In this document: piece by piece, positions 1 through 64,000 of the stretch
How positions within the stretch are numbered: position 1 is the first letter of the stretch
How the letters are laid out: each line of letters begins with the position of its first letter
IMG/VR virus record: IMGVR_UViG_3300046492_000366
Span: 1 to 64,000 of that record
Strand: one strand, 5' to 3'
DNA length: 64,000 nt
Source: a virus
Position numbers and translations under genes: made by a program
The notes under the pieces: generated by a model
What the model was told of the DNA's origin: nothing
The model's database searches: none
What the model saw: only the letters and a program-made list of their open reading frames with translations

Positions 1-31
1 CATTCAGGTATTATGGCGCCCGCAACGCAAC

Positions 32-119
32 GGAGGTGTGGCCGAGTGGTTTAAGGCAACGGTCTTGAAAACCGTCGACTGTAACAGGTCCATGAGTTCG
101 AATCCCATCGCCTCCGCCA
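32..119 (+). tRNA. tRNA-Ser (anticodon TGA)
   Basis: Seven-base acceptor stem GGAGGTG (32-38) pairs with 109-115, followed by discriminator G and an encoded CCA (117-119). The anticodon stem ACGGT/ACCGT (59-63/71-75) encloses the loop CTTGAAA, giving anticodon TGA at 66-68 (serine, UCA codons). The long variable arm and GTTCGAATC T-loop fit a class II serine tRNA. The 3' half is the integration site of the prophage that follows, which restores an intact tRNA. Confidence 0.97.
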
Positions 120-120
120 T
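60..120. other. attL core (61-bp direct repeat in tRNA-Ser)
   Basis: This 61-bp stretch covers the anticodon stem through the CCA end of tRNA-Ser and is repeated exactly at 56162-56222, immediately beyond the integrase gene. A long exact tRNA-3'-end repeat bracketing an integrase-bearing prophage is the standard attL/attR signature. Confidence 0.95.
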
Positions 121-130
121 ATTTGGTACC

Positions 131-160
131 GACAAAGCCCTGATTATTCAGGGCTTTGTC
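131..160 (+). terminator. Hairpin downstream of tRNA-Ser
   Basis: A perfect 13-bp stem (131-143 with 148-160) and 4-base loop directly follow the tRNA. The same hairpin follows the attR copy at 56232-56261. It has no long T-run but sits where the tRNA transcript should end. Confidence 0.6.
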
Positions 161-198
161 GTTTCTGGCGATTGAGATTTCTGCTGCGCTCATTCAGG

Positions 199-237
199 CG
201 TTACAAAACTTTTTGATACGCGTTACAAAACTTTTTG
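199..237. repeat. Two 17-bp direct repeats, candidate integrase arm sites
   Basis: The 17-mer CGTTACAAAACTTTTTG occurs exactly at 199-215 and 221-237, a 22-bp period. Its first ten bases recur at 56048-56057 between the integrase stop and attR. Repeats on both arms of the att core are what a lambda-type integrase needs for its N-terminal arm-binding domain; binding is inferred. Confidence 0.6.
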
Positions 238-311
238 CTTTCTCTCCCTTCTCTGGCGTCCTGCCAAACGTAAAACACTCTTCATGTAACACGGTGCTAC
301 GAGTCTTTTTC

Positions 312-451
312 TTGGAGTATTCGCAGATGGGATAACCAACGGCAACGTGATCCGCCAGCACTACGGGACGTGGATCAATGAGAACGAACCCGACGTGGTC
401 GGCATGCTGCAAATGGCCTTGAAGCTATCACCGGTTACAGCTCTGCACTGA
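312..451 (+). pseudogene. Integrase 3'-end remnant (left copy)
   Basis: After correcting a 1-nt deletion near 332, the frame reads like the extreme C-terminus of a tyrosine recombinase: a Q-M-G-Y-T-N segment, then R-Q-H-Y-G-T-W-I holding the nucleophilic tyrosine, ending at a TGA (449-451). No N-terminal or core catalytic part exists upstream. A sister copy lies at 56413-56516 without that deletion but with a stop codon in place of the Trp. Both are dead fragments of an integrase distinct from the one at 54989-56038. Confidence 0.6.
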
Positions 452-535
452 ATAAGCTGTGGCTACCGTTTTCGGAGAAGCCAGAAGATCACGGAGTGGT
501 AAGCCAGCCCTGGGGGGACTGGTTTCCACGGCCAC

Positions 536-573
536 AAAAAAAGGCCCCCACACCGGGGCGAGGTGTGGGGGCC
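536..573 (-). terminator. Rho-independent terminator for the DUF1254 gene
   Basis: A 12-bp GC-rich stem (543-554 with 562-573) is followed on the minus strand by seven T (complement of 536-542). It lies 69 bp downstream of the minus-strand gene 642-1682. The interval 452-535 between the integrase remnant and this hairpin shows no gene. Confidence 0.85.
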
Positions 574-641
574 GATTGAACATAGGCTGGAATTACGTGA
601 ACAAGCCATAAGCGCGTTGAGCGATGGCCAATGCACTCAAT

Positions 642-1682
642 TTATTTGAGCGGTTGTGGCTCAGGAAACTTCCAGCTGTTTGTAAGTATTTCTGACCTCG
701 GCCGATAGAGCCGCACCGTGTAATTCCACCCTTTCATAATCGGCAGGCAGTTTGTTGGATTCGCTTCGCACCCACCAAATTGAACAGTGATGGAACCGTC
801 CGCCGCCGGCTTGCCGGTGAGATTATTCAAGGTGTAGGCGTTGGCAGCATTCTTAACAAAATACCCCTGTGCGTTGTAAACGCTGACCGACCAGAAACCA
901 TCGACAGGCACATCCTTGACGGTCAGGCGGTAGTTCGTCTCCCCGTCGTTGTTGGCAGGGGTAAAGCTCAGATAGGTGGCGTCTTTGTCCGGGTTCCCCC
1001 CCCATCCGGCAGCGGTGCCCAGCACGTGGTGGACTGGATCGACTTCTTCCTGGGTACCGAACGCCTTCTTGAAATCACTAATCGTCGACGCGAGAACCAA
1101 TAGCGCATCACGTACTTTTTTCTGACTGGCTGCGTCCCAGTGAGGAAGCTCCAGAGATCCAAGGCTTTTCTGACTTACGCTCATTGCATCCTGCAACGCG
1201 TGTACTTGCTTGATATCGTCCGGGTTGTTGGGATCTACCAGCGTACGAATAGCCGTAAACACATAACGTGTACCCACATTTTCGCGGGTCAGTGTATGAG
1301 TACCGGCGCCGTAGAATACATTTGGGGTGTAGTGATCCTGGTTGACGATTTGCAGCGACATGAAGCGTTTGTCTGGGTCAGGGAGCGTGATGCTGACCGG
1401 TCCTGCATCCAAGTCGAAGACCCCTGAGGAATACAGCGTGTCGCGATTGAGGCGGATAACTGTCTGATGATCAATCGAGGCTGGTGCGCGGCGATGATAG
1501 AGCTTCCCCAATCCGCCCTCCTTCGCCATAGACGCAATGTAAGTATCCGACTCTGCCCGCACGAAATTATCAACCGTGACGGGCGTCGCTGCAGCCTCTG
1601 AAGCCTTCTCGACGGCATAGACGGGAGCGGTCATGGCGGCAGCACCACAGATGAAGAGGGCCAGCATAGCTTTCTGCTTCAT
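642..1682 (-). CDS. DUF1254/DUF1214-family secreted protein
   Basis: 346-residue protein with a Sec signal peptide (about residues 1-23, ending A-V-Y-A). The family hallmark N-R-D-T-L-Y-S-S-G-V-F-D-L lies near residues 79-91 and an aromatic, Gly-rich C-terminal half resembles DUF1214. The start was chosen at 1682 because AAAGGAA precedes it and the signal peptide begins there; an upstream in-frame extension to 1781 lacks these. The family has no firm biochemical role that I know. It stands alone with its own terminator inside the attL end of the prophage, so it looks like lysogenic cargo or flanking chromosome picked up by the phage. Confidence 0.8.
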   Translation of the reverse strand: MKQKAMLALFICGAAAMTAPVYAVEKASEAAATPVTVDNFVRAESDTYIASMAKEGGLGKLYHRRAPASIDHQTVIRLNRDTLYSSGVFDLDAGPVSITLPDPDKRFMSLQIVNQDHYTPNVFYGAGTHTLTRENVGTRYVFTAIRTLVDPNNPDDIKQVHALQDAMSVSQKSLGSLELPHWDAASQKKVRDALLVLASTISDFKKAFGTQEEVDPVHHVLGTAAGWGGNPDKDATYLSFTPANNDGETNYRLTVKDVPVDGFWSVSVYNAQGYFVKNAANAYTLNNLTGKPAADGSITVQFGGCEANPTNCLPIMKGWNYTVRLYRPRSEILTNSWKFPEPQPLK

Positions 1683-1802
1683 ACGATTCCTTTCAGTTCG
1701 CGAGTGAACAATTGCTGTTACCAGTAAATTGCAACTCGCAACAATATAGTCGCCATCCGCCAAATGTCCGCTTTTGGCCACGCGACCTGTCAGAGCTGCT
1801 CC

Positions 1803-2021
1803 CTATAAATGCCGAAGACGCGTAATCGCATCTGTAATCTTTTTTGCATTCGTGTCCAAGGTTTGCATAGCCACAAGTGCGTTTTCTGCAACAGCCTCTA
1901 CGCCATTCTCCGAAAGCCACCTGGTGACCTCCTCTATAGCCGCACCCAGAGCATGATGGTTGTGCAGAAGCAACGTCAGAGCGTCAGCCGTGGCGATGTT
2001 AGCGTCTGAGTTATTTGGCAT
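1803..2021 (-). CDS. Small hypothetical protein
   Basis: 72 residues, mostly helical and acidic in its N-terminal half, no Cys and no membrane segment. An AAGGA ribosome site lies about 8 bases ahead of the ATG. I do not recognise the family. It is transcribed toward the DUF1254 gene with a 120-bp gap and could share its fate as attL-end cargo. The interval 1683-1802 holds no other gene. Confidence 0.55.
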   Translation of the reverse strand: MPNNSDANIATADALTLLLHNHHALGAAIEEVTRWLSENGVEAVAENALVAMQTLDTNAKKITDAITRLRHL

Positions 2022-2175
2022 GGATTCATCCTTGATCGAGGCGTTTGCAGAGACTAGTCCATTGCAGAAGGATCATGCTCAACCAGTCAATCACGCCCCT
2101 CTGTTTTTCGCACCAAAATAGCGCACCAGTCCCATCTCAGTCCCATATGGCCTTTTTTGAGACGCCAAAAACCAC

Positions 2176-2210
2176 AAACCCCCGACTTTCTCTAGGAAAA
2201 TCAGGGGTTT
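2176..2210 (-). terminator. Hairpin downstream of the tRNA fragment
   Basis: AAACCCC and GGGGTTT arms form a stem of about ten pairs (with imperfections) around an AT-rich loop. On the minus strand it directly follows the tRNA 3' fragment at 2225-2252, in the usual position for a tRNA terminator. Confidence 0.5.
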
Positions 2211-2224
2211 GCGTTTACTGAATG

Positions 2225-2252
2225 TGGCGGTGAAGGAGAGATTCGAACTCTC
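2225..2252 (-). pseudogene. tRNA 3'-end fragment (possible old att site)
   Basis: On the minus strand this reads as a T-arm (GAGAG stem, TTCGAAT loop, CTCTC), the acceptor strand CTTCACC, G and CCA. No matching GGTGAAG acceptor 5' strand exists within 100 bases upstream, so only the 3' end of a tRNA is present. A detached tRNA 3' end is typical of an att scar from an integrative element. Confidence 0.6.
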
Positions 2253-2412
2253 TTATCGCAAAAACAACGCGAAGAGCACCGCTAACCGTTTGGTGCCTGG
2301 AGGCGCGTCCCTAGTCCAGACTGCAGCGAGCAGAGCTGTTCGATCTGGCAGAAAGCTGCGAATTTTTTACATTTCGTCGCCTCCCTCTCGCAGGTTTGCC
2401 GCCCCTCAATTA

Positions 2413-2428
2413 CTGTACATGCATACAG
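2413..2428 (+). promoter_or_regulatory. LexA (SOS) box
   Basis: The 16-mer CTGTACATGCATACAG matches CTG-N10-CAG and extends to a near-perfect TACTGT...ACAG palindrome. It lies 25 bp ahead of the ATG at 2453, a position that would block transcription of that gene until LexA is cleaved. Confidence 0.8.
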
Positions 2429-2452
2429 CACTTGTACAGCGAATTACGCAGC

Positions 2453-3178
2453 ATGAATTTCGACCAGGCGAAAAACCTCCGGCTCAAGTATTGGCGCGCC
2501 ACACTCGACGACCAAGACTTCCGTATGCAAAACCCCGAGGGGCACCGTGAAACTCTTCACGAAATGGCGATAGCCTTGCAAGCCGAAGGGTTGATAGATC
2601 AAGTTGAGCAATTCGACATGAACGAGATGGCAGACGCGGCCTATTGGCATGCTGTCGAGGAGTTGCAGAGTTCGCCAGGCCATTACCGCGGCGCATCGAC
2701 TTATGAAGTCGTTCAAATCGACAACGGGAATCTGCTGGGCACTATCAGCCGGTCAATTTTCAACTTCGAAAGTGATGAGCCGCGCGGCGCTTCCTTCGCC
2801 TACGACGGCAAGGTCTACTCTGACGCGGAAGGTGTGCGACTAACCTTGGGGCTCTCCCGAAAGATTGGGCGGATTACAGGCTTGGTGCTGGAAATGAACG
2901 GTCGCCGATATCAGTTAGTAGAGACCGAACGGATGATCGCCGGCGTAACGCACCGCTCAATTTCCGATGCCGACGCCTACCGAGCGCTCATAGATGTAGC
3001 CCAAGTCGCGCAGGAGGAGCGGGATCTGCGCACTTTTGAAAGGATGCGGCCTCACATTGAGTCGGCGGCTTTCTGCATGTGCCCTGCCTGCCTCGATCGT
3101 TTTGGAGCACGAGACGACTGTCAGACCTGCGCCGGAAAAGGTTTTGTGACGAAGCCGGCGCCAGCAGGTTCCCGCTGA
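2453..3178 (+). CDS. SOS-controlled hypothetical protein with C-terminal zinc-knuckle-like motif
   Basis: 241-residue soluble protein. The C-terminus carries C-M-C-P-A-C and, 13 residues on, C-Q-T-C-A-G-K-G, a DnaJ-like CxxC pair arrangement that could bind zinc. The middle region has no motif I recognise. I chose the ATG at 2453 because it follows the LexA box at 2413-2428; the in-frame ATG at 2396 would place the box inside the gene. The Shine-Dalgarno is weak. It is a single-gene unit with no close downstream partner. Role unknown; damage-induced expression alongside prophage induction is inferred from the operator. Confidence 0.7.
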   Translation: MNFDQAKNLRLKYWRATLDDQDFRMQNPEGHRETLHEMAIALQAEGLIDQVEQFDMNEMADAAYWHAVEELQSSPGHYRGASTYEVVQIDNGNLLGTISRSIFNFESDEPRGASFAYDGKVYSDAEGVRLTLGLSRKIGRITGLVLEMNGRRYQLVETERMIAGVTHRSISDADAYRALIDVAQVAQEERDLRTFERMRPHIESAAFCMCPACLDRFGARDDCQTCAGKGFVTKPAPAGSR

Positions 3179-3221
3179 GAGCTCATTCGAGCTTCGTGGA
3201 AGGGATTAAAATTTCGGCGTT

Positions 3222-3938
3222 CTATTTTACAACTTCCCCTGAGTAAATCCGGGTACGGAAGCTTTGAAAGCTCCCACGACATATTTGTATCCATTTTTCA
3301 TATTCATCTACGGCTTGAGAAAAATTGTGGAACTTATCCCTGATGAAACCAGTAATCTCCTGAGATGGGTTTTGTGGATATTCCTCTAGAGTTAAAACAA
3401 GTCGAGCAATCGGTTCATAAAAGCGGCCTTGGAAATTTAGAGTGGGGCGAAGAGTTTCACTAAACTCTTCGAGATGAGCATTCTCGGCTAGCATCCTGTC
3501 AAATCTGCGAACAGTATTCGAAACCTCATCTTGAAAAACTCTAACCCCGACTGCGAATTCAAGGGCTTTCTGTACATCAAGCCCTTCCGGGCCACCATTC
3601 CTGAGCAAATGCCCCTTCAAAAATGCACTCCAGGCATCTTCTTCCACAACTCTCTCTAGGCGGCTCAAGAATTCAGTTTGATGCTGAATCCGCTTTTCGT
3701 GAGCTTGGAGAAGAAGCTGCTGAGAAAAGGTCTCTTTTATTATACGATTTTGCTCTTCAAGGGACTCTCGATGGTTATTTGCAACCAACTTCGTAGACTC
3801 ATCATGCTGTCGCCTTAGCTGTTCCGTTGACTGAGCGTGGTTCTCTGAAACTAGTTTCAACTGCCATTTAGCAACAAGTATAGTTGCTACCGCTGCAACC
3901 AGAGCACCGACTAAGGCGCCTAGAAATCCTTCTAACAT
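3222..3938 (-). CDS. Membrane-anchored coiled-coil protein, unknown function
   Basis: 238 residues. An N-terminal Ala/Val/Gly-rich membrane segment (about 4-23) is followed by a long heptad-like stretch (25-95, rich in Glu, Gln, Arg, His), then a soluble helical domain of about 140 residues. The ribosome site AAGGGGG precedes the ATG. The gene is clearly A/T-richer than the lysis genes next to it, from which it is separated by 84 bp. No family recognised. The layout (one anchor, coiled coil, cytoplasmic domain) resembles the protein at 33815-34477 and suits a sensor-type accessory gene, but that is inference. Confidence 0.65.
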   Translation of the reverse strand: MLEGFLGALVGALVAAVATILVAKWQLKLVSENHAQSTEQLRRQHDESTKLVANNHRESLEEQNRIIKETFSQQLLLQAHEKRIQHQTEFLSRLERVVEEDAWSAFLKGHLLRNGGPEGLDVQKALEFAVGVRVFQDEVSNTVRRFDRMLAENAHLEEFSETLRPTLNFQGRFYEPIARLVLTLEEYPQNPSQEITGFIRDKFHNFSQAVDEYEKWIQICRGSFQSFRTRIYSGEVVK

Positions 3939-4021
3939 TTCAGCCCCCTTTTAGAAAAACCCTAAAGCACCCATTTTAGCCTATAAAATAGGCTCGGAGT
4001 CGTATGTTCGAAGTACGATAA

Positions 4022-4558
4022 TTAATCACGATTATTGAAATTACCTACCTTCCCCCCCTCTATCTCTTTGATGAATGCCTGGCACGCCTGCAGCGCGATC
4101 AGCCCCCGGTCGCCGGTGTCAGTGATGGCGACAATTCGTCGAGCATGCGCCGGGTCAAGTCGGGCTCGTACGGCTGCATGATCCACGCCGCCGGCGCCGG
4201 TGGTGGCTGGCACCCCGCAGCCTTTGGCAGTGTCGGTTGCGTCGAGGAGGACTGACAACCGCAGATCAGAAGTGGCAAGGCGATCGCGCAGGCGATCTTG
4301 GTCACGTTGGGCATCACTCATTTTCCTGAAGTGGGTTTGCTCACTGGCCGACAGCCGCTGCTCGAGCGCCAGCCGCTTGTCCTGCTCGGCCTGCTGCGCG
4401 GAAGCTGCGGCTTGGGTCAGTTGATTGAGGGTTTCGGCGTGATGCCGGGCCTGTCCGGCTAACTGGTTCTCGTAGCACGAGTGCTGAAACTGCCATGCGC
4501 TGCCGAAGCCGGCGAGCACCAGCGCCAGCACGCCGACCAATTTCCACGGAACGACCAT
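4022..4558 (-). CDS. Rz: Inner-membrane spanin (Rz-like)
   Basis: 178 residues from the ATG at 4558 (a GTG one codon earlier is possible). A single N-terminal membrane anchor (about 6-23) precedes a long charged coiled coil (about 30-105), the classic Rz plan. It would bridge to the outer-membrane lipoprotein encoded inside it (4099-4314) and disrupt the outer membrane at the last step of lysis. Its start overlaps the endolysin stop by one base, so it is translationally coupled in a SleB-Rz/Rz1 cassette at the distal end of the late operon. Confidence 0.85.
   Translation of the reverse strand: MVVPWKLVGVLALVLAGFGSAWQFQHSCYENQLAGQARHHAETLNQLTQAAASAQQAEQDKRLALEQRLSASEQTHFRKMSDAQRDQDRLRDRLATSDLRLSVLLDATDTAKGCGVPATTGAGGVDHAAVRARLDPAHARRIVAITDTGDRGLIALQACQAFIKEIEGGKVGNFNNRD
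4099..4314 (-). CDS. Rz1: Outer-membrane spanin lipoprotein (Rz1-like), nested in Rz
   Basis: 71 residues wholly inside the Rz gene in a different frame. A short signal peptide ends in the lipobox L-L-I-C-G-C (Cys at about residue 19), followed by a Ser/Pro-rich mature part, as in known Rz1 proteins. AGGA lies ahead of the ATG at 4314. Lipidation at that Cys and export to the outer membrane are predicted from the motif. Embedded Rz1 genes are known from lambda; the protein sequence itself is poorly conserved. Confidence 0.85.
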   Translation of the reverse strand: MPNVTKIACAIALPLLICGCQSSSTQPTLPKAAGCQPPPAPAAWIMQPYEPDLTRRMLDELSPSLTPATGG

Positions 4559-4980
4559 CACGGGACATCCTTGAAGAAGACGTGACCGCCCAGCTTCAGG
4601 GTCTGTTTCGCCTTCGCCGCCCAGGCCGGCGCCTTGATGCTGGTCGCGTAGTAGTGCGTGGCTCCACCGGTGGGATCGGGCACCTTGCCGTCGATCACCT
4701 GGTCAGCAGCGATCCGACATTGCGCCAGTTCGCGGAACGGGATCTGCTTCACGCCGATCAGGAACTGGTAGTTCGGGTCGTTCTTGTTCCAGCAGCTGAA
4801 CTGATACGGTTTCTGGCACACGCCGGCGTAGCCCTCGCCCCACCACGAATTCGTCTTACCGTCGAATACCCGGTTGCGAATCGCCCAGGCCACGGCAATC
4901 TTTCCGGCAGTCCCTTCGCCCCGCGCCTCCCCCCAAAGCGTGCGGGCGAGGATGTCTCGGTCTTTTTCAGTGACAGTCAT
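4558..4980 (-). CDS. SleB-type cell wall hydrolase (endolysin)
   Basis: 140-residue single-domain protein of the Hydrolase_2/SleB family. Recognisable segments are the N-terminal L-W-G-E-A-R-G-E-G (family catalytic Glu region), the R-N-R-V motif, the aromatic stretch with W-N-K-N-D-P, and the G-A-T-H-Y-Y-A segment near residue 107. There is no signal peptide, so release depends on a holin (see 33016-33698). GGAG precedes the ATG, just downstream of a terminator hairpin. It degrades peptidoglycan for host lysis. Confidence 0.88.
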   Translation of the reverse strand: MTVTEKDRDILARTLWGEARGEGTAGKIAVAWAIRNRVFDGKTNSWWGEGYAGVCQKPYQFSCWNKNDPNYQFLIGVKQIPFRELAQCRIAADQVIDGKVPDPTGGATHYYATSIKAPAWAAKAKQTLKLGGHVFFKDVP

Positions 4981-4994
4981 GTTTTTCTCCAGAC

Positions 4995-5021
4995 AAAAAG
5001 AAGCCCGCTCAATGGCGGGCT
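4995..5021 (-). terminator. Terminator hairpin ahead of endolysin
   Basis: Stem AGCCCGC/GCGGGCT (5002-5008 with 5015-5021) followed on the minus strand by T5. It sits between the tail-fibre chaperone and the endolysin ribosome site, one of several similar hairpins inside the late operon. Confidence 0.75.
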
Positions 5022-5022
5022 A

Positions 5023-5361
5023 TCAGGATTCAGGGGTTTCAGGCCAGTCCGGCTTCGCCGGCCAGCCTTCACGTTCTGGCGTTTTGCTCAGTGCAATCAG
5101 GTAGCGTTTCCACGCCCTCCAGCGATCCCGATCTGCGTCGCTGATTTCTTCAAGATCAACGCCGGCCTGTAATGGACTGATCGCGGTATTGGCGTCCTGC
5201 ACCAAGCTACTCAGTGATGCTTTCACGTCCCGAACCATTTCATCAACAGCGACCTTCTGAATCAGCCAGTCCGGCAGCTCATCCACGTAAGTCTCCCCGG
5301 GATCGACCGCCCAGCCCTCTTCGATACCGCGCCAGCCAGTTTCAGTGATTGCATAAGGCAT
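5023..5361 (-). CDS. Tail fibre assembly chaperone
   Basis: 112 residues. The C-terminal W-R-A-W-K-R-Y-L-I-A-L followed by a Trp/Pro-rich end (W-P-x-x-P) is the hallmark of the Caudo_TAP / tail fibre assembly family. It directly follows the tail fibre gene (2-bp gap), the usual place for a chaperone needed for fibre trimerisation. It may also stay bound to the fibre tip. Confidence 0.8.
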   Translation of the reverse strand: MPYAITETGWRGIEEGWAVDPGETYVDELPDWLIQKVAVDEMVRDVKASLSSLVQDANTAISPLQAGVDLEEISDADRDRWRAWKRYLIALSKTPEREGWPAKPDWPETPES

Positions 5362-5363
5362 AT

Positions 5364-6635
5364 TCAGCGCTCCATTCCATAGCCGCAGACATCGATGAAG
5401 AGGGTTCCGCCGGTGTTAGTGTTGGCATAGGTGACGTTTTGCGAGGCGTCAGTGACAAACTCGAACTGGTAGCGCGACCCCACATCGAATAGCGCCATCG
5501 CAGCCGAGCCGGCCGAGGGGATCGAAAGTTGCGAGACAACGCCCGAGGCGGTGCAACGAAGCACAGGTGTTTGGCTGGTGATGGGTACGACCGGGGCCAG
5601 AGAAACCACGGTGTACGCCGTAGCGGTTCCACCAGCAAGACGCCGAAAAGGCGCGCTTGACGTTGCCGCACCGTACAAAAGCGTTCCAGCATTGCTGATC
5701 TGAAAACAGTAAAGCGTCCCGCCCGCCCCAGATCGAAGAGCGCAGACAAACCTCCGGGAAGTGTCGCCAGTTTTTGACCGCGCCGTTCCCGAGTACGGTG
5801 CGGCGGGCGCAACAGCAGAGAGTTCAATCGCGGAAGTCCCGGCATTGTCGTAGAGATAGAGGTAATAAAAGACGTCGGGGGTGAGCCCACCTATTCCCGT
5901 CAAAGTGATGGGTGACGTAAGGCGCAGCACCTTGTTCGAACTCTGAATGAAAGCCGCGCCTGAGGGGATGGTGATCGAACTGCTCGAGTTCCAAACCGGA
6001 ATCAAGCCATCGATGTAGCCCGGGCCGACACCCAACGCGGCAGCCGTCGCTGCGGAAGCAGCAGCATTGATTTCAGAGAGCGCAGCTGCGTTCTTGGAAG
6101 CCAAAGCGGCGGAAGCGGAATTGCCCGCATTCGTTTCGGAGGTTGCGGCGGAGTTCTTGGAAGCGAGCGCTGCCGAGGCTGACTGAGCCGCATTGGTTTC
6201 GGACGTTGCTGCCGCGTTCTTCGAGCTCAGCGCCGCACTGGCGGACGTACCGGCATTGGCCTCTGACGCCGCAGCGACATTTTTGGAAGCGAGCGCCGCT
6301 GCGGCAGAGCCAGCTGCCTGCAGCACGCTTTCCTCCATCCCATCCAGCGCGTCGCCTACTTCTGTTGAGGCCTTGCGGAGTGCATCGGCAGTTGCCTTTA
6401 CATAGCCCTGCATCGGCGCCAGCGCATACACACCGCCAGCGGTAGTTGGCCCTTGATAGTTTGGCGAGATGGCCAGCGCGGTGTCGCTCGCGATGTTGAC
6501 GACCTCGTACCAGTTGCCGTCGGGCCCCCGGAAGGCATCACCCACGCGGCTATTCGCGATGAAAGCAGTGCCGGCCCCGATCACCGCACTGGAATTTTGG
6601 GTGACAGACACCGTTCCTGATTTGTACCAGGTCAT
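5364..6635 (-). CDS. Tail fibre protein with 21-residue repeats
   Basis: 423 residues. An N-terminal domain (about 1-80, beginning M-T-W-Y-K-S-G-T-V-S-V) resembles baseplate-attachment domains of Pseudomonas phage fibres. About four repeats of a 21-residue unit rich in S-A-S-A-A-L-A-S-K-N-A-A follow (110-192), predicted trimeric coiled coil like lambda Stf. A beta-rich C-terminal part (about 205-423) probably carries receptor specificity. Ribosome site CTGGAG. The repeats are also visible as 63-bp DNA repeats, a likely recombination substrate. Confidence 0.85.
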   Translation of the reverse strand: MTWYKSGTVSVTQNSSAVIGAGTAFIANSRVGDAFRGPDGNWYEVVNIASDTALAISPNYQGPTTAGGVYALAPMQGYVKATADALRKASTEVGDALDGMEESVLQAAGSAAAALASKNVAAASEANAGTSASAALSSKNAAATSETNAAQSASAALASKNSAATSETNAGNSASAALASKNAAALSEINAAASAATAAALGVGPGYIDGLIPVWNSSSSITIPSGAAFIQSSNKVLRLTSPITLTGIGGLTPDVFYYLYLYDNAGTSAIELSAVAPAAPYSGTARSKTGDTSRRFVCALRSGAGGTLYCFQISNAGTLLYGAATSSAPFRRLAGGTATAYTVVSLAPVVPITSQTPVLRCTASGVVSQLSIPSAGSAAMALFDVGSRYQFEFVTDASQNVTYANTNTGGTLFIDVCGYGMER

Positions 6636-6657
6636 TTATTTCTCCAGATTTTTAGGG

Positions 6658-7320
6658 TCAGGCCACTAATTTGGCGCAGAGGAATGGCCGGTGGCCCTGA
6701 TCAGTCCAGGCAGTGGTGGCTAGGCTGTACATCATGATTCGCCCCGCGGCGTAATCCACGCCGATCGCACAGCCGCCGCCGTTAGCGTTGTTATGGCAGT
6801 TCATGGTGAAGGGGTTAAGGGAAACGTACTCCCCCGCAACAAGCGCCTTGGAAATCCCCCAGATATACCGCCGACCTACAGGCAAAACCTCGTCACCGAA
6901 ATAGGTCCAGTTACCAGCGGCGAAAGTCACGACCACCGCCGGCGCGCCACTGTCGTAGACCAGCGTTCCCGCGGCATCCCACAGCCGCATGCCGTAGATC
7001 GCCGTGCCCATGGATGCCCACGCGGACACGAAATAAAGGCCGCTCAGCGTGGAGTTGATGTTTGACGCCTTCATCGCAAACCCAGTCCAGCCGCCTGGCC
7101 CACCCATGAACCAAACCGATATCGGCACCTGAATCGAACCCGTCTGATCCGGTCGGATAAACACGATGGGAGGATCTGCGCTTGTGATGACGCGGGGAAA
7201 TGCTACGACTGCGTCGGTCGTACCGGAATAACTCCCCTTCGCCAAAACGCAAAGCCTCGGTGCGTCTGAGTCGATTTGGACAAATGAATTGTCGTTGATG
7301 CTCTGGAAGCCGTAAGTCAT
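6658..7320 (-). CDS. Tail tip-associated structural protein
   Basis: 220 residues, beta-rich with many Gly, Trp and Tyr, no signal peptide. Its N-terminus (G-F-Q-S-I-N-D-N-S-F-V-Q-I-D-S-D) resembles that of the next protein upstream (7317-7673), suggesting related folds. It lies between the central tail tip protein J and the tail fibre, and its start overlaps the preceding stop by 4 bp. Probably a minor tail or tip-decorating protein; the exact role cannot be read from the sequence. Confidence 0.65.
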   Translation of the reverse strand: MTYGFQSINDNSFVQIDSDAPRLCVLAKGSYSGTTDAVVAFPRVITSADPPIVFIRPDQTGSIQVPISVWFMGGPGGWTGFAMKASNINSTLSGLYFVSAWASMGTAIYGMRLWDAAGTLVYDSGAPAVVVTFAAGNWTYFGDEVLPVGRRYIWGISKALVAGEYVSLNPFTMNCHNNANGGGCAIGVDYAAGRIMMYSLATTAWTDQGHRPFLCAKLVA

Positions 7321-7673
7321 GTCCCGTACCTGATCGCGTAGCCCTTGGCCACAACTCTGGATTGCAGGGTCGAAGCGCTAGAGGAAGGGTTCTTCGGCAG
7401 AACTGTCACCTGACCTACAGCCGTGGTGACATAGGGGTACGATTTGGTATTACCGCTCCCGTCTAACTCCGATGACTGCACGTCTTGCGCCCTCGTCGGA
7501 ATGATCATGAACACACAGTTCGCCGGATTGAATCCCGGGATGCTCAGCGTGTAGCTAGGCACCGTTCCGCTGAAGTCAATCACGCCCTGCCAAAGCACTT
7601 GGTACGTAAAAGAGTTTGTGTCCATAGCGAGAAACCCGTTCTCGTCAAAGACACGCAGACCAAATAGAGCCAT
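7317..7673 (-). CDS. Tail tip-associated protein
   Basis: 118 residues, beta-rich, beginning with a G-L-R-V-F-D-E-N-G motif. Proteins of this size and N-terminus commonly follow the J gene in lambda-like Pseudomonas phages. It starts 3 bp after the J stop and is coupled to the next gene by ATGA overlap. Structural role inferred from position. Confidence 0.65.
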   Translation of the reverse strand: MALFGLRVFDENGFLAMDTNSFTYQVLWQGVIDFSGTVPSYTLSIPGFNPANCVFMIIPTRAQDVQSSELDGSGNTKSYPYVTTAVGQVTVLPKNPSSSASTLQSRVVAKGYAIRYGT

Positions 7674-7676
7674 TGA

Positions 7677-10600
7677 TTACCCCAGATAACCGAGACGGAC
7701 ACGCAGCACGTTGTTGGCGTCGTAGACCGAGACGTTCAGCGAGTTGATCACCAGTCGGCCCTGTCCGGGCACGATGCCGTTGATCTCCAGCGTTCCGTCT
7801 TTATTGAGAATCCAGCCTTGCTGGCCGGGGATATAGTTGTTCGAGCTGATGAAGTTGCCGATCTTGGCATTGGTGATGCTGCCGTCTTGTAGGAACGCGG
7901 AGCGCATGAACACCTGGCCGCCCTGCACTGCAAACGGCACCGAGATTGCGCCGCCGGCAATCGTGTTGACGATGGCGAACCGATCCGCCGCAACCAGGAA
8001 CTGGCTCTGAAAAACACCGTTCACGTTCTCGATGCCCAAGCCAATGCCAGCAGCCACGTACTGACCATTCGCAGTGACCGACATCTTCACCGACCACATC
8101 GTTTTCAGGTTGCCATCGAGATCGGCAAAAGCCTCGGCGGTCTCCTGGATGGCGGATGTGTTGTCTCCGACCGTTGCTGTCAGTTGCGTGATTTTGGTGG
8201 CAGTGGCCTCTTCGTTCGTGGCGACCGTACGCTCCAGCTCGGTCAGGTTTGCAGCGTTTTCACCCACCTCGGAATCAAGCGTTGTTACCCGCTGGGTAAG
8301 CGCGCTGTTTTGCGAGGCCCGGACCTTTACTTCTTCAGCAAAGCTGGTCGTAGCATTCCATCCACGCAAGGCATCCTGTGCGTCACCCTCTCCATCTTCG
8401 TCGCGGTAGGAGGCCCGCAGTGCTTGGAAAGCTGTCGCTTGCGCAGTCACCACGCCGTCGATTTCGGTGATGTCGGCAGTGTTGGTTTGAACCTGCTGAG
8501 CCAAGCCGTTTGCCGTCTGCACTGTCTGCCCAACGTCGAGCCAGTAAGCAGGGTTCGGCGGCGGCATGTCGATCGGAACTGGGCCGGTAGCCTGATAGAT
8601 CCGCTTGCCGACGACCACAAGGTCGTATTCCTCGTAGGTGTCGTCCGGGTTGTAAGTCTTTAGCCCGTCCAGCGCATCGATCTGTGCTTGGAGCCCTGGG
8701 ATTTTGTCGATCTCGTCGAGGATGTCCTTGCCCAACTCGGTGCGACCAATCTCACCGGCGATCATTTCCAGAATGGCCGCAGCGTCGGAGCTCGACTGCC
8801 CCTGCACACCGATGCCGATCGGATACCACGGCCCGATGTTGCCGATCTTGTCGACGATCCGCCCCCAGAAGTAGAACGTCACGCCAGCTCGCAGGCCGAG
8901 CATGGAGAAATCACTCTGCGGGTAAGCCAGGTCGGTCAGTTTGGTAGCCATGTCGAGCTGGGTGGTTTGGCTGTACCAGATTTCAGTCCTTTGGCTATCC
9001 TCGGCACCGGCAGGGAAACCCCACTTCAGGTAGATGCCGAACAGCAATGGCGTGGCATTCAGGTAGCTGAGCGCCGGCGGCAATCCCTGCTTGCCTTTGA
9101 GATTGGTCAAGATTGAATTGCGCCAGATCGACGTGATATCGAACGCACTCACGGCCCGCACCCGGGCCACGTAAGCGCCCGCGTAAATCCCAGCTACATC
9201 GACGTTGGTCATGCCGGTGCGCTGCAGCTTGATCCAGTTGCCGCTGTCTTTGCGCCACTCGATGTCGTAGCCGACGGCGCCAGGTACGGCAGGCCAGCTG
9301 ATGGTCATGGTGGCAACGGCCAGCCCTTGGACAACCGCCGAAGTGGATACGAGCGTTACGCTCGCCGGCGCCGGCACCACCGTGATCGGAATCACGCTGA
9401 TTGGTCGCTCTTCAAGCCGGGCGCCGGTATCGATATAGGCAAACTTGCTCGGGTCGTATTGCAGCGCACTGATTTCGAAGTCGCCTTCGGTGGTGCGCCT
9501 GGTGCGCAGCACGCGGTACAGCGGAATCGCCAAATCGTCCGCATCGAGCGCCCATTGCAACTGCGCGATCGGTGGTTCGCTGTAGTTCGTGGTGACGGTC
9601 ACGTCGCGTCCGATAACTTTCTGCACGGTGCGACCTTCTGCGCGGCCGCCCGGCAGGTTGATGATCAACCGATCACCGACCTTGGCCTGGGTGTCACGGT
9701 CGAGCGTCACCACGCGGCCAGACGCGGCCGAGATGCGCCCGCCCACCTCCCGCCCCGCCAGCAGCGAATCAGCCACCGGAATGATGTGCCCGGGCAACGG
9801 GATCACGCCTTCCATGCCAGTCTTGAATGACACGGTGCGATCTTGGTTGTTGCTGAGGATCGCCCACTTGCCGCGACGCTGGGCTTCCGATGCCCGGGTG
9901 CAGCCAATGGCGCTCAGCTCGAGCGGCCGGTCGCCGTAACGGCGCTGCAATTCCAGATCGGCGAAAGGGATAACGTCGGTGTCGTAGTTGTTCGCCGGGT
10001 TGTCGTAACTGACCAGTGCCCGGGTGTAGCGCGTCTTCGCCGAGGCGCTGCCGTAGGAGAATTTGCCATCAATGACGTTGGCGCGAGTGAAGACGTAGTC
10101 GAAGTCTTGCGCGCGCGGCATGTCGGCCTGCATCACCAGCTGGCCCTGAGCCCAGTAGGTCATGCCCCGGTAAATGCCGGCGATATCGCGCAGCAAAGAC
10201 CATGCATCAGCCTTGCCTTGTAGGTTCATGTCACACAGGAAGCGCGGCTCGACGCCATTCAAGCCGTTCGGCACAAGCTGGTCGCAGTACTGCGCGATCC
10301 GATAAAGCTCCCACTTGTCGACCATGAAAGGCTTGATGCGCTTGCCCAGGCCGAACCGGTCTTCGGTGCACACGCCGAAGGTGATCCACGCCGGATTGTT
10401 GGTCCAAGCGGATTTCATCGAACCATCCCACGTCCCGGTGTACGTGCGCAGGATAGGGTCGTAGTTGCTCGGCACCATCCAGCGGCGCGCTTTGCACTTA
10501 ACGGTCACAGCGGGGATGTTGGTGAACTGCTCGGCGTCAAATTCGATGTAGAGCAGCGCCGTATTCGGGTAGCGCAGCTTGGCGTCGATGACTTCGGTGT

Positions 10601-11240
10601 AGCCGGCCACCAGCATGGTGTCGGCGATCTTGTTGCTGTTCTGGTTCGGCGTCAGGCGGCGCACGCGGATCTGCCAGCCGGTTGTGGCGTCCGGCAGATC
10701 GATGCGGCGCGAGCGCTCATAGCGCGTGGTGGTCTTACCATCAACGGCGTCCACCAGCACCTGCTGATAGGCTCCCCCATCGGTGGCCACGTCGATGGCG
10801 TATTCGATGCGATAGCCACCGACGTTGCCTTCATCGTCGGCACGCTGCAGGGCCGGCCACGCCAGGCGCATGCGCACGGCCGAAAGCTGGGTGTTGGTGA
10901 TGGAACGCACCCACGCCGCATCGCTGCGCAGCTCGATATTCAGCGACGTCTCGCTCTCCACCGAGGGAATGCCTGGGATGTACGCCTGATCCACCGAGCC
11001 CGACCGCCAGTCCCACTTCACGCCAGGAAAATTGTAGTTGCCGCTGGCATCGCGGATCGGCGTGTTGTCCAGATAGATGTCGTACTCGGTCGGTACCGCG
11101 TCGAACTCGCCCTCGCCCACGGCGATGAGCAGCTTTGCCAAGTTGGTCGAGCGCAGGCTGTCGCTTGCTTCGACTGGCGACTTAGGCTTACTGCTGCCAC
11201 CTTTCTCGCCGTGGATATCGATCTGTGCTGCTGCGCCCAT
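7677..11240 (-). CDS. J: Central tail tip / host specificity protein J
   Basis: 1187 residues (start at 11240, preceded by CTGGAGGAAAG; an upstream in-frame ATG at 11291 lies before that site). The N-terminal half matches the gpJ core (tip attachment). Fibronectin III-like segments around residues 620-800 and a coiled-coil plus C-terminal receptor-binding region (about 850-1187) follow. Length is close to lambda J (1132). It acts at the tail tip, binding the receptor and triggering DNA ejection. Confidence 0.93.
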   Translation of the reverse strand: MGAAAQIDIHGEKGGSSKPKSPVEASDSLRSTNLAKLLIAVGEGEFDAVPTEYDIYLDNTPIRDASGNYNFPGVKWDWRSGSVDQAYIPGIPSVESETSLNIELRSDAAWVRSITNTQLSAVRMRLAWPALQRADDEGNVGGYRIEYAIDVATDGGAYQQVLVDAVDGKTTTRYERSRRIDLPDATTGWQIRVRRLTPNQNSNKIADTMLVAGYTEVIDAKLRYPNTALLYIEFDAEQFTNIPAVTVKCKARRWMVPSNYDPILRTYTGTWDGSMKSAWTNNPAWITFGVCTEDRFGLGKRIKPFMVDKWELYRIAQYCDQLVPNGLNGVEPRFLCDMNLQGKADAWSLLRDIAGIYRGMTYWAQGQLVMQADMPRAQDFDYVFTRANVIDGKFSYGSASAKTRYTRALVSYDNPANNYDTDVIPFADLELQRRYGDRPLELSAIGCTRASEAQRRGKWAILSNNQDRTVSFKTGMEGVIPLPGHIIPVADSLLAGREVGGRISAASGRVVTLDRDTQAKVGDRLIINLPGGRAEGRTVQKVIGRDVTVTTNYSEPPIAQLQWALDADDLAIPLYRVLRTRRTTEGDFEISALQYDPSKFAYIDTGARLEERPISVIPITVVPAPASVTLVSTSAVVQGLAVATMTISWPAVPGAVGYDIEWRKDSGNWIKLQRTGMTNVDVAGIYAGAYVARVRAVSAFDITSIWRNSILTNLKGKQGLPPALSYLNATPLLFGIYLKWGFPAGAEDSQRTEIWYSQTTQLDMATKLTDLAYPQSDFSMLGLRAGVTFYFWGRIVDKIGNIGPWYPIGIGVQGQSSSDAAAILEMIAGEIGRTELGKDILDEIDKIPGLQAQIDALDGLKTYNPDDTYEEYDLVVVGKRIYQATGPVPIDMPPPNPAYWLDVGQTVQTANGLAQQVQTNTADITEIDGVVTAQATAFQALRASYRDEDGEGDAQDALRGWNATTSFAEEVKVRASQNSALTQRVTTLDSEVGENAANLTELERTVATNEEATATKITQLTATVGDNTSAIQETAEAFADLDGNLKTMWSVKMSVTANGQYVAAGIGLGIENVNGVFQSQFLVAADRFAIVNTIAGGAISVPFAVQGGQVFMRSAFLQDGSITNAKIGNFISSNNYIPGQQGWILNKDGTLEINGIVPGQGRLVINSLNVSVYDANNVLRVRLGYLG

Positions 11241-11256
11241 GCTTTCCTCCAGGCAT

Positions 11257-11278
11257 AAAAAAACCCGCCGTAGCGGGT
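11257..11278 (-). terminator. Terminator hairpin between the Abi-like gene and J
   Basis: Stem ACCCGC/GCGGGT (11263-11268 with 11273-11278), followed on the minus strand by a T-run (complement of 11257-11262). It lies 16 bp beyond the stop of the abortive-infection-type gene and just before the J ribosome site, so it could end an independent transcript of the inserted gene. Confidence 0.8.
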
Positions 11279-11294
11279 AATAAGGTGACAAATA

Positions 11295-12197
11295 TCAAAG
11301 TGAAAGAATCGGCAACCCCAGCACATGAACTCTATCCAACAGCCTATGTTGCGGCACACCTATACAGAAAGAATACTTTACCAACAACTCTTTTAAATGA
11401 TCAGTACCGCAAACCACTGCATAATAAAAAATTAACAATTTTTCCGAGTCCGAGAAAAGCGATTTATACATATTTATATATAACTTATTACCTTCCAAAA
11501 AAGAATCAATATATGACAGCGTTATTTCGACACCTGCCATGTATTGCTGCAGTTCTTCACCATCATTTTGCCAAAAATGATCAAAAGCGACAACCAACCC
11601 TCTAAGCTCATCTCTACGTGGCTTTATATTTAACAGCCCGATCACTGTAACGTTTGGGTTGTCGGGTACAGCCGTATTTTTCACGAAGGACGAATGAAGC
11701 CTCTTGCAAAAAATCTTTATACAATCACGCCCCTTTGTAACTTTATTATTACTATCAACCAAGTCTATGGCGGCCAACGCTGCCATATGCGTATCAATCA
11801 TTTTATAGAAGGTCGCAACTGAGTTTTGCATTTTGAAATTTTCAACCTGCTGATCTAGCGCATTTGCAGATTTAGCCAGCTCGACACGAGACTCCTTTAA
11901 TTCCACCCTTTGTATGGTGATAGTTATCAAAAGCCCCATAAAAGCAAAAAACGTCAGTATTGGATTAGTTACCCCTCCAAAAAAATCCCCAAAAACACCT
12001 GATGAAAAAACCTCATCCTTTGACCGAACCGCGATTACAACATCCGCAATAAAAACAACAAAAATCACGACTACAGCCGCAACAAAAATACGGTAAAGCT
12101 TTCGGACACCATCCTCTTCCCCCGGAAGCACCAACGCTTCAAACCACCTATACGGAGCACTCAACAGTTTTTTTAAAAATCCATTTCCGCTGTCCAT
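11295..12197 (-). CDS. putAbiC-type abortive infection membrane protein
   Basis: 300 residues, strikingly A/T-rich compared with the flanking tail genes. Two membrane segments (about 36-56 and 78-95) flank the motif G-D-F-F-G-G-V-T-N-P-I-L (70-81). A coiled coil (96-128) and a helical cytoplasmic domain beginning F-Y-K-M-I-D-T-H follow. This layout is that of the 'putative phage abortive infection protein' (putAbiC) family; it has no recognisable enzyme motif. It is inserted between tail genes I and J, preceded by GGAG and followed by its own terminator, as expected for a moron expressed in the lysogen. Anti-phage activity is family-based inference. Confidence 0.75.
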   Translation of the reverse strand: MDSGNGFLKKLLSAPYRWFEALVLPGEEDGVRKLYRIFVAAVVVIFVVFIADVVIAVRSKDEVFSSGVFGDFFGGVTNPILTFFAFMGLLITITIQRVELKESRVELAKSANALDQQVENFKMQNSVATFYKMIDTHMAALAAIDLVDSNNKVTKGRDCIKIFCKRLHSSFVKNTAVPDNPNVTVIGLLNIKPRRDELRGLVVAFDHFWQNDGEELQQYMAGVEITLSYIDSFLEGNKLYINMYKSLFSDSEKLLIFYYAVVCGTDHLKELLVKYSFCIGVPQHRLLDRVHVLGLPILSL

Positions 12198-12231
12198 AAT
12201 GTGGCTCCAATAATCTTAAAAAATAATGTTG

Positions 12232-12840
12232 CTACATTTTATCCTCTGCGTAAATGGACGCTGAGATGATCATCCCGCCCCACCGGCGTTCGCCGATGCA
12301 GATAGGCACGGGGTTGCCGCTGGCCGTGGTGTTCTTGGCGCTGCCGAAGGCATAGGACGGGGAGTTTTCGGGGGAAACGCTTTGCTTCAGTCCTGAGGCT
12401 TGCGGACTGAGCATTTGGATCACGCCGCCGATCGCCATAGACGCGCCGGCCGCATACAAAAACGGCGATGCGGCTGCAAACGGAGTGAATGACAGTACAT
12501 AGGCCGCGGCGATCATCACTGTGCCGATGATGGTCTGCAGCCCGCCGGCGCGCTTGCTCCCGGCAATCACCGGAACAATGCGAATTTCACGCGTACCGCC
12601 AAGATCGAATCCGTCCATCCCAATATTTGCGCGATTCCGGAAGATCGCAAACTTCAGCCCAAGGCGCTCCAGTCGTTTAATTTCCTCGGCGAAACCATCA
12701 ATCGTCGCATTGAGTGCGCGGAATACCTCGACGGCCGATCCGCCATCAAGAAGGAATTGCTTGCTTCGAAAAAACTTCTTCGCGAGCGAACCGGACAGCA
12801 TCACTTTCGTCATTGGCGTATAGGTAATTGCTGAGCACAT
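12232..12840 (-). CDS. I: Tail assembly protein I
   Basis: 202 residues with the gpI layout: a ubiquitin-like N-terminal domain (about 1-90), a hydrophobic Ala-rich segment (about 100-145) and a C-terminal V-P-I-C-I-G-E-R-R-W-G-G segment. In lambda gpI acts between K and J in tail tip assembly and is not in the virion. Here it is separated from J by the inserted Abi-like gene. CTGGAG lies ahead of the ATG, after a terminator hairpin. Confidence 0.88.
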   Translation of the reverse strand: MCSAITYTPMTKVMLSGSLAKKFFRSKQFLLDGGSAVEVFRALNATIDGFAEEIKRLERLGLKFAIFRNRANIGMDGFDLGGTREIRIVPVIAGSKRAGGLQTIIGTVMIAAAYVLSFTPFAAASPFLYAAGASMAIGGVIQMLSPQASGLKQSVSPENSPSYAFGSAKNTTASGNPVPICIGERRWGGMIISASIYAEDKM

Positions 12841-12857
12841 GCCATTCTCCAGGCAAT

Positions 12858-12878
12858 AAAAAACCGCCCGGAGGCGGT
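12858..12878 (-). terminator. Terminator hairpin between lipoprotein and I
   Basis: Stem ACCGCC/GGCGGT (12863-12868 with 12873-12878) followed by a minus-strand T-run. Same design as the hairpins at 4995, 11257, 21918 and 26682. Confidence 0.75.
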
Positions 12879-12882
12879 CTGT

Positions 12883-13305
12883 TCAGAGAGTCGTGGGCAG
12901 TATATCGATCTGCCCATCGCCCCCGGTGAAAACTCGGTATTTCTTGATCGCGCCGTCTTTCACGATCGCTTCCCGCTCCACTCGGGCTGCACCCATGGAG
13001 CAGATGCCAGAGCCGGTGTAAGCGGCGCCAACTGAAACCGAATCAGGCCGCAGATAGAAAGATGCCTTCTGACCTGGGTCGAGCTTGGCGGCTTGTTTCC
13101 CATCGATGAAAACCGCCATTGAGCAAAGGCTTCCGGTCTGCCCAGAGTCGCGGATCACTTGCAGTGTCCCATATGCTCCTGATGGCTTAGCCTGGTACGC
13201 CGACAGCTGACTGGCCGGCGCCTGTTTGGCTTGATTGGAAGGCGTCGGTGAAGTCGCACACCCAGCCAACAGCGCTACCGCCAGCGCTCCTACGATCAAT
13301 TTCAT
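12883..13305 (-). CDS. Phage-encoded lipoprotein, candidate superinfection exclusion
   Basis: 140 residues from the ATG at 13305 (AGGAG ahead; an in-frame ATG at 13350 would spoil the signal peptide). The signal peptide ends in the lipobox L-L-A-G-C (Cys at about residue 16). The mature part is a Thr/Ser-rich linker then a compact beta-rich domain of about 90 residues with two Cys. It sits between tail genes K and I. Lipoproteins in this place often act in superinfection exclusion, but no family was recognised, so that is inference. Confidence 0.75.
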   Translation of the reverse strand: MKLIVGALAVALLAGCATSPTPSNQAKQAPASQLSAYQAKPSGAYGTLQVIRDSGQTGSLCSMAVFIDGKQAAKLDPGQKASFYLRPDSVSVGAAYTGSGICSMGAARVEREAIVKDGAIKKYRVFTGGDGQIDILPTTL

Positions 13306-13306
13306 G

Positions 13307-13327
13307 CAGGTCACTCCTGTGGGAAAG
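13307..13327. repeat. 21-bp direct repeat, copy 1
   Basis: Exact 21-bp match to 14182-14202. It covers the ribosome-binding region of the lipoprotein gene (reverse complement contains AGGAGTGACCTG). The two copies bracket the plus-strand two-gene insert 13410-14167. Confidence 0.85.
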
Positions 13328-13409
13328 GGACGTACTGTAACATTGGCCATGCGGGCGCTTTGAGCCGCCTTTACATTAATTGGAAAGCTTGAGAAAAGTG
13401 GAAGCCGTC

Positions 13410-13871
13410 ATGGAAGAATGGATGAACAATCCGCAACCCTGGATTAACAGCGTCATTTCAGCAACTATCGCGCTCGCCCTAGCAAAACTTTATCGACTAG
13501 CACGCGGTAAAATTCAGCCATTGCTAGTTGGAGCAAAGGGTAGTATCCGTTCATTTTTCCGCGGTAGAAAATTGAAGGATTTAAAACGCATCAAAGCCGC
13601 TCGATTTGACAGCGTCAGGATCAATAGAGAGATTGTTCTTAGCTACACCATGCTTGCATTCTTTATTTTGGCAGCAGTACTTTGCGTGGGTAGTTTTGGG
13701 TTCGCGCCCGCGGAAGCATATAAAAACCATATCGCTGCCATGATATACGGATCGATAACCGGCATCCCACTGTTGATATTTGAATTCGCTTGGCTGATCA
13801 CATCTACGCGAGTCGACGAAATGCTGAAATACCGGAGCCGTATCAAGCGACGCGGACGCACTCTTTTCTAA
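13410..13871 (+). CDS. Two-pass membrane protein, unknown function (moron)
   Basis: 153 residues from the ATG at 13410 (a TTG at 13380 is also open). A short amphipathic N-terminus, a basic region (about 25-75), two membrane segments (about 84-104 and 112-135) and a basic tail rich in R/K. It is read against the late operon and paired with the gene at 13886. Not recognised. Orientation and composition indicate a lysogen-expressed accessory gene. Confidence 0.6.
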   Translation: MEEWMNNPQPWINSVISATIALALAKLYRLARGKIQPLLVGAKGSIRSFFRGRKLKDLKRIKAARFDSVRINREIVLSYTMLAFFILAAVLCVGSFGFAPAEAYKNHIAAMIYGSITGIPLLIFEFAWLITSTRVDEMLKYRSRIKRRGRTLF

Positions 13872-13885
13872 AGGGAAGATGCGAT

Positions 13886-14167
13886 ATGCGAGCGAACGAC
13901 TTTATCTTCAAACACATTGGACACAAAAAAAGTGAAACCGGCTTAATTGGCTGTTATCACTTGGAGGTGACCGATACCCGCAGCGGCAAGATCGCCACGA
14001 TCTCTGTGGAGCCCAAGCACCTTGCCTCAGCCCGAAGCATGAAGAGAATCCTGCTAGATAGATGCATTCTCTACAGCGCAACGCGCGCGGAGCATAACCA
14101 GATGCTTCTAAAAATGTTCGACTACGCGCACGGCCAGGCTGAGAACGAAGATTTCGCGCTGAGCTGA
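13886..14167 (+). CDS. Small basic hypothetical protein, partner of 13410-13871
   Basis: 93 residues. The N-terminal half looks beta-rich (motif I-G-C-Y-H-L-E-V-T-D) and the C-terminal half helical and basic; there is no membrane segment. The ATG at 13886 follows AAGGGAAG by about 8 bases and starts 15 bp after the membrane protein stop, so the two form an operon. Function unknown. Confidence 0.6.
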   Translation: MRANDFIFKHIGHKKSETGLIGCYHLEVTDTRSGKIATISVEPKHLASARSMKRILLDRCILYSATRAEHNQMLLKMFDYAHGQAENEDFALS

Positions 14168-14181
14168 AGGGGCGAGTGTCA

Positions 14182-14202
14182 CAGGTCACTCCTGTGGGAA
14201 AG
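14182..14202. repeat. 21-bp direct repeat, copy 2
   Basis: Exact copy of 13307-13327, immediately after the plus-strand insert. Here it is not followed by the lipoprotein start codon, so it looks like a duplicated upstream region left by insertion of the cassette. Confidence 0.85.
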
Positions 14203-14234
14203 TTTGCACGATATCACTGGGGCGAAAGGAAATG

Positions 14235-14259
14235 AAAAAGCCCAGCGCGAGGCTGGGCT
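14235..14259 (-). terminator. Terminator of the small gene 14275-14457
   Basis: Stem AGCCCAGC/GCTGGGCT (14239-14246 with 14252-14259) with a minus-strand T5 run (complement of 14235-14239), 16 bp past the stop codon. Confidence 0.8.
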
Positions 14260-14274
14260 GGGCTGGCTTATAAA

Positions 14275-14457
14275 TCAGGATCGTCTACGCCGTTCTTCCA
14301 GCAACTCATCGGCAATCTCCGCAGCTCTTTTTGTAGCTTTCAGAACAAAGTCTCGAGGGTCGCGCCCATCGACTGAGCTGTATGCAATATGAATAGCTGC
14401 GGCAGCGTACTGGTCCCAAGCTTGCAGCTCAGTTTCTGTTTTAGCTTTAGTCGACAT
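14275..14457 (-). CDS. Small hypothetical protein
   Basis: 60 residues, helical, Ala- and Arg-rich, ending E-E-R-R-R-R-S. The ATG at 14457 has AAGGGAA 5 bases upstream; an in-frame ATG at 14487 has no such site. No family recognised. It has its own terminator inside the late gene cluster, so it is likely an independent moron. The interval 14458-14703 shows no further gene. Confidence 0.6.
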   Translation of the reverse strand: MSTKAKTETELQAWDQYAAAAIHIAYSSVDGRDPRDFVLKATKRAAEIADELLEERRRRS

Positions 14458-14703
14458 ATATTCCCTTGTCTTGGTGGTCGGGCACATTGCCCGTGGCAGA
14501 CTTTATAAGACTTGAGAGAGGCGGCAACTACGACCAAAGTCTACGCTGCTCACCCCATCCACCCTGTACGAATCCTCAGTAACACTCCGCCATGCGCCGA
14601 TAGTAGCCTCTCGCCTCTACGCAACGGATTCCCCATTCCTTTGCCTGCAAGCCTAAGGACTGGGATTGCGCCAATTTCGGCGCGTTTATGACCTGGAGGT
14701 CAA

Positions 14704-14934
14704 ATGCAAAACGTAGAACATCGGTTGGCTCAACTTGAGCAAGCAGCAAACACAGTTTCAGCAGCGACACTGAATGCATTGGCGGCAATCATCAGCGCAG
14801 TAACGAAGCTTGAGTCCGTAGACCGGCAATCCTTGCGAGAGGAGCTTGAGACATTCAAGGCGATTCAGCTTCAGAATGGCAATCAAGCGGAATATGTGAG
14901 AATGCTCTCCCATCTGCAATCGCGCATTTACTGA
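14704..14934 (+). CDS. Small helical hypothetical protein (moron)
   Basis: 76 residues, almost entirely helical with heptads typical of a short coiled coil. A strong TGGAGG lies 6 bases ahead of the ATG. It is read against the late operon between tail genes. Function unknown. Confidence 0.6.
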   Translation: MQNVEHRLAQLEQAANTVSAATLNALAAIISAVTKLESVDRQSLREELETFKAIQLQNGNQAEYVRMLSHLQSRIY

Positions 14935-15041
14935 TTCACTTTGGGCGCCTGCTCCGCTGAGCTAGGCGCCTGAACCTGACCCAAGCCAAGCCCGGCGACG
15001 GCCAGGCCGCCTGATTTCATACCTACAAATATAACTTTCAT
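14928..15041 (-). CDS. 37-residue small protein
   Basis: A short frame starting M-K-V-I-F-V-G-M-K and continuing with a Gly/Ala/Leu-rich stretch, ending P-K-V-N-Q. AAGGAAAG lies 5 bases ahead of the ATG. Its 3' end overlaps the 3' end of the plus-strand gene 14704-14934 by 7 bp. The good ribosome site and clean start support translation; no homologue recognised. Confidence 0.4.
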   Translation of the reverse strand: MKVIFVGMKSGGLAVAGLGLGQVQAPSSAEQAPKVNQ

Positions 15042-15066
15042 ATTGCTTTCCTTGGATAGAGCCATT

Positions 15067-15831
15067 TCACGCTGGTGATTTTTTGTCTTTGTGCCGAAGA
15101 ATCAGCCGTGTCCTATCGAGCCATGGGCCGCCAAAAACTATTACTTCCGACGGCCTGCCGTACAGGTGGTGCAACAGGAATGGGCCGGGGCCGAATGTGG
15201 CAGCATCCTCACCAGGCAACGCCGGATCGGCGCCGAGGAAGATTCCTGCATGATTTGGGAAAACCGTCCGCCCCACGTCCATGACGATCATGTCGCCGCG
15301 CTGCGGCTGGTCGACGCGGTAGAATCCGGCGGCCTCGTAGTTCGCTTCGTACAGGCTGGTGTTGTCTTTGCTCTCCCACCAGCCATCGGCGCGCTTGAAA
15401 GCTTCGAACTCTAGCCCCCACTCGCGCTTGTACCAGTCGGCACAAACCTGCCAGCAATCCCACGCGCCGTGCACGAATGACCGTTTCAGCAGCGGTACTT
15501 CACCAGTCGGTACGATGGTGCGCAGATCGCCCTCGGGCCAGCTCAGGATGTGCCAAGGCATGGACGTCGCTTCGCACATGGCGAGGTCGCGCGGCGAAGG
15601 CCGGCTGGTGGCGTCCGGGTGCGAGTGCACGACGCCGATCACCTCGCCGACGTCTTCGGCCGCTGCGTACTCCTCCGGATCAATTCGGAATTCCTCACTC
15701 GGCTCCGAGGAGACATTGCTACACGGGTAGTACTGCTGTTTTCGGCCCACGGCCAGCAGCAGCCCGCAGCACTCTTTCGGGTACTCGGCAGCCGCGTGCG
15801 CCTGGATCGCGTTCAAGATGTGCTTTCGCAT
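15067..15831 (-). CDS. K: Tail tip protein K (JAMM/NlpC-P60 peptidase)
   Basis: 254 residues, two domains. The N-terminal JAMM/MPN domain has Glu20, H-S-H-P (69-72) and the downstream Asp82, the zinc metalloprotease signature. The C-terminal NlpC/P60 domain has D-C-W-Q (Cys126) and N-H-A-G (His near 197). In lambda, K works with I and L in building the tail tip and probably cleaves peptidoglycan at entry. Its start abuts the L stop. Confidence 0.92.
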   Translation of the reverse strand: MRKHILNAIQAHAAAEYPKECCGLLLAVGRKQQYYPCSNVSSEPSEEFRIDPEEYAAAEDVGEVIGVVHSHPDATSRPSPRDLAMCEATSMPWHILSWPEGDLRTIVPTGEVPLLKRSFVHGAWDCWQVCADWYKREWGLEFEAFKRADGWWESKDNTSLYEANYEAAGFYRVDQPQRGDMIVMDVGRTVFPNHAGIFLGADPALPGEDAATFGPGPFLLHHLYGRPSEVIVFGGPWLDRTRLILRHKDKKSPA

Positions 15832-15832
15832 G

Positions 15833-16582
15833 TCAGCTCCGTGCGATCAGGGAAACAGCCGGGAAGCCACCGAATGGCAGCGGGTTACCCTCGCCGAAGC
15901 GCGGGATGCAGCCCTTACCGAGCGTGGCATCACATTCGTCGAGCTCCGGGTTGTCGGTGACGATGCCGTCCTTGGTTACGTATGGCCCGGTGTAGCCGCA
16001 GTTGGGCCCGCGGTACCCGCCAGTGAGGCACCAATGGCAAAGGGTCGTGGCCTGCCTGCCGATTGATTCATTGCCTACGTCGCCAGGGCTGGCCAACTCC
16101 CAACTGACCGTCTCCCCGTCCTCGTTTGTCTTCTGGTCGATGTACCAGACTTCAATCGTCTCTTGGGTTGGGTCAGCAGTTGGGTTGCCGGCGGGAAAGT
16201 TCGCCGCGTCGAGGTAGGTGCCGAGCGTGTGGCGCATCGTCAGCTTGAACTCGAGCAGATCCTCGAAAGCCAGGCAGAGTGCGGTGATGCGCCCGCTGAC
16301 GTTGCCGACCGATAGCGTCGGCCGAACCGCAGTGCCGTCGCCGTTCGCCTCGATGCCATCGATCTGCATTGGCCAGGCGCTGTACTCATTGCCCTGCCAG
16401 TAAATCGCTTTCGCCGGCAATTGATCGGCATTAGCACCGGCGGCGATCAACTCGGCCGCCGTGTGCGGAATGGCGTGCCCGTGGAAGCGCAGAACGTCCG
16501 CGCCGTAGTCCGTGCCGTCCAATTCAAAAAGCAGCACTTCGCTGCCAGGCTCAAGCACCTGGATGTCACTGATCAGCGGCAT
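15833..16582 (-). CDS. L: Minor tail protein L
   Basis: 249 residues. The C-terminal third carries a Cys-rich segment (T-L-C-H-W-C, then C-G-Y-T-G, D-E-C-D and G-K-G-C-I-P-R-F-G) and the ending P-F-G-G-F-P, matching lambda gpL, which binds an iron-sulfur cluster. It joins the tail tip complex between M and K. Spacing to K is 1 bp. Confidence 0.92.
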   Translation of the reverse strand: MPLISDIQVLEPGSEVLLFELDGTDYGADVLRFHGHAIPHTAAELIAAGANADQLPAKAIYWQGNEYSAWPMQIDGIEANGDGTAVRPTLSVGNVSGRITALCLAFEDLLEFKLTMRHTLGTYLDAANFPAGNPTADPTQETIEVWYIDQKTNEDGETVSWELASPGDVGNESIGRQATTLCHWCLTGGYRGPNCGYTGPYVTKDGIVTDNPELDECDATLGKGCIPRFGEGNPLPFGGFPAVSLIARS

Positions 16583-16591
16583 GGTTGCCCC

Positions 16592-16930
16592 TTATGGTTG
16601 GAATGCCCGCTCGAATGTGGCGGTGAGTTTGAACACGCCACCACCCATTGGGGTTGGAGCGGGATTTTTGCAGGTGAACAGACCGAGTTGGCCGAGGGGC
16701 GTTGTCCAGAGAAACGCCTTGGCCCCGGCGTGCCGATCGAGGAAGTCCATGATCTCCAGCACCTTGGCCTTCTGACCGGTGAAGGTGATCGGATAGGAGT
16801 CCTCCTTGTTGTTTGGCCCGTCACCGACGTTCTGCGCATATCCGCCGCCGAACTGGGCGGTGCGCACCCGATAAGCAATCTCGGGTGTGCCGCCGCGCTC
16901 GGTTGGCCAAGTGAATTTTTCGATGGCCAT
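16592..16930 (-). CDS. M: Minor tail protein M
   Basis: 112 residues, same length class and beta-rich fold as lambda gpM; it contains a G-G-Y-A-Q segment and ends with F-E-R-A-F. It is encoded directly after the tape measure gene, overlapping its stop by 1 bp, in the canonical H-M-L-K order. Confidence 0.88.
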   Translation of the reverse strand: MAIEKFTWPTERGGTPEIAYRVRTAQFGGGYAQNVGDGPNNKEDSYPITFTGQKAKVLEIMDFLDRHAGAKAFLWTTPLGQLGLFTCKNPAPTPMGGGVFKLTATFERAFQP

Positions 16931-19900
16931 CAGCCTCTCCCATTTGTCAGGCGCCAGATCGAACCGCCTGGCTGTAGAGCTCGGGCAATTGCAATTTCCG
17001 CTTCAGTTTTTGCAGCCTGCTGGATGCCTTTGCCAAGTTGGGTCGATGCCTCTTGCGAGACTCCGCCGCCCTCGCTGCCAGACGTTTGCACCGACACCGA
17101 TACAGGGAAGTTGTAAATATTGCCGCCGCCGGTACCGGACATTGCAGCAAGCGCTGGCCCGCCACCGGAAGTCAAAGGTGTGACGCTACCGCCACTCGCG
17201 CCAGTCATGAGGTAAGACCTGCCGCCCTGATTGAAAAGCTCAGGCCCCTTTTCGTTCACTTCGTAGAAAGTGTTCGGTTCGACCCCACCGCCAACAGCGC
17301 GACCACCACCGAAAGACACGGATGCAGAGCTGGCATCAAACTGACTGCCAAAACTCTGAGCCCCGGCCTCCGCCCCGCCTGCCGTTGCAGACGCCGTGGC
17401 CCCGCCGCCCGTGAAGTAACTTGTAGCGGCACCCACCAGACTGCTCAGCAATGCCGAACTGGCCTGCCGAGTGGCAATGCGCGCCATGTCCGCCAGTATC
17501 GATTTGGTGAAGTCGGCGAACGACAGTTTCCCGGTCATGGCGAAATTGACGATCGCGTCTTCCATCGAACTGAAGGCGTTGGTGAAAAGGCTTTTGGTTT
17601 GACCGGCGACATCTCGGGCCGATTCCAGATAGTTCTGCCACGCCGACGATGCGCCCGCACTCCAGTCGCCCTGGGCCGCCGTCATCTCGTCGTAATTGGC
17701 TTGAACCGTGTCGTGCAGATCCTTCTGCGTGGTTTTGAGCGCTGCCAGCTTCTGGGTGTACTCGTCGAGGCTCATGCCGCGCGAGCCATCGCCATACTGG
17801 TTGGCCAGGTCGAGCTTCTGCGAGTTGAAGCGGTCGTCTATGGCGTTCTGCTGATCCGTCAGGCCGCGCTGCCGGTCCCCCTGACCAAGTCCCGCAGCGG
17901 CCCGCTGGCCTTGTTCGCGCAAGGTATCCACTTGCTGCCGCAATGCGTTGGTGTAGGTCTGAACCGCCTGCTCCTGCTTTCTGAGCCGGCCTTGCTCATT
18001 CTTCGCCAGCACATCCAGTTCGCTGTCCGCTGCCTTTTGTGCCCGAACCATATCCGCGCGCGCATCTTCGATTTTCTGGTCGATCTGAATACGCTGCTCG
18101 GCCGTGGTGCTGGCCTTGGCCTTCGCCGCTTCAAGCGCCGCAATCTCAGCCTCATAAGCCGTCGTGACCTCGTCCCTCTCGTTGCCGATCAAAGCTTCGC
18201 GCTTCAGCAGATATTCCTGCTGCGAGATCAGCCCGGCCTTCTGTGCGGCATCCAGTTGTTTCTGGGTGTTCGCGGATTCGGCCTGGATCTCCTTCAGGGC
18301 ATTTTGTGCGGCGTTGTAACCGGTGAGGTCAACTGCGCCGGCGGATGGAGCCTTTGGATCTTTATTGCGATCCTTGATGTTCTGAAGAGTCTTGGCGACG
18401 TAGTCGGCTTGAACCTTCGGATCGTCAGGGTTCGCCCTCTTAAGAACTTCAACGTCTCGCAGGTAGGCTTTGATCAGCTTGTTGCGCTTCTCCGCATTGC
18501 TCAGGGTTGAGTCGCTGATCTGTTTGAGACGTTGCTCTGCCTCGATCCCTTCCTTCTGGGTCCGGGCATTGTCGCTGCCGATCTGGGCCTCTTGTTTCTC
18601 GGCGGCCTGCTTATCCTGTATCAGGCTCAACTCGTCCTTGAGCGCGGTGAGGCGCTGTTTCGCGTCGCCGTCCTCGTAGCCGGTACCGATCGTTGATTGC
18701 AGGTATGCGATCTTCTGGTTGAGCTCAGTTACTCGAGCACTTTCGGCCTGATCCCTGCCGATATTCTTAATCGCGTCCAGCGACTTGCTGGCCTCATCTT
18801 TAACGCCCTTCCAGGCGCGCTCAATGAATCCGAGGTTCTCGGTGATCTCCGTCGAGCGAGTCTTCACCGTGTCAGCGTAAGTGTCGGTCAGCAGCTTGGC
18901 GGCGCCGATGGTGTCGCCCTGCTCCTTGAGCGCGACAATTTGCGAGTAAACCGAGGCAGTCAAGAAATGGTATTGATCGTTCAGCTCTTTCGCAGCAGCT
19001 ACCGGATCCTTGGCGATCTTGACGAACTCGGCGATGGTTGCGTCTACCGATTTACCGGTCGCGTCCTCCATGGCTGCCGCCGCATCGGCGATGTCCTTGA
19101 AGCTGCCGCCGGCAATAACACCACTTGCTGCCAGCTTGGCCAGCGATGCCGCTGCCTCACCGGTGGTGCCGTTTGTTGCGCTCACCTGCTGCGCGAGGTT
19201 TGCCAGTTGCGCGGCCGAGGTGCCGGCGTAGTTGCCGGTCAGGATCAGCGACTTGTTGTATTCGTCCGCTTCCTTGCTGCCCTGGCTGTAGCCGTAAATC
19301 AGCGTGCCAAGTGCGGCTGCGGCAGCGAGGATGGCCAAGGCAACGGCGCCAGCGCCAATTGTTACGCCGCTCATAGCTGGAGTGATTGCACCAACGGCTT
19401 TTTGCGCGTTTTCGGCGGCCTCGGCTGCGGTGTTCGAGCTCTCAGCCAAGTCGGATAGGCTTTCACTTGCCTCGCCTGCGTTGTCAGCCGTGTCCTTTGC
19501 GCCTGACGCGATCCCCGCCAGAGATTCGCCGAGCGCAGCAGCCCCGGCACCACCAGTGAACAATGAGCGGAATTTTTCCTTAAGCGCGTCCATCGTTGGA
19601 CCGATGCCGCCGAAGGAATCCTTGATCTGGCCGCCCTGCTGGATCAATACCATCAGCGGATTCTGACCGCCGGCCAGGCTGGTGAAAATGTCCGTGAACT
19701 GAGAAGGAAGTTGGCGAAGCGCCGCTTCGGTCTGTTTCGAGCTGGCACCGGTTTTTTTCAGACCTTCATCAAAGTCGCCCAGCTTCTGCCGGGAGGCATC
19801 GATACGGGCGGAGTACTCCCGGAACGTATCAGCATCAATCAGCCCTGCAGCCTTGTACTTCTGCAACTGAGCCTGCTGCTGATCCAGCTTGTCGAGCGCG

Positions 19901-20523
19901 GCAACGGCAGGGTTGATTTTGCCGAGCAGTGCTTGCAGACCTTCTGCTTGAACGCCGGTGGCAGCGGCCGCCTTTTTCGCCGCGTCGGCTTGCTTGTCAG
20001 TTGAACCAACCAGCGCATCTGATTCAGCCTTCAGGCGACGAGCAAGCGCCGCCAAACTGCTGGCAGAAGAACCGGAAGCATCCATTGCCGCCGTATTGGT
20101 CTCCATGCTGGTGGTCAGGCGCTGGTAGTACTCGCTCGACTCTAGCGAGGCTTTGGCCATCGCCAAAAGGCGACTTTTCGCCTCCTCTGATGACTCTCCC
20201 AACTTCACTTCAGCGGTACTGAGCTCAGTAGTCGCCGCCGTAGTGGTTTTCAGCCCCTGCGTGGCTTCCGCAAGCGAACGCCCCACAGTCGCCATCAGTT
20301 GAGCGGTGGCGTCCTGCTTGGCATTCAGAAGCTGCAGCTCTTTCACGATCTGCTTGGTGTCACCTGCCATGCTGGCAAGGGCTTGCTCCCACGCTGAACC
20401 AGTTCGCTTTGCTGCCTCCTCCGCGTCTTTGCCCGCATCGACCAATTTATCCAGGTCGGTTGCAGCCTTGACCGCATCGCCCGAGTCAACCTCGATGCCT
20501 AACTGCGCGATAGTGCCCGACAT
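16930..20523 (-). CDS. H: Tail tape measure protein
   Basis: 1197 residues, largely helical with long coiled-coil stretches (about 1-280 and 560-980) and a hydrophobic Gly/Ala-rich segment (about 375-415). The conserved lambda-type C-terminal region contains Y-E-V-N-E-K-G-P-E-L-F. At roughly 1.5 angstrom per residue the tail would be about 180 nm, a siphovirus. The position after the G/GT chaperones is canonical. Confidence 0.95.
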   Translation of the reverse strand: MSGTIAQLGIEVDSGDAVKAATDLDKLVDAGKDAEEAAKRTGSAWEQALASMAGDTKQIVKELQLLNAKQDATAQLMATVGRSLAEATQGLKTTTAATTELSTAEVKLGESSEEAKSRLLAMAKASLESSEYYQRLTTSMETNTAAMDASGSSASSLAALARRLKAESDALVGSTDKQADAAKKAAAATGVQAEGLQALLGKINPAVAALDKLDQQQAQLQKYKAAGLIDADTFREYSARIDASRQKLGDFDEGLKKTGASSKQTEAALRQLPSQFTDIFTSLAGGQNPLMVLIQQGGQIKDSFGGIGPTMDALKEKFRSLFTGGAGAAALGESLAGIASGAKDTADNAGEASESLSDLAESSNTAAEAAENAQKAVGAITPAMSGVTIGAGAVALAILAAAAALGTLIYGYSQGSKEADEYNKSLILTGNYAGTSAAQLANLAQQVSATNGTTGEAAASLAKLAASGVIAGGSFKDIADAAAAMEDATGKSVDATIAEFVKIAKDPVAAAKELNDQYHFLTASVYSQIVALKEQGDTIGAAKLLTDTYADTVKTRSTEITENLGFIERAWKGVKDEASKSLDAIKNIGRDQAESARVTELNQKIAYLQSTIGTGYEDGDAKQRLTALKDELSLIQDKQAAEKQEAQIGSDNARTQKEGIEAEQRLKQISDSTLSNAEKRNKLIKAYLRDVEVLKRANPDDPKVQADYVAKTLQNIKDRNKDPKAPSAGAVDLTGYNAAQNALKEIQAESANTQKQLDAAQKAGLISQQEYLLKREALIGNERDEVTTAYEAEIAALEAAKAKASTTAEQRIQIDQKIEDARADMVRAQKAADSELDVLAKNEQGRLRKQEQAVQTYTNALRQQVDTLREQGQRAAAGLGQGDRQRGLTDQQNAIDDRFNSQKLDLANQYGDGSRGMSLDEYTQKLAALKTTQKDLHDTVQANYDEMTAAQGDWSAGASSAWQNYLESARDVAGQTKSLFTNAFSSMEDAIVNFAMTGKLSFADFTKSILADMARIATRQASSALLSSLVGAATSYFTGGGATASATAGGAEAGAQSFGSQFDASSASVSFGGGRAVGGGVEPNTFYEVNEKGPELFNQGGRSYLMTGASGGSVTPLTSGGGPALAAMSGTGGGNIYNFPVSVSVQTSGSEGGGVSQEASTQLGKGIQQAAKTEAEIAIARALQPGGSIWRLTNGRG

Positions 20524-20533
20524 GAGTGCTCCA

Positions 20534-20827
20534 TTACTTTGATTCGCTCATGACGAGCAGGGCCTCGACCTCCATAGCCTGAAGGTCTGGGAAGATCTCT
20601 CTGAGTTGTTTTCTGGATGTACCGACAAAGTCGGAGACGTCTCGAAGAGCCGTGTAATCAAGGCCGGTAGCCCCGCCCATGCCCGTGCGCCACTGAGTGG
20701 ACATGGCGTTGAAGAGCACGAAGGCCGGCCAGTTTTCGGCCAACACTTCGCACTCTTCCTCGGGGATGTCAGAGATGGATAAGCCGAACGCCGCCAGATC
20801 CGCCTCAGACGGACCAGGCTCGTACAT
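20534..20827 (-). CDS. T: Tail assembly T domain (DUF1799-type), made as frameshift product GT
   Basis: 97 residues from the in-frame ATG at 20827, acidic, resembling DUF1799. The frame is open back to 20848, where the slippery heptamer in the upstream gene allows a -1 shift, giving a 233-residue GT fusion (129 + 7 + 97). In lambda the T domain binds the tail tube protein and recruits it to the tape measure. Independent initiation at 20827 has no clear ribosome site, which favours the fusion. Confidence 0.85.
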   Translation of the reverse strand: MYEPGPSEADLAAFGLSISDIPEEECEVLAENWPAFVLFNAMSTQWRTGMGGATGLDYTALRDVSDFVGTSRKQLREIFPDLQAMEVEALLVMSESK

Positions 20828-20844
20828 CAGGCGGGCGACCTTCG

Positions 20845-21234
20845 TCAGTTTCCCAGTCGGGCCGCCGAGAAGGCCTTTTGGTAGGCATCGACAATCGCAT
20901 CACCGGCGCCGGCCGAGGTTTCCACCAGGGCGCGAATCGATTCAGGGCTCAGCTTGTCTTCAAAGCCCCAGCCGGTGACCAGTTGAGTCACCTGCTCGAC
21001 CTGCCGCTCGACGTGAGAGTCGGTGATCTCGATCAGAGTGAGGTCGTCACCCTTGGCCTTGAAACGCTCCTGGTCTTCCTTCGCGCTCTCCTGCCAGCCA
21101 GCGAAAAGCTTCGCAAGCTCCTTGCGATCGCGGTACTTGAATTCAAACGGCACCTTGATCGTGGTGCCGCCGACGCGAGGAATATCGACGTCGGCTTTGA
21201 AGGTAGGGTTTTGAGCAATCTTGAACTTGGCCAT
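20845..21234 (-). CDS. G: Tail assembly chaperone G
   Basis: 129 residues, acidic/helical C-terminal half, matching the G-type tail assembly chaperone family. It lies between the tail tube protein and T/tape measure. It coats the tape measure before tube polymerisation. The last codons carry G-GGA-AAC just before the stop, see the slippery site. Confidence 0.88.
   Translation of the reverse strand: MAKFKIAQNPTFKADVDIPRVGGTTIKVPFEFKYRDRKELAKLFAGWQESAKEDQERFKAKGDDLTLIEITDSHVERQVEQVTQLVTGWGFEDKLSPESIRALVETSAGAGDAIVDAYQKAFSAARLGN
20848..20854 (-). promoter_or_regulatory. Programmed -1 frameshift site GGGAAAC
   Basis: On the minus strand the heptamer G GGA AAC is in register with the G reading frame (codons CTG GGA AAC TGA). 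Slipping back one base avoids the stop at 20847-20845 and continues as L-T-K-V-A-R-L into the T frame. Lambda uses GGGAAAG at the same place. Confidence 0.9.
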
Positions 21235-21237
21235 GAG

Positions 21238-21894
21238 TTACACCACCGCCGCATAACGGGTCGGACGGCCGGTCAACGCGACGCTGATAACCCGGGCCAT
21301 CAGGTTGTTGCGCGACATGGTCGGAGTCGAAGTGATCGACACGTAGCCGTTGTAAACGATGCTGCTGCCACCCGGTAGGTTCAGGCGCAGAACGCGCGGC
21401 TGCTTGTCATCGTCCGCGGCTTCGCAGACATCGACATAGGGCTTGGAAGGATCGTCGGCGACCGTGATGGAAAGCGTGATCGGGTTCTTGGTGGTCGGCA
21501 TCTGCCGATCATCATCGTCAGCCAGGAAGCCGTAAGTGAGGAACTGCTGATCGCCACCGGTGGAGTTCAGTTCGGTGATCTGCGAGATCTCGGTGAATGA
21601 GGTCACTTCGCGTGCAGAGCCGACGCCGGAGCCTGCCGGATATTGCTGAACGTTAGTGGTGTTCACACCGCCCAGTGCGAAGGTGCCGCTGGCGATGTCC
21701 GCAACCCGAACGGCGCGACCGTCGAGGCGGGTCCAGCCGGAATTAACCGCGATGATGTCGCCTTCGGCCAGGCCGTGCGCTGCGGCCGTGGCCACCGCCG
21801 GGTTGGCGTTACTCAGCGAGGTAAATGGAATTGCTGTGCCGTAGGCAGAAGCAATCTCAAAGGTTGCGCCGTTGGGCATTTGAATGCCGGCCAT
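21238..21894 (-). CDS. Major tail (tube) protein
   Basis: 218 residues, beta-rich, with the central Q-Q-F-L-T-Y-G-F-L-A-D-D-D segment typical of tail tube proteins of this group and a C-terminal S-V-A-L-T-G-R-P-T. Lambda V equivalent by position (U-V-G-T-H order). It forms the hexameric rings of the tail tube. Strongly expressed genes like this often sit, as here, directly after a terminator hairpin and ribosome site. Confidence 0.88.
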   Translation of the reverse strand: MAGIQMPNGATFEIASAYGTAIPFTSLSNANPAVATAAAHGLAEGDIIAVNSGWTRLDGRAVRVADIASGTFALGGVNTTNVQQYPAGSGVGSAREVTSFTEISQITELNSTGGDQQFLTYGFLADDDDRQMPTTKNPITLSITVADDPSKPYVDVCEAADDDKQPRVLRLNLPGGSSIVYNGYVSITSTPTMSRNNLMARVISVALTGRPTRYAAVV

Positions 21895-21917
21895 GGGATA
21901 TTCCTCTTTTCAGACAT

Positions 21918-21942
21918 GAAAAAACCCGCTCAACGGCGGGTT
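21918..21942 (-). terminator. Terminator hairpin ahead of major tail protein
   Basis: Stem AACCCGC/GCGGGTT (21923-21929 with 21936-21942) with an adjoining minus-strand T-run; same module as at 4995, 11257, 12858 and 26682. Confidence 0.75.
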
Positions 21943-21964
21943 CCGGGTTTGCCCAGTGGGCGGA

Positions 21965-22384
21965 TTAAGTTGTGGTATCAGCGCGGTACTGAAAGGACAC
22001 CGGCACTATGAAATTTGTGTCGCCGGGAATGCCCGGCCCCTGATCAATCGGAGTCAACGTCACAACGGTGATTGCCCCTTTCGTGTTCCGCTCATGCAGC
22101 GGGAAAAGCGCGGCGATCTGATCAGCCAGCGCTCCAGCTGCGCCGCGATACTTGCCCGAGGGCGTCACGATGCTGACCTGAAATACTCCGGTGAAAAGCC
22201 TGTGGTCACCGCCGAGTGTGTTGCTCGCGGTGTCGGCCGGTAGCGTGAAAGCCCTCAGGTAAGTGGCGTCGTCGCCGGGAGTAAAGGCCTCGTTCTCGAC
22301 CACGACCTTCAGCGGAGTCGGCAACGCTTTTGCCCAGGCAATCAGCTTGGCTTCGTAGATCGAAGCAATGACGTTGTGGCTCAT
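21965..22384 (-). CDS. U: Tail terminator protein U (DUF4128-like)
   Basis: 139 residues with a helical start (I-Y-E-A-K-L-I-A-W-A) and a beta-rich remainder, as in the gpU/DUF4128 family. It caps the tail tube and links it to the head. It overlaps the preceding gp10-like gene by 4 bp and precedes the tail tube gene. Confidence 0.82.
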   Translation of the reverse strand: MSHNVIASIYEAKLIAWAKALPTPLKVVVENEAFTPGDDATYLRAFTLPADTASNTLGGDHRLFTGVFQVSIVTPSGKYRGAAGALADQIAALFPLHERNTKGAITVVTLTPIDQGPGIPGDTNFIVPVSFQYRADTTT

Positions 22385-23037
22385 ACCTGATTGTTCCTGA
22401 TGGCCTCAAGCACGATCTGCTGGAAGCGGGCCACAGTGATGCGAACCATGCCGCCCGGCGCCTGGGTGGAATGCCCGAACTCCAGCGGAATCGCGTAACC
22501 AAGGCTGTTGGTGATGTAGCAGGTATCCCCTGCTTTGAACTCAATGGCACCGGCAACGATTCGCGTCGTAGATTTGGCCCCGCTCGGATCGACTTCTTCC
22601 GTCGTCGTAGTGTCCGCCGCGCCGATGCTGAACATCCAGTTTCCGCGAAACCGACCTCCGACGTAGCCCTTGCCAGCCACCAAGCCATTCACATTGAAGT
22701 TCTGGTCACGCTCAGCCTTGGTCAGCGGCTTGGCGTATTTCACACCGCTGCGGAGCTTGCCGGCCTTCGTGAAGTTCGACTCATCGAGATTGATGATCGT
22801 GTTGCGAATGTTGACCTTGAAGTCGTAATCGTCTGCCACCCGGGTGTTCGCTTCGCGATGAACGACGTTTGCAGCCCAGATTTCTGGATTGCCCACTGGA
22901 GACATGCGGATGACGCTGTTGCCAAGTTCGATGATGATCTCGCGAAGACTGGCGTCGATGGCTTCTGTGGCTTTGGCTGCGAATTCGGCGAGGCTCAGGG
23001 CGAAGCTGCCGGACTGTCCGGCGCCTGCGCGACTCAC
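22381..23037 (-). CDS. HK97 gp10-like head-tail component
   Basis: 218 residues from a GTG at 23037, which overlaps the preceding stop as GTGA. The N-terminal helix, central N-V-V-H-R-E-A-N segment and C-terminal L-E-F-G-H-S-T-Q-A-P-G-G-M-V match the HK97 gp10 family, where the F-G-x-x-x-x-P-x-G segment is conserved. The frame stays open upstream to 23544 but that part overlaps other genes and looks non-coding. Probably the tail-completion or connector protein at the head-tail joint. Confidence 0.82.
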   Translation of the reverse strand: MSRAGAGQSGSFALSLAEFAAKATEAIDASLREIIIELGNSVIRMSPVGNPEIWAANVVHREANTRVADDYDFKVNIRNTIINLDESNFTKAGKLRSGVKYAKPLTKAERDQNFNVNGLVAGKGYVGGRFRGNWMFSIGAADTTTTEEVDPSGAKSTTRIVAGAIEFKAGDTCYITNSLGYAIPLEFGHSTQAPGGMVRITVARFQQIVLEAIRNNQV

Positions 23038-23402
23038 GACCGCACCTGCAGTTCGTAGAGGATTGGTGTGCCGGCCGGGTTTATCTCTTTCAAGGGCGGG
23101 ACAATTGACCAGGTGCGCCCGTTGACGATCACCTTGTTCAGCAAATCGGGAGCCCACTCCAGCCCCTGCGCGGCGATCTTCAGTTTCTTGTCGCCCTGCT
23201 TGATGAGGCTGTTGTTTTGGAATTCCTGACCAGTAAAGTCGAGCAAGATGCCTTGGGCGGTCTGCTCTTTCGTGCTGTCGGGTGGTGCGGTACCGGTTTC
23301 CGGGTCGTACTCGCCGACGGTTGTTGCGCGGATAGTCACGGGCTGGCCGAACTCTTTGATCATCTCCAGGGCCATCACGGCCAATTCTTCGTAGAATGCC
23401 AT
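23034..23402 (-). CDS. Head-tail connector / adaptor protein
   Basis: 122 residues, beta-rich C-terminal half, no catalytic motif, size and position of the head closure protein between the DnaT-like connector and gp10. Translationally coupled to the gp10-like gene. The plus-strand gene 23427-23735 separates it from its upstream partner. Confidence 0.65.
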   Translation of the reverse strand: MAFYEELAVMALEMIKEFGQPVTIRATTVGEYDPETGTAPPDSTKEQTAQGILLDFTGQEFQNNSLIKQGDKKLKIAAQGLEWAPDLLNKVIVNGRTWSIVPPLKEINPAGTPILYELQVRS

Positions 23403-23426
23403 TTGGTGACCCTATAAGGACATTTG

Positions 23427-23735
23427 ATGAACAACGGCGAAAAAGCATTGTTTTTGATTGAGGCCGAACAACGCCTAAACAATGCGTTAGCAAACTTCGA
23501 TTGCATCGACAAAGACCCAGCGAGAATCGCCCTCGAAGAAGCAATTCGCACCGTATTGAGTGGAACGTGTGCAGAAAAATTTACCGAGGAACTGATATCC
23601 CGATTAACCCGCCACTGTGTTCCGCTCTGCTCAAACGACTTTGCCACTTTCACTGACCTGGTATCAGCTAGCAGCGACAAAGATTTATCCAATGTTTATA
23701 TGCATTATCAAACAGAGGAATTTGTAAAATTTTGA
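23427..23735 (+). CDS. Small hypothetical protein inserted in the head-tail genes (moron)
   Basis: 102 residues, helical, acidic, four Cys, no membrane segment. AAGGA lies 8 bases ahead of the ATG. It is read against the late operon and is visibly A/T-richer than the neighbouring connector genes, leaving only 24 and 1 bp to them. No family recognised. Likely a lysogen-expressed accessory gene. Confidence 0.6.
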   Translation: MNNGEKALFLIEAEQRLNNALANFDCIDKDPARIALEEAIRTVLSGTCAEKFTEELISRLTRHCVPLCSNDFATFTDLVSASSDKDLSNVYMHYQTEEFVKF

Positions 23736-23736
23736 T

Positions 23737-24240
23737 TTAGGCGCGCACCGCGAACAACCCACGCCGCTGTAAGTAGTCAGCAAACTGGGTCGCGCTTGGT
23801 CGATCAGGTGCAGCCGGCAACAGTCGGCCACTGGTGTTCGGGATCGTCGCGTACTCGCGAGTTACCGCGCCTTCGACACGCTCTAGCGTCACAGCGCCTT
23901 TGCGCTTGTCGATGGGGTCTATGTCGTCAGAGTGGATCTCTGCAGCCAGCGCCATCTGCCCGTACTGGATTCTCGCAGGCAGGTAGTTGTCGGGCTTGAT
24001 TTCGTAATCCAACTCGACTCCGCGGCGTGGCCAGGACAACGCCTGATCGCTGTTACTCTTGCGCCCTTTCCAAGTCATGCCATCCATTGCCAGTGCGGAA
24101 CGGCGCAGCAACGCTTCCTGTGCAGGCACTTCAGCAGGAATGATCACGCCGAACTTCACGGCGTACATGGTCAGATCCTCGGCGGAGGCGTAGCTTTCGG
24201 CGTCAGGCTTGCTGGTACCGTCCTCGATGATGAGAGTCAT
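23737..24240 (-). CDS. Head completion / connector protein (DnaT-like family)
   Basis: 167 residues. The N-terminus with D-A-E-S-Y-A-S-A-E-D-L and W-K-G-R-K-S-N-S-D-Q-A-L-S-W-P-R matches a phage family often labelled 'putative DnaT-like ssDNA-binding' but located among head-tail connectors. Position after the capsid genes supports the adaptor role, attaching to the portal ring. Confidence 0.75.
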   Translation of the reverse strand: MTLIIEDGTSKPDAESYASAEDLTMYAVKFGVIIPAEVPAQEALLRRSALAMDGMTWKGRKSNSDQALSWPRRGVELDYEIKPDNYLPARIQYGQMALAAEIHSDDIDPIDKRKGAVTLERVEGAVTREYATIPNTSGRLLPAAPDRPSATQFADYLQRRGLFAVRA

Positions 24241-24297
24241 GAATCAGCTCGCTGTAATGTTCTAGATCGGGCACCACGCTGTTGGGCACCCGGATGA

Positions 24298-24888
24298 TTA
24301 CGCCTTCGGCAGCTCAGAAACCGCTTTTTCTAGCGATTCTACCGAAGCATTCGCCCGATACTGCACATTGGCGGCGTCGAGTTGCGCCTTGAGGCTTGCG
24401 ATCTTCTCGACATTGTCGATCGGCTCCGCTGCCGCCTTGAGACGTTCGACTTCAGCGCGGAGCAATTCAACCTCGCCCGCCAAACCGTCGCGTTCGCCCT
24501 CGATGGTGACGACGCCTTCATGAATGGCCTTCAATGCATCGAACAAGCGGATCGGCAGTTCGCCGGCGCCAGGGTTTTCCAGCTCCGATTGCCCCTCAGC
24601 GGCTTCAATCAGTCGCTGGATGCCGTCCCGTTCGGCGCGGAGTGTGGCGTTGTCCTGTTCCAGACTGGCAACGGTGTCAGCAACATCTGAATCAACCGGA
24701 TGGCTGATCAAAGGCTTCAACACAGAAACTTCGACGCCCTGCGCCTCATAAGCATCGACCACCTTCGGCCAGTCGCCAATCACAACTGCATGAGTCACGC
24801 CCGCTTCAGGCCGATCAAAGTGCGATGGATTGCGGTAACGCTTTTCCGGATCGAAATCCGAGTTCTGAGTGGAGTAAACCAGTTCCAT
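24298..24888 (-). CDS. Hypothetical virion-region protein with coiled coil
   Basis: 196 residues from the ATG at 24888 (GGAG ahead). The N-terminal 70 residues are globular; the rest (about 75-175) is mostly coiled coil rich in Leu/Glu/Ala. It follows the major capsid gene. A perfect 8-bp stem (24901-24920) stands between its ribosome site and the capsid stop. Possible head decoration or connector protein; unproven. Confidence 0.6.
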   Translation of the reverse strand: MELVYSTQNSDFDPEKRYRNPSHFDRPEAGVTHAVVIGDWPKVVDAYEAQGVEVSVLKPLISHPVDSDVADTVASLEQDNATLRAERDGIQRLIEAAEGQSELENPGAGELPIRLFDALKAIHEGVVTIEGERDGLAGEVELLRAEVERLKAAAEPIDNVEKIASLKAQLDAANVQYRANASVESLEKAVSELPKA

Positions 24889-24933
24889 AAAAGTCTCCGT
24901 AGCGGCCATTGCTGGCCGCTGTCAGGGCCAGTA

Positions 24934-25896
24934 TCAGCCGCCGGCTGGTGGCGTAGTGGTCAGAGTGATCAGCACACCAGCAGTCACCTTGTTGCTGTTG
25001 GAATGCTTGACCCAGTTCGCAGCCGAACCCACAGCGGCAAGCGTAGGGTTCGCGCCGCCCGCGGTTTCCTTCCAGCTGTAGCCGAGAACATCGATGTTGA
25101 CGGTGCCTTCTGCGCGATAGCCGATACCCAGGTTCTCTTCGTCGTTCACCGCATACGAACGGAAGCCCGGCGCCTGCGACTCAGTGATCACCACAGCGTT
25201 TGGCAGCAGGCCGAAGATCACATCTGCGGGAGCTGTGTCGGTAACCAGCACCGGCTTGCCGAGAGTGCCTGGCAAGCCGCCGTAAATGACGACGCCCGCC
25301 TCTTCGTAGACCTTGTTTGCAATCGCCTCGTCGACAATGTCGAAGTAAGCACTGGAGTGCATGACCCACAGCGCGATACGGCCGAACTTGTCACCGAACT
25401 TGCGCATGCCGCGGGTCAGTGTCTTCTTGCCGTCGGTTTCAATGTTGGCCGAAACCACCATGTCAGCGTTGGAGCTGATCGAGGCGCGCAGTGCAGCAGT
25501 GGCGTACTGGATGAAACCTTCCAGAGTGGCGTCGGCAACGTCGGCGCCGATGATCTGCGAGAACTCGTCGACCGGTCGGCCGCGGCGCTTGAACGCTTCT
25601 TCGGTGGTCTGGTACGGGCCGTACTTCCACGGTGCCTTGACGCCAACGGCTTCGCCCGCGCCGATCTTCTTCGCGGTCACCTTACCGGTGGAGTTGACGT
25701 CGCGATGCTCCAGCGAGCCGCCGATCTTGTAGAACGAGCGCTTGCGGAAGTCGCCTTCGATCAGCTCGTTGTCGAGCACGATCGCGCCGTTGGACGATGC
25801 GTTGAACACATCGAGGTTGTCCTGGACACGCTCCAGGTATGCGGTTTGCGCCTCATCGTTGTAGATGATCAGGTCGCTGTTAACGGTCGTTGCCAT
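24934..25896 (-). CDS. Major capsid protein
   Basis: 320 residues, typical HK97-fold length without a scaffold-like N-terminal extension. Features include an N-terminal arm, a P-x-x-x-F-S-Q-I-I-G-A region in the middle and a Gly/Ala-rich C-terminus. It directly follows the scaffold gene with a 13-bp gap and precedes head-tail connectors. The Pseudomonas/Burkholderia phages with a DUF4055 portal carry a capsid of this type. Confidence 0.88.
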   Translation of the reverse strand: MATTVNSDLIIYNDEAQTAYLERVQDNLDVFNASSNGAIVLDNELIEGDFRKRSFYKIGGSLEHRDVNSTGKVTAKKIGAGEAVGVKAPWKYGPYQTTEEAFKRRGRPVDEFSQIIGADVADATLEGFIQYATAALRASISSNADMVVSANIETDGKKTLTRGMRKFGDKFGRIALWVMHSSAYFDIVDEAIANKVYEEAGVVIYGGLPGTLGKPVLVTDTAPADVIFGLLPNAVVITESQAPGFRSYAVNDEENLGIGYRAEGTVNIDVLGYSWKETAGGANPTLAAVGSAANWVKHSNSNKVTAGVLITLTTTPPAGG

Positions 25897-25909
25897 GGGT
25901 GAAATCCCC

Positions 25910-26638
25910 TTACTTGGGCAATTGCAGGTATGCGGTTTGGCCGTGCTTGCGCTGGTAGTCGCGCTTTTGCTCGGCAGTCATTTCGGAGCGCTTGAATGCA
26001 GCCTGGCCGCCACCCCCGCCCGGGGCTTGTGTTCCTGAGGCCCTTGGCCACAGATGAGGTGCGCTTTCGCGCAGTGATTCCGCCCATTCGAGCGGAGTCA
26101 GAGGGGTCTTGCCGTCTTTGCCAAGGATGACTTGGCCGGATTCATCAACGGCGACCGCTTCACCCTCTTCGTTCAGCGAGAACACGCCTTTGGCGCGCAG
26201 AATGATGTCGTCGGTTGCTTCCGCCAGTGCGCCGGCTTTCAGTGCAGCACCGCGCACCGAATCGCCCAAGACTTTGCCCTGAAACTTGGCAGCGAATGCT
26301 TCGGCCTTCTCGGCCCGCGCGGTGACGGTCTTCAACTGCTTGTCGTAGTCGCCACGCAGACGTTCGGTGCGTCGGTTGAACACCTCGTCGACCTTGCCCT
26401 CTGTCAGTAGCTTGGTTTCTTCGTCTTGGCCTGCCCGACTGAGCAGGCCTTTGACGGCGTCGATGTCGATGCCTTCGAACTGCGTCTCGAACTGAGTGAG
26501 CTTGCCGGTGGTGTCTTTCAGTTTGCCCAGCAGCTCGGTGTTCTTGGTTTTCAGGCCAGAAACGGAAGCTTCTACGGCAGTCGCGATAGCGGCCTTAATT
26601 GCCGGATTATCCAGGTCGATTTCGTTTTCTTCTGCCAC
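25910..26638 (-). CDS. Capsid scaffolding protein
   Basis: 242 residues, highly charged and helical, a central coiled coil (about 25-115), a Gly-rich linker (G-G-G-G-G, about residues 210-215) and a basic helical C-terminus ending in Q-R-K-H-G-Q-T-A-Y-L. This design and its place before the capsid gene are typical of scaffolds. No protease motif is present, so it is probably released rather than self-cleaved. Confidence 0.82.
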   Translation of the reverse strand: MAEENEIDLDNPAIKAAIATAVEASVSGLKTKNTELLGKLKDTTGKLTQFETQFEGIDIDAVKGLLSRAGQDEETKLLTEGKVDEVFNRRTERLRGDYDKQLKTVTARAEKAEAFAAKFQGKVLGDSVRGAALKAGALAEATDDIILRAKGVFSLNEEGEAVAVDESGQVILGKDGKTPLTPLEWAESLRESAPHLWPRASGTQAPGGGGGQAAFKRSEMTAEQKRDYQRKHGQTAYLQLPK

Positions 26639-26681
26639 GTTGATGCACCCCTTGGGTATGTGTTGCCCGCTTTGCAGGCAT

Positions 26682-26704
26682 AAAAAAACCCGCCGGAGCG
26701 GGTT
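26682..26704 (-). terminator. Terminator between HNH gene and scaffold
   Basis: Stem AACCCGC/GCGGGTT (26687-26693 with 26698-26704) followed on the minus strand by T7. It lies 24 bp after the HNH gene stop, separating that insert from the capsid genes. Confidence 0.8.
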
Positions 26705-26727
26705 TGATTTTTAGTTATCAAAAGCAT

Positions 26728-27291
26728 TTAACTGGTGAGCGCCATCTTCCGTAGAAAATCTTCGATCATTTTGTCGCTGACCATTTCCATGTAAGCAATC
26801 TTTGTACTCAACGAAATAAAGGCGCCATGTGAAGTCACCTCTCTCCTAGCAGCAAGATGTGCACTTTCCAAACACGACTCCATCACTGCAGCTCTGTTTG
26901 GATCTTGTTCAAGAAAGGGTTCCATGCGGTCCGCGAAATTCCGCCAAGCAAGCCGCAGAGCTTCCTCTGCTCTACCTGCGTTTGCGTTGACATATGAAAC
27001 GAAATACTTAGGATCACTACAGTCAGGAGAAAGTAAGTGGCATTCGGCGCAGAGTAGAAAGAAGTTCCTAGCACTCTCATCCCCCTCCAAAGAGTGGGGA
27101 ACGATATGTGCAGTTTCTTGGTAACCCGTACGGCCGCAACACCAGCACAGTCGTACATCATCACAATCATCCAAAACCAATTCGGCGACAGCGCCTGAGA
27201 AACCGTACTCGTCCAGCCAATCACTATTGTCTTGCCAAGCTTTACGAACCGAGTTTCTTAAAACTGTTTTGCGCTTAGGAGAAAGCCCCAT
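26728..27291 (-). CDS. HNH-type endonuclease, free-standing
   Basis: 187 residues. The HNH core is at about 49-90: Zn-ligand candidates C49/C52, A-H-I-V-P-H (His62, His66), N76, then C-A-E-C-H (Cys81, Cys84, His85). A basic N-terminus and a helical C-terminal half of unknown fold flank it. It lies between the MuF head protein and scaffold genes, with its own terminator, and interrupts an otherwise compact head module. It could be a homing endonuclease, a packaging helper or a defence nuclease; the C-terminal domain is not one I recognise. Confidence 0.75.
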   Translation of the reverse strand: MGLSPKRKTVLRNSVRKAWQDNSDWLDEYGFSGAVAELVLDDCDDVRLCWCCGRTGYQETAHIVPHSLEGDESARNFFLLCAECHLLSPDCSDPKYFVSYVNANAGRAEEALRLAWRNFADRMEPFLEQDPNRAAVMESCLESAHLAARREVTSHGAFISLSTKIAYMEMVSDKMIEDFLRKMALTS

Positions 27292-27324
27292 CGCTTGGAT
27301 TCCATGTGAGCAGCTCGATTCTCA

Positions 27325-28413
27325 TCATCTCAAACCCGCACGCTCAAACGCCAGCGGCTCAAGCGCTTTCATTTCCGCCAGCGTCAGCGGCGCAAAATTG
27401 CGATCAAGCTGCAGCTCTGTGAAGCGCTCGACGGTCAAGCCTCCTCCTCGGAACAGCTTTGCCCGTACCGGGCCGATGGCAACGTCCTGGAACGAAGCTG
27501 GCTGCTGCTGAAGCCAGTGGTAATAGTCGAGGCTCGCACTGACCTGCCCTGCGCCACTTGCACCAACCGAAGCTCGGGTAGCACCCTTAGCGAACATATC
27601 GCTGAGCTTGGTCAGAAGGACGAACGTGGTCCGGCAATTCGGATGAAACGGCGGGCGGGGGCCAGAGTCGACCGGAAACCGTCGTTTATCCATCGACCGA
27701 CACTGCTGGCTGGTCTTGCTGTCAAGCGTGGCGACCATCTCAACCTCGGACACGATGTCCGTGTTGGCCTTGGCCACTTCCATGCGCGCCTGAGACGATA
27801 CATGCTGGATCGCGGTGTGCACGACCGTGCTGGCATTGCGGTTGGTGGTGGCGAGAATGCCGTCCTTGTAGCCGGCCGACTTCGTGCCGCGGATGTTGCG
27901 GATGATCTGGAAGTTCGTTTGCCCTTCAAAGAAGCCCTGCCGGATCGTGCCGTTGACGCGCTCGCGCTCGGCACTGGTCCAACCCTGGATGAACGACTTC
28001 AGCAGCTTGCCGCCGCCGGTGCCGCGCACACTGAGGGGATTCGTCAGTACCGCAATCCTGATCGCAGCTGCCGTCGGCACGACAACATCCAAAGCGACGC
28101 CAATCGGCGCCAACCTGGCCAAGCTCGACGCTTCAAACTCAGCCTCGTAGTTGGCGATGTCGATCAGGTCGAGATTCAGTTTCGCGCGGTACCGGTCGAA
28201 GATACCCAGCAGCAGACTGTCGACCTCTTTCAGCAGCGCCTCCAGCCGCTTCACGTTGTACTCGGTCAGATCCGATTGAGTGAGCCTGTCGCGAATAGAG
28301 CGGTCGATCTCCTTCAGGAAGGGGGCGAACTTGCCGACCTCCCCTGCCTTCAGCTTTTCGAGGAAGACCGCGTGCCGAATCGTGGCGTCAAGGATTGCTT
28401 GGTTTGCCACCAT
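27325..28413 (-). CDS. Minor head protein (MuF-like)
   Basis: 362 residues. The C-terminal MuF signature is present: T-S-x-x-C-R-S-M-D, then a segment ending P-P-F-H-P-N-C-R-T (about 270). The N-terminal helical part resembles phage head morphogenesis proteins. It overlaps the portal gene by 26 bp. It would sit inside the capsid near the portal and help initiate assembly or be injected. Confidence 0.9.
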   Translation of the reverse strand: MVANQAILDATIRHAVFLEKLKAGEVGKFAPFLKEIDRSIRDRLTQSDLTEYNVKRLEALLKEVDSLLLGIFDRYRAKLNLDLIDIANYEAEFEASSLARLAPIGVALDVVVPTAAAIRIAVLTNPLSVRGTGGGKLLKSFIQGWTSAERERVNGTIRQGFFEGQTNFQIIRNIRGTKSAGYKDGILATTNRNASTVVHTAIQHVSSQARMEVAKANTDIVSEVEMVATLDSKTSQQCRSMDKRRFPVDSGPRPPFHPNCRTTFVLLTKLSDMFAKGATRASVGASGAGQVSASLDYYHWLQQQPASFQDVAIGPVRAKLFRGGGLTVERFTELQLDRNFAPLTLAEMKALEPLAFERAGLR

Positions 28414-29806
28414 CTACTTTGTCCTCGTCATCCAGACCCAAGCCGTCGCCCTGCTCATCCAGCTCACCGTCGATTTGCTGGTCTGTGCGCTCGGGCGCGA
28501 TCAGGCCCAACTTACGCAGATAGGCTCGAAGATCTGCTTTGGCGAAACCGCCGTTCTGCCAGAGGCCAACCAGTGCGGTGATCATCTGTGGATCAGCCGT
28601 CAGCTCCACGAACTCCTGATTGATCTGGTACGCAACCTTCGCGTCGTCGACGCCCATGTAGGTGCAGCACCACATGATCGCCCGGGTATAGGCCTCGCTG
28701 ACGTTGGCCACGCAGCCGGCGAGCACTGACGTTGATGCGGACTGATCGCCGCGTGCTTCGGTCGCCGTCTTGGACGAGAGAGAGGCCACGACCATCCGCG
28801 CGCCGAGCTCGATCATCATCTGGTTCTTGTCGGCCATGGCCTCCTTCACCAGCGTGTTCGGCAGTGGCTGCGCATAACCGAAGGCGCCACCTGTTGGCAG
28901 CATCATCGGGGCGCGAGAGCCGACGTAAACGCCCGTTTTCTCCATCCAGTCGCGCCACTGTTCGTCCAGACCGGAAATCCATGGCTGTGCCTGGCCGCAC
29001 CAGAAGACGCTGTCTTCATAGTCGGCGCTGTTCCGATAATGGCCCAGGTTGATCATGGCGATATCGTAGAGCGGTGACTCGTCAATGCTCGGGTCATTGT
29101 TCTGTGCGCCTACGAAGGTGAACGGGATCTCCTTCAGGCGGCCGGCGGCGCCGGTGGGTTTGAATTCCTGCACAACGGCCAGCGGCCCGCCGCCTTTCGG
29201 CCCGGATCGGCGCCAAACGCGGCAGACAAAGCCATCATCCTCGAGGGCCAGTTCCCGGTATTGCTCTACCACCTTGAAGCCGAAACCGTCTTCGATTTCC
29301 GGCGATTCGCGCAGCACCACCAGGGTCAGCACGCAGTGTCCGTTCACCATGCCCGTACGCCAGTTGATGATGTCTTCAGCGCAGTACGACAGGATCACCG
29401 AGTGCCCACCGGCGCCGGCGTCTTGGTGATAGTCGACGTACAGACCATGCCGTCCAGCCTCGAGCACCTTTTCCAGCGTGCCTTGCGAATGCTGGTAGAT
29501 GCTCACGCCGGAACCGTTGGCGTTGTCCTGCAAGTACTCCATCTTCTTGGTGACCGTCAACGTCGGGTCTTTGTGAAATGCCAAACCGAGCAAGCCATTG
29601 CGCGTGTGACCGGTGGCGTTCTTGAAAACCGCCCGTTCGCGATAGGCCTTGTTTCGGTCTACGTTCTCCGGCGACTTGTCGTGAGCGTTGATGTACGGCA
29701 GTCGGTCAACAACCCTGTGCTGACCAGCGCAAACGTCGCGCACGGTTGCCCAGCGATCCAGCACTTCGATGTAGTCCGCCCGCTTGAAGGAGACGTCGTT
29801 GCTCAT
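28388..29806 (-). CDS. Portal protein (DUF4055 family)
   Basis: 472 residues; the N-terminal Y-x-x-x-L-x-R-W-x-x-x-R-D segment and the internal S-S-K-T-A-T-E-A-R-G-D-Q motif (about residue 350) are typical of the DUF4055 portal family. It forms the dodecameric ring at the unique capsid vertex. The start overlaps the terminase stop by 4 bp. Confidence 0.92.
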   Translation of the reverse strand: MSNDVSFKRADYIEVLDRWATVRDVCAGQHRVVDRLPYINAHDKSPENVDRNKAYRERAVFKNATGHTRNGLLGLAFHKDPTLTVTKKMEYLQDNANGSGVSIYQHSQGTLEKVLEAGRHGLYVDYHQDAGAGGHSVILSYCAEDIINWRTGMVNGHCVLTLVVLRESPEIEDGFGFKVVEQYRELALEDDGFVCRVWRRSGPKGGGPLAVVQEFKPTGAAGRLKEIPFTFVGAQNNDPSIDESPLYDIAMINLGHYRNSADYEDSVFWCGQAQPWISGLDEQWRDWMEKTGVYVGSRAPMMLPTGGAFGYAQPLPNTLVKEAMADKNQMMIELGARMVVASLSSKTATEARGDQSASTSVLAGCVANVSEAYTRAIMWCCTYMGVDDAKVAYQINQEFVELTADPQMITALVGLWQNGGFAKADLRAYLRKLGLIAPERTDQQIDGELDEQGDGLGLDDEDKVDGGKPSNP

Positions 29807-31104
29807 CGGGCGTATCCCATTTTGATAGCGGTGACCGGTTTGATAATCGGGTACTCGCGGTGAATGAAGTAACCGCCGCCGTCGTTGGCGTGGTCGTTTC
29901 CTTGGCTCTTGTCCGGCTCGCCGTTCGGCGCCCAGATCTGTTGCTCAAGGCCGTCGGCATAAGTCGGACACGTAAACGGATTGACCAGGTAACGGCGCTC
30001 GCCCTGCGCGTTGCAGAACATGGCGTTCATGGCGTTGATTCGGTCCTTCACCGGTGGGTTGGCCGCCGGCGCGATGACCGTGAAGCCTGCCTGCTTCAGC
30101 ATGGCGATATCGGTGAGGCTGGCATTGACCGACTTGCGCGAATCGCCGGAGGCGTCCGGGTAGATCCGAATCTCGCAGGTCTTTCTGAAGTCGTTGCCGG
30201 TGTGTTCCCAGTAGCGTTCCTTGATCCGGCGGATCATGTCTGGCGTGTCGTAGCCATCCATCAACTCGTCCACGGCGCGCGGCAGGCCCTGATCACGTTT
30301 TACGTGGGTGATTGCTGCCATCTTGCCGACGTTGAAGTCCATGCCGATGAACAGCGGCTCCCCGGGCTGGACCGTGTCGAAGCACTGGTTCAGCTTGCGA
30401 TCGTAGGCGTGATAGATCGATCCGGATGTCAGGTTGACGAACTGGCCATTTAGGTACGCTCGGATCAGTTGCTCGGGGTACGACTCCATCAGCGATGCAA
30501 TGTAATCGTCCGGCAGGTTCAGCTCGTTGTCGAAGGTGCTGGCCTGGATCAGGCCATACATCTCCTTCAGCGCCGGCTTGTCGCGCAACTGCTTCACGAA
30601 CTGGAGGAAGACGAACTTGAAGCCTTCCGGCGTCGTGGTCACGTCTACGCCGTTTTTCAGCCCGGGCAGGTTGTAACGCATCCGAGCAATGATCTTGCGC
30701 CAGGCCTGCTGCGCCTTGATCGACGTCAGCACATCCAGTTCATCGACCAGAGCGTGACCGATCTTGAAGCCGACGATGGTTTGCGGCTTCTCCATCGACC
30801 GGCAAATCACAGTGCCGCGATACTGCCGGCCGCTGTAGATGTGAACCTCATGGTTCGCCTGATTGATCTTGGTCTTTAGGCCCCAGTCGTAGGCCACCTC
30901 CTCCATCGTGGGATAGAAGATGTCTCGGATCTGCGGGTAAGTCGGTGCGAAGTAGCCAGCGTTGACGCCGGGCCACTCCATGAAATGCTTGCTCAGTGCT
31001 GAGCATCCGACCCAGGTCTTTCCGGAGCCGAATCCAGCAACGAATGCGCGAAATTTGTGGGGCAACAGGAGGAACTGCGACTGCGGAACGTTAAGGCTCG
31101 GCAT
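29803..31104 (-). CDS. Terminase large subunit
   Basis: 433 residues from the ATG at 31104 (GAGGAAG ahead). ATPase domain: Walker A G-F-G-S-G-K-T (24-30) and Walker B H-A-L-V-D-E-L-D (117-124). The nuclease domain begins near G-M-D-F-N-V-G-K (about 245). It packages and cuts concatemeric DNA with TerS, whose gene overlaps by 14 bp. The family member type (headful or cos) cannot be told from the sequence. Confidence 0.95.
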   Translation of the reverse strand: MPSLNVPQSQFLLLPHKFRAFVAGFGSGKTWVGCSALSKHFMEWPGVNAGYFAPTYPQIRDIFYPTMEEVAYDWGLKTKINQANHEVHIYSGRQYRGTVICRSMEKPQTIVGFKIGHALVDELDVLTSIKAQQAWRKIIARMRYNLPGLKNGVDVTTTPEGFKFVFLQFVKQLRDKPALKEMYGLIQASTFDNELNLPDDYIASLMESYPEQLIRAYLNGQFVNLTSGSIYHAYDRKLNQCFDTVQPGEPLFIGMDFNVGKMAAITHVKRDQGLPRAVDELMDGYDTPDMIRRIKERYWEHTGNDFRKTCEIRIYPDASGDSRKSVNASLTDIAMLKQAGFTVIAPAANPPVKDRINAMNAMFCNAQGERRYLVNPFTCPTYADGLEQQIWAPNGEPDKSQGNDHANDGGGYFIHREYPIIKPVTAIKMGYAR

Positions 31105-31552
31105 TCGTCTTCCTCGCATCCACTACGTCGACCTGAATGCGCGTCGGGATCGCCGGCTCATCGTCGGGCTCGTCCTTCCGAGTGCGATTGACGTAGACGT
31201 CGCCGACTTCCTTCGCCGCCTGCTCGAGGATCTGCATGGCTAGACCGATGTTCTTCATCGTCTCAGCCTTCTCAACGAACCGGTTCATGGCGCGAAGGCG
31301 GAACGCTCGGTTGGCGATCGGGATATCTGCCGTCTCCTCGCGGAAGCGCTGGCGGGTGTCCCTGAATAGGGTTTGCCACTTCACCGCCAGCCCCTTGCTG
31401 CATGCCTTAGTCGGGTCGTGGCTTTCTACTTGTTGGCGTGTCAGAACCACACCGAATTCGTTCTTGACGGCCTCGGCCACCTGAGACGGTGTGTCAAAGC
31501 ACGCCAAAGCCTGAACGATGAAGCTCTTCACCTCATTTTTCAGGGCTGCCAT
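31091..31552 (-). CDS. Terminase small subunit (DUF2280)
   Basis: 153 residues. An N-terminal helix-turn-helix segment with F-D-T-P-S-Q-V-A-E-A-V (about 19-29) and the helical core containing R-A-M-N-R-F-V-E-K-A-E match DUF2280, the small terminase of this phage group. It recognises the packaging site, often within or near its own gene. Confidence 0.9.
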   Translation of the reverse strand: MAALKNEVKSFIVQALACFDTPSQVAEAVKNEFGVVLTRQQVESHDPTKACSKGLAVKWQTLFRDTRQRFREETADIPIANRAFRLRAMNRFVEKAETMKNIGLAMQILEQAAKEVGDVYVNRTRKDEPDDEPAIPTRIQVDVVDARKTNAEP

Positions 31553-31584
31553 AAATTCTTTATCCGTCTAGGGCCTGTCTAGAA

Positions 31585-32208
31585 TCAGGCCGACTTGAGC
31601 AGACAGGTTCCGCAGGCCCTCGAAATGTTCAATTTCCCCACCTCGGCAGGATTGTTTGCAGCGTCCACCAGCTCTTGCACTTGAGGGCTCGCCCCATAGC
31701 GACGCACCACACCGACGAACTCTTCAACGTCGTGTCCGCGCATCTCAAGCTTGGGCAATCCTTCTTGGGTGAACTTGGGTGCGCCGTACTGATCGGTCGC
31801 CTGAGCGATGTGGTACAGCTCATGCTCCACCAGTGCGCAGAAGTCAGCGTCGGAGCAGTCGGCGCAGTAATCGGCAGCCAGGGTGATGATGTAGGCCGGC
31901 ACATCGCCGAACCAATCGCGCATCTGCTGTTCCATCCGAGCCTTCTGCCAGCCACCAGCGCGGAACGCTATCTGTTCGGCTTGACCGACCACTGTGCGCC
32001 CCATCTTCGTGAAGGCGGCAGACGCCCACATGACTCTCACGTCCGCATCGATCAGATGGGCGTGGTCTTCGTTGTGGATGCTTCCGGTGTCGGCAAGGAT
32101 CTCGGTTTGAAGCCACTCCCACACCTCGGGTGCAGGGGCCAAGCGGATACCGAAGTCGGATAGATCTGACAGCTTAAGCAATGACGCTGGAGGATAAGGC
32201 CTGACCAT
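31585..32208 (-). CDS. Putative phage metallopeptidase (HExxH)
   Basis: 207 residues with a zincin motif H-E-L-Y-H (129-133) inside L-V-E-H-E-L-Y-H-I-A-Q, and a downstream E-x-x-G-H-D-V-E-E that may supply the third ligand. This matches a family of putative phage metallopeptidases commonly next to TerS. No signal peptide, so it acts in the cytoplasm or the virion. Substrate unknown. Confidence 0.8.
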   Translation of the reverse strand: MVRPYPPASLLKLSDLSDFGIRLAPAPEVWEWLQTEILADTGSIHNEDHAHLIDADVRVMWASAAFTKMGRTVVGQAEQIAFRAGGWQKARMEQQMRDWFGDVPAYIITLAADYCADCSDADFCALVEHELYHIAQATDQYGAPKFTQEGLPKLEMRGHDVEEFVGVVRRYGASPQVQELVDAANNPAEVGKLNISRACGTCLLKSA

Positions 32209-32282
32209 GAGTCACCTTGAGCTTGAAATAGTGGCGCGTTGCCGGTATTGGTAAGAATCAACTCACCAGCAAGGAAGTGGAC

Positions 32283-32486
32283 ATGGCAGATACGAAATCA
32301 AACGCTCTCAGCGCCTCCGGTTATTACAGCGCAAATACTGAAGGCAAGAGAATTCTCGCAGTATCCGCAGCGCTCGAATTGATTGCAGCCAGAGCCAGCA
32401 ACTCAACCCCATTCAACTTAGAGCCGGAATTCAACAACCTTTCCAAATATGCAGACCAGATACAGGAAGCGATCAACAAAAAGTGA
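32283..32486 (+). CDS. Small hypothetical protein (moron)
   Basis: 67 residues from the ATG at 32283 with AAGGAAG 6 bases upstream. Helical, no membrane segment. It begins a short plus-strand pair with 32585-32944 inside the leftward late operon. Family not recognised. Confidence 0.6.
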   Translation: MADTKSNALSASGYYSANTEGKRILAVSAALELIAARASNSTPFNLEPEFNNLSKYADQIQEAINKK

Positions 32487-32584
32487 TTCGTCCGTGCCGC
32501 ACTCACCTGCGGCACACCTACCCAGCCCCGCGTATGGATAGGTGCGCTACAGCCAACACTACAACCAATCGAGAGTTACAAAAA

Positions 32585-32944
32585 ATGCAGGAAAGCAACC
32601 AGCAGATTGATCTGCAACGCCTTACCAACCTCATTGCAAACTTTTTTGCGGCCAAGATTGTACTCAGCCAGCTAAGCCGCGCCGCAGCTGCGGAAGAGGA
32701 AACGGCAACCAAAACTTTCGCTTCCGCCCACGCCTTTCTGTCACAGAACGGGTTCATCCCAGATGAGGCATTCCTAAAGCCGTTACCTGAGGGGAAAGAT
32801 CAATATCTAGTCCGGATTATCGGCCAAGACGGGTGCATGCCCTACAGCGACAAAGAGCGCTGTTTTACCGTTCCTGGCTCAACGATCCAATTTGTACTGA
32901 GCAACTTTTATCCGACTTGGTTTCACAACTTGAAACGGGTATGA
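32585..32944 (+). CDS. Hypothetical protein (moron)
   Basis: 119 residues from the ATG at 32585; the frame is open upstream to 32483 but that part overlaps the preceding gene. N-terminal helical half, C-terminal half likely beta-rich with two Cys. Read against the late operon. Function unknown. Confidence 0.55.
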   Translation: MQESNQQIDLQRLTNLIANFFAAKIVLSQLSRAAAAEEETATKTFASAHAFLSQNGFIPDEAFLKPLPEGKDQYLVRIIGQDGCMPYSDKERCFTVPGSTIQFVLSNFYPTWFHNLKRV

Positions 32945-32975
32945 CACGTAGGTTCGGCCAGTCATAAATCCCAAT

Positions 32976-33015
32976 GTCGCGACACAATTTTCTGATTCGC
33001 GGAACGTGTCGCGAC
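32976..33015. promoter_or_regulatory. Inverted repeat GTCGCGACAC/GTGTCGCGAC
   Basis: Two perfect 10-bp arms (32976-32985 and 33006-33015) 20 bp apart, just beyond the end of the holin-like gene. The right arm with its left neighbours (13 bp) recurs in the larger palindrome at 38782-38817. Likely a protein-binding site; the binder is unknown. Confidence 0.65.
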
Positions 33016-33363
33016 TTACTTGGATCGACGCTCAATCCCGCCCGGCGCCTTTTCACAGCGCAGGCAGTGCTCACAGTTCAGCGTTCGGCACAGCCAGGCT
33101 TTCACCCGCTGCCACCATATGACCATGAAGATGTGACGCATGCCGGCCAGGGCCAATGAGACGTGCAGCGTGATCCCGGCGGTGGTTGGGCCCATCATGA
33201 AAATGCTCTGCTCTCGGCTCATGACCACGAAACCACTGATGGCGATCGCCGAATAGATCAGCTTGCCGATGACACCGTCCCGCACTCGACCGCTCAGAAC
33301 ACACCAGGTCGCCCACAAGGCAATCAAGCCGCAGGCGATGGAGTTGATCAGTTCAAGATTCAT
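33016..33363 (-). CDS. Holin-like membrane protein
   Basis: 115 residues from the ATG at 33363. Three hydrophobic segments (about 5-24, 30-47 and 56-80) and a basic, Cys-containing tail (C-E-H-C-L-R-C) are present. It overlaps the LydA-like gene by 4 bp, so the pair is probably a holin/antiholin set controlling release of the endolysin at 4558-4980. Which of the two forms the hole is not clear. Confidence 0.65.
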   Translation of the reverse strand: MNLELINSIACGLIALWATWCVLSGRVRDGVIGKLIYSAIAISGFVVMSREQSIFMMGPTTAGITLHVSLALAGMRHIFMVIWWQRVKAWLCRTLNCEHCLRCEKAPGGIERRSK

Positions 33364-33698
33364 GGTGGATTGCCTCCCCCGAACCGATGGCGAATGAGCG
33401 CCCACAGATCAGCGGCTTTGATGGCTCGGTTGATGGCTGCGAGCAGCGATCCGCCGAAGGTTCCGAGCAGGAAGCCAATGCCCGCGACAATCTTCGGCTC
33501 GGTCACGCCAAGGTAGGTGCTGACCATGCTCGTCAGGTACAGCGAGCAGGCAATCCCTGTGATCAGGAAGATCAGCCAGGCGCGCCAGTCCGCCAGATCG
33601 TCTTTGTGCCACCAGCTTGCGACGACAGCGCCGACCAGTCCTGCGATCAGCAATTCAAACCTGTCGATCTTGTCGAGCAGGCGCTGCAATAACTCCAT
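33360..33698 (-). CDS. Holin (LydA-like)
   Basis: 112 residues from the ATG at 33698. An amphipathic start (M-E-L-L-Q-R-L-L-D-K-I-D) and hydrophobic helices at about 17-30, 43-62 and 67-88 fit the LydA/phage_holin_3_3 family. First gene of the leftward late operon, far from the endolysin, in contrast to lambda where S, R and Rz are adjacent. Confidence 0.7.
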   Translation of the reverse strand: MELLQRLLDKIDRFELLIAGLVGAVVASWWHKDDLADWRAWLIFLITGIACSLYLTSMVSTYLGVTEPKIVAGIGFLLGTFGGSLLAAINRAIKAADLWALIRHRFGGGNPP

Positions 33699-33814
33699 GC
33701 GCTCGACTCCAAAATAGGCATGTTGATTGAAATGGAAATTCGAAATTGTCGGATGCAAGCACGATCATTAGGATAAGGGCACGATTGCCCCAGACATTTC
33801 AGAGAACGTTGCAA

Positions 33815-34477
33815 ATGTGGCTTACAGAAACCTGGACTTGGATTACCGCTCACTCAGAAGTAAACACGATAGCGGCTAGCGCGAGCGCTATATCTGCTAT
33901 CGCGGGCCTGATGTCGGCAATGGCAGCGTTCCGTGCGATTAAAAGAAACGACAAAAATCACGCCATATCTCTCGCGAATATAGAGAAGGCGAGAATTCAG
34001 GAAGAGGAAATAGCTACTGCAAGGAGAGAGAACGAGAGACTTCTGAAACATGCCGTGACGACAATGGAACGAGCTTACCTTGCACTTCGAGGCCCTTCCT
34101 CGCAGGTTCTATTTCCACCACAAAGTCGATTGAACTGGTTAACAGCTGCTCGTCTTATTGAGGAGTACCGGTTGACGAAAAGCGACATTGGAGATCCCAA
34201 CCTTTACCGAGAGTGCGAGAGCCATGAGGAACATTGGCGGCATCAGATCTACCTTCTTCTCCAACCGCTTGCGGTCCAGCATCCTGACTACTTCCGGTCA
34301 GGATCATCGTCCGAGATGATCCAATGCGTTTCCGCTGTCATAGTCCATTCTTTCGCAGACTGGCCAGCGGGAAAAATAGATCCTCTTTCAAAATATCCAT
34401 CTACCTCCGAGGCTCTGGAGAAGTTCGGTGTAAACCCCAACTGGTTCAACCTTGTGCAAAACCTTCGCGACTTTTAG
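33815..34477 (+). CDS. Membrane-anchored coiled-coil protein, unknown function (moron)
   Basis: 220 residues from the ATG at 33815 (in-frame ATG at 33746 also open). An N-terminal membrane helix (about 22-42, Ala/Ser/Ile-rich), a coiled coil (45-80) and a globular C-terminal domain of about 140 residues. Read against the late operon, no strong ribosome site. Its layout parallels the protein at 3222-3938 though the sequences are not obviously alike. Possible lysogen-expressed defence or signalling gene; inference only. Confidence 0.6.
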   Translation: MWLTETWTWITAHSEVNTIAASASAISAIAGLMSAMAAFRAIKRNDKNHAISLANIEKARIQEEEIATARRENERLLKHAVTTMERAYLALRGPSSQVLFPPQSRLNWLTAARLIEEYRLTKSDIGDPNLYRECESHEEHWRHQIYLLLQPLAVQHPDYFRSGSSSEMIQCVSAVIVHSFADWPAGKIDPLSKYPSTSEALEKFGVNPNWFNLVQNLRDF

Positions 34478-34533
34478 TCACAAGGAAACCGGAACTTGGG
34501 CGGGTTATGTGAGTCATACGAGCTAGGCGGAGA

Positions 34534-34749
34534 CTACTTCGCCCCGCCGTTATTGCGATCCGTCTGGGCGTCCTGATCAGAGCCTGGGTTTCCCGGCGGG
34601 GGATTCCAATCTTCTGGTCGTTCGTCAGTGCCCTCCTTCGGCTCAGATTCAGCCTGCTCTAAGCCCGATTCATGCCCTTCACCAGCGTGAGGCGCTTGCT
34701 CGCTTGGTCCTGGATATGGCGCTTCAGGGCCGTTGTTGTCTTCGATCAT
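34534..34749 (-). CDS. Small acidic disordered protein
   Basis: 71 residues, nearly all Glu, Asp, Pro, Gly, Asn and Ser with no hydrophobic core, so probably disordered. GGGAGAG lies 5 bases ahead of the ATG. It stands between the Q-position gene and the holins. Unknown role. Confidence 0.6.
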   Translation of the reverse strand: MIEDNNGPEAPYPGPSEQAPHAGEGHESGLEQAESEPKEGTDERPEDWNPPPGNPGSDQDAQTDRNNGGAK

Positions 34750-34842
34750 GATTCTCTCCCGTCAGACGCGCAGGGTCTGCGCTTACTACTACTGAGAGAA
34801 GTTTCGAAAACACGGAGTGCAATTTCCTCGACGAGCGGCCAC

Positions 34843-34867
34843 AAAAAAACCCCGCACGTTGGCGAGG
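34843..34867 (-). terminator. Terminator after the early leftward operon
   Basis: An imperfect GC-rich hairpin (about 34850-34867) followed on the minus strand by T7. It is 79 bp past the stop of 34946-35623, at the boundary between early and late leftward genes, where a Q-type antiterminator would be needed to read through. Confidence 0.6.
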
Positions 34868-34945
34868 CTTTGAAGTGGTCGTGCGCTGGATGTAAGTTGC
34901 GCAGTGTGGGAAAAGTACATCAAATTCCCCACCATAGCAACACCT

Positions 34946-35623
34946 TTATGCCGCATCCTCCGAGTTTTCTGTGTGAATAACCTGCCAAACAGGCTGCTGC
35001 GCCTGAATATCCACTTCCTCGATGGCGTTTCTCAGGAAATTCCAAATATCGATCCAGTCCCGATCCCAATGCTTGGGCTGGATAGCTATCCCGTACAGCT
35101 TCATCATGGCGTCAGACACCCGAGCCGGGCCCCACGCATCACCGCCGTTCGCCTCGGCCTTGTAGGACTGCAGGGCGCAGGTGATCAGGCAGTGCACCTT
35201 AGCTGCCTTAGCATCGGTGAGCGCACCGAAGTCGGTATCCGACCAGATCAGCTTTTCGGCATTCAGCATGTGCACGACGGTCATGCACGGGTGGTAGAGG
35301 TAGTGCCCCAACTGCTGCACCTGGAACGGCAAGGACTCGATCGCCTTCTGGACCTTCCCCATGGTCACCAGGTGGGCGGCGCGATGTGTCGACCGACCAA
35401 TCGGCGTGCGGCGCGTCTCGGCGATGTGGATCTTCTGGCGTACAACCATGATGCGCTCTTCCTTGTCGTCTCCCTGGGCAGCGAAGATGATCTCGCGCAG
35501 TGCTGCCTTTTCTTTCCTTACTACGGTTGCGGACTTGGCCCGATCAGCCGCCGCAGTGCTGATTGAGGCGTTCGATTCGTGCTGCGCATCAGTCCACGCT
35601 TGACGTGCGTTGATCAATTTCAT
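34946..35623 (-). CDS. Hypothetical protein in the position of lambda Q
   Basis: 225 residues from the ATG at 35623, which overlaps the NinG stop by 4 bp. The C-terminal K-H-W-D-R-D-W-I-D-I-W segment is distinctive but I do not recognise a family. It is the last gene of the cro-O-NinB-NinG operon and is followed by a terminator and then the late genes, exactly where lambda encodes its late regulator Q. A late-gene antitermination role is a positional inference. Confidence 0.55.
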   Translation of the reverse strand: MKLINARQAWTDAQHESNASISTAAADRAKSATVVRKEKAALREIIFAAQGDDKEERIMVVRQKIHIAETRRTPIGRSTHRAAHLVTMGKVQKAIESLPFQVQQLGHYLYHPCMTVVHMLNAEKLIWSDTDFGALTDAKAAKVHCLITCALQSYKAEANGGDAWGPARVSDAMMKLYGIAIQPKHWDRDWIDIWNFLRNAIEEVDIQAQQPVWQVIHTENSEDAA

Positions 35624-36204
35624 GCTGCCTGCCCCTTCTTCAGTTCTCGGGTCTTGGCCCGGTATTCGGCCTTGATGGTTTTGATTTCTTCGACAGTGTG
35701 TTTGCAGACCGGGTGCGGCCCTTCCAGCCAATCGACCTTTTCCGGGCCGATCAGCTGCATAAGCGAAAGCCGGTAATTCACCAAATTGCCGGACAGATGC
35801 GTGTTGCATGGTGCGCATTGCTTCCACACGTTGAGCGGTTCGAATCGCAGCTCGGGGTTCGCTCCCACAGAGCGATAGTGCCCAGCGTGGTATTGGCCTT
35901 CGTGGTGACGACCGCAACTCACGCAAGGGCGATCGGCATCACGCGAGCGGATCCACTCGTTGAACGCTGCTTGGGCTTCGCGCATGTGTTCCGCCCTGCT
36001 CTTCAGCTTCTCCTTGCGTACCTGGATATCTCGGCGGTCGCGCTGGGCGATGGCCTTGCGGGCTTTGTCATGATTCTTCGGCGCATCGATCAAGGCGCAT
36101 GCCGGGCTGCAAACCGCCTGCCCCATCCGCGATGGGACGAATGTGGTCCTACAAGTAGCAACGCGGCATTTCTTCGGTTTTGGCTGCTTCCTTGCGATCG
36201 TCAT
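35620..36204 (-). CDS. ninG: NinG/Rap recombination endonuclease
   Basis: 194 residues with the NinG layout: an N-terminal Cys-rich segment (K-K-C-R-V-A-T-C and C-S-P-A-C), a basic helical linker, and the C-terminal HNH-like part P-C-V-S-C-G-R with G-H-Y-R-S and C-A-P-C-N-T-H-L-S-G-N. In lambda it cleaves branched DNA and supports Red recombination. It overlaps NinB and the following gene by 4 bp each. Confidence 0.92.
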   Translation of the reverse strand: MTIARKQPKPKKCRVATCRTTFVPSRMGQAVCSPACALIDAPKNHDKARKAIAQRDRRDIQVRKEKLKSRAEHMREAQAAFNEWIRSRDADRPCVSCGRHHEGQYHAGHYRSVGANPELRFEPLNVWKQCAPCNTHLSGNLVNYRLSLMQLIGPEKVDWLEGPHPVCKHTVEEIKTIKAEYRAKTRELKKGQAA

Positions 36205-36671
36205 GCAGCCTCCTGGCTCAGCAGATCATCGAAGTACACGCCCTGCTGTGTGAAGCGCGCGGCGATCCGGTCGGTGTAGGCAATGCCCTGGGCGCGATTG
36301 AACAAACTGGTGACCGGGAAACCGTCCGGGCCAAACAGCTTGCAGCCTCCCATCATGGCCAACTTCGTCTCGTACGGAAGGTGGCGCATGACTCGGTACC
36401 ACTCCGTCTGAAACCCGGCATCCTCGTTCAACAGGATCTGCACGCCGATATGCAACTTGCAGTACCGGCGAGCGTCGGCCTCATCGCCGATCTGGGTCAT
36501 CTCGGCAATCCGCTTGTACATCGCGAACCACAGCCGGTTTTGATCCAGCGTGCGGTCTTTACCCGGGCGCAGCGACACAACGACGAACTTCTTGTCGCGG
36601 AACATAGCGCTGAGTTTGGTTATGGCCTCGGAGAGCTTGGCCTGGCAGTTGACGCTGATCTTGTCGGTCAT
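36201..36671 (-). CDS. ninB: NinB recombination protein
   Basis: 156 residues matching the NinB family: the R-T-L-D-Q-N-R-L-W-F-A-M-Y segment (about 40-52) and a C-terminal helical region. Lambda NinB (Orf) binds ssDNA/SSB and stands in for RecFOR. Coupled to NinG. Confidence 0.92.
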   Translation of the reverse strand: MTDKISVNCQAKLSEAITKLSAMFRDKKFVVVSLRPGKDRTLDQNRLWFAMYKRIAEMTQIGDEADARRYCKLHIGVQILLNEDAGFQTEWYRVMRHLPYETKLAMMGGCKLFGPDGFPVTSLFNRAQGIAYTDRIAARFTQQGVYFDDLLSQEAA

Positions 36672-36991
36672 GGCTGCACCGCTTTGCTCATGGCGGCATC
36701 GATGGATGCGATGGCCGCTTGGCGTCTTGGGTGCTTGAAGGAAACCTCATTGTTTTCATCCAGCAGCCCACGCACCTCGGCTTCGTGAAGAATGAATTCG
36801 CGGGCCTCCAGCGCAGCCTTGCGCAGCGCTTCATTCTCGGCCAACAGCTCCAGCGCCACCTCCTCCACCGTCTTCTCCCCGAGGAACTCGCCGAGCGCTT
36901 CAGCGTTCTGCTTCCACTCCCCGCAGTCAGCCTTCCAAGAGGCGACTTCACTCCACAGCAGCTTCTGGAGCTTCTGTTTATCGATGCTCAT
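36668..36991 (-). CDS. Hypothetical phage protein with short coiled coil
   Basis: 107 residues, acidic, helical; A-E-N-E-A-L-R-K-A-A-L-E-A-R (about 51-64) is predicted coiled coil. Coupled by 4-bp overlaps to its neighbours in the replication operon. Resembles Ea22-like accessory proteins in style only; not identified. Confidence 0.6.
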   Translation of the reverse strand: MSIDKQKLQKLLWSEVASWKADCGEWKQNAEALGEFLGEKTVEEVALELLAENEALRKAALEAREFILHEAEVRGLLDENNEVSFKHPRRQAAIASIDAAMSKAVQP

Positions 36992-37785
36992 TGAGCCGCA
37001 CTCCTTGCTTTCAATTGTTCAGCCTGTTGAATCAGCAGCGCCCGGCGATCCGCCAGCTCGTTGGCTGCCAGAATTCGCAGTTCTGTTTTTTCCTCGGCCG
37101 ATGCTTGGCGCATGGCGAGCATCGAATCCTTCACCGCGGCGAGCTTCTCGCGCAGTTTTGGCGAAGGTCGAGTTACATCACCGGTGAGCAGCGCAACGAC
37201 GGCCCGGCCGTCTTCGGTAACTGGCGCGACACTCAAGTCGGCCAGGTACAACTGCCCCCGCTCATGTGGGATCCGTTGCATCTGCACGGCCTTGGTGATC
37301 GCCTGAGTGCGGCGATTGGCGTCGAATCCAACCGACACATGCCAATTGACGTTTTTGTTGTCCTCCCGAGCCTGCCCTACCAAACGCTCATAAGCGCTGT
37401 TGAACGCCATGCGCGCACCGACCTTGTCGCCGGCGTCGAGGACAGGTTTCGCAGCTGCCAGCGCAAGCTGAATTTCGTCGGTCAGCACCACGGTTTCAAA
37501 TTCATCGTTGGTGGTCATGGCGATCGCCCATGCTTCGTCTTTGGCCGGGCGACCGTCAGCGGCCTGCACGCGCTGGAGAATGTCAGCCATGGCCAGCTTG
37601 CCCTTCACCTCGAAACGGCAGGCCTTCAGCGCGGCTTTCACGGTGGGCACTGAGTAAGCGCAGAGGTCTTCCGCCATCATCGCCGCGGTGCCTGGGTTCA
37701 TTTCCTGACCCATGGCCTCGGCGGTGGCGCAGATCGCTGCAGCTAGCCCGGCAACCTGTTGGTCATTCATTTCAAAGGTACTCAT
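36988..37785 (-). CDS. Replication-associated protein, possible helicase loader
   Basis: 265 residues, helical. The N-terminal region (V-K-A-A-L-K-A-C-R ... F-E-V-K-G-K-L-A-M-A-D-I) resembles the start of lambda P-type and related phage replication proteins; there is no AAA motif. Its start lies inside the 3' end of the O-like gene (14-bp overlap), the usual O-P arrangement. The helicase-loader role is inferred from position. Confidence 0.55.
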   Translation of the reverse strand: MSTFEMNDQQVAGLAAAICATAEAMGQEMNPGTAAMMAEDLCAYSVPTVKAALKACRFEVKGKLAMADILQRVQAADGRPAKDEAWAIAMTTNDEFETVVLTDEIQLALAAAKPVLDAGDKVGARMAFNSAYERLVGQAREDNKNVNWHVSVGFDANRRTQAITKAVQMQRIPHERGQLYLADLSVAPVTEDGRAVVALLTGDVTRPSPKLREKLAAVKDSMLAMRQASAEEKTELRILAANELADRRALLIQQAEQLKARSAAQ

Positions 37786-38743
37786 TGCGCTCCCCTGCTT
37801 GGCGCTTGGCCAAGACCATTTGCGCGGCCTGCTCGGCGGCGGAGACGTTCGCTTCGGTCCGTTCCATCTGGCGTGCTGTCGTGCCGTTGATGCGCTGACC
37901 GGTCACCCACTGGGTGTGGTAGCTCTCGGCGTTGGCCAGCAGTTCGTTGAGGCTGTGGCACTTGCGCAGCACTGCGGCATCGGCGGTTTTCAGGAAGTGT
38001 GCAGCGACGTGGTGGGCGACATCGGAGCCGAGGCGGTCGACCAGTTGACCGAGCTGGCCACCAACCTTGGCGTTCCATACCGGCCAGGCGCTGTAGCGCT
38101 TGCGGTAGGCCATGGCGTAGTTCGCCCAGACCTTGAAGGTTTTGCAGGACTGGTCTTTTGGGCCAGGCATGTCAGCGGGAATCTCAACCCGTGGCGCATC
38201 GGTGCGATCAACCACTAGCACCAGGTTGCGGGCCGGCTTGTCCGGGCTGCCCTGCAAGTCCTGATTGGTATCCTGATTGGTACCCTGATGATTGGTATCC
38301 TGATTTGTCGGAGATTTTTCCGACCCTTGTTCGGATTTTTCTCCGACCTTGCTCGGATTTTTTTCCGAGGTAGATCGGATTTTTTTCCGACCATCGTTCT
38401 TCGGTGGGGTCGGATATTTTTCCGACCCGTCGAGCTTCTGGTTCCACTCAATCGCCTTCTCAGTCAGGCGAAAAAGAGTGATGTTCGCGGTGCTGGAAAG
38501 CTCAATCAAGCCGGCTTCTTCCAGGGCCTTGAGCATGCGGTACGCCGTGTCTGGCTTGTCAGTGAGCAGCGGCAGCTCCTCAATGATCTTGGCCTTGCTC
38601 AGCGCGAAGAAGATCCCGTCCTCAGTCTTGATTGGCTTGGTCCAGCTCGGGCAGCCGTAAACGAAGGCGAACAGCAGGGCCTGCTGAGAGTTCAGCCCCC
38701 ACTCCAAGGCCTTAACCTGATTGATGGTTACGGTGAACTGCAT
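37772..38743 (-). CDS. Replication initiator O-like protein
   Basis: 323 residues from the ATG at 38743 (AGGAA ahead). The N-terminal winged-helix part (about 1-95, with A-L-E-E-A-G-L-I-E-L) precedes a low-complexity linker (about 105-165, rich in Ser, Lys, Asn, Gln) encoded by the iteron and ATTGGTATCC-type repeat region, and a C-terminal domain (about 190-323) that would bind the helicase loader. Origin repeats inside the linker-coding part of O are a lambda feature. It is the third gene of the cro operon. Confidence 0.8.
   Translation of the reverse strand: MQFTVTINQVKALEWGLNSQQALLFAFVYGCPSWTKPIKTEDGIFFALSKAKIIEELPLLTDKPDTAYRMLKALEEAGLIELSSTANITLFRLTEKAIEWNQKLDGSEKYPTPPKNDGRKKIRSTSEKNPSKVGEKSEQGSEKSPTNQDTNHQGTNQDTNQDLQGSPDKPARNLVLVVDRTDAPRVEIPADMPGPKDQSCKTFKVWANYAMAYRKRYSAWPVWNAKVGGQLGQLVDRLGSDVAHHVAAHFLKTADAAVLRKCHSLNELLANAESYHTQWVTGQRINGTTARQMERTEANVSAAEQAAQMVLAKRQAGERNEYL
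38308..38425. repeat. Iteron array, candidate phage replication origin
   Basis: Five 16-bp repeats TCGGA-N6-TCCGA start at 38308, 38331, 38353, 38375 and 38410, spaced 23, 22, 22 and 35 bp (about two helix turns). Each is itself a hyphenated palindrome with a T-rich centre. They lie within the linker-coding part of the O-like gene, matching the position of lambda ori. A second set of short repeats (about 38258-38300) adjoins. Confidence 0.8.
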
Positions 38744-38781
38744 GTCAGGTGTTCCTGACGCTAGGAGCAAAGAAATATATG

Positions 38782-38817
38782 CGCGACACGTTTTTCGAAT
38801 TCTGAAAACGTGTCGCG
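38782..38817. promoter_or_regulatory. 36-bp near-perfect palindrome upstream of O
   Basis: Arms CGCGACACGTTTT and AAAACGTGTCGCG (13 bp each, exact) around a 10-bp centre that is itself GAATTC-symmetric; only two base pairs break symmetry. It is 39 bp ahead of the O start codon. The half-site AACGTGTCGCGAC recurs at 33003-33015. Candidate operator or cruciform site. Confidence 0.75.
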
Positions 38818-38867
38818 ACACTGGCCGGGGTATTGATCGTTTGGATTGCTTGGTGCATGATTTGCTC

Positions 38868-38913
38868 CACAAAGCGTTTTAAGAGAGCCAGGCCACGAAC
38901 CTGGCTTTTTTTT
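38868..38913 (+). ncRNA. Candidate OOP-like antisense RNA
   Basis: A plus-strand promoter can be drawn (TTGATC at 38833, 17-bp spacer, CATGAT at 38856) with a terminator 7-bp stem AGCCAGG/CCTGGCT (38886-38892, 38900-38906) and T8 (38906-38913). No plus-strand gene explains it. In lambda the OOP RNA arises at this place between O and cII. A transcript of about 45 nt would end just before the cII stop codon. No expression evidence. Confidence 0.45.
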
Positions 38914-38922
38914 GCCTGCGGT

Positions 38923-39390
38923 TTATGCGCGGGCTTTGTGCAACTCGATTACTGCGCCGACAGCCTCAAGGCTCGCCGACATGTATTTGGCGTGCAGAGC
39001 GCGAATTTTCTTTGCTTCGCACTCATCAATCTCACCGTCTTCCAAGGCAGAAGCCACCATCTGATCAAGCGCACCGCGCTGTGCAGATGCAGCTAGCGAG
39101 CGCTGATACAGGTCGACGTTGTCCAACTCCCCCGCTTCCGGGATCTTCACGAACACGCCGCCATACATGCCGCAGATGTAGTCGGGCAGATGCTCGGTCT
39201 TCGTCTCGCTTTCCAGCACGAAGATTTCGGCATCACTCAACGGCTTGCAGCCTGCTGTCTCGTAGATCTGGTTTTCCAGGCGCTTGTCCTTGATTCCAAG
39301 ACGCGCAGCTGCGCAATCCAATCCGCCAGGGAAAGCGTTGGACACGGCAGCCATTACTTGGCGGCGGGTCTCTAGCACGGGGGTTTTCAT
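38923..39390 (-). CDS. CII-like phage regulatory protein
   Basis: 155 residues. The N-terminus (about 8-45) has a helix-turn-helix-like segment with A-A-A-R-L-G-I-K-D-K-R-L-E-N-Q-I-Y-E, as in CII/YmfL-type regulators; the rest is helical. Second gene of the cro operon, as cII is in lambda. Expected to influence the lysis-lysogeny choice. Confidence 0.75.
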   Translation of the reverse strand: MKTPVLETRRQVMAAVSNAFPGGLDCAAARLGIKDKRLENQIYETAGCKPLSDAEIFVLESETKTEHLPDYICGMYGGVFVKIPEAGELDNVDLYQRSLAASAQRGALDQMVASALEDGEIDECEAKKIRALHAKYMSASLEAVGAVIELHKARA

Positions 39391-39454
39391 GTCCTAGTTT
39401 TTCCTTGGTTCAGTTGCGATCAGAATGACGTCAATGGATCAGTGGAAAGGAATG

Positions 39455-39661
39455 TCAGGCGGCGGTTCTTTGAACCGGGAGCTGGCACGGAAATGGACGA
39501 ACCTCCTCCGCTGTCAGCCTTCCGTCCTCATGCTCAATGACCAGAATTTCCCTGGCTGCCTTCAAGGCTTTCGAAATGGCTGGAGCGCTGACGCCAAGGC
39601 CCTTGGCGACAGCGGACTGACCAATTCGCTCAACCAGTTCTGGCAGTGGCGTCTTTTTCAT
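39455..39661 (-). CDS. cro: Cro-like repressor
   Basis: 68 residues. The helix-turn-helix is at about 13-33 (Q-S-A-V-A-K-G-L-G-V-S-A-P-A-I-S-K-A), like P22/lambda Cro proteins. Divergent from cI across the three operators, first gene of the leftward operon. It would repress cI transcription during lytic growth. Confidence 0.85.
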   Translation of the reverse strand: MKKTPLPELVERIGQSAVAKGLGVSAPAISKALKAAREILVIEHEDGRLTAEEVRPFPCQLPVQRTAA

Positions 39662-39671
39662 GTCGTTGCCT

Positions 39672-39768
39672 CAGCAAACTTTGTCAAACCCAATATTAAC
39701 CGCCGGTTAGTTTTCTAGCAATACCGGCGGTTGCCGCAATAAAATTAACCAACGGTTAAATTTCACGG
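39672..39768. promoter_or_regulatory. cro-cI operator region (OR-like) with divergent promoters
   Basis: Three 13-bp operators of the TAACCG-N-CGGTTA type lie at 39697-39709, 39721-39733 and 39746-39758 (24-25 bp steps). On the minus strand TTGCTA, a 17-bp spacer holding an operator, and TAATAT form the cro promoter. On the plus strand TTGCCG and GGTTAA, 17 bp apart, put the start of cI mRNA at or within a few bases of its ATG. CI/Cro binding is inferred from symmetry and location. Confidence 0.8.
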
Positions 39769-40635
39769 ATGAGCAGAAAGAAAGAGCTGTCCCCAGAACT
39801 GAAAGCTGAGTGCGACGCCGCGAAGGCGCTTTTCGTATCGAAAAAGAACGCGCTCGGATTGACTCAGGCGAGCCTTGCGGCGGAGGCTGATATATCGGCC
39901 GCTGCAGTAGCGATGTACCTGAATGGAACGAACCCTCTGAACGCCAAGTTCGCGTCGGTTCTAGCGCGTTTACTTGGCGTTCCAGTCGAGCGCTTCAGTA
40001 AGCGACTTGCGCGCGAGATCAGCGGGCTGACAAGTGTCGCCGAAGCGCCATTGGCTTCGACGCTTTCTGCCGCTGATATGGTCCGCCAGATGCTCGATAA
40101 GCAGGGCAAAGGGTTGACTGACACGGCCAGACAAAGATTGATGGCAGCCGCTGAAGCAGATGATGCCGGCGGCACCATCGAGCTTGACTACTACCGGCCA
40201 GGGGTTGTGGGTGATGAGGTATGGATTGCGCACTACGACGTCCGCGCAGCCATGGGCGGCGGCCAGATCCCGCATGACTATCCAGAGATGCTGCAGGATG
40301 TCCGAGTAAGTCCTCAGCATCTGCGCGAGATGGGTGTCGAGTTCAAAGAGCATTTCCATCTGAAAATGGTGACCGGTTGGGGTCAGTCGATGGCGCCCAC
40401 TATCAAGCATCGCGACCCGCTGCTCGTGGACGTTAGCATTCGGGAGTTCGTAGGCGATGGAATCTACATGTTTTCGTGGGAAGGTCATCTATACATCAAG
40501 CGGCTGCAGTGGATAGGGGATGAACAGATTAAGATGATTTCTGACAATGATCGTCACTCACCACAAACGATTAGATCGGAAGAAACTTTCATCCAGGCGC
40601 GCGTGCTGCTGGTGTGGAATGCCAATTTGCTTTGA
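39769..40635 (+). CDS. cI: CI-type repressor (XRE HTH + S24 peptidase)
   Basis: 288 residues. N-terminal HTH (about 30-62, L-T-Q-A-S-L-A-A-E-A-D-I-S). The C-terminal S24/LexA-like domain has the catalytic Ser207 in G-W-G-Q-S-M-A-P-T and Lys244 in Y-I-K-R-L, both present, so RecA-stimulated self-cleavage and SOS induction are expected. No Shine-Dalgarno precedes the ATG, which with the promoter position suggests a leaderless mRNA as in lambda. It maintains lysogeny by binding the operators at 39672-39768 and 43787-43823. Confidence 0.93.
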   Translation: MSRKKELSPELKAECDAAKALFVSKKNALGLTQASLAAEADISAAAVAMYLNGTNPLNAKFASVLARLLGVPVERFSKRLAREISGLTSVAEAPLASTLSAADMVRQMLDKQGKGLTDTARQRLMAAAEADDAGGTIELDYYRPGVVGDEVWIAHYDVRAAMGGGQIPHDYPEMLQDVRVSPQHLREMGVEFKEHFHLKMVTGWGQSMAPTIKHRDPLLVDVSIREFVGDGIYMFSWEGHLYIKRLQWIGDEQIKMISDNDRHSPQTIRSEETFIQARVLLVWNANLL

Positions 40636-40701
40636 TACAACCAAGAAAATCTGAATACTCAGCAACAGCCAAATTCAAACGAGAAACAACAAGGATGTCG
40701 A

Positions 40702-42417
40702 ATGGACCATATAGATAATACAAAAAAAGATGATGGTCCTTCTCTATTGCCTGATGGGCTTTCGAAAAAAGAATTAGGCATCGTCGACAATAAGAGTATC
40801 GTCATAAACTCTATTGCGGGAATTCACATCGAAAGATTTAGGGCATTTTTTAATGAGGAAATAAGCCTCGGCTCGCATGTAACAGTGTTCTCAGGACGAA
40901 ATGGAACAATGAAAACCTCTCTAATGGGTCTAATTGCACATCCATTTACAAGCCAAGCGAAAGACGGATTCGATAACACGCTCAAGACTACACTCAAGGA
41001 AGTTTTCAAGCTATCTCCTAAGCATGACCAAGAGGACTATGACTACAGCCTAATACTGGAGCTTGGGAAAGGTAAATATCTCAGAGAACCAGTCAGAATC
41101 TACTGGGTCGGCGATAAAACAAATCGACATCGCGTGGTTGTTTCAGGATCAGAGAAAGGGGACGGAAACCTAACTTATAACACTTCTTTTTTAAATCTTA
41201 AGCGGCTCTATCCGCTCGTGGATGCGAACGCCAAACTTGACGTCTCAAATGAGTTCGCGTTATCTCAAAAGGAGGAGAAAGAGCTAAAAAATTTTTATGA
41301 GACAGTTTTTCCCAGCTCTGAATATTCCCAATTTACTGGAGTATACAAGGACAGGTATAAAACGACGTACGCACCGAGCGGAGACAGCGCAAAGCATGAC
41401 TGGCTGACAATCTCTTCGGGAGAGGACAACCTCGGAGCGATTTTCAATAGATTAATCGGCTTTCAACGTGCTTATGCAAAAAATAAGATTGGTAATGGCG
41501 TCCTTTGTATAGATGAGTTTGAAGCCAGCTTACATCCAGTAGCCCAGATTAGGCTTTTTAACTATCTCTATCGCTGGGCTGGTGAGTATAAGGTACAGGT
41601 TGTGATCTCAACTCACTCTCTTGGCCTTATATCAGACATATATGCCAGCCACGCTCAGAACATTGAAGCCAATCGCATATGCATGAATTTCATCAGCAAA
41701 TCATTATCGGTTAAAGGGCGCTTACCGATTCTCAGAAACCCCCCTTTCTCACTTGCTTACAAAGAACTGACGATGGAGGATCCGCAGCAAGCTGCAGAAG
41801 CTCGAAAAATTAAAGTATTTTGCGAAGATGATATAGCCGTACATTTCGCAAAAAAGCTAATTGGATCGCAGAAGATCTTACGCGCAGTTGAATTCAAATC
41901 ATCATTAAACCCCACATCTCCGACACCAGGGATGAGCTACACTGAGTTAAAGCCACTGGCAAACACATGCGCAAGATTTCCTGCTCTGCTAGAGGGATGT
42001 CTTGTATTGTTGGATCCTGATGTGCCAGAGGAATTTTTAAAGAAGATCAAGGACAAAAATATATATCTTCTTTTACCGGATCCAGCAAATCTCGCCATAG
42101 AAAGAAGAATTATTTCATGGATTGTAGGGCTAGATAATGGTGACCCCTTCTTCAAAAAATTCGGAGAAAGGGACAGATTCCTAGACCAATTCAAACAAAA
42201 AGGCTTGGAATCTTTAAATCCAGACGCTATAATTGACGAGAAAGTTGTAAGCATCGCATCTTGCAAAAATTGGGCGTTAAGCAACTTGTCGCGGTTTAAG
42301 ATTTATGTAACTTATTACACTAAATCATGCGACGGAAAAACTGAGTTCCAGGAAAGCTTCTTAGCGGCTATTAACAAGATAAATACTTCCTCTGGACTTC
42401 CTGAGATAGAGTTTTAG
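40702..42417 (+). CDS. OLD-like AAA ATPase with TOPRIM-like C-terminus
   Basis: 571 residues, visibly A/T-richer than cI. Walker A G-R-N-G-T-M-K-T-S (65-73), ABC-type signature S-S-G-E-D (238-242), Walker B G-V-L-C-I-D-E-F-E (266-274) and switch S-T-H-S-L (303-307) show an SMC/RecF-like ATPase head. C-terminally F-C-E-D-D (373-377) and L-L-D-P-D-V-P-E-E (436-444) resemble the Glu and DxD motifs of a TOPRIM nuclease, as in OLD proteins. AAGGA lies before the ATG, 66 bp after cI with no terminator, so lysogen expression from the cI promoter is likely. Anti-phage nuclease role inferred. Confidence 0.75.
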   Translation: MDHIDNTKKDDGPSLLPDGLSKKELGIVDNKSIVINSIAGIHIERFRAFFNEEISLGSHVTVFSGRNGTMKTSLMGLIAHPFTSQAKDGFDNTLKTTLKEVFKLSPKHDQEDYDYSLILELGKGKYLREPVRIYWVGDKTNRHRVVVSGSEKGDGNLTYNTSFLNLKRLYPLVDANAKLDVSNEFALSQKEEKELKNFYETVFPSSEYSQFTGVYKDRYKTTYAPSGDSAKHDWLTISSGEDNLGAIFNRLIGFQRAYAKNKIGNGVLCIDEFEASLHPVAQIRLFNYLYRWAGEYKVQVVISTHSLGLISDIYASHAQNIEANRICMNFISKSLSVKGRLPILRNPPFSLAYKELTMEDPQQAAEARKIKVFCEDDIAVHFAKKLIGSQKILRAVEFKSSLNPTSPTPGMSYTELKPLANTCARFPALLEGCLVLLDPDVPEEFLKKIKDKNIYLLLPDPANLAIERRIISWIVGLDNGDPFFKKFGERDRFLDQFKQKGLESLNPDAIIDEKVVSIASCKNWALSNLSRFKIYVTYYTKSCDGKTEFQESFLAAINKINTSSGLPEIEF

Positions 42418-42433
42418 TATCTAGAGGGTCGAA

Positions 42434-43312
42434 ATGTATTCAAACAAGCTTTATTCTCCTCTACGGTACCCCGGCGGAAAGGCTCGATTTGCGCCTTTCA
42501 TCGCCGAGGTTATGCGGGCTAATGGCTTGGCGGACGGACACTATTTCGAACCGTTTGCTGGCGGAGCCGGAGTCGCCCTTGAGCTTCTTTTCGACGGACA
42601 TGCTTCGCATATTCATGTAAATGATCTTGACCCAGCCGTATTTGCTTTCTGGTCAGCCGCAATTACCGATCCGGATGGATTACTAAAGCTGCTCAGGGAC
42701 ACACCAATCACTATGGAGCAATGGCATCACTGGCGCTCCGTGATGCTTGCCCAGGACCCTGGTCTCTCCCTTGCCGAGAGGGGTTTTGCTACGCTTTTTG
42801 TGAACCGTACAAACCGATCCGGTATTCTCAAGGGCGGAGTCATCGGGGGAAAGGCGCAGACTGGCGCCTACAAACTCGATGCCCGATTCAGCAAGGAGAT
42901 GATTGCAGCCAGGCTTGAACGAATCGCGCTGAATTCAGAACGGATTTCGGTTTATTGTGAGGACGCCTTTCTTTTGCTCAGTCGCGCAGCAGAGTTTCTG
43001 CCAGAGCAAGCACTGATTTACCTTGACCCGCCGTACTACGTTAAAGGGCGCGGCCTGTACCGAAACTTCTATAAGCACGATGATCATTTGCAAATTGCTG
43101 AATTGCTGCAATCGACCAGCTTTGAAAGGCCGTGGGTAGTCTCTTACGATAGCGCACCAGAAATTTGCGAGATGTACAGCCAGAACGAGGCTCTAACTTA
43201 TGGACTGCACTATACCGCCCAGGCACGATATGTGGGCGATGAGGTAATGTTCTTCAAAGAAGGCATTTCTGTGCCTGATGCGAAAATTCCAAGAGCTACT
43301 GTGGCAGCATGA
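42434..43312 (+). CDS. Dam-type (D12 class) adenine-N6 DNA methyltransferase
   Basis: 292 residues. Motif X/I region L-R-Y-P-G-G-K (10-16) and F-E-P-F-A-G-G-A-G (38-46), catalytic D-P-P-Y-Y (198-202). N-R-T-N-R-S-G (124-130) is also typical of the D12 class. The target is probably a short GATC-like site but cannot be read from sequence. AGAGGG precedes the ATG, 16 bp after the OLD-like gene, so the two are one unit. It could modify phage DNA or protect the lysogen from the partner nuclease. Confidence 0.9.
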   Translation: MYSNKLYSPLRYPGGKARFAPFIAEVMRANGLADGHYFEPFAGGAGVALELLFDGHASHIHVNDLDPAVFAFWSAAITDPDGLLKLLRDTPITMEQWHHWRSVMLAQDPGLSLAERGFATLFVNRTNRSGILKGGVIGGKAQTGAYKLDARFSKEMIAARLERIALNSERISVYCEDAFLLLSRAAEFLPEQALIYLDPPYYVKGRGLYRNFYKHDDHLQIAELLQSTSFERPWVVSYDSAPEICEMYSQNEALTYGLHYTAQARYVGDEVMFFKEGISVPDAKIPRATVAA

Positions 43313-43316
43313 CTCC

Positions 43317-43339
43317 AAGCCCGGTTTATCGCCGGGCTT
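43317..43339 (+). terminator. Hairpin 1 after the Dam gene
   Basis: Stem AAGCCCGG/CCGGGCTT with a 7-base loop directly after the methylase stop; T content after it is low (CTTGTTG), so it may act with the next hairpin. Confidence 0.6.
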
Positions 43340-43368
43340 CTTGTTGCTGCCCCCCCGATCTGATCCGT

Positions 43369-43393
43369 AGCCCGCCGTTGAGCGGGCTTTTTT
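43369..43393 (+). terminator. Rho-independent terminator after the Dam gene
   Basis: Stem AGCCCGC/GCGGGCT (43369-43375 with 43382-43388) followed by a T6 run on the plus strand. It would end the cI-OLD-Dam transcript before the rightward operator region. Confidence 0.9.
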
Positions 43394-43400
43394 GTGCCTC

Positions 43401-43670
43401 TCAGAAAGGCGCCATTCCCATTTCTACCTCTTCCTCGTTCTCGGTAGGATGCTCATCGCCACCTGAAAGCTCCCACCTTATCGTCACCGACTCATCGTCA
43501 TTGAAAGTCATCTCGATGGCGTCAGTTTCAGAAATTAACCCCATCACCTCCTCCCACTCCCTCTCCCCATCCGTGTCCAGCCGATGGATCGTCACCCATC
43601 GCTGAATCTGCGCGACCGGGTGATTGACCATCGAAGACACCCTGAGCGATAGCCGCTCAAGACCTGACAT
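43401..43670 (-). CDS. DUF1654 family protein
   Basis: 89 residues from the ATG at 43670 (GAGAGG 5 bases upstream). The pattern E-R-L-S-L-R-V-S ... A-Q ... W-E-E-V-M ... I-S-E-T-D-A-I-E-M-T-F-N-D-D-E-S-V-T-I-R-W matches DUF1654, small proteins frequent in Pseudomonas and its phages. An acidic tail follows. Single gene facing the cI-Dam unit. Function unknown. Confidence 0.8.
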   Translation of the reverse strand: MSGLERLSLRVSSMVNHPVAQIQRWVTIHRLDTDGEREWEEVMGLISETDAIEMTFNDDESVTIRWELSGGDEHPTENEEEVEMGMAPF

Positions 43671-43786
43671 AGCGCCTCTCTCAGGTTGATTTTGTTTTGT
43701 TGCCATCGCCATCTACTTCGCTCCCGATAGCTGTACGTCCATACAGTTAAAACCAAAGGATAACCAACTCCTCTGACAAATAAATT

Positions 43787-43827
43787 AACCGCCGGTATTG
43801 ACCAAGAAGAAACCGCCGGTTAACTTA
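43787..43827 (+). promoter_or_regulatory. Rightward early promoter with two CI operators (OL-like)
   Basis: Operators at 43787-43799 and 43811-43823, 24 bp apart, share the AACCGCCGGT core with those at 39672-39768. TTGACC (43799-43804), a 17-bp spacer and TAACTT (43822-43827) form a promoter whose -10 starts inside the second operator, the same design as the cro promoter. Confidence 0.8.
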
Positions 43828-44247
43828 CAGCCATCGCAGCGACGCACACCCACTGCGAAGGGCCTCAAGAGACCCGCCGCTCTTTCACAATTTGGAATCT
43901 TCGCGGATCGATCCCCGGAAACGGGCATAGCGCGAAACACAAACTTCGATCTCCATGCAGGCTCTGGAACCTGCCGGACTCCCCATATGGGAGGACGCCA
44001 AACCATGCAAGCCAGCCGGCGAATAACACCGAGCACGAAATGTGTGACGCCGGCCAGGTGGGGAAACCGCGGCGCCAAGCATGGAATGGAAAACAGACTT
44101 CACTGGCTGGCCTTGGCGACAGGGCCAGACGGGAAATCACCTGAGACCGATAGCGCTTCCCGAAACGCTCAGCTAGAAAAATTGAATTAGCCAGTTGCCC
44201 GCTCGGTCAAGAATTATGAACGCAGTAAATCTGACGAGGTGACAGCA
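43828..44247 (+). other. Leader of the rightward early operon, no supported gene
   Basis: About 420 bp between the promoter and the first credible start. Short frames of 23 and 34 codons (from 43954 and 44039) and a longer one spanning 43798-44190 have no convincing ribosome sites or family signal. The long untranslated leader could carry an antitermination (nut-like) site; I could not identify one with confidence. Confidence 0.4.
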
Positions 44248-44382
44248 ATGACTATCCAAGCAGAGACACTCGTACAACTGACCGAAGCGCTCCAAGAGCG
44301 AGGCATGAATCTGGTTTCAGATGTGCACTTCACTCGCGCTCCATACCGATACAACCATCGCTGGATCTGCATCGTAGAGTAA
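44248..44382 (+). CDS. 44-residue small protein
   Basis: Frame starts M-T-I-Q-A-E-T-L-V-Q-L and ends R-W-I-C-I-V-E. GAGGTGA lies 6 bases ahead of the ATG. A basic, aromatic C-terminus. First likely gene of the rightward operon. Family not recognised; the interval 44383-44571 that follows shows no other gene. Confidence 0.5.
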   Translation: MTIQAETLVQLTEALQERGMNLVSDVHFTRAPYRYNHRWICIVE

Positions 44383-44571
44383 CCATGCTCATTGCCGGCG
44401 GCTCGGACTAAGACTCCACCGCCGGCCCCACTGCCCCGCTACTCCGTTTTCCCTTCCTTATCCTCCGACACCACCCGAATGCACTCACCTCCGCGCCCAA
44501 CGGCAACCAGCGGAGCGGATGAGTGCACCCGAGTTTTGTTGGATCAACACCTCGCCACTCTGGAGACGACC

Positions 44572-44976
44572 ATGTCAGCTCTACGCAAGCCCATCCCGGA
44601 AGACGACTTTCTCGACACGGAGGCAGGTCAGGAATGGTTGACCGAGTCGGTCGACGATCTGCTTTATCGGCGCCACGTGGAAGCGCCAAATCCGGTGGGC
44701 CGAAGCAAGGTCCTAGTCAACGCTGACCACTTGCCGGAAGCGCTGGCGGATCACATGGCCGCGAACCCAGATCCTGATCGGTATATCGAGAAGATTTTGA
44801 TCGAGCTGATCTGTCGCGGGGATGGCGGCGTACTGCACAAGTGGGCCATCGAAGCCGTCGGCGGTGATCCGCAGATCGTTCGGTCGCTCGCCAACGACCT
44901 GGTCGCGGTGCACGCCAACGAATACCGAGACGCCAAGCGCGAAAGCGATCGCGTAGAGCGGGAGTGTGGGTTTTGA
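44572..44976 (+). CDS. Hypothetical early protein
   Basis: 134 residues from the ATG at 44572 (TGGAGA ahead); the frame upstream to 44392 is Pro-rich and looks non-coding. Acidic, helical, containing G-G-V-L-H-K-W-A-I-E near the middle. Overlaps the following gene. Not recognised. Confidence 0.65.
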   Translation: MSALRKPIPEDDFLDTEAGQEWLTESVDDLLYRRHVEAPNPVGRSKVLVNADHLPEALADHMAANPDPDRYIEKILIELICRGDGGVLHKWAIEAVGGDPQIVRSLANDLVAVHANEYRDAKRESDRVERECGF

Positions 44977-45164
44977 GCCCTCACATCCTGATCGACCAAG
45001 CCCTTGATGGTGTGTCGGTGCCCGCCGGCGAAGAAGACATCAGCTTGCTGGTACAGGGACTGATCACCCGCCTCTTCACTGACGGCGCGATCACCACTGA
45101 CGAGTTCAACCACTACTGCAAACGCCTGCGTGACACCTGTCAGCGGCGCAAGGAGGACGCATGA
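44964..45164 (+). CDS. Small hypothetical early protein
   Basis: 66 residues from GTG at 44964, or 63 from TTG at 44973, which overlaps the previous stop as TTGA and fits the coupling style of this operon. C-terminus basic with two Cys. Unknown function. Confidence 0.6.
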   Translation: MWVLSPHILIDQALDGVSVPAGEEDISLLVQGLITRLFTDGAITTDEFNHYCKRLRDTCQRRKEDA

Positions 45165-45355
45165 GTACGGCACCGGTTAAATCGATCATCGACGAGCAGC
45201 TCGATGACATCGAACACAAGATCGCCCTGCTCGGCTTTGGCCTTCCCTTCAACGAGGTGATCGGCCGCAAGCGCGAGGATCTGGTCGCCAATCTGCCGCA
45301 GCGCCTGGCACCTTCCATGAAGGGCAAGCGGATTGCAGTGAGAGTTCGGCCGTGA
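45161..45355 (+). CDS. Small hypothetical early protein
   Basis: 64 residues, ATGA overlap with the gene before and GTGA overlap with the gene after. Helical N-terminus, basic C-terminus. Unknown function. Confidence 0.6.
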   Translation: MSTAPVKSIIDEQLDDIEHKIALLGFGLPFNEVIGRKREDLVANLPQRLAPSMKGKRIAVRVRP

Positions 45356-45468
45356 CCGCTCGCCAATGGGCGCGCCGCCTGATCATCTGGCGTGGCGCGT
45401 TCTCCTCCCTCGGCGTTTTCACCTTCCTGATGCTGCTCAGCGCACTCGCCGACCGCATCACTCAATAA
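45352..45468 (+). CDS. 38-residue single-pass membrane peptide
   Basis: A GTG at 45352 overlaps the previous stop (GTGA). A basic start (R-Q-W-A-R-R) precedes one hydrophobic helix of about 20 residues. Coupling and the positive-inside arrangement support a real micro-protein. Function unknown. Confidence 0.5.
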   Translation: MTARQWARRLIIWRGAFSSLGVFTFLMLLSALADRITQ

Positions 45469-45511
45469 ACTAATCTTTCAAAGCTGCGCACATGCGCGGC
45501 GGGAGATCGTC

Positions 45512-46261
45512 ATGCCTGCACTAAACCTCGCCCTCTGGGAAGAGGTCGAAAAGACCGATCCCAAGTTCACCAAGGAGTACACCGGTCTCGGCGGCTTCAC
45601 GGGTACTGCAGTGAATGCCCAGTATCTGGCTAAACGCGCTACTGAGCAGTTCGGCCCATGCGGTACCGGCTGGGGTTACGACGTCATCGAGGAACGCTTC
45701 GATATCGGCGGCCCACTTTTGAACAAAGAAGGTTCGGTGCTGGCACATGCCCAGGTGCACACCCTCAAGGTCGCGCTTTGGTACTTGGGCGGCGACGGTG
45801 AGCGCAAGACAATTACGCACTACGGGCACACACCTTTCATCACTCAGAACAAATTCGGGAGCATCAGCACTGACTTCGATGCCCCAAAGAAATCCCTCAC
45901 TGATGCGATCGGCAAGTGCCTGAGCCAGCTCGGCTTCTCCGCCGACGTTCGCCTGGGTCTTTACGACGACATTCACTACGTCAACGAGCGCTTGGGTGAA
46001 GCCGAAATCGAGCGCGCTGAGGACAAGATCGAAGCGAAGGAGCGTCTGGCAGCTGAATACCGCGAATGGCTGGCTGAAACACTCCACTTGATCGGTACCG
46101 CGCAATCACTCAACGAGTTGGAGCAGCTCTACAAATCGGCGATGCGCAAAATGGCACTGCGCCAGAACGATCCAGAACGCGAAGCCCACAAACTCAAATT
46201 CACCCGCGCCAAGGACGCCCGCAAAGCGGACCTTGAGGACGCTATTGAGGGTGCAGCATGA
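45512..46261 (+). CDS. Single-strand annealing recombinase (Rad52/Erf-type)
   Basis: 249 residues. The N-terminal 150 residues with Y-T-G-L-G-G-F-T-G-T-A-V-N and G-T-G-W-G-Y-D-V-I-E form a beta-beta-alpha-rich core like phage ssDNA-annealing proteins. K-S-L-T-D-A-I-G-K-C-L-S-Q-L-G-F (about 130-145) is a hallmark helix of the Rad52-like group. The C-terminus (155-249) is charged and helical. It overlaps the Gp157-like gene by 4 bp. Family assignment by pattern only. Confidence 0.65.
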   Translation: MPALNLALWEEVEKTDPKFTKEYTGLGGFTGTAVNAQYLAKRATEQFGPCGTGWGYDVIEERFDIGGPLLNKEGSVLAHAQVHTLKVALWYLGGDGERKTITHYGHTPFITQNKFGSISTDFDAPKKSLTDAIGKCLSQLGFSADVRLGLYDDIHYVNERLGEAEIERAEDKIEAKERLAAEYREWLAETLHLIGTAQSLNELEQLYKSAMRKMALRQNDPEREAHKLKFTRAKDARKADLEDAIEGAA

Positions 46262-46821
46262 CTGATCTCTACAAGCTGAATCGGCAGATGGTCGAACTCG
46301 CGGCACTGGCTGACACTGACGACGAAGGGCTGCGCCAAGCCATCCAAGACACCATGGACGGCATAAAAGGTGAGTTCGATGTAAAAGCCGACAGCGTCGT
46401 CATGCTGCGCCGGAACATCGAAGGTGATATTGACGCAATCGACAAGGAAGTCGACCGCCTCAACGAACTCAAACGCATCAAGAAAAACACCGTGGGCCAG
46501 CTCAGCGATTACCTGCGCCGGAATATGGAGGCCGCAGACATCAAGTCGATCAAGCGACCACTGTTCACTATCACACTGGCGCTCTCGCCCGAGAAGGTCA
46601 TCGTCGACAACGAGCAAGCAGTGCCTGACGAGTTCGTCACGTTGAAGAGCGTGATCACTCCAGACAAGAAAACTATAGCCGTGAAGCTCAAGGAGATCCG
46701 CGAGCATAACGATGCGGTGCGCAAACGCATCGATGCAGGCGAAGACGCGGAGCATGAACTGCTGCCGGAACCGGCCTGGGCTCACCTCGAACGCGGCGAA
46801 AGCTCGATCCGGATCAAGTGA
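46258..46821 (+). CDS. Siphovirus Gp157-like protein
   Basis: 187 residues; helical N-terminal half with coiled coil (about 50-80) and a beta-rich C-terminal half containing V-P-D-E-F-V and P-D-K-K-T-I-A-V-K-L-K. This matches the Gp157 family, found near annealing proteins in many siphophages and reported to be linked to phage-insensitivity in Streptococcus. Coupled to the recombinase gene. Confidence 0.88.
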   Translation: MTDLYKLNRQMVELAALADTDDEGLRQAIQDTMDGIKGEFDVKADSVVMLRRNIEGDIDAIDKEVDRLNELKRIKKNTVGQLSDYLRRNMEAADIKSIKRPLFTITLALSPEKVIVDNEQAVPDEFVTLKSVITPDKKTIAVKLKEIREHNDAVRKRIDAGEDAEHELLPEPAWAHLERGESSIRIK

Positions 46822-46828
46822 GGACAGC

Positions 46829-47071
46829 ATGATTAGCAATCACCGCAACCTCGTCGAGCAACACCGGCCGCACGCCGAGGCGATATCGGACAAGATCGCG
46901 CAGTACCTGGCCGCTGGCGGGCGGATCGACCAACTGAAAAGTCCGCCGCGCAATCCTCTGCCGCCGCCCCGCTCTAAAAAAATAGACCCTGAAACGGTAC
47001 TGAAACGGCGCCCGAAGCCGATATCGGCAGCCGACCGTAAGGCTCTGCGCAAAATGGCGGACTCGCTATGA
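46829..47071 (+). CDS. Small basic hypothetical protein
   Basis: 80 residues from the ATG at 46829 (GAGGA ahead). Pro-rich middle (P-L-P-P-P-R-S-K-K) and a basic C-terminus. Overlaps the next gene by 4 bp. Not recognised. Confidence 0.6.
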   Translation: MISNHRNLVEQHRPHAEAISDKIAQYLAAGGRIDQLKSPPRNPLPPPRSKKIDPETVLKRRPKPISAADRKALRKMADSL

Positions 47072-47532
47072 AGTCGAAACGCAAGCCCAACAACGGTTTC
47101 GCCCGGGCTGAACGCAGCTGTCGGGCCCTGCTGCGCACCAACCACGTCGCGGTGGTGAACATCGATCCCAGCGGCAGCCAGATCATGGCGAACTGGAAGA
47201 GCTGCCGGCAGATCCGCAGTCTGGCGATCGCCAACGCAATCTTCGATTTCTCCTACCGCTGGACGATCTACATCGGCGCCATGTGTCGCGACGAGCGCGG
47301 CGCCGAGTACATCAAGTCGGTGGAGATATCGCCGGAGGGCATCTACAAGGTCGAGCGTCTGACCGATGCGATCGAGCATTACTACCTGGAGCTGCGCAAA
47401 AGCGCGAACCCGGCCCATTTGATCGCATCAGGCTGGATCGCCATCCCCGACGAAATTTCGATGGACGAAGCCGAAGCCGCGAAGCTGTTCTACGCCGCCG
47501 GCGCCTGGCATCAGGTGAAGGTAGCTGCGTGA
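47068..47532 (+). CDS. Hypothetical early protein
   Basis: 154 residues, basic N-terminus, mixed alpha/beta body with aromatic residues and four Cys. Coupled by ATGA to the gene before. Unknown function; common type in Pseudomonas siphophage early operons. Confidence 0.65.
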   Translation: MKSKRKPNNGFARAERSCRALLRTNHVAVVNIDPSGSQIMANWKSCRQIRSLAIANAIFDFSYRWTIYIGAMCRDERGAEYIKSVEISPEGIYKVERLTDAIEHYYLELRKSANPAHLIASGWIAIPDEISMDEAEAAKLFYAAGAWHQVKVAA

Positions 47533-47607
47533 GACGTTCTAGACCCCAACAGCGCAAGCGACAGACCTGGCTGGACTTACCGGCCAGCGGAATTGAAGAG
47601 GTAGGCC

Positions 47608-47910
47608 ATGGCCAAGAGCAACGCGCAATTGCAGAAGGACAAGCGAGCCAAGGAGAAGGCGCTGCTCGATCGGATCGGCGCCGAGAAGCGATCGCTGATT
47701 GTTTCGAAAGCGCTCGATGATGCGCTTCAGGTGCTGGGCGAGCGCCACGGCTTCGAGGAATGGCAGGAGACGGTGTCGACCTTCCTAATCAACCTTGCAA
47801 CCGCGCCGGCCGAAGAATCCGCACGCTTCGTCACCATGTCGCGACCTGAATTCGTAATCACCGAAAATCAGTCGCGACAGATTGAAGAGTTCGCTAAGAC
47901 TGGCGTTTAA
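47608..47910 (+). CDS. Hypothetical early protein with coiled coil
   Basis: 100 residues, highly charged N-terminal helix (about 1-30), then a compact helical domain with G-F-E-E-W-Q-E-T. GAGG lies before the ATG. Last early gene before the minus-strand insert at 47937-48579. Confidence 0.6.
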   Translation: MAKSNAQLQKDKRAKEKALLDRIGAEKRSLIVSKALDDALQVLGERHGFEEWQETVSTFLINLATAPAEESARFVTMSRPEFVITENQSRQIEEFAKTGV

Positions 47911-47936
47911 CGCTGAAATAGGATGTTCTGTTGAGC

Positions 47937-48242
47937 TTATTTGCTTTTACCAAAGGCATATCCAAGAGCCAAAGTTATGATCGGAATAAATATCGACCAA
48001 ACCGACTTAATATTTTCCAAATAGTTGAAATTTTTCTCTGCAACCACAAGTGCGAAAAATAGCAAACTTAGAACCGAAGCGATAAAAAAGCTCCAGGTGA
48101 TAGTCATCCAAACGATTGAGTTCTTCGCGTTCTCGCCAGTACCAATAGTCTCGGTAATACGACCACTTGAATTACTCCGAGGCTGGGGAGCCTTGTGGCC
48201 AATAGGCCCTGATGAAGTTTGATTATTTAATGGCTCAGTCAT
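47937..48242 (-). CDS. Two-pass membrane protein of a two-gene insert
   Basis: 101 residues, A/T-rich. A disordered N-terminus (1-42) precedes two membrane helices (about 46-68 and 80-97). Its start overlaps the stop of 48235-48579 by 8 bp, so they are co-expressed on the strand opposite to the surrounding operon. Unknown function. Confidence 0.6.
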   Translation of the reverse strand: MTEPLNNQTSSGPIGHKAPQPRSNSSGRITETIGTGENAKNSIVWMTITWSFFIASVLSLLFFALVVAEKNFNYLENIKSVWSIFIPIITLALGYAFGKSK

Positions 48243-48579
48243 TTATCTTCGGCCCCAGCAAAAACGTATAGCGGAACTCTCTCAGCATCTGTTCTGAATT
48301 TATCGTATTTACCCAAAACGTCATTTGGACATCGCGCCCATTCGAGCTAGCGATGGCTACCGGCTCAATACGCCCGTCGCCTATAGTCGCAAAATTAAAT
48401 AACGACATAACTACAGAATTACCCACTACGGCAGTCGAGTATCTAACTCCAGCGCCATCCTGAATAAATGATATTTCTACAGGCATTCCATCAAAGACAA
48501 TTGTCAGCTTACTGCCAACCACATGCACAAGTCCTGAAGCAACGACTTCATAACCATTTACAAAAGATTTAACGTCCAA
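48235..48579 (-). CDS. Soluble beta-rich protein of a two-gene insert
   Basis: 114 residues, A/T-rich, beta-rich, no Cys, no membrane segment. It resembles in size and texture a group of small hypothetical proteins (DUF6864-like), though I am not certain of that family. First gene of the minus-strand pair; its promoter would lie in the 64 bp before the C5 methyltransferase. Candidate accessory or defence cassette. Confidence 0.55.
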   Translation of the reverse strand: MDVKSFVNGYEVVASGLVHVVGSKLTIVFDGMPVEISFIQDGAGVRYSTAVVGNSVVMSLFNFATIGDGRIEPVAIASSNGRDVQMTFWVNTINSEQMLREFRYTFLLGPKIND

Positions 48580-48643
48580 ATTATAGCGCTCCGTAGCGAA
48601 CCAAAAGTAACTCTATCGTAATTGTAATCCTCAAGGTATCCCT

Positions 48644-50320
48644 ATGCCCATCACTTACGGAAGCGTGTGCAGCGGCATCGAAGCCGCGACACAGGCTTGG
48701 CACCCGCTGGGCATGCGCGCCGCTTGGTTCGCCGAGATCGAAGCGTTCCCCAGCGCGGTGCTGGCCCACCACTACCCGAACACGCCGAACCTCGGCGACA
48801 TGACAAAACTCGGGGCCCAGGTGCTGGCCGGCAAGATCGCCGCACCGGACGTCCTCGTCGGCGGAACACCATGCCAAGCCTTCAGCGTGGCCGGGATGCG
48901 CGAAGGACTCACCGACCCGCGCGGCGCCCTCACCATCAAATACGTGGAGCTCGCAGATGCAGTTGACTATGTTCGCGCCGGCCAGCGAAAGCCCGCCTGC
49001 GTTATCGTCTGGGAAAACGTCCCCGGTGTCCTCAGCGACAAAGGCAACGCCTTCGGATGCTTTCTTGGCGCGCTTGCTGGGGAAGACTGCGAACTGCAGC
49101 CTTCAGGGAAGAAATGGCCGGACGCTGGTTGTGTGTATGGACCCAAAAGAACAATCGCGTGGAGGATCCTGGACGCCCAATATTTCGGCCTGGCCCAACG
49201 ACGCCGCCGTGTGTTCGTTGTCGCAAGTGCTCGAGACGGATTCGATCCCTCCGAGGTACTTTTTGAGCGAGAAGGCGTGCGCCGGGATACTGCGCCGCGC
49301 CGAGGCGAGGGGCAAGACGTTACCGGATCAGCTCCTTTCGGCCCTGCGCTCCAGTGCGGATGCGGATACACCTTCGACGAGTCATTAGGGCAATACGGTT
49401 GCCCGAGCTGCGAAGGCGACGAAGGGCCGGCGGTTGGCGTGTTCTGCGGTGTGCCGGCGTTCGGCGGCCACAGCCTTGGCGGATCTGTCGAACGGTCAGC
49501 AACGCTCACCGCGAAGGACACCCGGCTCGACATGGAAAGCGAGACGTTCTTCGTGGCGCCAACCCTCGCCGGCGGCGCACGTAAGTCTGGGGGCTACTCG
49601 CTCGCCGATATCCCGAACACCGCGCCAGCACTGCGCGCTCAAGCACAGAGCAGTCACCGAGCTGACTCCGAAGCATTCATCGTGGCCGGCACACTCAATG
49701 CCAACGGCAAGGCGGCCGGCAGCGCAACTCAGCAAGACGCAGAATCCGGGCTGCTGGTTGTGCATGGCACGCAAGACCCGGATGTGCGCTTCGAGCGGGC
49801 CCATACCTTGGGCCGTAACAACGGGATGGAAAACGCCGTACTCGCCTTCTCCTGCAAGGATCACGGCGCAGACGTTGGCGATGTCGCGCCAACACTGCGC
49901 GCAATGAACCACTCCGGAAGCCATGCCAATGCCGGCGGCCAAGTCGCTGTGTGCATCACTGGCGATGTTACTCATACGCTGAAAGCCGACGGCTTCGACG
50001 GCAGCGAAGACGGTACCGGGCGAGGCCGGCCGATCGTCGCGGCGCTTTCTCCTACCCTCAGGTCCGGAAACATGCGCAACAACAGCAATCCAGTCACTGA
50101 GGCTGAAATGCTCGTTGGTGGCTCGAAGGTTCGACGCCTAATCCCGCGTGAGTGCGAACGCCTTCAAGGAATGATCGACAACTACACGCTGATCCCATGG
50201 CGCGGCAAGCCCGCCAGCGAATGTCCTGACGGGCCGCGCTACAAGGCGATCGGCAACAGCAAGGCCGTACCATGTGTTCGCTGGATCGGGCGGCGGATAC
50301 TGCGGCAGATTCAGCCGTAA
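48644..50320 (+). CDS. DNA cytosine-5 methyltransferase with large repeat-bearing insert
   Basis: 558 residues, longer than typical phage C5 enzymes (330-450). Motif I G-S-V-C-S-G-I-E (6-13), motif IV G-T-P-C-Q-A-F-S (catalytic Cys77), motif VI E-N-V-P-G (124-128), motif VIII Q-R-R-R-R-V-F (185-191), and C-terminal R-E-C-E-R-L-Q-G and Y-K-A-I-G-N-S (533-539). Between VIII and IX lies about 300 residues with a zinc-like C-G-C ... C-P-S-C (238-256) and about seven degenerate units such as A-P-T-L-A-G-G, G-T-L-N-A-N-G, S-P-T-L-R-S-G. Probably shields phage DNA from host restriction. Confidence 0.9.
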   Translation: MPITYGSVCSGIEAATQAWHPLGMRAAWFAEIEAFPSAVLAHHYPNTPNLGDMTKLGAQVLAGKIAAPDVLVGGTPCQAFSVAGMREGLTDPRGALTIKYVELADAVDYVRAGQRKPACVIVWENVPGVLSDKGNAFGCFLGALAGEDCELQPSGKKWPDAGCVYGPKRTIAWRILDAQYFGLAQRRRRVFVVASARDGFDPSEVLFEREGVRRDTAPRRGEGQDVTGSAPFGPALQCGCGYTFDESLGQYGCPSCEGDEGPAVGVFCGVPAFGGHSLGGSVERSATLTAKDTRLDMESETFFVAPTLAGGARKSGGYSLADIPNTAPALRAQAQSSHRADSEAFIVAGTLNANGKAAGSATQQDAESGLLVVHGTQDPDVRFERAHTLGRNNGMENAVLAFSCKDHGADVGDVAPTLRAMNHSGSHANAGGQVAVCITGDVTHTLKADGFDGSEDGTGRGRPIVAALSPTLRSGNMRNNSNPVTEAEMLVGGSKVRRLIPRECERLQGMIDNYTLIPWRGKPASECPDGPRYKAIGNSKAVPCVRWIGRRILRQIQP

Positions 50321-50544
50321 ATGGCTGTTGATGTCGTGATTTTTGGAACTGGGTCAGTAACTCGATTCACAGCCAGCCACTGTCGTGTCTTCTGCACATC
50401 GAACTTCTGGCCTTTGTTTTTCATCGTCACGAACAAAGTGTCAGCAACGCGATAACGCCCACAGCCATCCGCGCAGTTTCTTTCGTGGAAGTCGCCAATA
50501 GGCTGAACAGTTTCGGCATCCGCACCGCAAATTAAGCAAGTCAT
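50311..50544 (-). CDS. Small zinc-ribbon-like protein
   Basis: 77 residues from the ATG at 50544 (AAGGAGG 6 bases upstream). The N-terminus C-L-I-C-G-A-D and C-A-D-G-C-G-R-Y about 20 residues on give four Cys in CxxC-like pairs. Converges on the C5 methyltransferase with a 10-bp overlap. Opposite to the operon. Unknown function. Confidence 0.65.
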   Translation of the reverse strand: MTCLICGADAETVQPIGDFHERNCADGCGRYRVADTLFVTMKNKGQKFDVQKTRQWLAVNRVTDPVPKITTSTAIYG

Positions 50545-50633
50545 TTTGCATCCTCCTTGTGAATGACCATTCAACTGTAGCTGATCCCTCATCACTCTCC
50601 ACCGCCCGGGCATGCCCCGGCATAGGACGCCCC

Positions 50634-51281
50634 ATGCCCACAGAAAACAAAACGGCCGAGCCGCTGAAGGTTGAGCGCTCGACTGTGACGAAGCTAGTCA
50701 TCACCGGCGCGCCGCGACTCGACCCGATCACCGTGTTCCTCGAGGACTTCGGTCGCCGCGACTGCCCTACTGAATCCGACCCGAGCTATCAAACCGCCCA
50801 GGGCAAGATCACGATCAACTGCTGGGACAACAGCTGGAACGCGTACTGGGGCGGCATGGGCCCGCGCACCGTCGCAGAGTTTGTCGCCGACTGCGACTGG
50901 CATTACATCCTCAACTGCCTGGATCGCGGGATCAGCCCCACAGTTTTCAGCGGTAACGCCCTTCACGCTCTGGCCAAGAAGTGCATCGTTCAGCGCCGCC
51001 GGCAACAGACAGGGCGCCATGAGTGGGAGCTGGGCGAGCTGAGTAAAGACGAAGCCCGAAAGCTTTGGCGCGACATCGACGAGCTGCGCGGCATAGAGAG
51101 CGCTAACGAGTGCTGGCATCAAAGCAGGTTACTGACAGAACTGTTCGGTGATGAATGGCATTACCCGCTCGACGGCAAGGCGGTCGAAGAGAACCACAAA
51201 TTCACGTACCTGCGCCGCGTTGTTGAAGCGGTGCAGCAGGCGCTGCGCCAAGAACTAATCATCAACAAGGAGGCTGTATGA
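50634..51281 (+). CDS. Hypothetical early protein
   Basis: 215 residues from the ATG at 50634 (AGGA ahead; 50559 is also open). Aromatic-rich middle with C-W-D-N-S-W-N-A-Y-W-G-G-M-G, which recalls small phage proteins of the DUF/early class, and a helical C-terminus. Coupled to the next gene by ATGA overlap. Function unknown. Confidence 0.65.
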   Translation: MPTENKTAEPLKVERSTVTKLVITGAPRLDPITVFLEDFGRRDCPTESDPSYQTAQGKITINCWDNSWNAYWGGMGPRTVAEFVADCDWHYILNCLDRGISPTVFSGNALHALAKKCIVQRRRQQTGRHEWELGELSKDEARKLWRDIDELRGIESANECWHQSRLLTELFGDEWHYPLDGKAVEENHKFTYLRRVVEAVQQALRQELIINKEAV

Positions 51282-51619
51282 CACACACCAATGAAGCACT
51301 GGCACGCAAAGTCGAACAACTCGAAGCATTCCGCGCCGAGGTTCAGGCGATCTGCGAAAGCGGAAAGCACCGGACGATGCATACCCAATCGCAGATGTGC
51401 GGGTTTCTGGATGGGATTCGGTTCAAGGCGATGAAGGCGCAGATTGATCGTCACGACGAGGCTGGCAATGCCGCCGTTCTCGCACTGGAGGCCAGGGCGC
51501 GCGCCATCTACGAAGGCTGGTCTGCGCAAACCGGTTTTGTGCTCTGGGTAGAGGGTGGCAACTCTGCCATGCAGGACGAAGCTCGGGCGCAGGCTCGGCG
51601 GGCGATGGAGCCTGCATGA
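51278..51619 (+). CDS. Hypothetical early protein
   Basis: 113 residues, helical; N-terminal coiled-coil-like start (E-A-L-A-R-K-V-E-Q-L-E). 4-bp overlaps on both sides. Not recognised. Confidence 0.6.
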   Translation: MTHTNEALARKVEQLEAFRAEVQAICESGKHRTMHTQSQMCGFLDGIRFKAMKAQIDRHDEAGNAAVLALEARARAIYEGWSAQTGFVLWVEGGNSAMQDEARAQARRAMEPA

Positions 51620-51972
51620 TGACCAACATACAACAGTCGAAAGACGATCTGGATGCTGTGCTGCACTGGCGTAACAAGCATGCGATCGCGATCAAAGAGC
51701 GTGACGCCCTGCAGCAGCGCCTGATCGCAGCGGATCAGCGGATTGATGAGCTGACCGCGCAGCAGGCCGAAAGCCGGATGATCACTCTGTCGGGCTGCGA
51801 GTTCAGCGAACACGACCTTCTCCATACAGCCGTCTGCATGGTGACCGGCACCAGCCGGCGCGGCACGCAGCGCTGGGTAGCGATGAAGTACGCTTTCTGT
51901 TGCGGATCTGGCGTTGCGCACGCGCTCTGCCGGCGGTTCGGGTTCGACCCCGACGAAACGGTGAAGCCGTGA
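51616..51972 (+). CDS. Hypothetical early protein
   Basis: 118 residues, coiled coil (about 20-52) followed by a small Cys-rich domain (Cys at about 62, 75, 95, 96, 104). Coupled on both sides. Not recognised. Confidence 0.6.
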   Translation: MMTNIQQSKDDLDAVLHWRNKHAIAIKERDALQQRLIAADQRIDELTAQQAESRMITLSGCEFSEHDLLHTAVCMVTGTSRRGTQRWVAMKYAFCCGSGVAHALCRRFGFDPDETVKP

Positions 51973-52148
51973 AGCGCTTCATCCGCCGCAAGTTCGAAGC
52001 CTGGCTGATCCTGCTGGCAGCGAAGATCCTGATGGGCCGCAACGTTCATCGATCCCCGGTCGTTTCCCGCCGAGACAACAACGACATGTGGGCCATGGCC
52101 GAAAAGCTCGAAGCGATCGCCAAGCGCATCAGCAAAAAATACCCGTAA
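51969..52148 (+). CDS. Small basic protein with hydrophobic helix
   Basis: 59 residues from GTG at 51969, overlapping the previous stop as GTGA. A basic start (K-R-F-I-R-R-K), a hydrophobic helix (W-L-I-L-L-A-A-K-I-L) and a basic tail. Could be a peripheral membrane peptide. Unknown function. Confidence 0.5.
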   Translation: MKRFIRRKFEAWLILLAAKILMGRNVHRSPVVSRRDNNDMWAMAEKLEAIAKRISKKYP

Positions 52149-52195
52149 CTCCCTCCCCCTTCAAAGTCAGCCGCTATAGCGGCAAGGACGAAGTC

Positions 52196-52618
52196 ATGTC
52201 TGAAGAAAAGAAACAAACAGGGCCGGACCACTTTCGCTACGTCGACCACATCGGCCCGGAAGGCGTAACTATTGTCTGCCGAAAATACGTTGTGATCCGA
52301 GAAAGCGAGCACTGCTACTGGATCGTTCCTGAAGGCTCGGAAGGCTGGGCTCGGGGGAGGCAGACGGCTACAGGCAAGACCTTCAAGGATGCAAAGCGGG
52401 TATCGAAGGATTCGTGGCGGCGATTCGCGTACCCAAATAGAGAAAAAGCGCTCTCCTCCTACAAAGCGCGCAAGCGGCACTAGCTTGGGCACGCTGAACT
52501 CGCCCTTGAGCGTGCGAAAACTGCTCTTGCCGACATCAAGGACATTGAGGCGATCAACGACGAGCATCTGTGCTCGGGTGGCGACTACATCAAACAGCTC
52601 AACTGGACGGACTGCTGA
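52196..52618 (+). pseudogene. Early gene interrupted by an in-frame amber codon
   Basis: The ATG at 52196 (AAGGA ahead) opens a 95-residue frame ending in K-A-R-K-R-H and a TAG at 52481-52483. The same frame then continues for 44 clean codons (L-G-H-A-E-L-A-L-E-R-A-K ...) to a TGA at 52616-52618 that overlaps the next ATG as ATGA. The coupling and the helix across the stop show that the ancestral gene was 140 residues, with TAG probably replacing CAG (Gln). Truncated product or readthrough; function unknown. Confidence 0.7.
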
Positions 52619-53349
52619 TGACTATTTCACTCCAACCGAAAGAACGGCCGATCCTGTTCTCGGCGCCGATGGTGCGTGCCATTCTGGATGGCCGGAAGAC
52701 AGTCACGCGGCGGCCGGTCAAGGGTGGGCAGATTCCCACTGAAGACACCACAATTGCTGCCGGCGAGCGTCATCGCTGGATGGCCACTGCTCAGCGCCAC
52801 CCGCGCTACGGTTTCGGCGTGTTCGGAGCAACCGAAGCGGAGTGCGCCAAGGAGCTGGAAGAATTCGCGCCTTGCCCATACGGGCGTCGCGGCGAACGAC
52901 TGTGGGTGCGCGAGGCATGGGCAGCTGATGCCCAGGTCGATGCAGTGGCACCGCGAGATCTGAGCCAAGGCGAACCGATCTGGTACCCAGCAGATGGGGC
53001 CGTCAGGCAAACCGGATGCGCAATGCTCACGACAGGGAAAGGCCGTCCAAGCATCCACATGCCGCGCTGGGCCAGCCGCATCCTGCTGGAGATCACCGAC
53101 GTCCGCGTCGAGCGGTTGCAGGGCATCAGCGAGGGCCAAGCCCAAGCAGAAGGAATAGTCGGAGTGGCGTTTCGCCCGGATGACGGCTGGCCAATCTGCA
53201 CAGGTTATATGGTCGGGCCTGATGACGGCAAAGCAGGGCTCGAAACCACAGCAGCCAAAGCCTTTGCAGGTTTGTGGAAATCAACCGGCGGCGACTGGGA
53301 CGCCAACCCATGGGTCTGGGTCGTCGAGTTCAAAAGGGTGACGCCATGA
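52618..53349 (+). CDS. ASCH/PUA-like phage protein ('morphogenetic protein')
   Basis: 243 residues from the ATG at 52618. K-E-R-P-I-L-F-S-A-P-M-V-R-A-I-L-D-G-R-K-T near the N-terminus, G-x-x-L-W-V-R-E-A-W (about 93) and the C-terminal N-P-W-V-W-V-V-E-F match a phage family with an ASCH/PUA-like RNA- or nucleotide-binding fold. Overlaps the genes on both sides by 2-4 bp. Biochemical role unknown. Confidence 0.82.
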   Translation: MTISLQPKERPILFSAPMVRAILDGRKTVTRRPVKGGQIPTEDTTIAAGERHRWMATAQRHPRYGFGVFGATEAECAKELEEFAPCPYGRRGERLWVREAWAADAQVDAVAPRDLSQGEPIWYPADGAVRQTGCAMLTTGKGRPSIHMPRWASRILLEITDVRVERLQGISEGQAQAEGIVGVAFRPDDGWPICTGYMVGPDDGKAGLETTAAKAFAGLWKSTGGDWDANPWVWVVEFKRVTP

Positions 53350-53402
53350 TCTTCGCCCCGCTCTACATGGCCTACCTCATCTACAAGGGGCCGTGGCGAT
53401 GA
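53346..53402 (+). CDS. 18-residue hydrophobic micro-ORF
   Basis: Reads M-I-F-A-P-L-Y-M-A-Y-L-I-Y-K-G-P-W-R. Its ATG overlaps the previous stop and its TGA overlaps the next ATG, both as ATGA, so ribosomes would be handed through it. It could be a short membrane peptide or only a translational bridge. Confidence 0.45.
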   Translation: MIFAPLYMAYLIYKGPWR

Positions 53403-53734
53403 ACGAACAAAACACCAAAGAGTTTTATTCTCCTGAGCAGGCCTCTCAGCATGCCGCCGACTGGTGCAAGCGCAACCCAGCATGGCGCCGGATCTGTGAT
53501 ATCCCCGATTCCGATGCCCTTTATAAAACCTACGATGAGATTCCGAGACGCGAACGGGCCTACTGGGACGAGAACGGCGGCGAAGAATGTTGGCGAGAGG
53601 TTGGGATCGCGAAGTGTAAGGTCGCTACCGGTTTCATCTCTGGAAAAGGCGAGTTTTTCGATCATGTGCTCAAAGTGCCCCTGCATCACAACCTGATGAT
53701 GGTGTTTCGTGTAGGCAGGCGCTGGAAACCATGA
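53399..53734 (+). CDS. Hypothetical early protein
   Basis: 111 residues from the ATG at 53399. Aromatic, charged, with repeated W-x-R/C-x-x-N patterns in the first half; overlaps the DUF2591-like gene by 4 bp. Not recognised. Confidence 0.65.
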   Translation: MNEQNTKEFYSPEQASQHAADWCKRNPAWRRICDIPDSDALYKTYDEIPRRERAYWDENGGEECWREVGIAKCKVATGFISGKGEFFDHVLKVPLHHNLMMVFRVGRRWKP

Positions 53735-54048
53735 GCAGCATGGTCAGCGTCCGCACCGAGGAACTGGCCGGCCCGGCGCTGGACTGGGCAATCAACGCGA
53801 TCGAGGGTGACCAGCGGCCCGCCGCCGGCCAGCTTGATCTCTTCGCCCTGCCCGACGCCGAGCAGCTGATCACGAAGTACGGCGTCTGGGTCGATGTTGG
53901 CCACCGGCATTCTTGGCTGGCAGACCTTACCAACGATCCGTTCAACCGGGTCACCGGCGCATCCCGGACCATCGCAGTGTTCCGCGCCGTGATCTTTGCC
54001 ACGCGCGGCGCCACGGTCAAAGTCCCCGCCGAACTCATCCAGCAGTAA
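53731..54048 (+). CDS. DUF2591-like phage protein
   Basis: 105 residues. V-R-T-E-E-L-A-G-P-A-L-D-W-A-I-N (about 6-21) and the C-terminal half with R-A-V-I-F-A-T-R-G-A match DUF2591, small phage proteins encoded in early regions. Coupled to the gene before. Function unknown. Confidence 0.75.
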   Translation: MSSMVSVRTEELAGPALDWAINAIEGDQRPAAGQLDLFALPDAEQLITKYGVWVDVGHRHSWLADLTNDPFNRVTGASRTIAVFRAVIFATRGATVKVPAELIQQ

Positions 54049-54098
54049 CCCTCCCACAACTCAACAGCCTGCCGGTGTACGGCGGGCGAGGAATCCGT

Positions 54099-54698
54099 AT
54101 GTCCGAAATTGAACGAGTCATCGAAGCCATGATGGAGCCAGCGCCCGCGGCCACCGAGGTCATCACGCTCGACCGAAACATTGTCGAGCGAGCGTTGACC
54201 TTGATGGAGAGCCACCCAGATGTCGCACAGGGCGGGCCTTCGCTTTGCAATGAAGTCTCCGTGTTTCGCCAAGCCTTGGCCGAACCCACCGTAAAACTCT
54301 GGGCGATCCACAGCGTTGGCCCTGGCGAAGAGTACCCGTGCCTAAACAAAGAAGACGCCGAGCGGCGCGCCAAGGAGTTGCGCGATCTCGGTGAGCGTAT
54401 GAAGCAGGAGCGCATCGCGCGCGGTGAAAGCGTTGAGCTTTGGAATGACTGGGTGACGAACGTTATCCCTTCCCCGTGGGAGCCGGCCGAGCATTTCGAA
54501 ATCATGGCTGAGGAATGGACGGATCACGCCGAGCAGCTTCACGAAGAGGTGATCAAGCTGACCGAAGAAAAAGGAAACCTGCGTAAGGCCCTCGCGGGAA
54601 TGCTTTTCGCCTTCGACGACGGCGTCGGCCTCGACTGGTCCGCTGATCTGCTCGATTACGCGCGAAAGCTGTGCCCTGCCGAAGAATTTAAACCCTGA
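54099..54698 (+). CDS. Hypothetical early protein
   Basis: 199 residues from the ATG at 54099 (GAGGAA ahead). Acidic and helical with a coiled coil (about 140-165) and a C-terminal F-D-D-G-V-G-L-D-W segment. Not recognised. A 46-bp gap precedes the DUF4224 gene. Confidence 0.65.
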   Translation: MSEIERVIEAMMEPAPAATEVITLDRNIVERALTLMESHPDVAQGGPSLCNEVSVFRQALAEPTVKLWAIHSVGPGEEYPCLNKEDAERRAKELRDLGERMKQERIARGESVELWNDWVTNVIPSPWEPAEHFEIMAEEWTDHAEQLHEEVIKLTEEKGNLRKALAGMLFAFDDGVGLDWSADLLDYARKLCPAEEFKP

Positions 54699-54744
54699 AC
54701 CATCACCACCTTCTGCCGCCACGCGCGGCACGGAGCAATATCTT

Positions 54745-54987
54745 ATGGAAACCGAAATCCTCTCTGACGAGGAGCTTGCCGAACTTACCGGCTACAAGGC
54801 CCGGGCCTACCAGCGGCGCTGGCTGGTTGATCGCCAATGGGTGTTCGTCGAAAGCCGAGGCAAGCGTCCACTTGTGGGTCGGATGTACGCCCGTATGAAG
54901 CTGGGCATGATCAGCCCCACGATTGCCGACCCAAACCCACCGCCTGCCGCACCGGTATGGACGCCCGACTTCTCGCGAGTGAACTGA
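54745..54987 (+). CDS. DUF4224 protein upstream of integrase
   Basis: 80 residues. L-S-D-E-E-L-A-E-L-T-G-Y-K (6-18) followed by R-R-W-L is the DUF4224 hallmark. These small proteins usually precede phage integrases, and an excisionase or directionality role has been proposed for that position. It ends 1 bp before the integrase start. Confidence 0.88.
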   Translation: METEILSDEELAELTGYKARAYQRRWLVDRQWVFVESRGKRPLVGRMYARMKLGMISPTIADPNPPPAAPVWTPDFSRVN

Positions 54988-54988
54988 T

Positions 54989-56038
54989 ATGCGCCCCCGC
55001 AAGGCCGAAACTCGAAATTTGCCTCCCCGGATGTATCAGTGGACCAGGACACGTAAGAGCGGAAAGGTCTGGATCTCCTACTACTATCTGGATCTCACCG
55101 GTAAGGCCATCCCGTTGGGCAAAGACTTGGACCTGGCAAGAGCCAAATGGGCAGAGCTTGAGGCGAAGGAAAAGCCGCTCGATTTGCGCACCATGAAGGG
55201 CATCTTTGACCGATATATACGCGATATCGTATCGAAGAAAGCGGCGCGGACGCAGAAGGACAATTTGGCGGAGATCAAGCAGCTTCGGCCGATGTTCGAC
55301 AGCGCTCCTATCGACTCAATTACCCCAGCAACTATCGCGGGTTACCGCGACGCGCGAACCGCCAAGGTTCGGGCGAATCGAGAGATTGCCACCCTCTCTC
55401 ACGTTTTCAATATTGCTCGGGAGTGGGGGCTGACAACCAAAGAAAATCCTTGCCAAGGCGTGCGCAAAAACAAGGAAACGCCGAGGGACTATTACGCAAA
55501 TGATGTGATTTGGGATGCTGTTTACATGAAGGCAGCTCAAGAGCTGAAAGACGCGATGGACTTGGCCTATCTGACCGGGCAAAGGCCGGCAGATGTCCTG
55601 GTCATGAGGAAGGACGATGTCGAGGGAAATTACTTGGGTGTGCAGCAGAACAAGACACACAAAAAGCTGCGTATCCAGATGACTGACGGTGATCAACCGA
55701 ACAGCCTGGGCCTGTTAATCGGGAAGATGGCCGAGCGCAATGCTCAGCACATTTGCAGCTATTTGATCGTGAGTGCACGCGGCAAGCGGATGACGGCGAA
55801 GATGCTTCGCGATCGGTGGGACGACGCCAGAGAAAGGGCCAAGAAAGAAGCTGAAGAAAAAGGCGACGTTCAGCTGGCGGAGAAAATCGGAGGCTTCCAA
55901 TTCAGAGACATCAGGCCGAAGGCGGCGTCGGAAATCCTCGACATTGGTGATGCAAGCCTGCTGTTGGGGCACACCAAAGGGGACATCACCGAGCGCGTCT
56001 ATCGACGAATCGGCGCCATTGCAAAGCCCTCGAAATAG
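54989..56038 (+). CDS. int: Phage integrase (tyrosine recombinase)
   Basis: 349 residues. An N-terminal arm-binding domain (about 1-60), a SAM-like core-binding domain (65-160) and a catalytic domain (165-349). Catalytic residues are Arg199 (T-G-Q-R-P), Lys222 (Q-N-K-T), Arg309 (F-R-D-I-R-P), His328 (L-G-H-T) and Tyr338 (E-R-V-Y). The usual first His is replaced by Arg306, as in many DUF4224-linked integrases. It lies 123 bp from attR, with a CGTTACAAAA arm motif between (56048), and inserts the phage into tRNA-Ser. Confidence 0.95.
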   Translation: MRPRKAETRNLPPRMYQWTRTRKSGKVWISYYYLDLTGKAIPLGKDLDLARAKWAELEAKEKPLDLRTMKGIFDRYIRDIVSKKAARTQKDNLAEIKQLRPMFDSAPIDSITPATIAGYRDARTAKVRANREIATLSHVFNIAREWGLTTKENPCQGVRKNKETPRDYYANDVIWDAVYMKAAQELKDAMDLAYLTGQRPADVLVMRKDDVEGNYLGVQQNKTHKKLRIQMTDGDQPNSLGLLIGKMAERNAQHICSYLIVSARGKRMTAKMLRDRWDDARERAKKEAEEKGDVQLAEKIGGFQFRDIRPKAASEILDIGDASLLLGHTKGDITERVYRRIGAIAKPSK

Positions 56039-56047
56039 CCCGAAAAC

Positions 56048-56057
56048 CGTTACAAAA
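56048..56057 (+). repeat. Single arm-type motif on the attR side
   Basis: CGTTACAAAA, identical to the first ten bases of the repeats at 199-237. It falls in the 123-bp gap between the integrase stop and attR, which otherwise shows no gene. Confidence 0.5.
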
Positions 56058-56161
56058 TTCAAACCTAGCCCCTTGTAGAATGCGGGCTGTAGAGGTGTCG
56101 AAAAATAAAAGTATCGTAACGGAAATTGGCTACAAACCCCGGTTTCATTGGCTTTGAATAT

Positions 56162-56222
56162 CGGTCTTGAAAACCGTCGACTGTAACAGGTCCATGAGTT
56201 CGAATCCCATCGCCTCCGCCAT
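56162..56222. other. attR core
   Basis: Exact 61-bp copy of 60-120. The 5' part of the tRNA is missing here, so the true tRNA-Ser is the left copy and this is the phage-chromosome right junction. Confidence 0.95.
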
Positions 56223-56231
56223 CTTATGTAC

Positions 56232-56261
56232 GACAAAGCCCTGATTATTCAGGGCTTTGTC
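56232..56261 (+). terminator. Hairpin after attR (copy of 131-160)
   Basis: The same 13-bp stem and 4-base loop found after the intact tRNA, showing that similarity between the two junctions extends beyond the att core. Confidence 0.55.
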
Positions 56262-56412
56262 GTTTCTGGCGTCCTGAAAAATTTCTGCCGTGCCAGATGC
56301 GTTCCATAACTTTTGTGGATGCGCTCCATGACTCGCCTTGTTTTCCCCCTTCTATGGCGTCCTGCCGAACGTAAAACACTCTTCATGTAACACGGTGCTA
56401 GGAGTCTTTTTC

Positions 56413-56516
56413 TTGGAGTGCTCGCATATGGGATATACCGACGGCAATATGATCCGTCAGCACTACGGGACGTAGATCAATCAGGACGGACCCGGCGTGG
56501 TGGGCATGCTGCAAAG
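56413..56516 (+). pseudogene. Integrase 3'-end remnant (right copy)
   Basis: The frame reads H-M-G-Y-T-D-G-N-M-I-R-Q-H-Y-G-T, then a TAG where the left copy has Trp, then further homologous codons. Nucleotides 56355-56515 align with 254-413 along their whole length with one 1-nt gap. No catalytic core upstream. Decayed end of an integrase from another element. Confidence 0.6.
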
Positions 56517-56680
56517 TAGGTATTCTGCAGAGCGCTGTAGTCACAGATCTTGCCGGACATGAAAAATCTGATGCCCTTCACATCATGGCACTTTTGATAA
56601 TCGTCATAGGTGATCGTGTTGCCACTGGTGATCTGGGAGTCATAGGCGATCACGCCATCTTTATAGGCAATGGGCGTCAT
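56477..56680 (-). pseudogene. 5' fragment of a phage Ntn-hydrolase-like (proteasome-type) gene
   Basis: From the ATG at 56680 the frame begins M-T-P-I-A-Y-K-D-G-V-I-A-Y-D and continues T-Y-D-D-Y-Q-K-C ... F-F-M-S-G, resembling phage proteins of the Ntn-hydrolase/proteasome-like family. It ends after about 50 residues and runs into the integrase remnant, so it is truncated. Debris of a second prophage. Confidence 0.5.
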
Positions 56681-56843
56681 GCGCGGCCGCGCTAGGATTT
56701 TTGGTGTTCGAGTAAGTGCAAAGAGTTGAGCTGAACGGAAAGCGGGAATATCGGATTCTGAGATCGAATCCACCCTTTAGGCTTTCCCTATGCGCAATTT
56801 TCTCCGTGCAATCGTGTTTTTTACTCTCCTGCTGCTACCAGCC

Positions 56844-56996
56844 TCAACCCACCATGATGTTGGTCTGCACCTGTGCGTGCCCGTGCGGCAAGGAAACGAC
56901 CAGGCAGTGGGGCAAGCCGGCAGACTTGGCAGCGTCGACGGCCTTTGCGATCGTGGTATCCAGTTCGATCAGTACTTTGTTGATGTCTTGACTCAA
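56844..56996 (-). CDS. Small helical protein, possibly decayed
   Basis: 50 residues from a TTG at 56996: S-Q-D-I-N-K-V-L-I-E-L-D then A-A-K-S-A-G-L-P and H-G-H-A-Q-V-Q-T. It resembles small conserved Pseudomonas proteins with a G-[LI]-P-x-x-x-[LV] ... H-G-H motif. No ribosome site is seen and the start is not ATG, so it may be a relic. Confidence 0.4.
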   Translation of the reverse strand: MSQDINKVLIELDTTIAKAVDAAKSAGLPHCLVVSLPHGHAQVQTNIMVG

Positions 56997-57128
56997 TGGC
57001 AGTGCGTGGCGAAGGCGCGTTACGTTGGTCACGCTTCCCTCCAATCGGCGAGTTGGCTTTTTTGGGAAAATGCAGTACGCGAGTCGGGTATCATCGGCGC
57101 TCCTAGAATTTTCGAGAACGCAACGCTC

Positions 57129-57494
57129 ATGCATGGACGCCTCTTGTTGGCCGCTCTGGTCATCTCCCCCTCTTTCGCTATCGCAGCCCCTTCTCCCTTC
57201 GCCTACGACGAAGCCCCTAGTGATGGCTTCATGTATGCCATGAGGTATCAGCAAGCGAAATTGGCTTGTAGCTCGCTTCCAGATGACCTTGAAGCGGACT
57301 ATGCAAAGGCGATGCGATTGACCGCAGAAAACAGCTCCGAATTTGAGAAGACCTACACGAAAGGCCTGGCAGCAAACCCACGGTGGCGTAAACCTGCGAC
57401 GGCCGAAGAGCAGGAGGCAGAGTGCAATCAAGCACAGGTGGCGCTTCGTGTGACGGTCAGACTTGCACGCCAGTGGTTTCCTGGCGGCTGGTAA
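57129..57494 (+). CDS. Exported hypothetical protein
   Basis: 121 residues from the ATG at 57129 with a signal peptide (about 1-20, ending A-I-A-A). The mature part is helical with two Cys (about 48 and 102). The frame is open upstream to 56790 but that portion has no start signal and overlaps other features. Not recognised. It lies outside attR in the degraded region. Confidence 0.55.
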   Translation: MHGRLLLAALVISPSFAIAAPSPFAYDEAPSDGFMYAMRYQQAKLACSSLPDDLEADYAKAMRLTAENSSEFEKTYTKGLAANPRWRKPATAEEQEAECNQAQVALRVTVRLARQWFPGGW

Positions 57495-57670
57495 CCACTA
57501 GCAGCATTCGCAAAGTGCAATCTGACTAATTCGGCCTTCCGGCTAGGCAACTTAAAGTCAGTCAGCCGATCCGCGATGTTGCGGATCTTCTCCACCCCCA
57601 GGAAGCCAACCCAGCCGCTGGCGAAGGTGGCTATGCTCTGGGGTAGGCCGAATGTAGTGGTCACCAACAC
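57428..57670 (-). pseudogene. Holin C-terminal fragment
   Basis: The frame from 57670 contains L-P-Q-S-I-A-T-F-A-S-G-W-V-G-F and G-V-E-K-I-R, resembling the last membrane helix and tail of phage holins. No N-terminal part precedes it; the end runs into 57129-57494. Read as debris of a lost prophage, consistent with the other fragments between attR and here. Confidence 0.45.
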
Positions 57671-57676
57671 TCCAAG

Positions 57677-59803
57677 CTACAAGGTATAAGAAATACCAAC
57701 CTGCACAGTCCGCGGCGCCCCCGGATAGGCGTAGACGTTACCGAATGCGCCCTCTTCATAGTCACGATCAAAGAGGTTTTTCACGTCAAGATTGAGCCGC
57801 ACCTTGTCATTGATTTTGTAGAAGCTGAGCAGGTCGACAACGGTGTAGCTGCCCATCGAAAAAGCCGTGTTGGCGGTTTGTCCGGCGCGCTCGTCGACGT
57901 ACTTGAGTCCGGTGCCCAAGCCCAGCCCTTTGAGGGTGCCGTCCTGGAACTCATACATATTCAGCAGGCTGAAGCTGTTTTTCGGGATGTTCATCAGTCG
58001 CGTGCCAGAGCGCAGTACGTTGTCTTTGGTCACTTCGGCATCGACATAGGCGTAGCCGCCAATCACGCGCCATTCGGGCGTCAGGTTGCCGGCAACGTTG
58101 ACGTCGAAACCACGGCTGCGCACCTCACCGGCCGCAACGCTGAAGGTTGAATCAACAGGGTCGGTGGTCAACACGTTGCGCTTTTCGATCTGATAGACCG
58201 CCGCGTCGACACTCAACTGCTGATCCAGCGCTTCCCACTTGATCCCCATTTCGTAGGACTTGCCTTTCTCCGGCTCGAACCCACCGCCTTGGCGGCTGGC
58301 GCCGGTGTTCGGCTTGAAGGAGCGAGCGGTGTCAGCATAAACCGCCAATGTGTCGGTCAAGTCGTAGGTGACGCCGATGCGCGGTGTCACCGCATTGTCA
58401 CTCGCCTGCCAACTCTTGGCGCCGGGCACGTAGGTTTCGTAGTCATGTTCGAAGCGTTCGAAACGCGCTCCGGCCAGCACTTTCAGTTTGTCGGTCAACG
58501 CCACCTGATCCTGCACGAACGCGGCATACGTCTTGAGGTTTTCCTTGTCGTGAGTCGGCGTGCGGGTGAGTGCCGGACGCGGCTGGCCGTACACCGGGTC
58601 GAAGATGTCGATCGGATACGCGCCGACGGCTCCGCTGGAGCGTTGAATGATCGACTTGTAGTCGTAATCCTCATACTCGATGCCAGTAAGCAAGGTGTGC
58701 TGCAAACCTGCGGTATCGAAATGCCCGGTCAGATTGAGCTGGGTATCCTTGTCGGTCCACTCCAGCTTGCGATAGTTGAAATTGCGCCCCAGGGTGCGAC
58801 CGTCAGCAGCAATACCGTTGGCCTCGATGGCGTTGCCCTTGAGCGATCCGTCGAGCCACTGGAAACCGCCGCCCAGCGTCCAGTCGTCGTTGAGCATGTG
58901 CTCGAAACGCAGTTGCGCCATGTTGTTGTCGTTGTGCAGTTTGCCCGCGTCTTTTTCGCCAAAAAAACTGTCGCGCGAGGCGGTACCTGTCTGTTTCGCG
59001 TAGCGGGTAACGCCTCGATCCAGAGGCGCGTTGTTGCGCATGAAATCGCCTTCGAAAATCAGCTTGGTCGCGTCGGTTGCCTGCCAGGTGAGCACCGGCG
59101 CGATGCCGTAGCGCTCGGTTTCGACATGATCGCGAAAGGTGTCGCCGCCCTCGCCCACTACGTTCAGCCGATAGGCCAGACGCCCTTCCTCGTCGAGCGG
59201 GCCGGAAGCGTCCAGCGTGCCGCGCTTCATGCCTTGATCGTTGAGCTGGCTACCCAGGGTGACGGTGCGCTCGGGCAACGGCGTTTTGGACACCACGTTG
59301 AAGGTGCCGCCAGGATCACCCCGACCGTAAAGCATGGTGGCCGGGCCGCGCAGCACTTCGAGGCGTTCAATGGTGTTGGCATCCGGCATGTTCGGATAGC
59401 CGCGGTTGATCGGAAAACCGTTGCGATAAAACTCGCCGGTGGTGAAGCCACGCACGGTGAACGTGGTCAGGCCCTGACCACCAAAATTGTTCGCCCGCCC
59501 AACGCCCCCGGCGTAATCAAGCGCGTCCTGCAAACGGGTGGCGCCCAGATCCTCGACCGCGTCTTTCGAGACCACACTGATCGATTGCGGGGTTTCGTGG
59601 ATCGACGTGTCGGTGCGTGTGGCACTGGCTGAGCGAGTCGCCCGATAACCCTGCACCGGGCCGTCCGCCCTTTCGTAATTCGCAGTACCGATAACATCGG
59701 TTGCGTCCAACTCCAGCGTTGAGGGAGATCCCTCCGTTTGTTCAGCCCATGAGGCAGGCGACAACACTTGCAGCACACAAATGGAAAGCAGGGTACGACG
59801 CAT
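57677..59803 (-). CDS. TonB-dependent siderophore receptor
   Basis: 708 residues from the ATG at 59803. Signal peptide (about 1-20), plug domain (about 55-165, with E-T-P-Q-S-I-S-V-V and L-R-G-P-A-T-M-L-Y-G-R-G-D-P-G-G), then a 22-strand barrel of about 520 residues ending V-G-I-S-Y-T-L. No N-terminal secretin/TonB signalling domain is evident, so it is a plain transporter rather than a FecA/FpvA-type signaller. Imports a ferric siderophore across the outer membrane with TonB energy. Substrate not readable. First core-genome gene right of the phage scar. Confidence 0.93.
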   Translation of the reverse strand: MRRTLLSICVLQVLSPASWAEQTEGSPSTLELDATDVIGTANYERADGPVQGYRATRSASATRTDTSIHETPQSISVVSKDAVEDLGATRLQDALDYAGGVGRANNFGGQGLTTFTVRGFTTGEFYRNGFPINRGYPNMPDANTIERLEVLRGPATMLYGRGDPGGTFNVVSKTPLPERTVTLGSQLNDQGMKRGTLDASGPLDEEGRLAYRLNVVGEGGDTFRDHVETERYGIAPVLTWQATDATKLIFEGDFMRNNAPLDRGVTRYAKQTGTASRDSFFGEKDAGKLHNDNNMAQLRFEHMLNDDWTLGGGFQWLDGSLKGNAIEANGIAADGRTLGRNFNYRKLEWTDKDTQLNLTGHFDTAGLQHTLLTGIEYEDYDYKSIIQRSSGAVGAYPIDIFDPVYGQPRPALTRTPTHDKENLKTYAAFVQDQVALTDKLKVLAGARFERFEHDYETYVPGAKSWQASDNAVTPRIGVTYDLTDTLAVYADTARSFKPNTGASRQGGGFEPEKGKSYEMGIKWEALDQQLSVDAAVYQIEKRNVLTTDPVDSTFSVAAGEVRSRGFDVNVAGNLTPEWRVIGGYAYVDAEVTKDNVLRSGTRLMNIPKNSFSLLNMYEFQDGTLKGLGLGTGLKYVDERAGQTANTAFSMGSYTVVDLLSFYKINDKVRLNLDVKNLFDRDYEEGAFGNVYAYPGAPRTVQVGISYTL

Positions 59804-60090
59804 GAAGAGAGAAACCTTTACGAATAGGCCAATACAGGGAGTAAATCCGCCAAAAACTCCCGCGCATGCTATACAAGCCCATTCGCAATTAACACAAATT
59901 CCCATTAACGCTTAAGTGGCCATTGTGCAGGAACGCTTTTGGCCAGTAACAGACATTCGATTTAGTGCCTGTTCGAACCAACCTTGCAGATCTCCACCTA
60001 GCGATTGCAGCTTTTCTAGCTACGCTTGCCAGCAAGAGATTGGTGCACGTACGCCCACTCTTTAATCGTCTGGCAAGGGAGCCAACAACC
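59804..60090. other. Divergent intergenic region between receptor and HD-GYP genes
   Basis: 287 bp without a gene. An A/T-rich stretch near 59880-59915 could hold the receptor promoter; a poor match to a Fur box can be drawn there but I do not call it. Confidence 0.4.
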
Positions 60091-61248
60091 ATGGATAGCA
60101 CTCAGGGCGTTTATCCATCAGCGACCGTTCTGGTGGTCGACGACACCCCCGACAACCTGATGTTGATCGCTGAGTTGCTGAAGGACAAATATCGGGTCAA
60201 GGCCGCCAACAGTGGCGAGAAAGCCTTGCGCCTTCTACAGGCCGACCCCCTTCCCGACCTGATCCTGCTGGACATCATGATGCCGGGTCTGTCCGGTTAT
60301 GACGTTGCCGAGCAGCTCAAACTTGATGCCCGCATTCGCCATATACCGATCATTTTCCTGACCTCCATGACCGCCACGGAGGACGAGATTCGCGGCTTGA
60401 GCCTCGGTGCTGCGGATTACATCACCAAGCCGATCATCCCCCCGGTGCTCATGGCCAGGGTCGAGACGCAGATCAAGCTCAAGGCCGTTGCCGATTTCCT
60501 GCGCAATCAGAACGATTTTCTGGAGCAGGAAGTGCAACGGCGTACCCGCGAGGTGATCGCCATCCAGGATGTCACGATCCACGCGATGGCCTCGCTGGCT
60601 GAAACCCGTGACAACGAAACCGGCAACCACATTCGCCGCACCCAGCACTACATCAAACGGCTGGCTGAACTGTTGCGCAATCACCCGCGCTTCCGGCACT
60701 TCCTTGACGACGAGACCATCAAGCTGCTCTTCAAATCGGCACCGCTGCACGATATCGGCAAGATTGGCATTCCCGATCGTATCCTGCTCAAACCGGGACG
60801 GCTGACCCCGGAAGAATTCGAGGTCATGAAGACCCACACCACGTTGGGGCGCGACGCCATCCAGCACGCGGAGGATCAATTAGGCATAAACGTCGACTTC
60901 CTTCATTTGGCCAAGGAAATTGCCTACGGCCATCAGGAAAAGTGGGATGGCAGTGGCTATCCGCAAGGCGTGGCCACCGACGACATCCCGATCAGCGCGA
61001 GGTTGATGGCCGTGGCAGATGTCTACGATGCGCTGATCAGCCGCCGCGTGTACAAGCCCGGCATGCCCCATGAGCAGGCAGTGAAAATCATCCGCGAAGG
61101 CCGGGGCTCGCATTTTGATCCGGACATCTGTGACGTGTTTCTCGCCAATGCCGAGCAGTTTCGCGCAATTGCCGAGCAATTCGCCGACAGCGACCAAGAC
61201 ATGGCCAAGCAGTTAGCCCTGCTTGAGCAGATTGCCGACCGGCCCTGA
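60091..61248 (+). CDS. Response regulator with HD-GYP c-di-GMP phosphodiesterase output
   Basis: 385 residues from the ATG at 60091 (AAGGGAG ahead). Receiver domain (about 10-130) with Asp17/Asp18, phosphoacceptor Asp61 in L-L-L-D-I-M-M-P-G and Lys in I-T-K-P (111-114). HD-GYP domain (about 155-365) with H-D-I-G-K (220-224) and D-G-S-G-Y-P (286-291), the catalytic signatures for cyclic di-GMP hydrolysis. Followed after 43 bp by a hybrid kinase, so the two probably form one phosphorelay. Confidence 0.93.
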   Translation: MDSTQGVYPSATVLVVDDTPDNLMLIAELLKDKYRVKAANSGEKALRLLQADPLPDLILLDIMMPGLSGYDVAEQLKLDARIRHIPIIFLTSMTATEDEIRGLSLGAADYITKPIIPPVLMARVETQIKLKAVADFLRNQNDFLEQEVQRRTREVIAIQDVTIHAMASLAETRDNETGNHIRRTQHYIKRLAELLRNHPRFRHFLDDETIKLLFKSAPLHDIGKIGIPDRILLKPGRLTPEEFEVMKTHTTLGRDAIQHAEDQLGINVDFLHLAKEIAYGHQEKWDGSGYPQGVATDDIPISARLMAVADVYDALISRRVYKPGMPHEQAVKIIREGRGSHFDPDICDVFLANAEQFRAIAEQFADSDQDMAKQLALLEQIADRP

Positions 61249-61291
61249 GCCCCGCGCATCCGTTTGCACATCCCGTTGAAAGAGGCCGTTT

Positions 61292-64000
61292 ATGAACAGA
61301 CTGTTCGAGATGCTCGAGCGCCTGTCTCTGCGCAGTAAATTGATCATCGGCTTCGCTGCGCTGCTGATATTGATCCTGATATTGGGCGTGCAAAGCCTGC
61401 GCACCCAGTATTCGCTCAAAAATGAAATGCAGCAGTTGTACCAACAGGATCTGGTGGGTATCCAGCATGTGCAGGAAGTTCGGGTGCAGTTGCCGCATCT
61501 GTTGCTCGCCATGCAACGTGCAATCGCAACCAACAACGCGGACATCCGAATCAGCGCCAGAGCCCAGATGGATGCCGCCCAACAGCGACTCCACGAAGCG
61601 CTGGAGCAGGTTCGCCCGACACTGCGCCGCCAGAGCAGCATCAGCAGCCTGGTGGAATTCGAAGTGTTATTACAGCGTCTGCAAAAAGATGGCGATGAAG
61701 CACTGGAATTGGCCGGCAAAGGCTCTCTGGGGCAGGCGTTGATGTTGCTCAACAGTAAGGACTTTCTTGCGCTGGAACAGGGCGGCGACGGGCTGCTCAC
61801 CCAAATCGAAAAGAACAAGGAAGCCGACATCCACGATACAGCGAAGAACCTGGCTGAGTACGCAGAGCGCAGTACTACGATCACGTACATCCTGCTGCTG
61901 GGTGGTTCGGCACTGGCCTTGCTGTTGACCTGGCTGGTCAGTTATTCCATTCGCGTGCCGCTGAACCGCGTACGTGTGGCCGTGGACGAATTGGCGTCGG
62001 GCAAGCTCGACGGCCAGATCCCGCACACCGACCTGCGCAACGAAACCGGCGATCTGGCGCGGGCCATTGCCACGCTGCAGGTGGAGGCTTGTCAGCTTGA
62101 GCGCCAGCGCTGGGTGAAAGCTCACGCCTCGCTCCTGCAAGTCGATCTGCAACAGGCCGAGACGCCGCAACAATTGGCCCAGGCTTTTTTCAGCCGCATC
62201 GCGCCCCGTCTGGGCATGTGCCAGGGGGCGCTTTACGTGCTTTATGAGGGCGCGTCGCGCCTGCAATTAGTCGGCGGTTATGCGGTGGACAGTGAGCACC
62301 CGTTGCCCGCCGAGCTTGAACTCGGTGAAGGGTTGCTTGGCCAGTGCGCGCTGGATCGCCAACCCCGTCAGCTTGAGGATCTGCCCGAATCGTTCTGGCA
62401 TGTGCGCGCGCAGTTGGGCGCAACTGCCGCCAGCCATTTGCTGGTGCAGCCGGTGCTGCGTGGCGAACGCCTGCTCGGGGTTATGGAAATGGCCGGTTTT
62501 CGCCAACTGGAAGAGAACCAAGCGCTGCTGCTGCAAGAAGTATTGCCCAGGCTAGCCGGTGCCATGGCCATTATGGAACGCAGTGAGGCAGCCCAGGCGC
62601 TGCTCTTGGAAACTCGCCGTCAGGCAGACGAAATGGGCGCGCAAGCCTTGCAACTGGAACATCAGGCCAGCGAGCTGGAGGCCCAGCAGGTCGCACTGCG
62701 CGCCACCGAGGCCTGGTACCGCGGCATCATCGAGGCGGCACCCGATGGCATGCTGGTGTTGGGAGCCGACGGTCGCATCCTGATGACCAACCCGCAAATG
62801 GACACTTTGTTTGGCTACTCACCGGGCGAGCTGATTGGCGCCAGCATTGAGCGTCTGGTACCGCAGGCCGCCCGCGAGCGGCATGTCAGGTTGCGCGACG
62901 GGTTCATTTCCAGCGGCGGAACCCGGCAGATGGGCGGCGATCTGGACGATCTGAGCGGCGTGCGCAAAGACGGCAGCCTGTTCTCCGTGGAAATCGGCCT
63001 TTCCCACTTGCCCCGTCTGGAGGGTCGTGGCGTCTGCGTGTGCGCCTCGGTGCGCGATGTCAGTGAGCGCAGGGCAATGGAGGCCAGGTTGCGCACTGCC
63101 AGCGATCGCCTGAACCTGGCACAGGAGTCCGGTGACATCGGTCTGTTCGACGTCGATCTGGTCAGCGGCACAAACTATTGGACTCCCCAACTCGAAACCC
63201 TGTTTGGTCTGGAGCCTGGCGGCTTCGGTGGCACGCTGGCGCACTGGCAGGCGCTGGTGCATCCCGACGATTTGGCGCGGGTCAGTAGTACATTTGAGAG
63301 CGCCGTGCAGAGTGATAATGATCGCGTCGAATTCGACTTTCGCATCGTGCGCAAAAACGATGGGCAGGTGCGCACCTTCCGCTCGCTCAACCGTTTTTCC
63401 CGCACGGCGGACGGCAAGCCTTTGCGCGCAACCGGCATCAACATCGACGTCACGGCACTGGCAGAGGCCAGGGCCACGGCCGAAGAGGCCACTCAGGCCA
63501 AGAGCGAGTTTCTCGCCAACATGAGCCATGAGATCCGCACGCCGATGAACGCCATCATCGGCATGAGCCACTTGGCGCTGCGTACCGAACTGGATAATCG
63601 TCAGCGCAACTACATAGAAAAGGTGCACCGCTCGGCGGAGAATCTGCTGGGGATCATCAACGACATCCTCGATTTTTCCAAGATCGAGGCCGGCCGGATG
63701 AGCCTCGAACAGGTGCCTTTCCGCCTGGAAGACGTGCTCGACAGCTTCGCCGCCATGATTGGCCTGAAGACCGAGGACAAGGGTCTGGAGTTGTTGTTCC
63801 AGATCCCGCCCGACTTGCCCACAGCCCTGCTCGGCGATCCCCTGCGGCTGGGGCAAGTACTGATCAACCTCGGCAACAACGCGGCCAAGTTCACCGAACA
63901 CGGCGACATCGTGGTAGGCGTGGAAGCAATTGGCACGCTCACGGACAGCGTGCAGCTGCATTTCTGGGTGCGCGACACCGGCATCGGCATGACTGTCGAG
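61292..64000 (+). CDS. Hybrid-type sensor histidine kinase (truncated by window end)
   Basis: At least 903 residues, open at the right edge. Two membrane helices (about 17-33 and 199-220) flank a helical periplasmic sensor of about 165 residues. HAMP (220-275), a GAF-like region (about 275-430), a coiled coil, PAS 1 (about 475) and PAS 2 (about 607) follow. HisKA has M-S-H-E-I-R-T-P (His746) and the HATPase begins with G-D-P-L-R-L-G-Q (about 849). GAAAGAGG lies ahead of the ATG. Receiver and Hpt domains may lie beyond the window; 'hybrid' is therefore inferred. Confidence 0.9.

Follow-up and report, generated by a model that had tools for sequence, protein, structure and literature searches.

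PD-Lambda-5 is a defence system that is carried by prophages, consists of two genes and was assayed in an E. coli K-12 host without mrr (Vassallo et al., 2022; PMC9519451). The GajA protein of Gabija and the OLD nucleases, such as P2 Old and the OLD nuclease of Thermus scotoductus, combine an ATPase head with a TOPRIM-type C-terminus, and in Gabija the partner of GajA is GajB, a UvrD-like helicase. PARIS brings together an ATPase and a TOPRIM-type nuclease as AriA and AriB, and AriA senses Ocr, an anti-restriction protein of phages. In type II restriction-modification, for example DpnII, a DNA methylase is found beside a type II endonuclease.

The locus described here pairs an OLD-like ATPase with a D12-class DNA adenine methylase. 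It is similar to PD-Lambda-5 in being prophage-borne and composed of two genes, in having a methylase whose best PADLOC family is PD-Lambda-5 component B, and in that components A and B and the ATPase occur together in relatives. It differs in that the partner of the methylase is the OLD-like ATPase and not PD-Lambda-5_A: the PADLOC model PDLC04017 gave no match in the record at E 10, and a profile made from A-type neighbours gave none in the open reading frames of at least 50 aa in the window. The ATPase head, and probably the TOPRIM-like C-terminus, are shared with GajA and the OLD nucleases, however GajB is absent, the ATPase gene being followed by the D12 methylase and then by terminators. 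PARIS has a comparable logic of an ATPase and a putative TOPRIM-type nuclease, but the window protein is one chain that is partnered by a methylase, and its match to AriB/DUF4435 was not significant. The relationship of the methylase to M.DpnII and its position beside a candidate nuclease resemble a type II restriction-modification system, except that an ATP-dependent protein of the OLD type takes the place of a type II endonuclease, and that ATPases of the window type are replaced by very distant homologues while the methylase next to them hardly changes.

No description of the exact ATPase–methylase pair was found in the literature searched, and an earlier mention is possible in a 2020 ABC-ATPase survey, which PMC12839542 cites as describing OLD-ABC RM-like systems. 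The module is probably not yet named. An earlier sequence-only reading of this DNA was not aware of a described system with exactly this pair; the pair nevertheless has a partial precedent in its methylase, which is of the type of PD-Lambda-5_B from a tested defence system (PMC9519451).

The window, meaning the whole stretch of 64,000 bases that was analysed out of a 66,842-base IMG/VR virus record, had its closest phage matches in Pseudomonas phages, Medea1 and phiAH14a among them. On the minus strand are a CII-like phage regulator (Phage_CP76, 38923–39390; Pfam PF06892, 32.2 bits against a cut-off of 26), which starts the lytic-direction operon, and a Cro repressor (39455–39661; Pfam PF09048, E 8e-20) that is divergent from cI. 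The cI-type repressor (39769–40635, plus strand), with HTH and S24 peptidase domains over the Pfam cut-offs (PF00717 and PF01381), is the first gene of the lysogeny transcript. Directly 3' of cI and co-directional with it are the gene of the ATPase with its C-terminal TOPRIM-like domain (40702–42417, plus strand, 571 aa), the putative effector, and that of the D12-class methylase (42434–43312, plus strand, 292 aa), the putative self-marking enzyme. A terminator-like hairpin (43317–43339, plus strand, 9 pairs, 6 GC) follows the methylase, and a second (43369–43388, plus strand, 7 pairs, 6 GC) runs into a T-run, TTTTTGTGCC. A scan of the window gave no terminator-like site in the gap that follows cI or in the one that follows the ATPase, while a promoter-like match at 40632–40659 was weak and no better than chance. 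The pair therefore appears to be co-transcribed with cI. The sequence-only reading had described this arrangement, with a D12 methylase 16 bp downstream of the ATPase, both genes co-directional with cI, no terminator in between and strong terminators after them (43317 and 43369), and each of these points was confirmed.

The position of the pair is that of rexAB in lambda, directly downstream of cI, co-directional and before an early-left-type operon; the Pfam and phage-family searches assigned neither protein to a RexA or RexB family. In 8 of 10 viral lineages the gene upstream of the pair encoded a repressor or a protein of the ImmA type. The G+C content was 41% for the ATPase gene and 51.5% for the methylase gene, compared with 57% for the window, and on the basis of its low value (0.41 vs 0.57) the ATPase, at least, looks like acquired cargo. 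Elsewhere in the window, a gene for a C5-cytosine DNA methylase is contained in a plus-strand operon further to the right (48644–50320), giving the prophage a second, different methylase. A response regulator with an HD domain (59965–61248) resembles host chromosome, so that the record seems to extend beyond the end of the prophage. GATC occurs 479 times in window positions 1–64000, against approximately 241 expected by base composition alone.

We interpret the pair as a two-gene, prophage-borne, modification-guarded defence module with an OLD-type effector, related to PD-Lambda-5, and give this reading a probability of roughly 0.55. We infer nuclease activity, its silencing by methylation and a role in defence: the D12 methylase would mark the DNA of the lysogen at a fixed site, while the OLD-type ATPase with its TOPRIM-like active site would be the effector, silent on marked DNA or during methylase activity. 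Upon infection the effector would cut nucleic acid under ATP control, acting on DNA or cells without the mark, and the outcome would be either direct restriction or cell suicide.

The ATPase was over the Pfam cut-offs for AAA_15, AAA_21 and AAA_23, and residues 35–562 matched phrog_3940, a phage family of unknown function, with an E-value of 9e-78. When a named defence or TOPRIM family was looked for in Pfam, NCBIfam and PADLOC, generic ATPase matches only were returned. An alignment of 71 relatives with 20–71% identity revealed that the sole invariant residues are R47, G65, N67, K71, R168, S238, G240, I270, D271, E272, Q299, H305, S306, E375, D376, D438 and D440. Most of these belong to the ATPase motifs, and E375, D376, D438 and D440 are contained in the C-terminal domain. 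The Walker A motif consists of residues 65–72 (GRNGTMKT, 40894–40917) in the pattern G65-x-N-G-x-x-K71, the ABC signature of residues 238–243 (SSGEDN, 41413–41430), in which D242 and N243 are conserved in at least 90% of relatives, and the Walker B motif with the catalytic glutamate of residues 266–272 (GVLCIDE, 41497–41517), all on the plus strand; H305 is the H-loop histidine. The invariance of the motif residues places these motifs far beyond chance, so the complete Walker A, signature and Walker B set that had been proposed was confirmed.

The AlphaFold2 model of the full-length ATPase gave a pLDDT of 91.4 and a pTM of 0.86. When this model was compared with the PDB using Foldseek, the first match was GajA of Gabija (E 1.5e-12), followed by the Thermus scotoductus OLD nuclease (1.8e-11); these matches span approximately 590–650 columns with low TM-scores of 0.26–0.30. 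Comparison of the ATPase profile with an OLD set using hhalign gave a probability of 99.4%. Fold search and profile comparison together support the assignment of the open reading frame at 40702–42417 as an SMC/OLD-type ATPase, in agreement with the architecture first suggested, and the protein is probably a nuclease.

The TOPRIM-like core comprises residues 370–459 (41809–42078, plus strand), in which the models give the order strand with E375/D376, helix, strand, helix, strand with D438-x-D440, helix, strand. In the AlphaFold model E375 follows the strand of residues 370–374 and D438 and D440 follow the strand of residues 433–437, with helices between, which is the arrangement expected for a TOPRIM nuclease. 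The domain modelled separately gave a pLDDT of 92.4, and its four acidic residues are also invariant in a set of 64 C-terminal domains. Searches with the domain alone gave no significant match: a Pfam scan of the 64 domains returned no TOPRIM family and no DUF4435, a profile search of PDB sequences returned no match, and Foldseek returned no PDB match at E ≤0.001. Two hhalign sets were built from other genomes, with an unrelated methylase as control. No match was obtained to the OLD-TOPRIM proteins, the domain being too diverged for a PF20469-type TOPRIM, and the match to the DUF4435 set (E 0.011) was no better than the control, with E375 and the DxD motif paired with the expected residues. 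The TOPRIM identity suggested in the sequence-only reading is likely from the topology and the invariant E and DxD residues, and since the domain alone has no significant match in sequence, profile or fold searches we describe it as likely to be TOPRIM-like rather than as a proven TOPRIM.

The methylase contains the motifs RYPGGK, FEPFAGG and DPPY (motifs X, I and IV) and is over the Pfam cut-off for MethyltransfD12 (E 1e-18). Its top PADLOC family, PD-Lambda-5_B (PDLC04018), was matched with an E-value of 1.6e-110 and 367 bits, and its solved relatives include an adenine methyltransferase (7m6b) and M.DpnII (PDB id. 2dpm, E 2.5e-4). Comparison with close relatives, restricted to those with unsaturated synonymous change, gave a dN/dS of 0.03–0.04, indicating that the methylase is under purifying selection. 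No separate target-recognition domain was recognisable in either the ATPase or the methylase. MT2 of Acinetobacter (H0N27_12600), a reported orphan methylase that produces m4C at TGGCCA (PMC10287943), was weighed as a candidate relative, and a target site is not put forward on its basis.

A scan for methylases related to that of the window yielded 36 viral loci (49–97% identity), and an ATPase of the family adjoins the methylase in 36 of 36. More distant D12 methylases (38–44%) were found in named phages, three of them adjoined by a PD-Lambda-5_A-like gene. The ATPases that neighbour the 19 methylases at least 78% identical to that of the window form three groups, and between group representatives the ATPases are 21–24% identical while the methylases are 93–98% identical. 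Where the pairs are mixed, DNA similarity to the window starts at 42432–42434, the start codon of the methylase. By these comparisons the methylase stays constant within the pair and it is the ATPase that changes. The presence of near-identical methylases beside ATPases of about 22% identity suggests that site recognition probably resides with the methylase or its mark, and that the ATPase is probably an exchangeable killing part.

A gene of the PD-Lambda-5_A kind is close by in 37 ATPase loci; it joins or replaces the ATPase in relatives, and some bacterial loci add it. Comparison of six intervening genes with the PADLOC models identified five as PD-Lambda-5_A (up to 460 bits, one weakly) and one as HerA. 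We read the family as one methylase that can be accompanied by one or both of two types of effector. Two loci (L118 and L119) carry a HerA-like protein of approximately 730 aa, located between the ATPase, an additional gene and the methylase or next to them. In the Vibrio phage 10N.286.54.E5_PE002 (L209, 4486–8928) a methylase of the same D12 family faces, in convergent orientation, a HerA-like helicase, a P-loop protein and one more gene, which may make up a third set of partners. A PD-Lambda-5_A-like gene in Peduovirus P2 (L228, OU784549.1, 228–3266) is located two genes away from a methylase of the BspRI type, a hint that effectors of this kind are paired with other methylases too.

The main rival to the modification-guarded reading is a guard module similar to PARIS, in which the ATPase–TOPRIM protein would read no DNA sites but would respond when the methylase or host restriction is inhibited, for example by an anti-restriction protein of a phage, and would then abort infection by cutting tRNA or DNA, with the methylase as a bait or antitoxin. 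The occurrence of one methylase beside three very different ATPase lineages is easier to explain if no site specificity has to be shared. AriA scores highest against the ATPase in PADLOC, at 63 bits, but as one of many AAA_15-type ATPase models that match. Ranks 1 and 5 of the Foldseek search with the isolated C-terminal domain were PARIS chains of about 305 aa, which we take from their size to be AriB, however their E-values of 0.15–0.22 were not significant. The wide association with PD-Lambda-5_A and PD-Lambda-5_B favours a modification system, and overall a guard of this kind seems unlikely.

The pairing was also surveyed from the ATPase side. Profile searches gave 79 viral and 80 genome ATPase loci, for which a six-sequence profile (A1) was required; single-sequence searches of genome and viral contigs gave no relatives. 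Clustering of these loci at 62% identity gave 77 lineages. In the main clade a D12 methylase is located within 3.6 kb of the ATPase in 66 of 68 dereplicated lineages (within 150 bp in 58, within 3.6 kb in 8 more, none in 2), so that the pairing looks obligate. As the loci were picked by the ATPase alone this count is not circular. A sister clade with support of 99/98 has no methylase in any of its 8 lineages, and 1 further lineage did not have room to judge; the methylase-free loci of this clade are in bacterial genomes (L105, L107, L108, L116, L137, L140, L161 and L168). The methylase can be downstream, upstream or convergent, and paired loci occur in phages, bacteria and one archaeon, with hosts from Pseudomonadota, Bacillota, Bacteroidota, Fusobacteriota and Deferribacterota and the archaeon Methanococcoides. 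A neighbourhood survey had been named in the sequence-only reading as a test that could refute a two-gene module; the pairing was found to be conserved from both sides across phyla, which strongly supports the module. The methylase is not strictly obligatory at every locus, as three main-clade loci (L024, L099 and L148) have an intact ATPase and no methylase was found there. The ATPase at L017 (4974–6644), closely related to that of the window (58% identity), contains an in-frame stop and has no close methylase adjoining.

A prophage addiction module, in which the ATPase would be a toxin restrained by methylation such that loss of the prophage kills and phage defence is secondary, is improbable. 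A lysogeny-linked site, following either the repressor or, at the end of the prophage, the integrase, is consistent with addiction, as is the finding of a broken ATPase with an intact methylase at five loci (L007, L070, L089, L182 and L194) and never the reverse. This asymmetry was rejected as evidence, however, being too small to be significant once the greater length of the ATPase gene and the selection of loci are considered, and both the three loci with an intact ATPase alone and the many ATPase copies in bacterial genome contigs argue against addiction. That the two genes are independent cargo, an Old-like ATPase for superinfection exclusion and an orphan methylase protecting the phage from host restriction brought together by a cargo hotspot, is very improbable and largely refuted by the co-occurrence counts from both sides, the variable gene order and the spread over phages, bacteria and an archaeon, even though sites such as the one behind cI are known to hold cargo and Medea1 and phiAH14a, the closest named phages, have no such pair after their repressors.

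The pairing extends well beyond this prophage, to many groups of bacteria and some archaea. A close relative of the pair in E. coli (strain 042, for example) is located after an integrase and is annotated simply as an AAA family ATPase and a DNA adenine methylase. It was matched at the DNA level in 358 of 5,426 complete E. coli genomes, and in 85 of these the match covered 80% or more of the query. Tentatively, the family could represent a very widespread, unnamed class of modification-guarded defence in which the near-constant methylase provides self-recognition and swappable OLD-type ATPase–TOPRIM proteins, PD-Lambda-5_A proteins or both carry out the killing, with specificity held in the methylase and read through the methylase or its mark. 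If true, this would be a new restriction-modification-like class, common to prophages, bacteria and archaea, whose effector is an ATP-dependent OLD-type protein. It would account for many methylases that are now labelled as orphan, and the pattern of a constant methylase with a variable ATPase would bear on how an effector learns what is self DNA.
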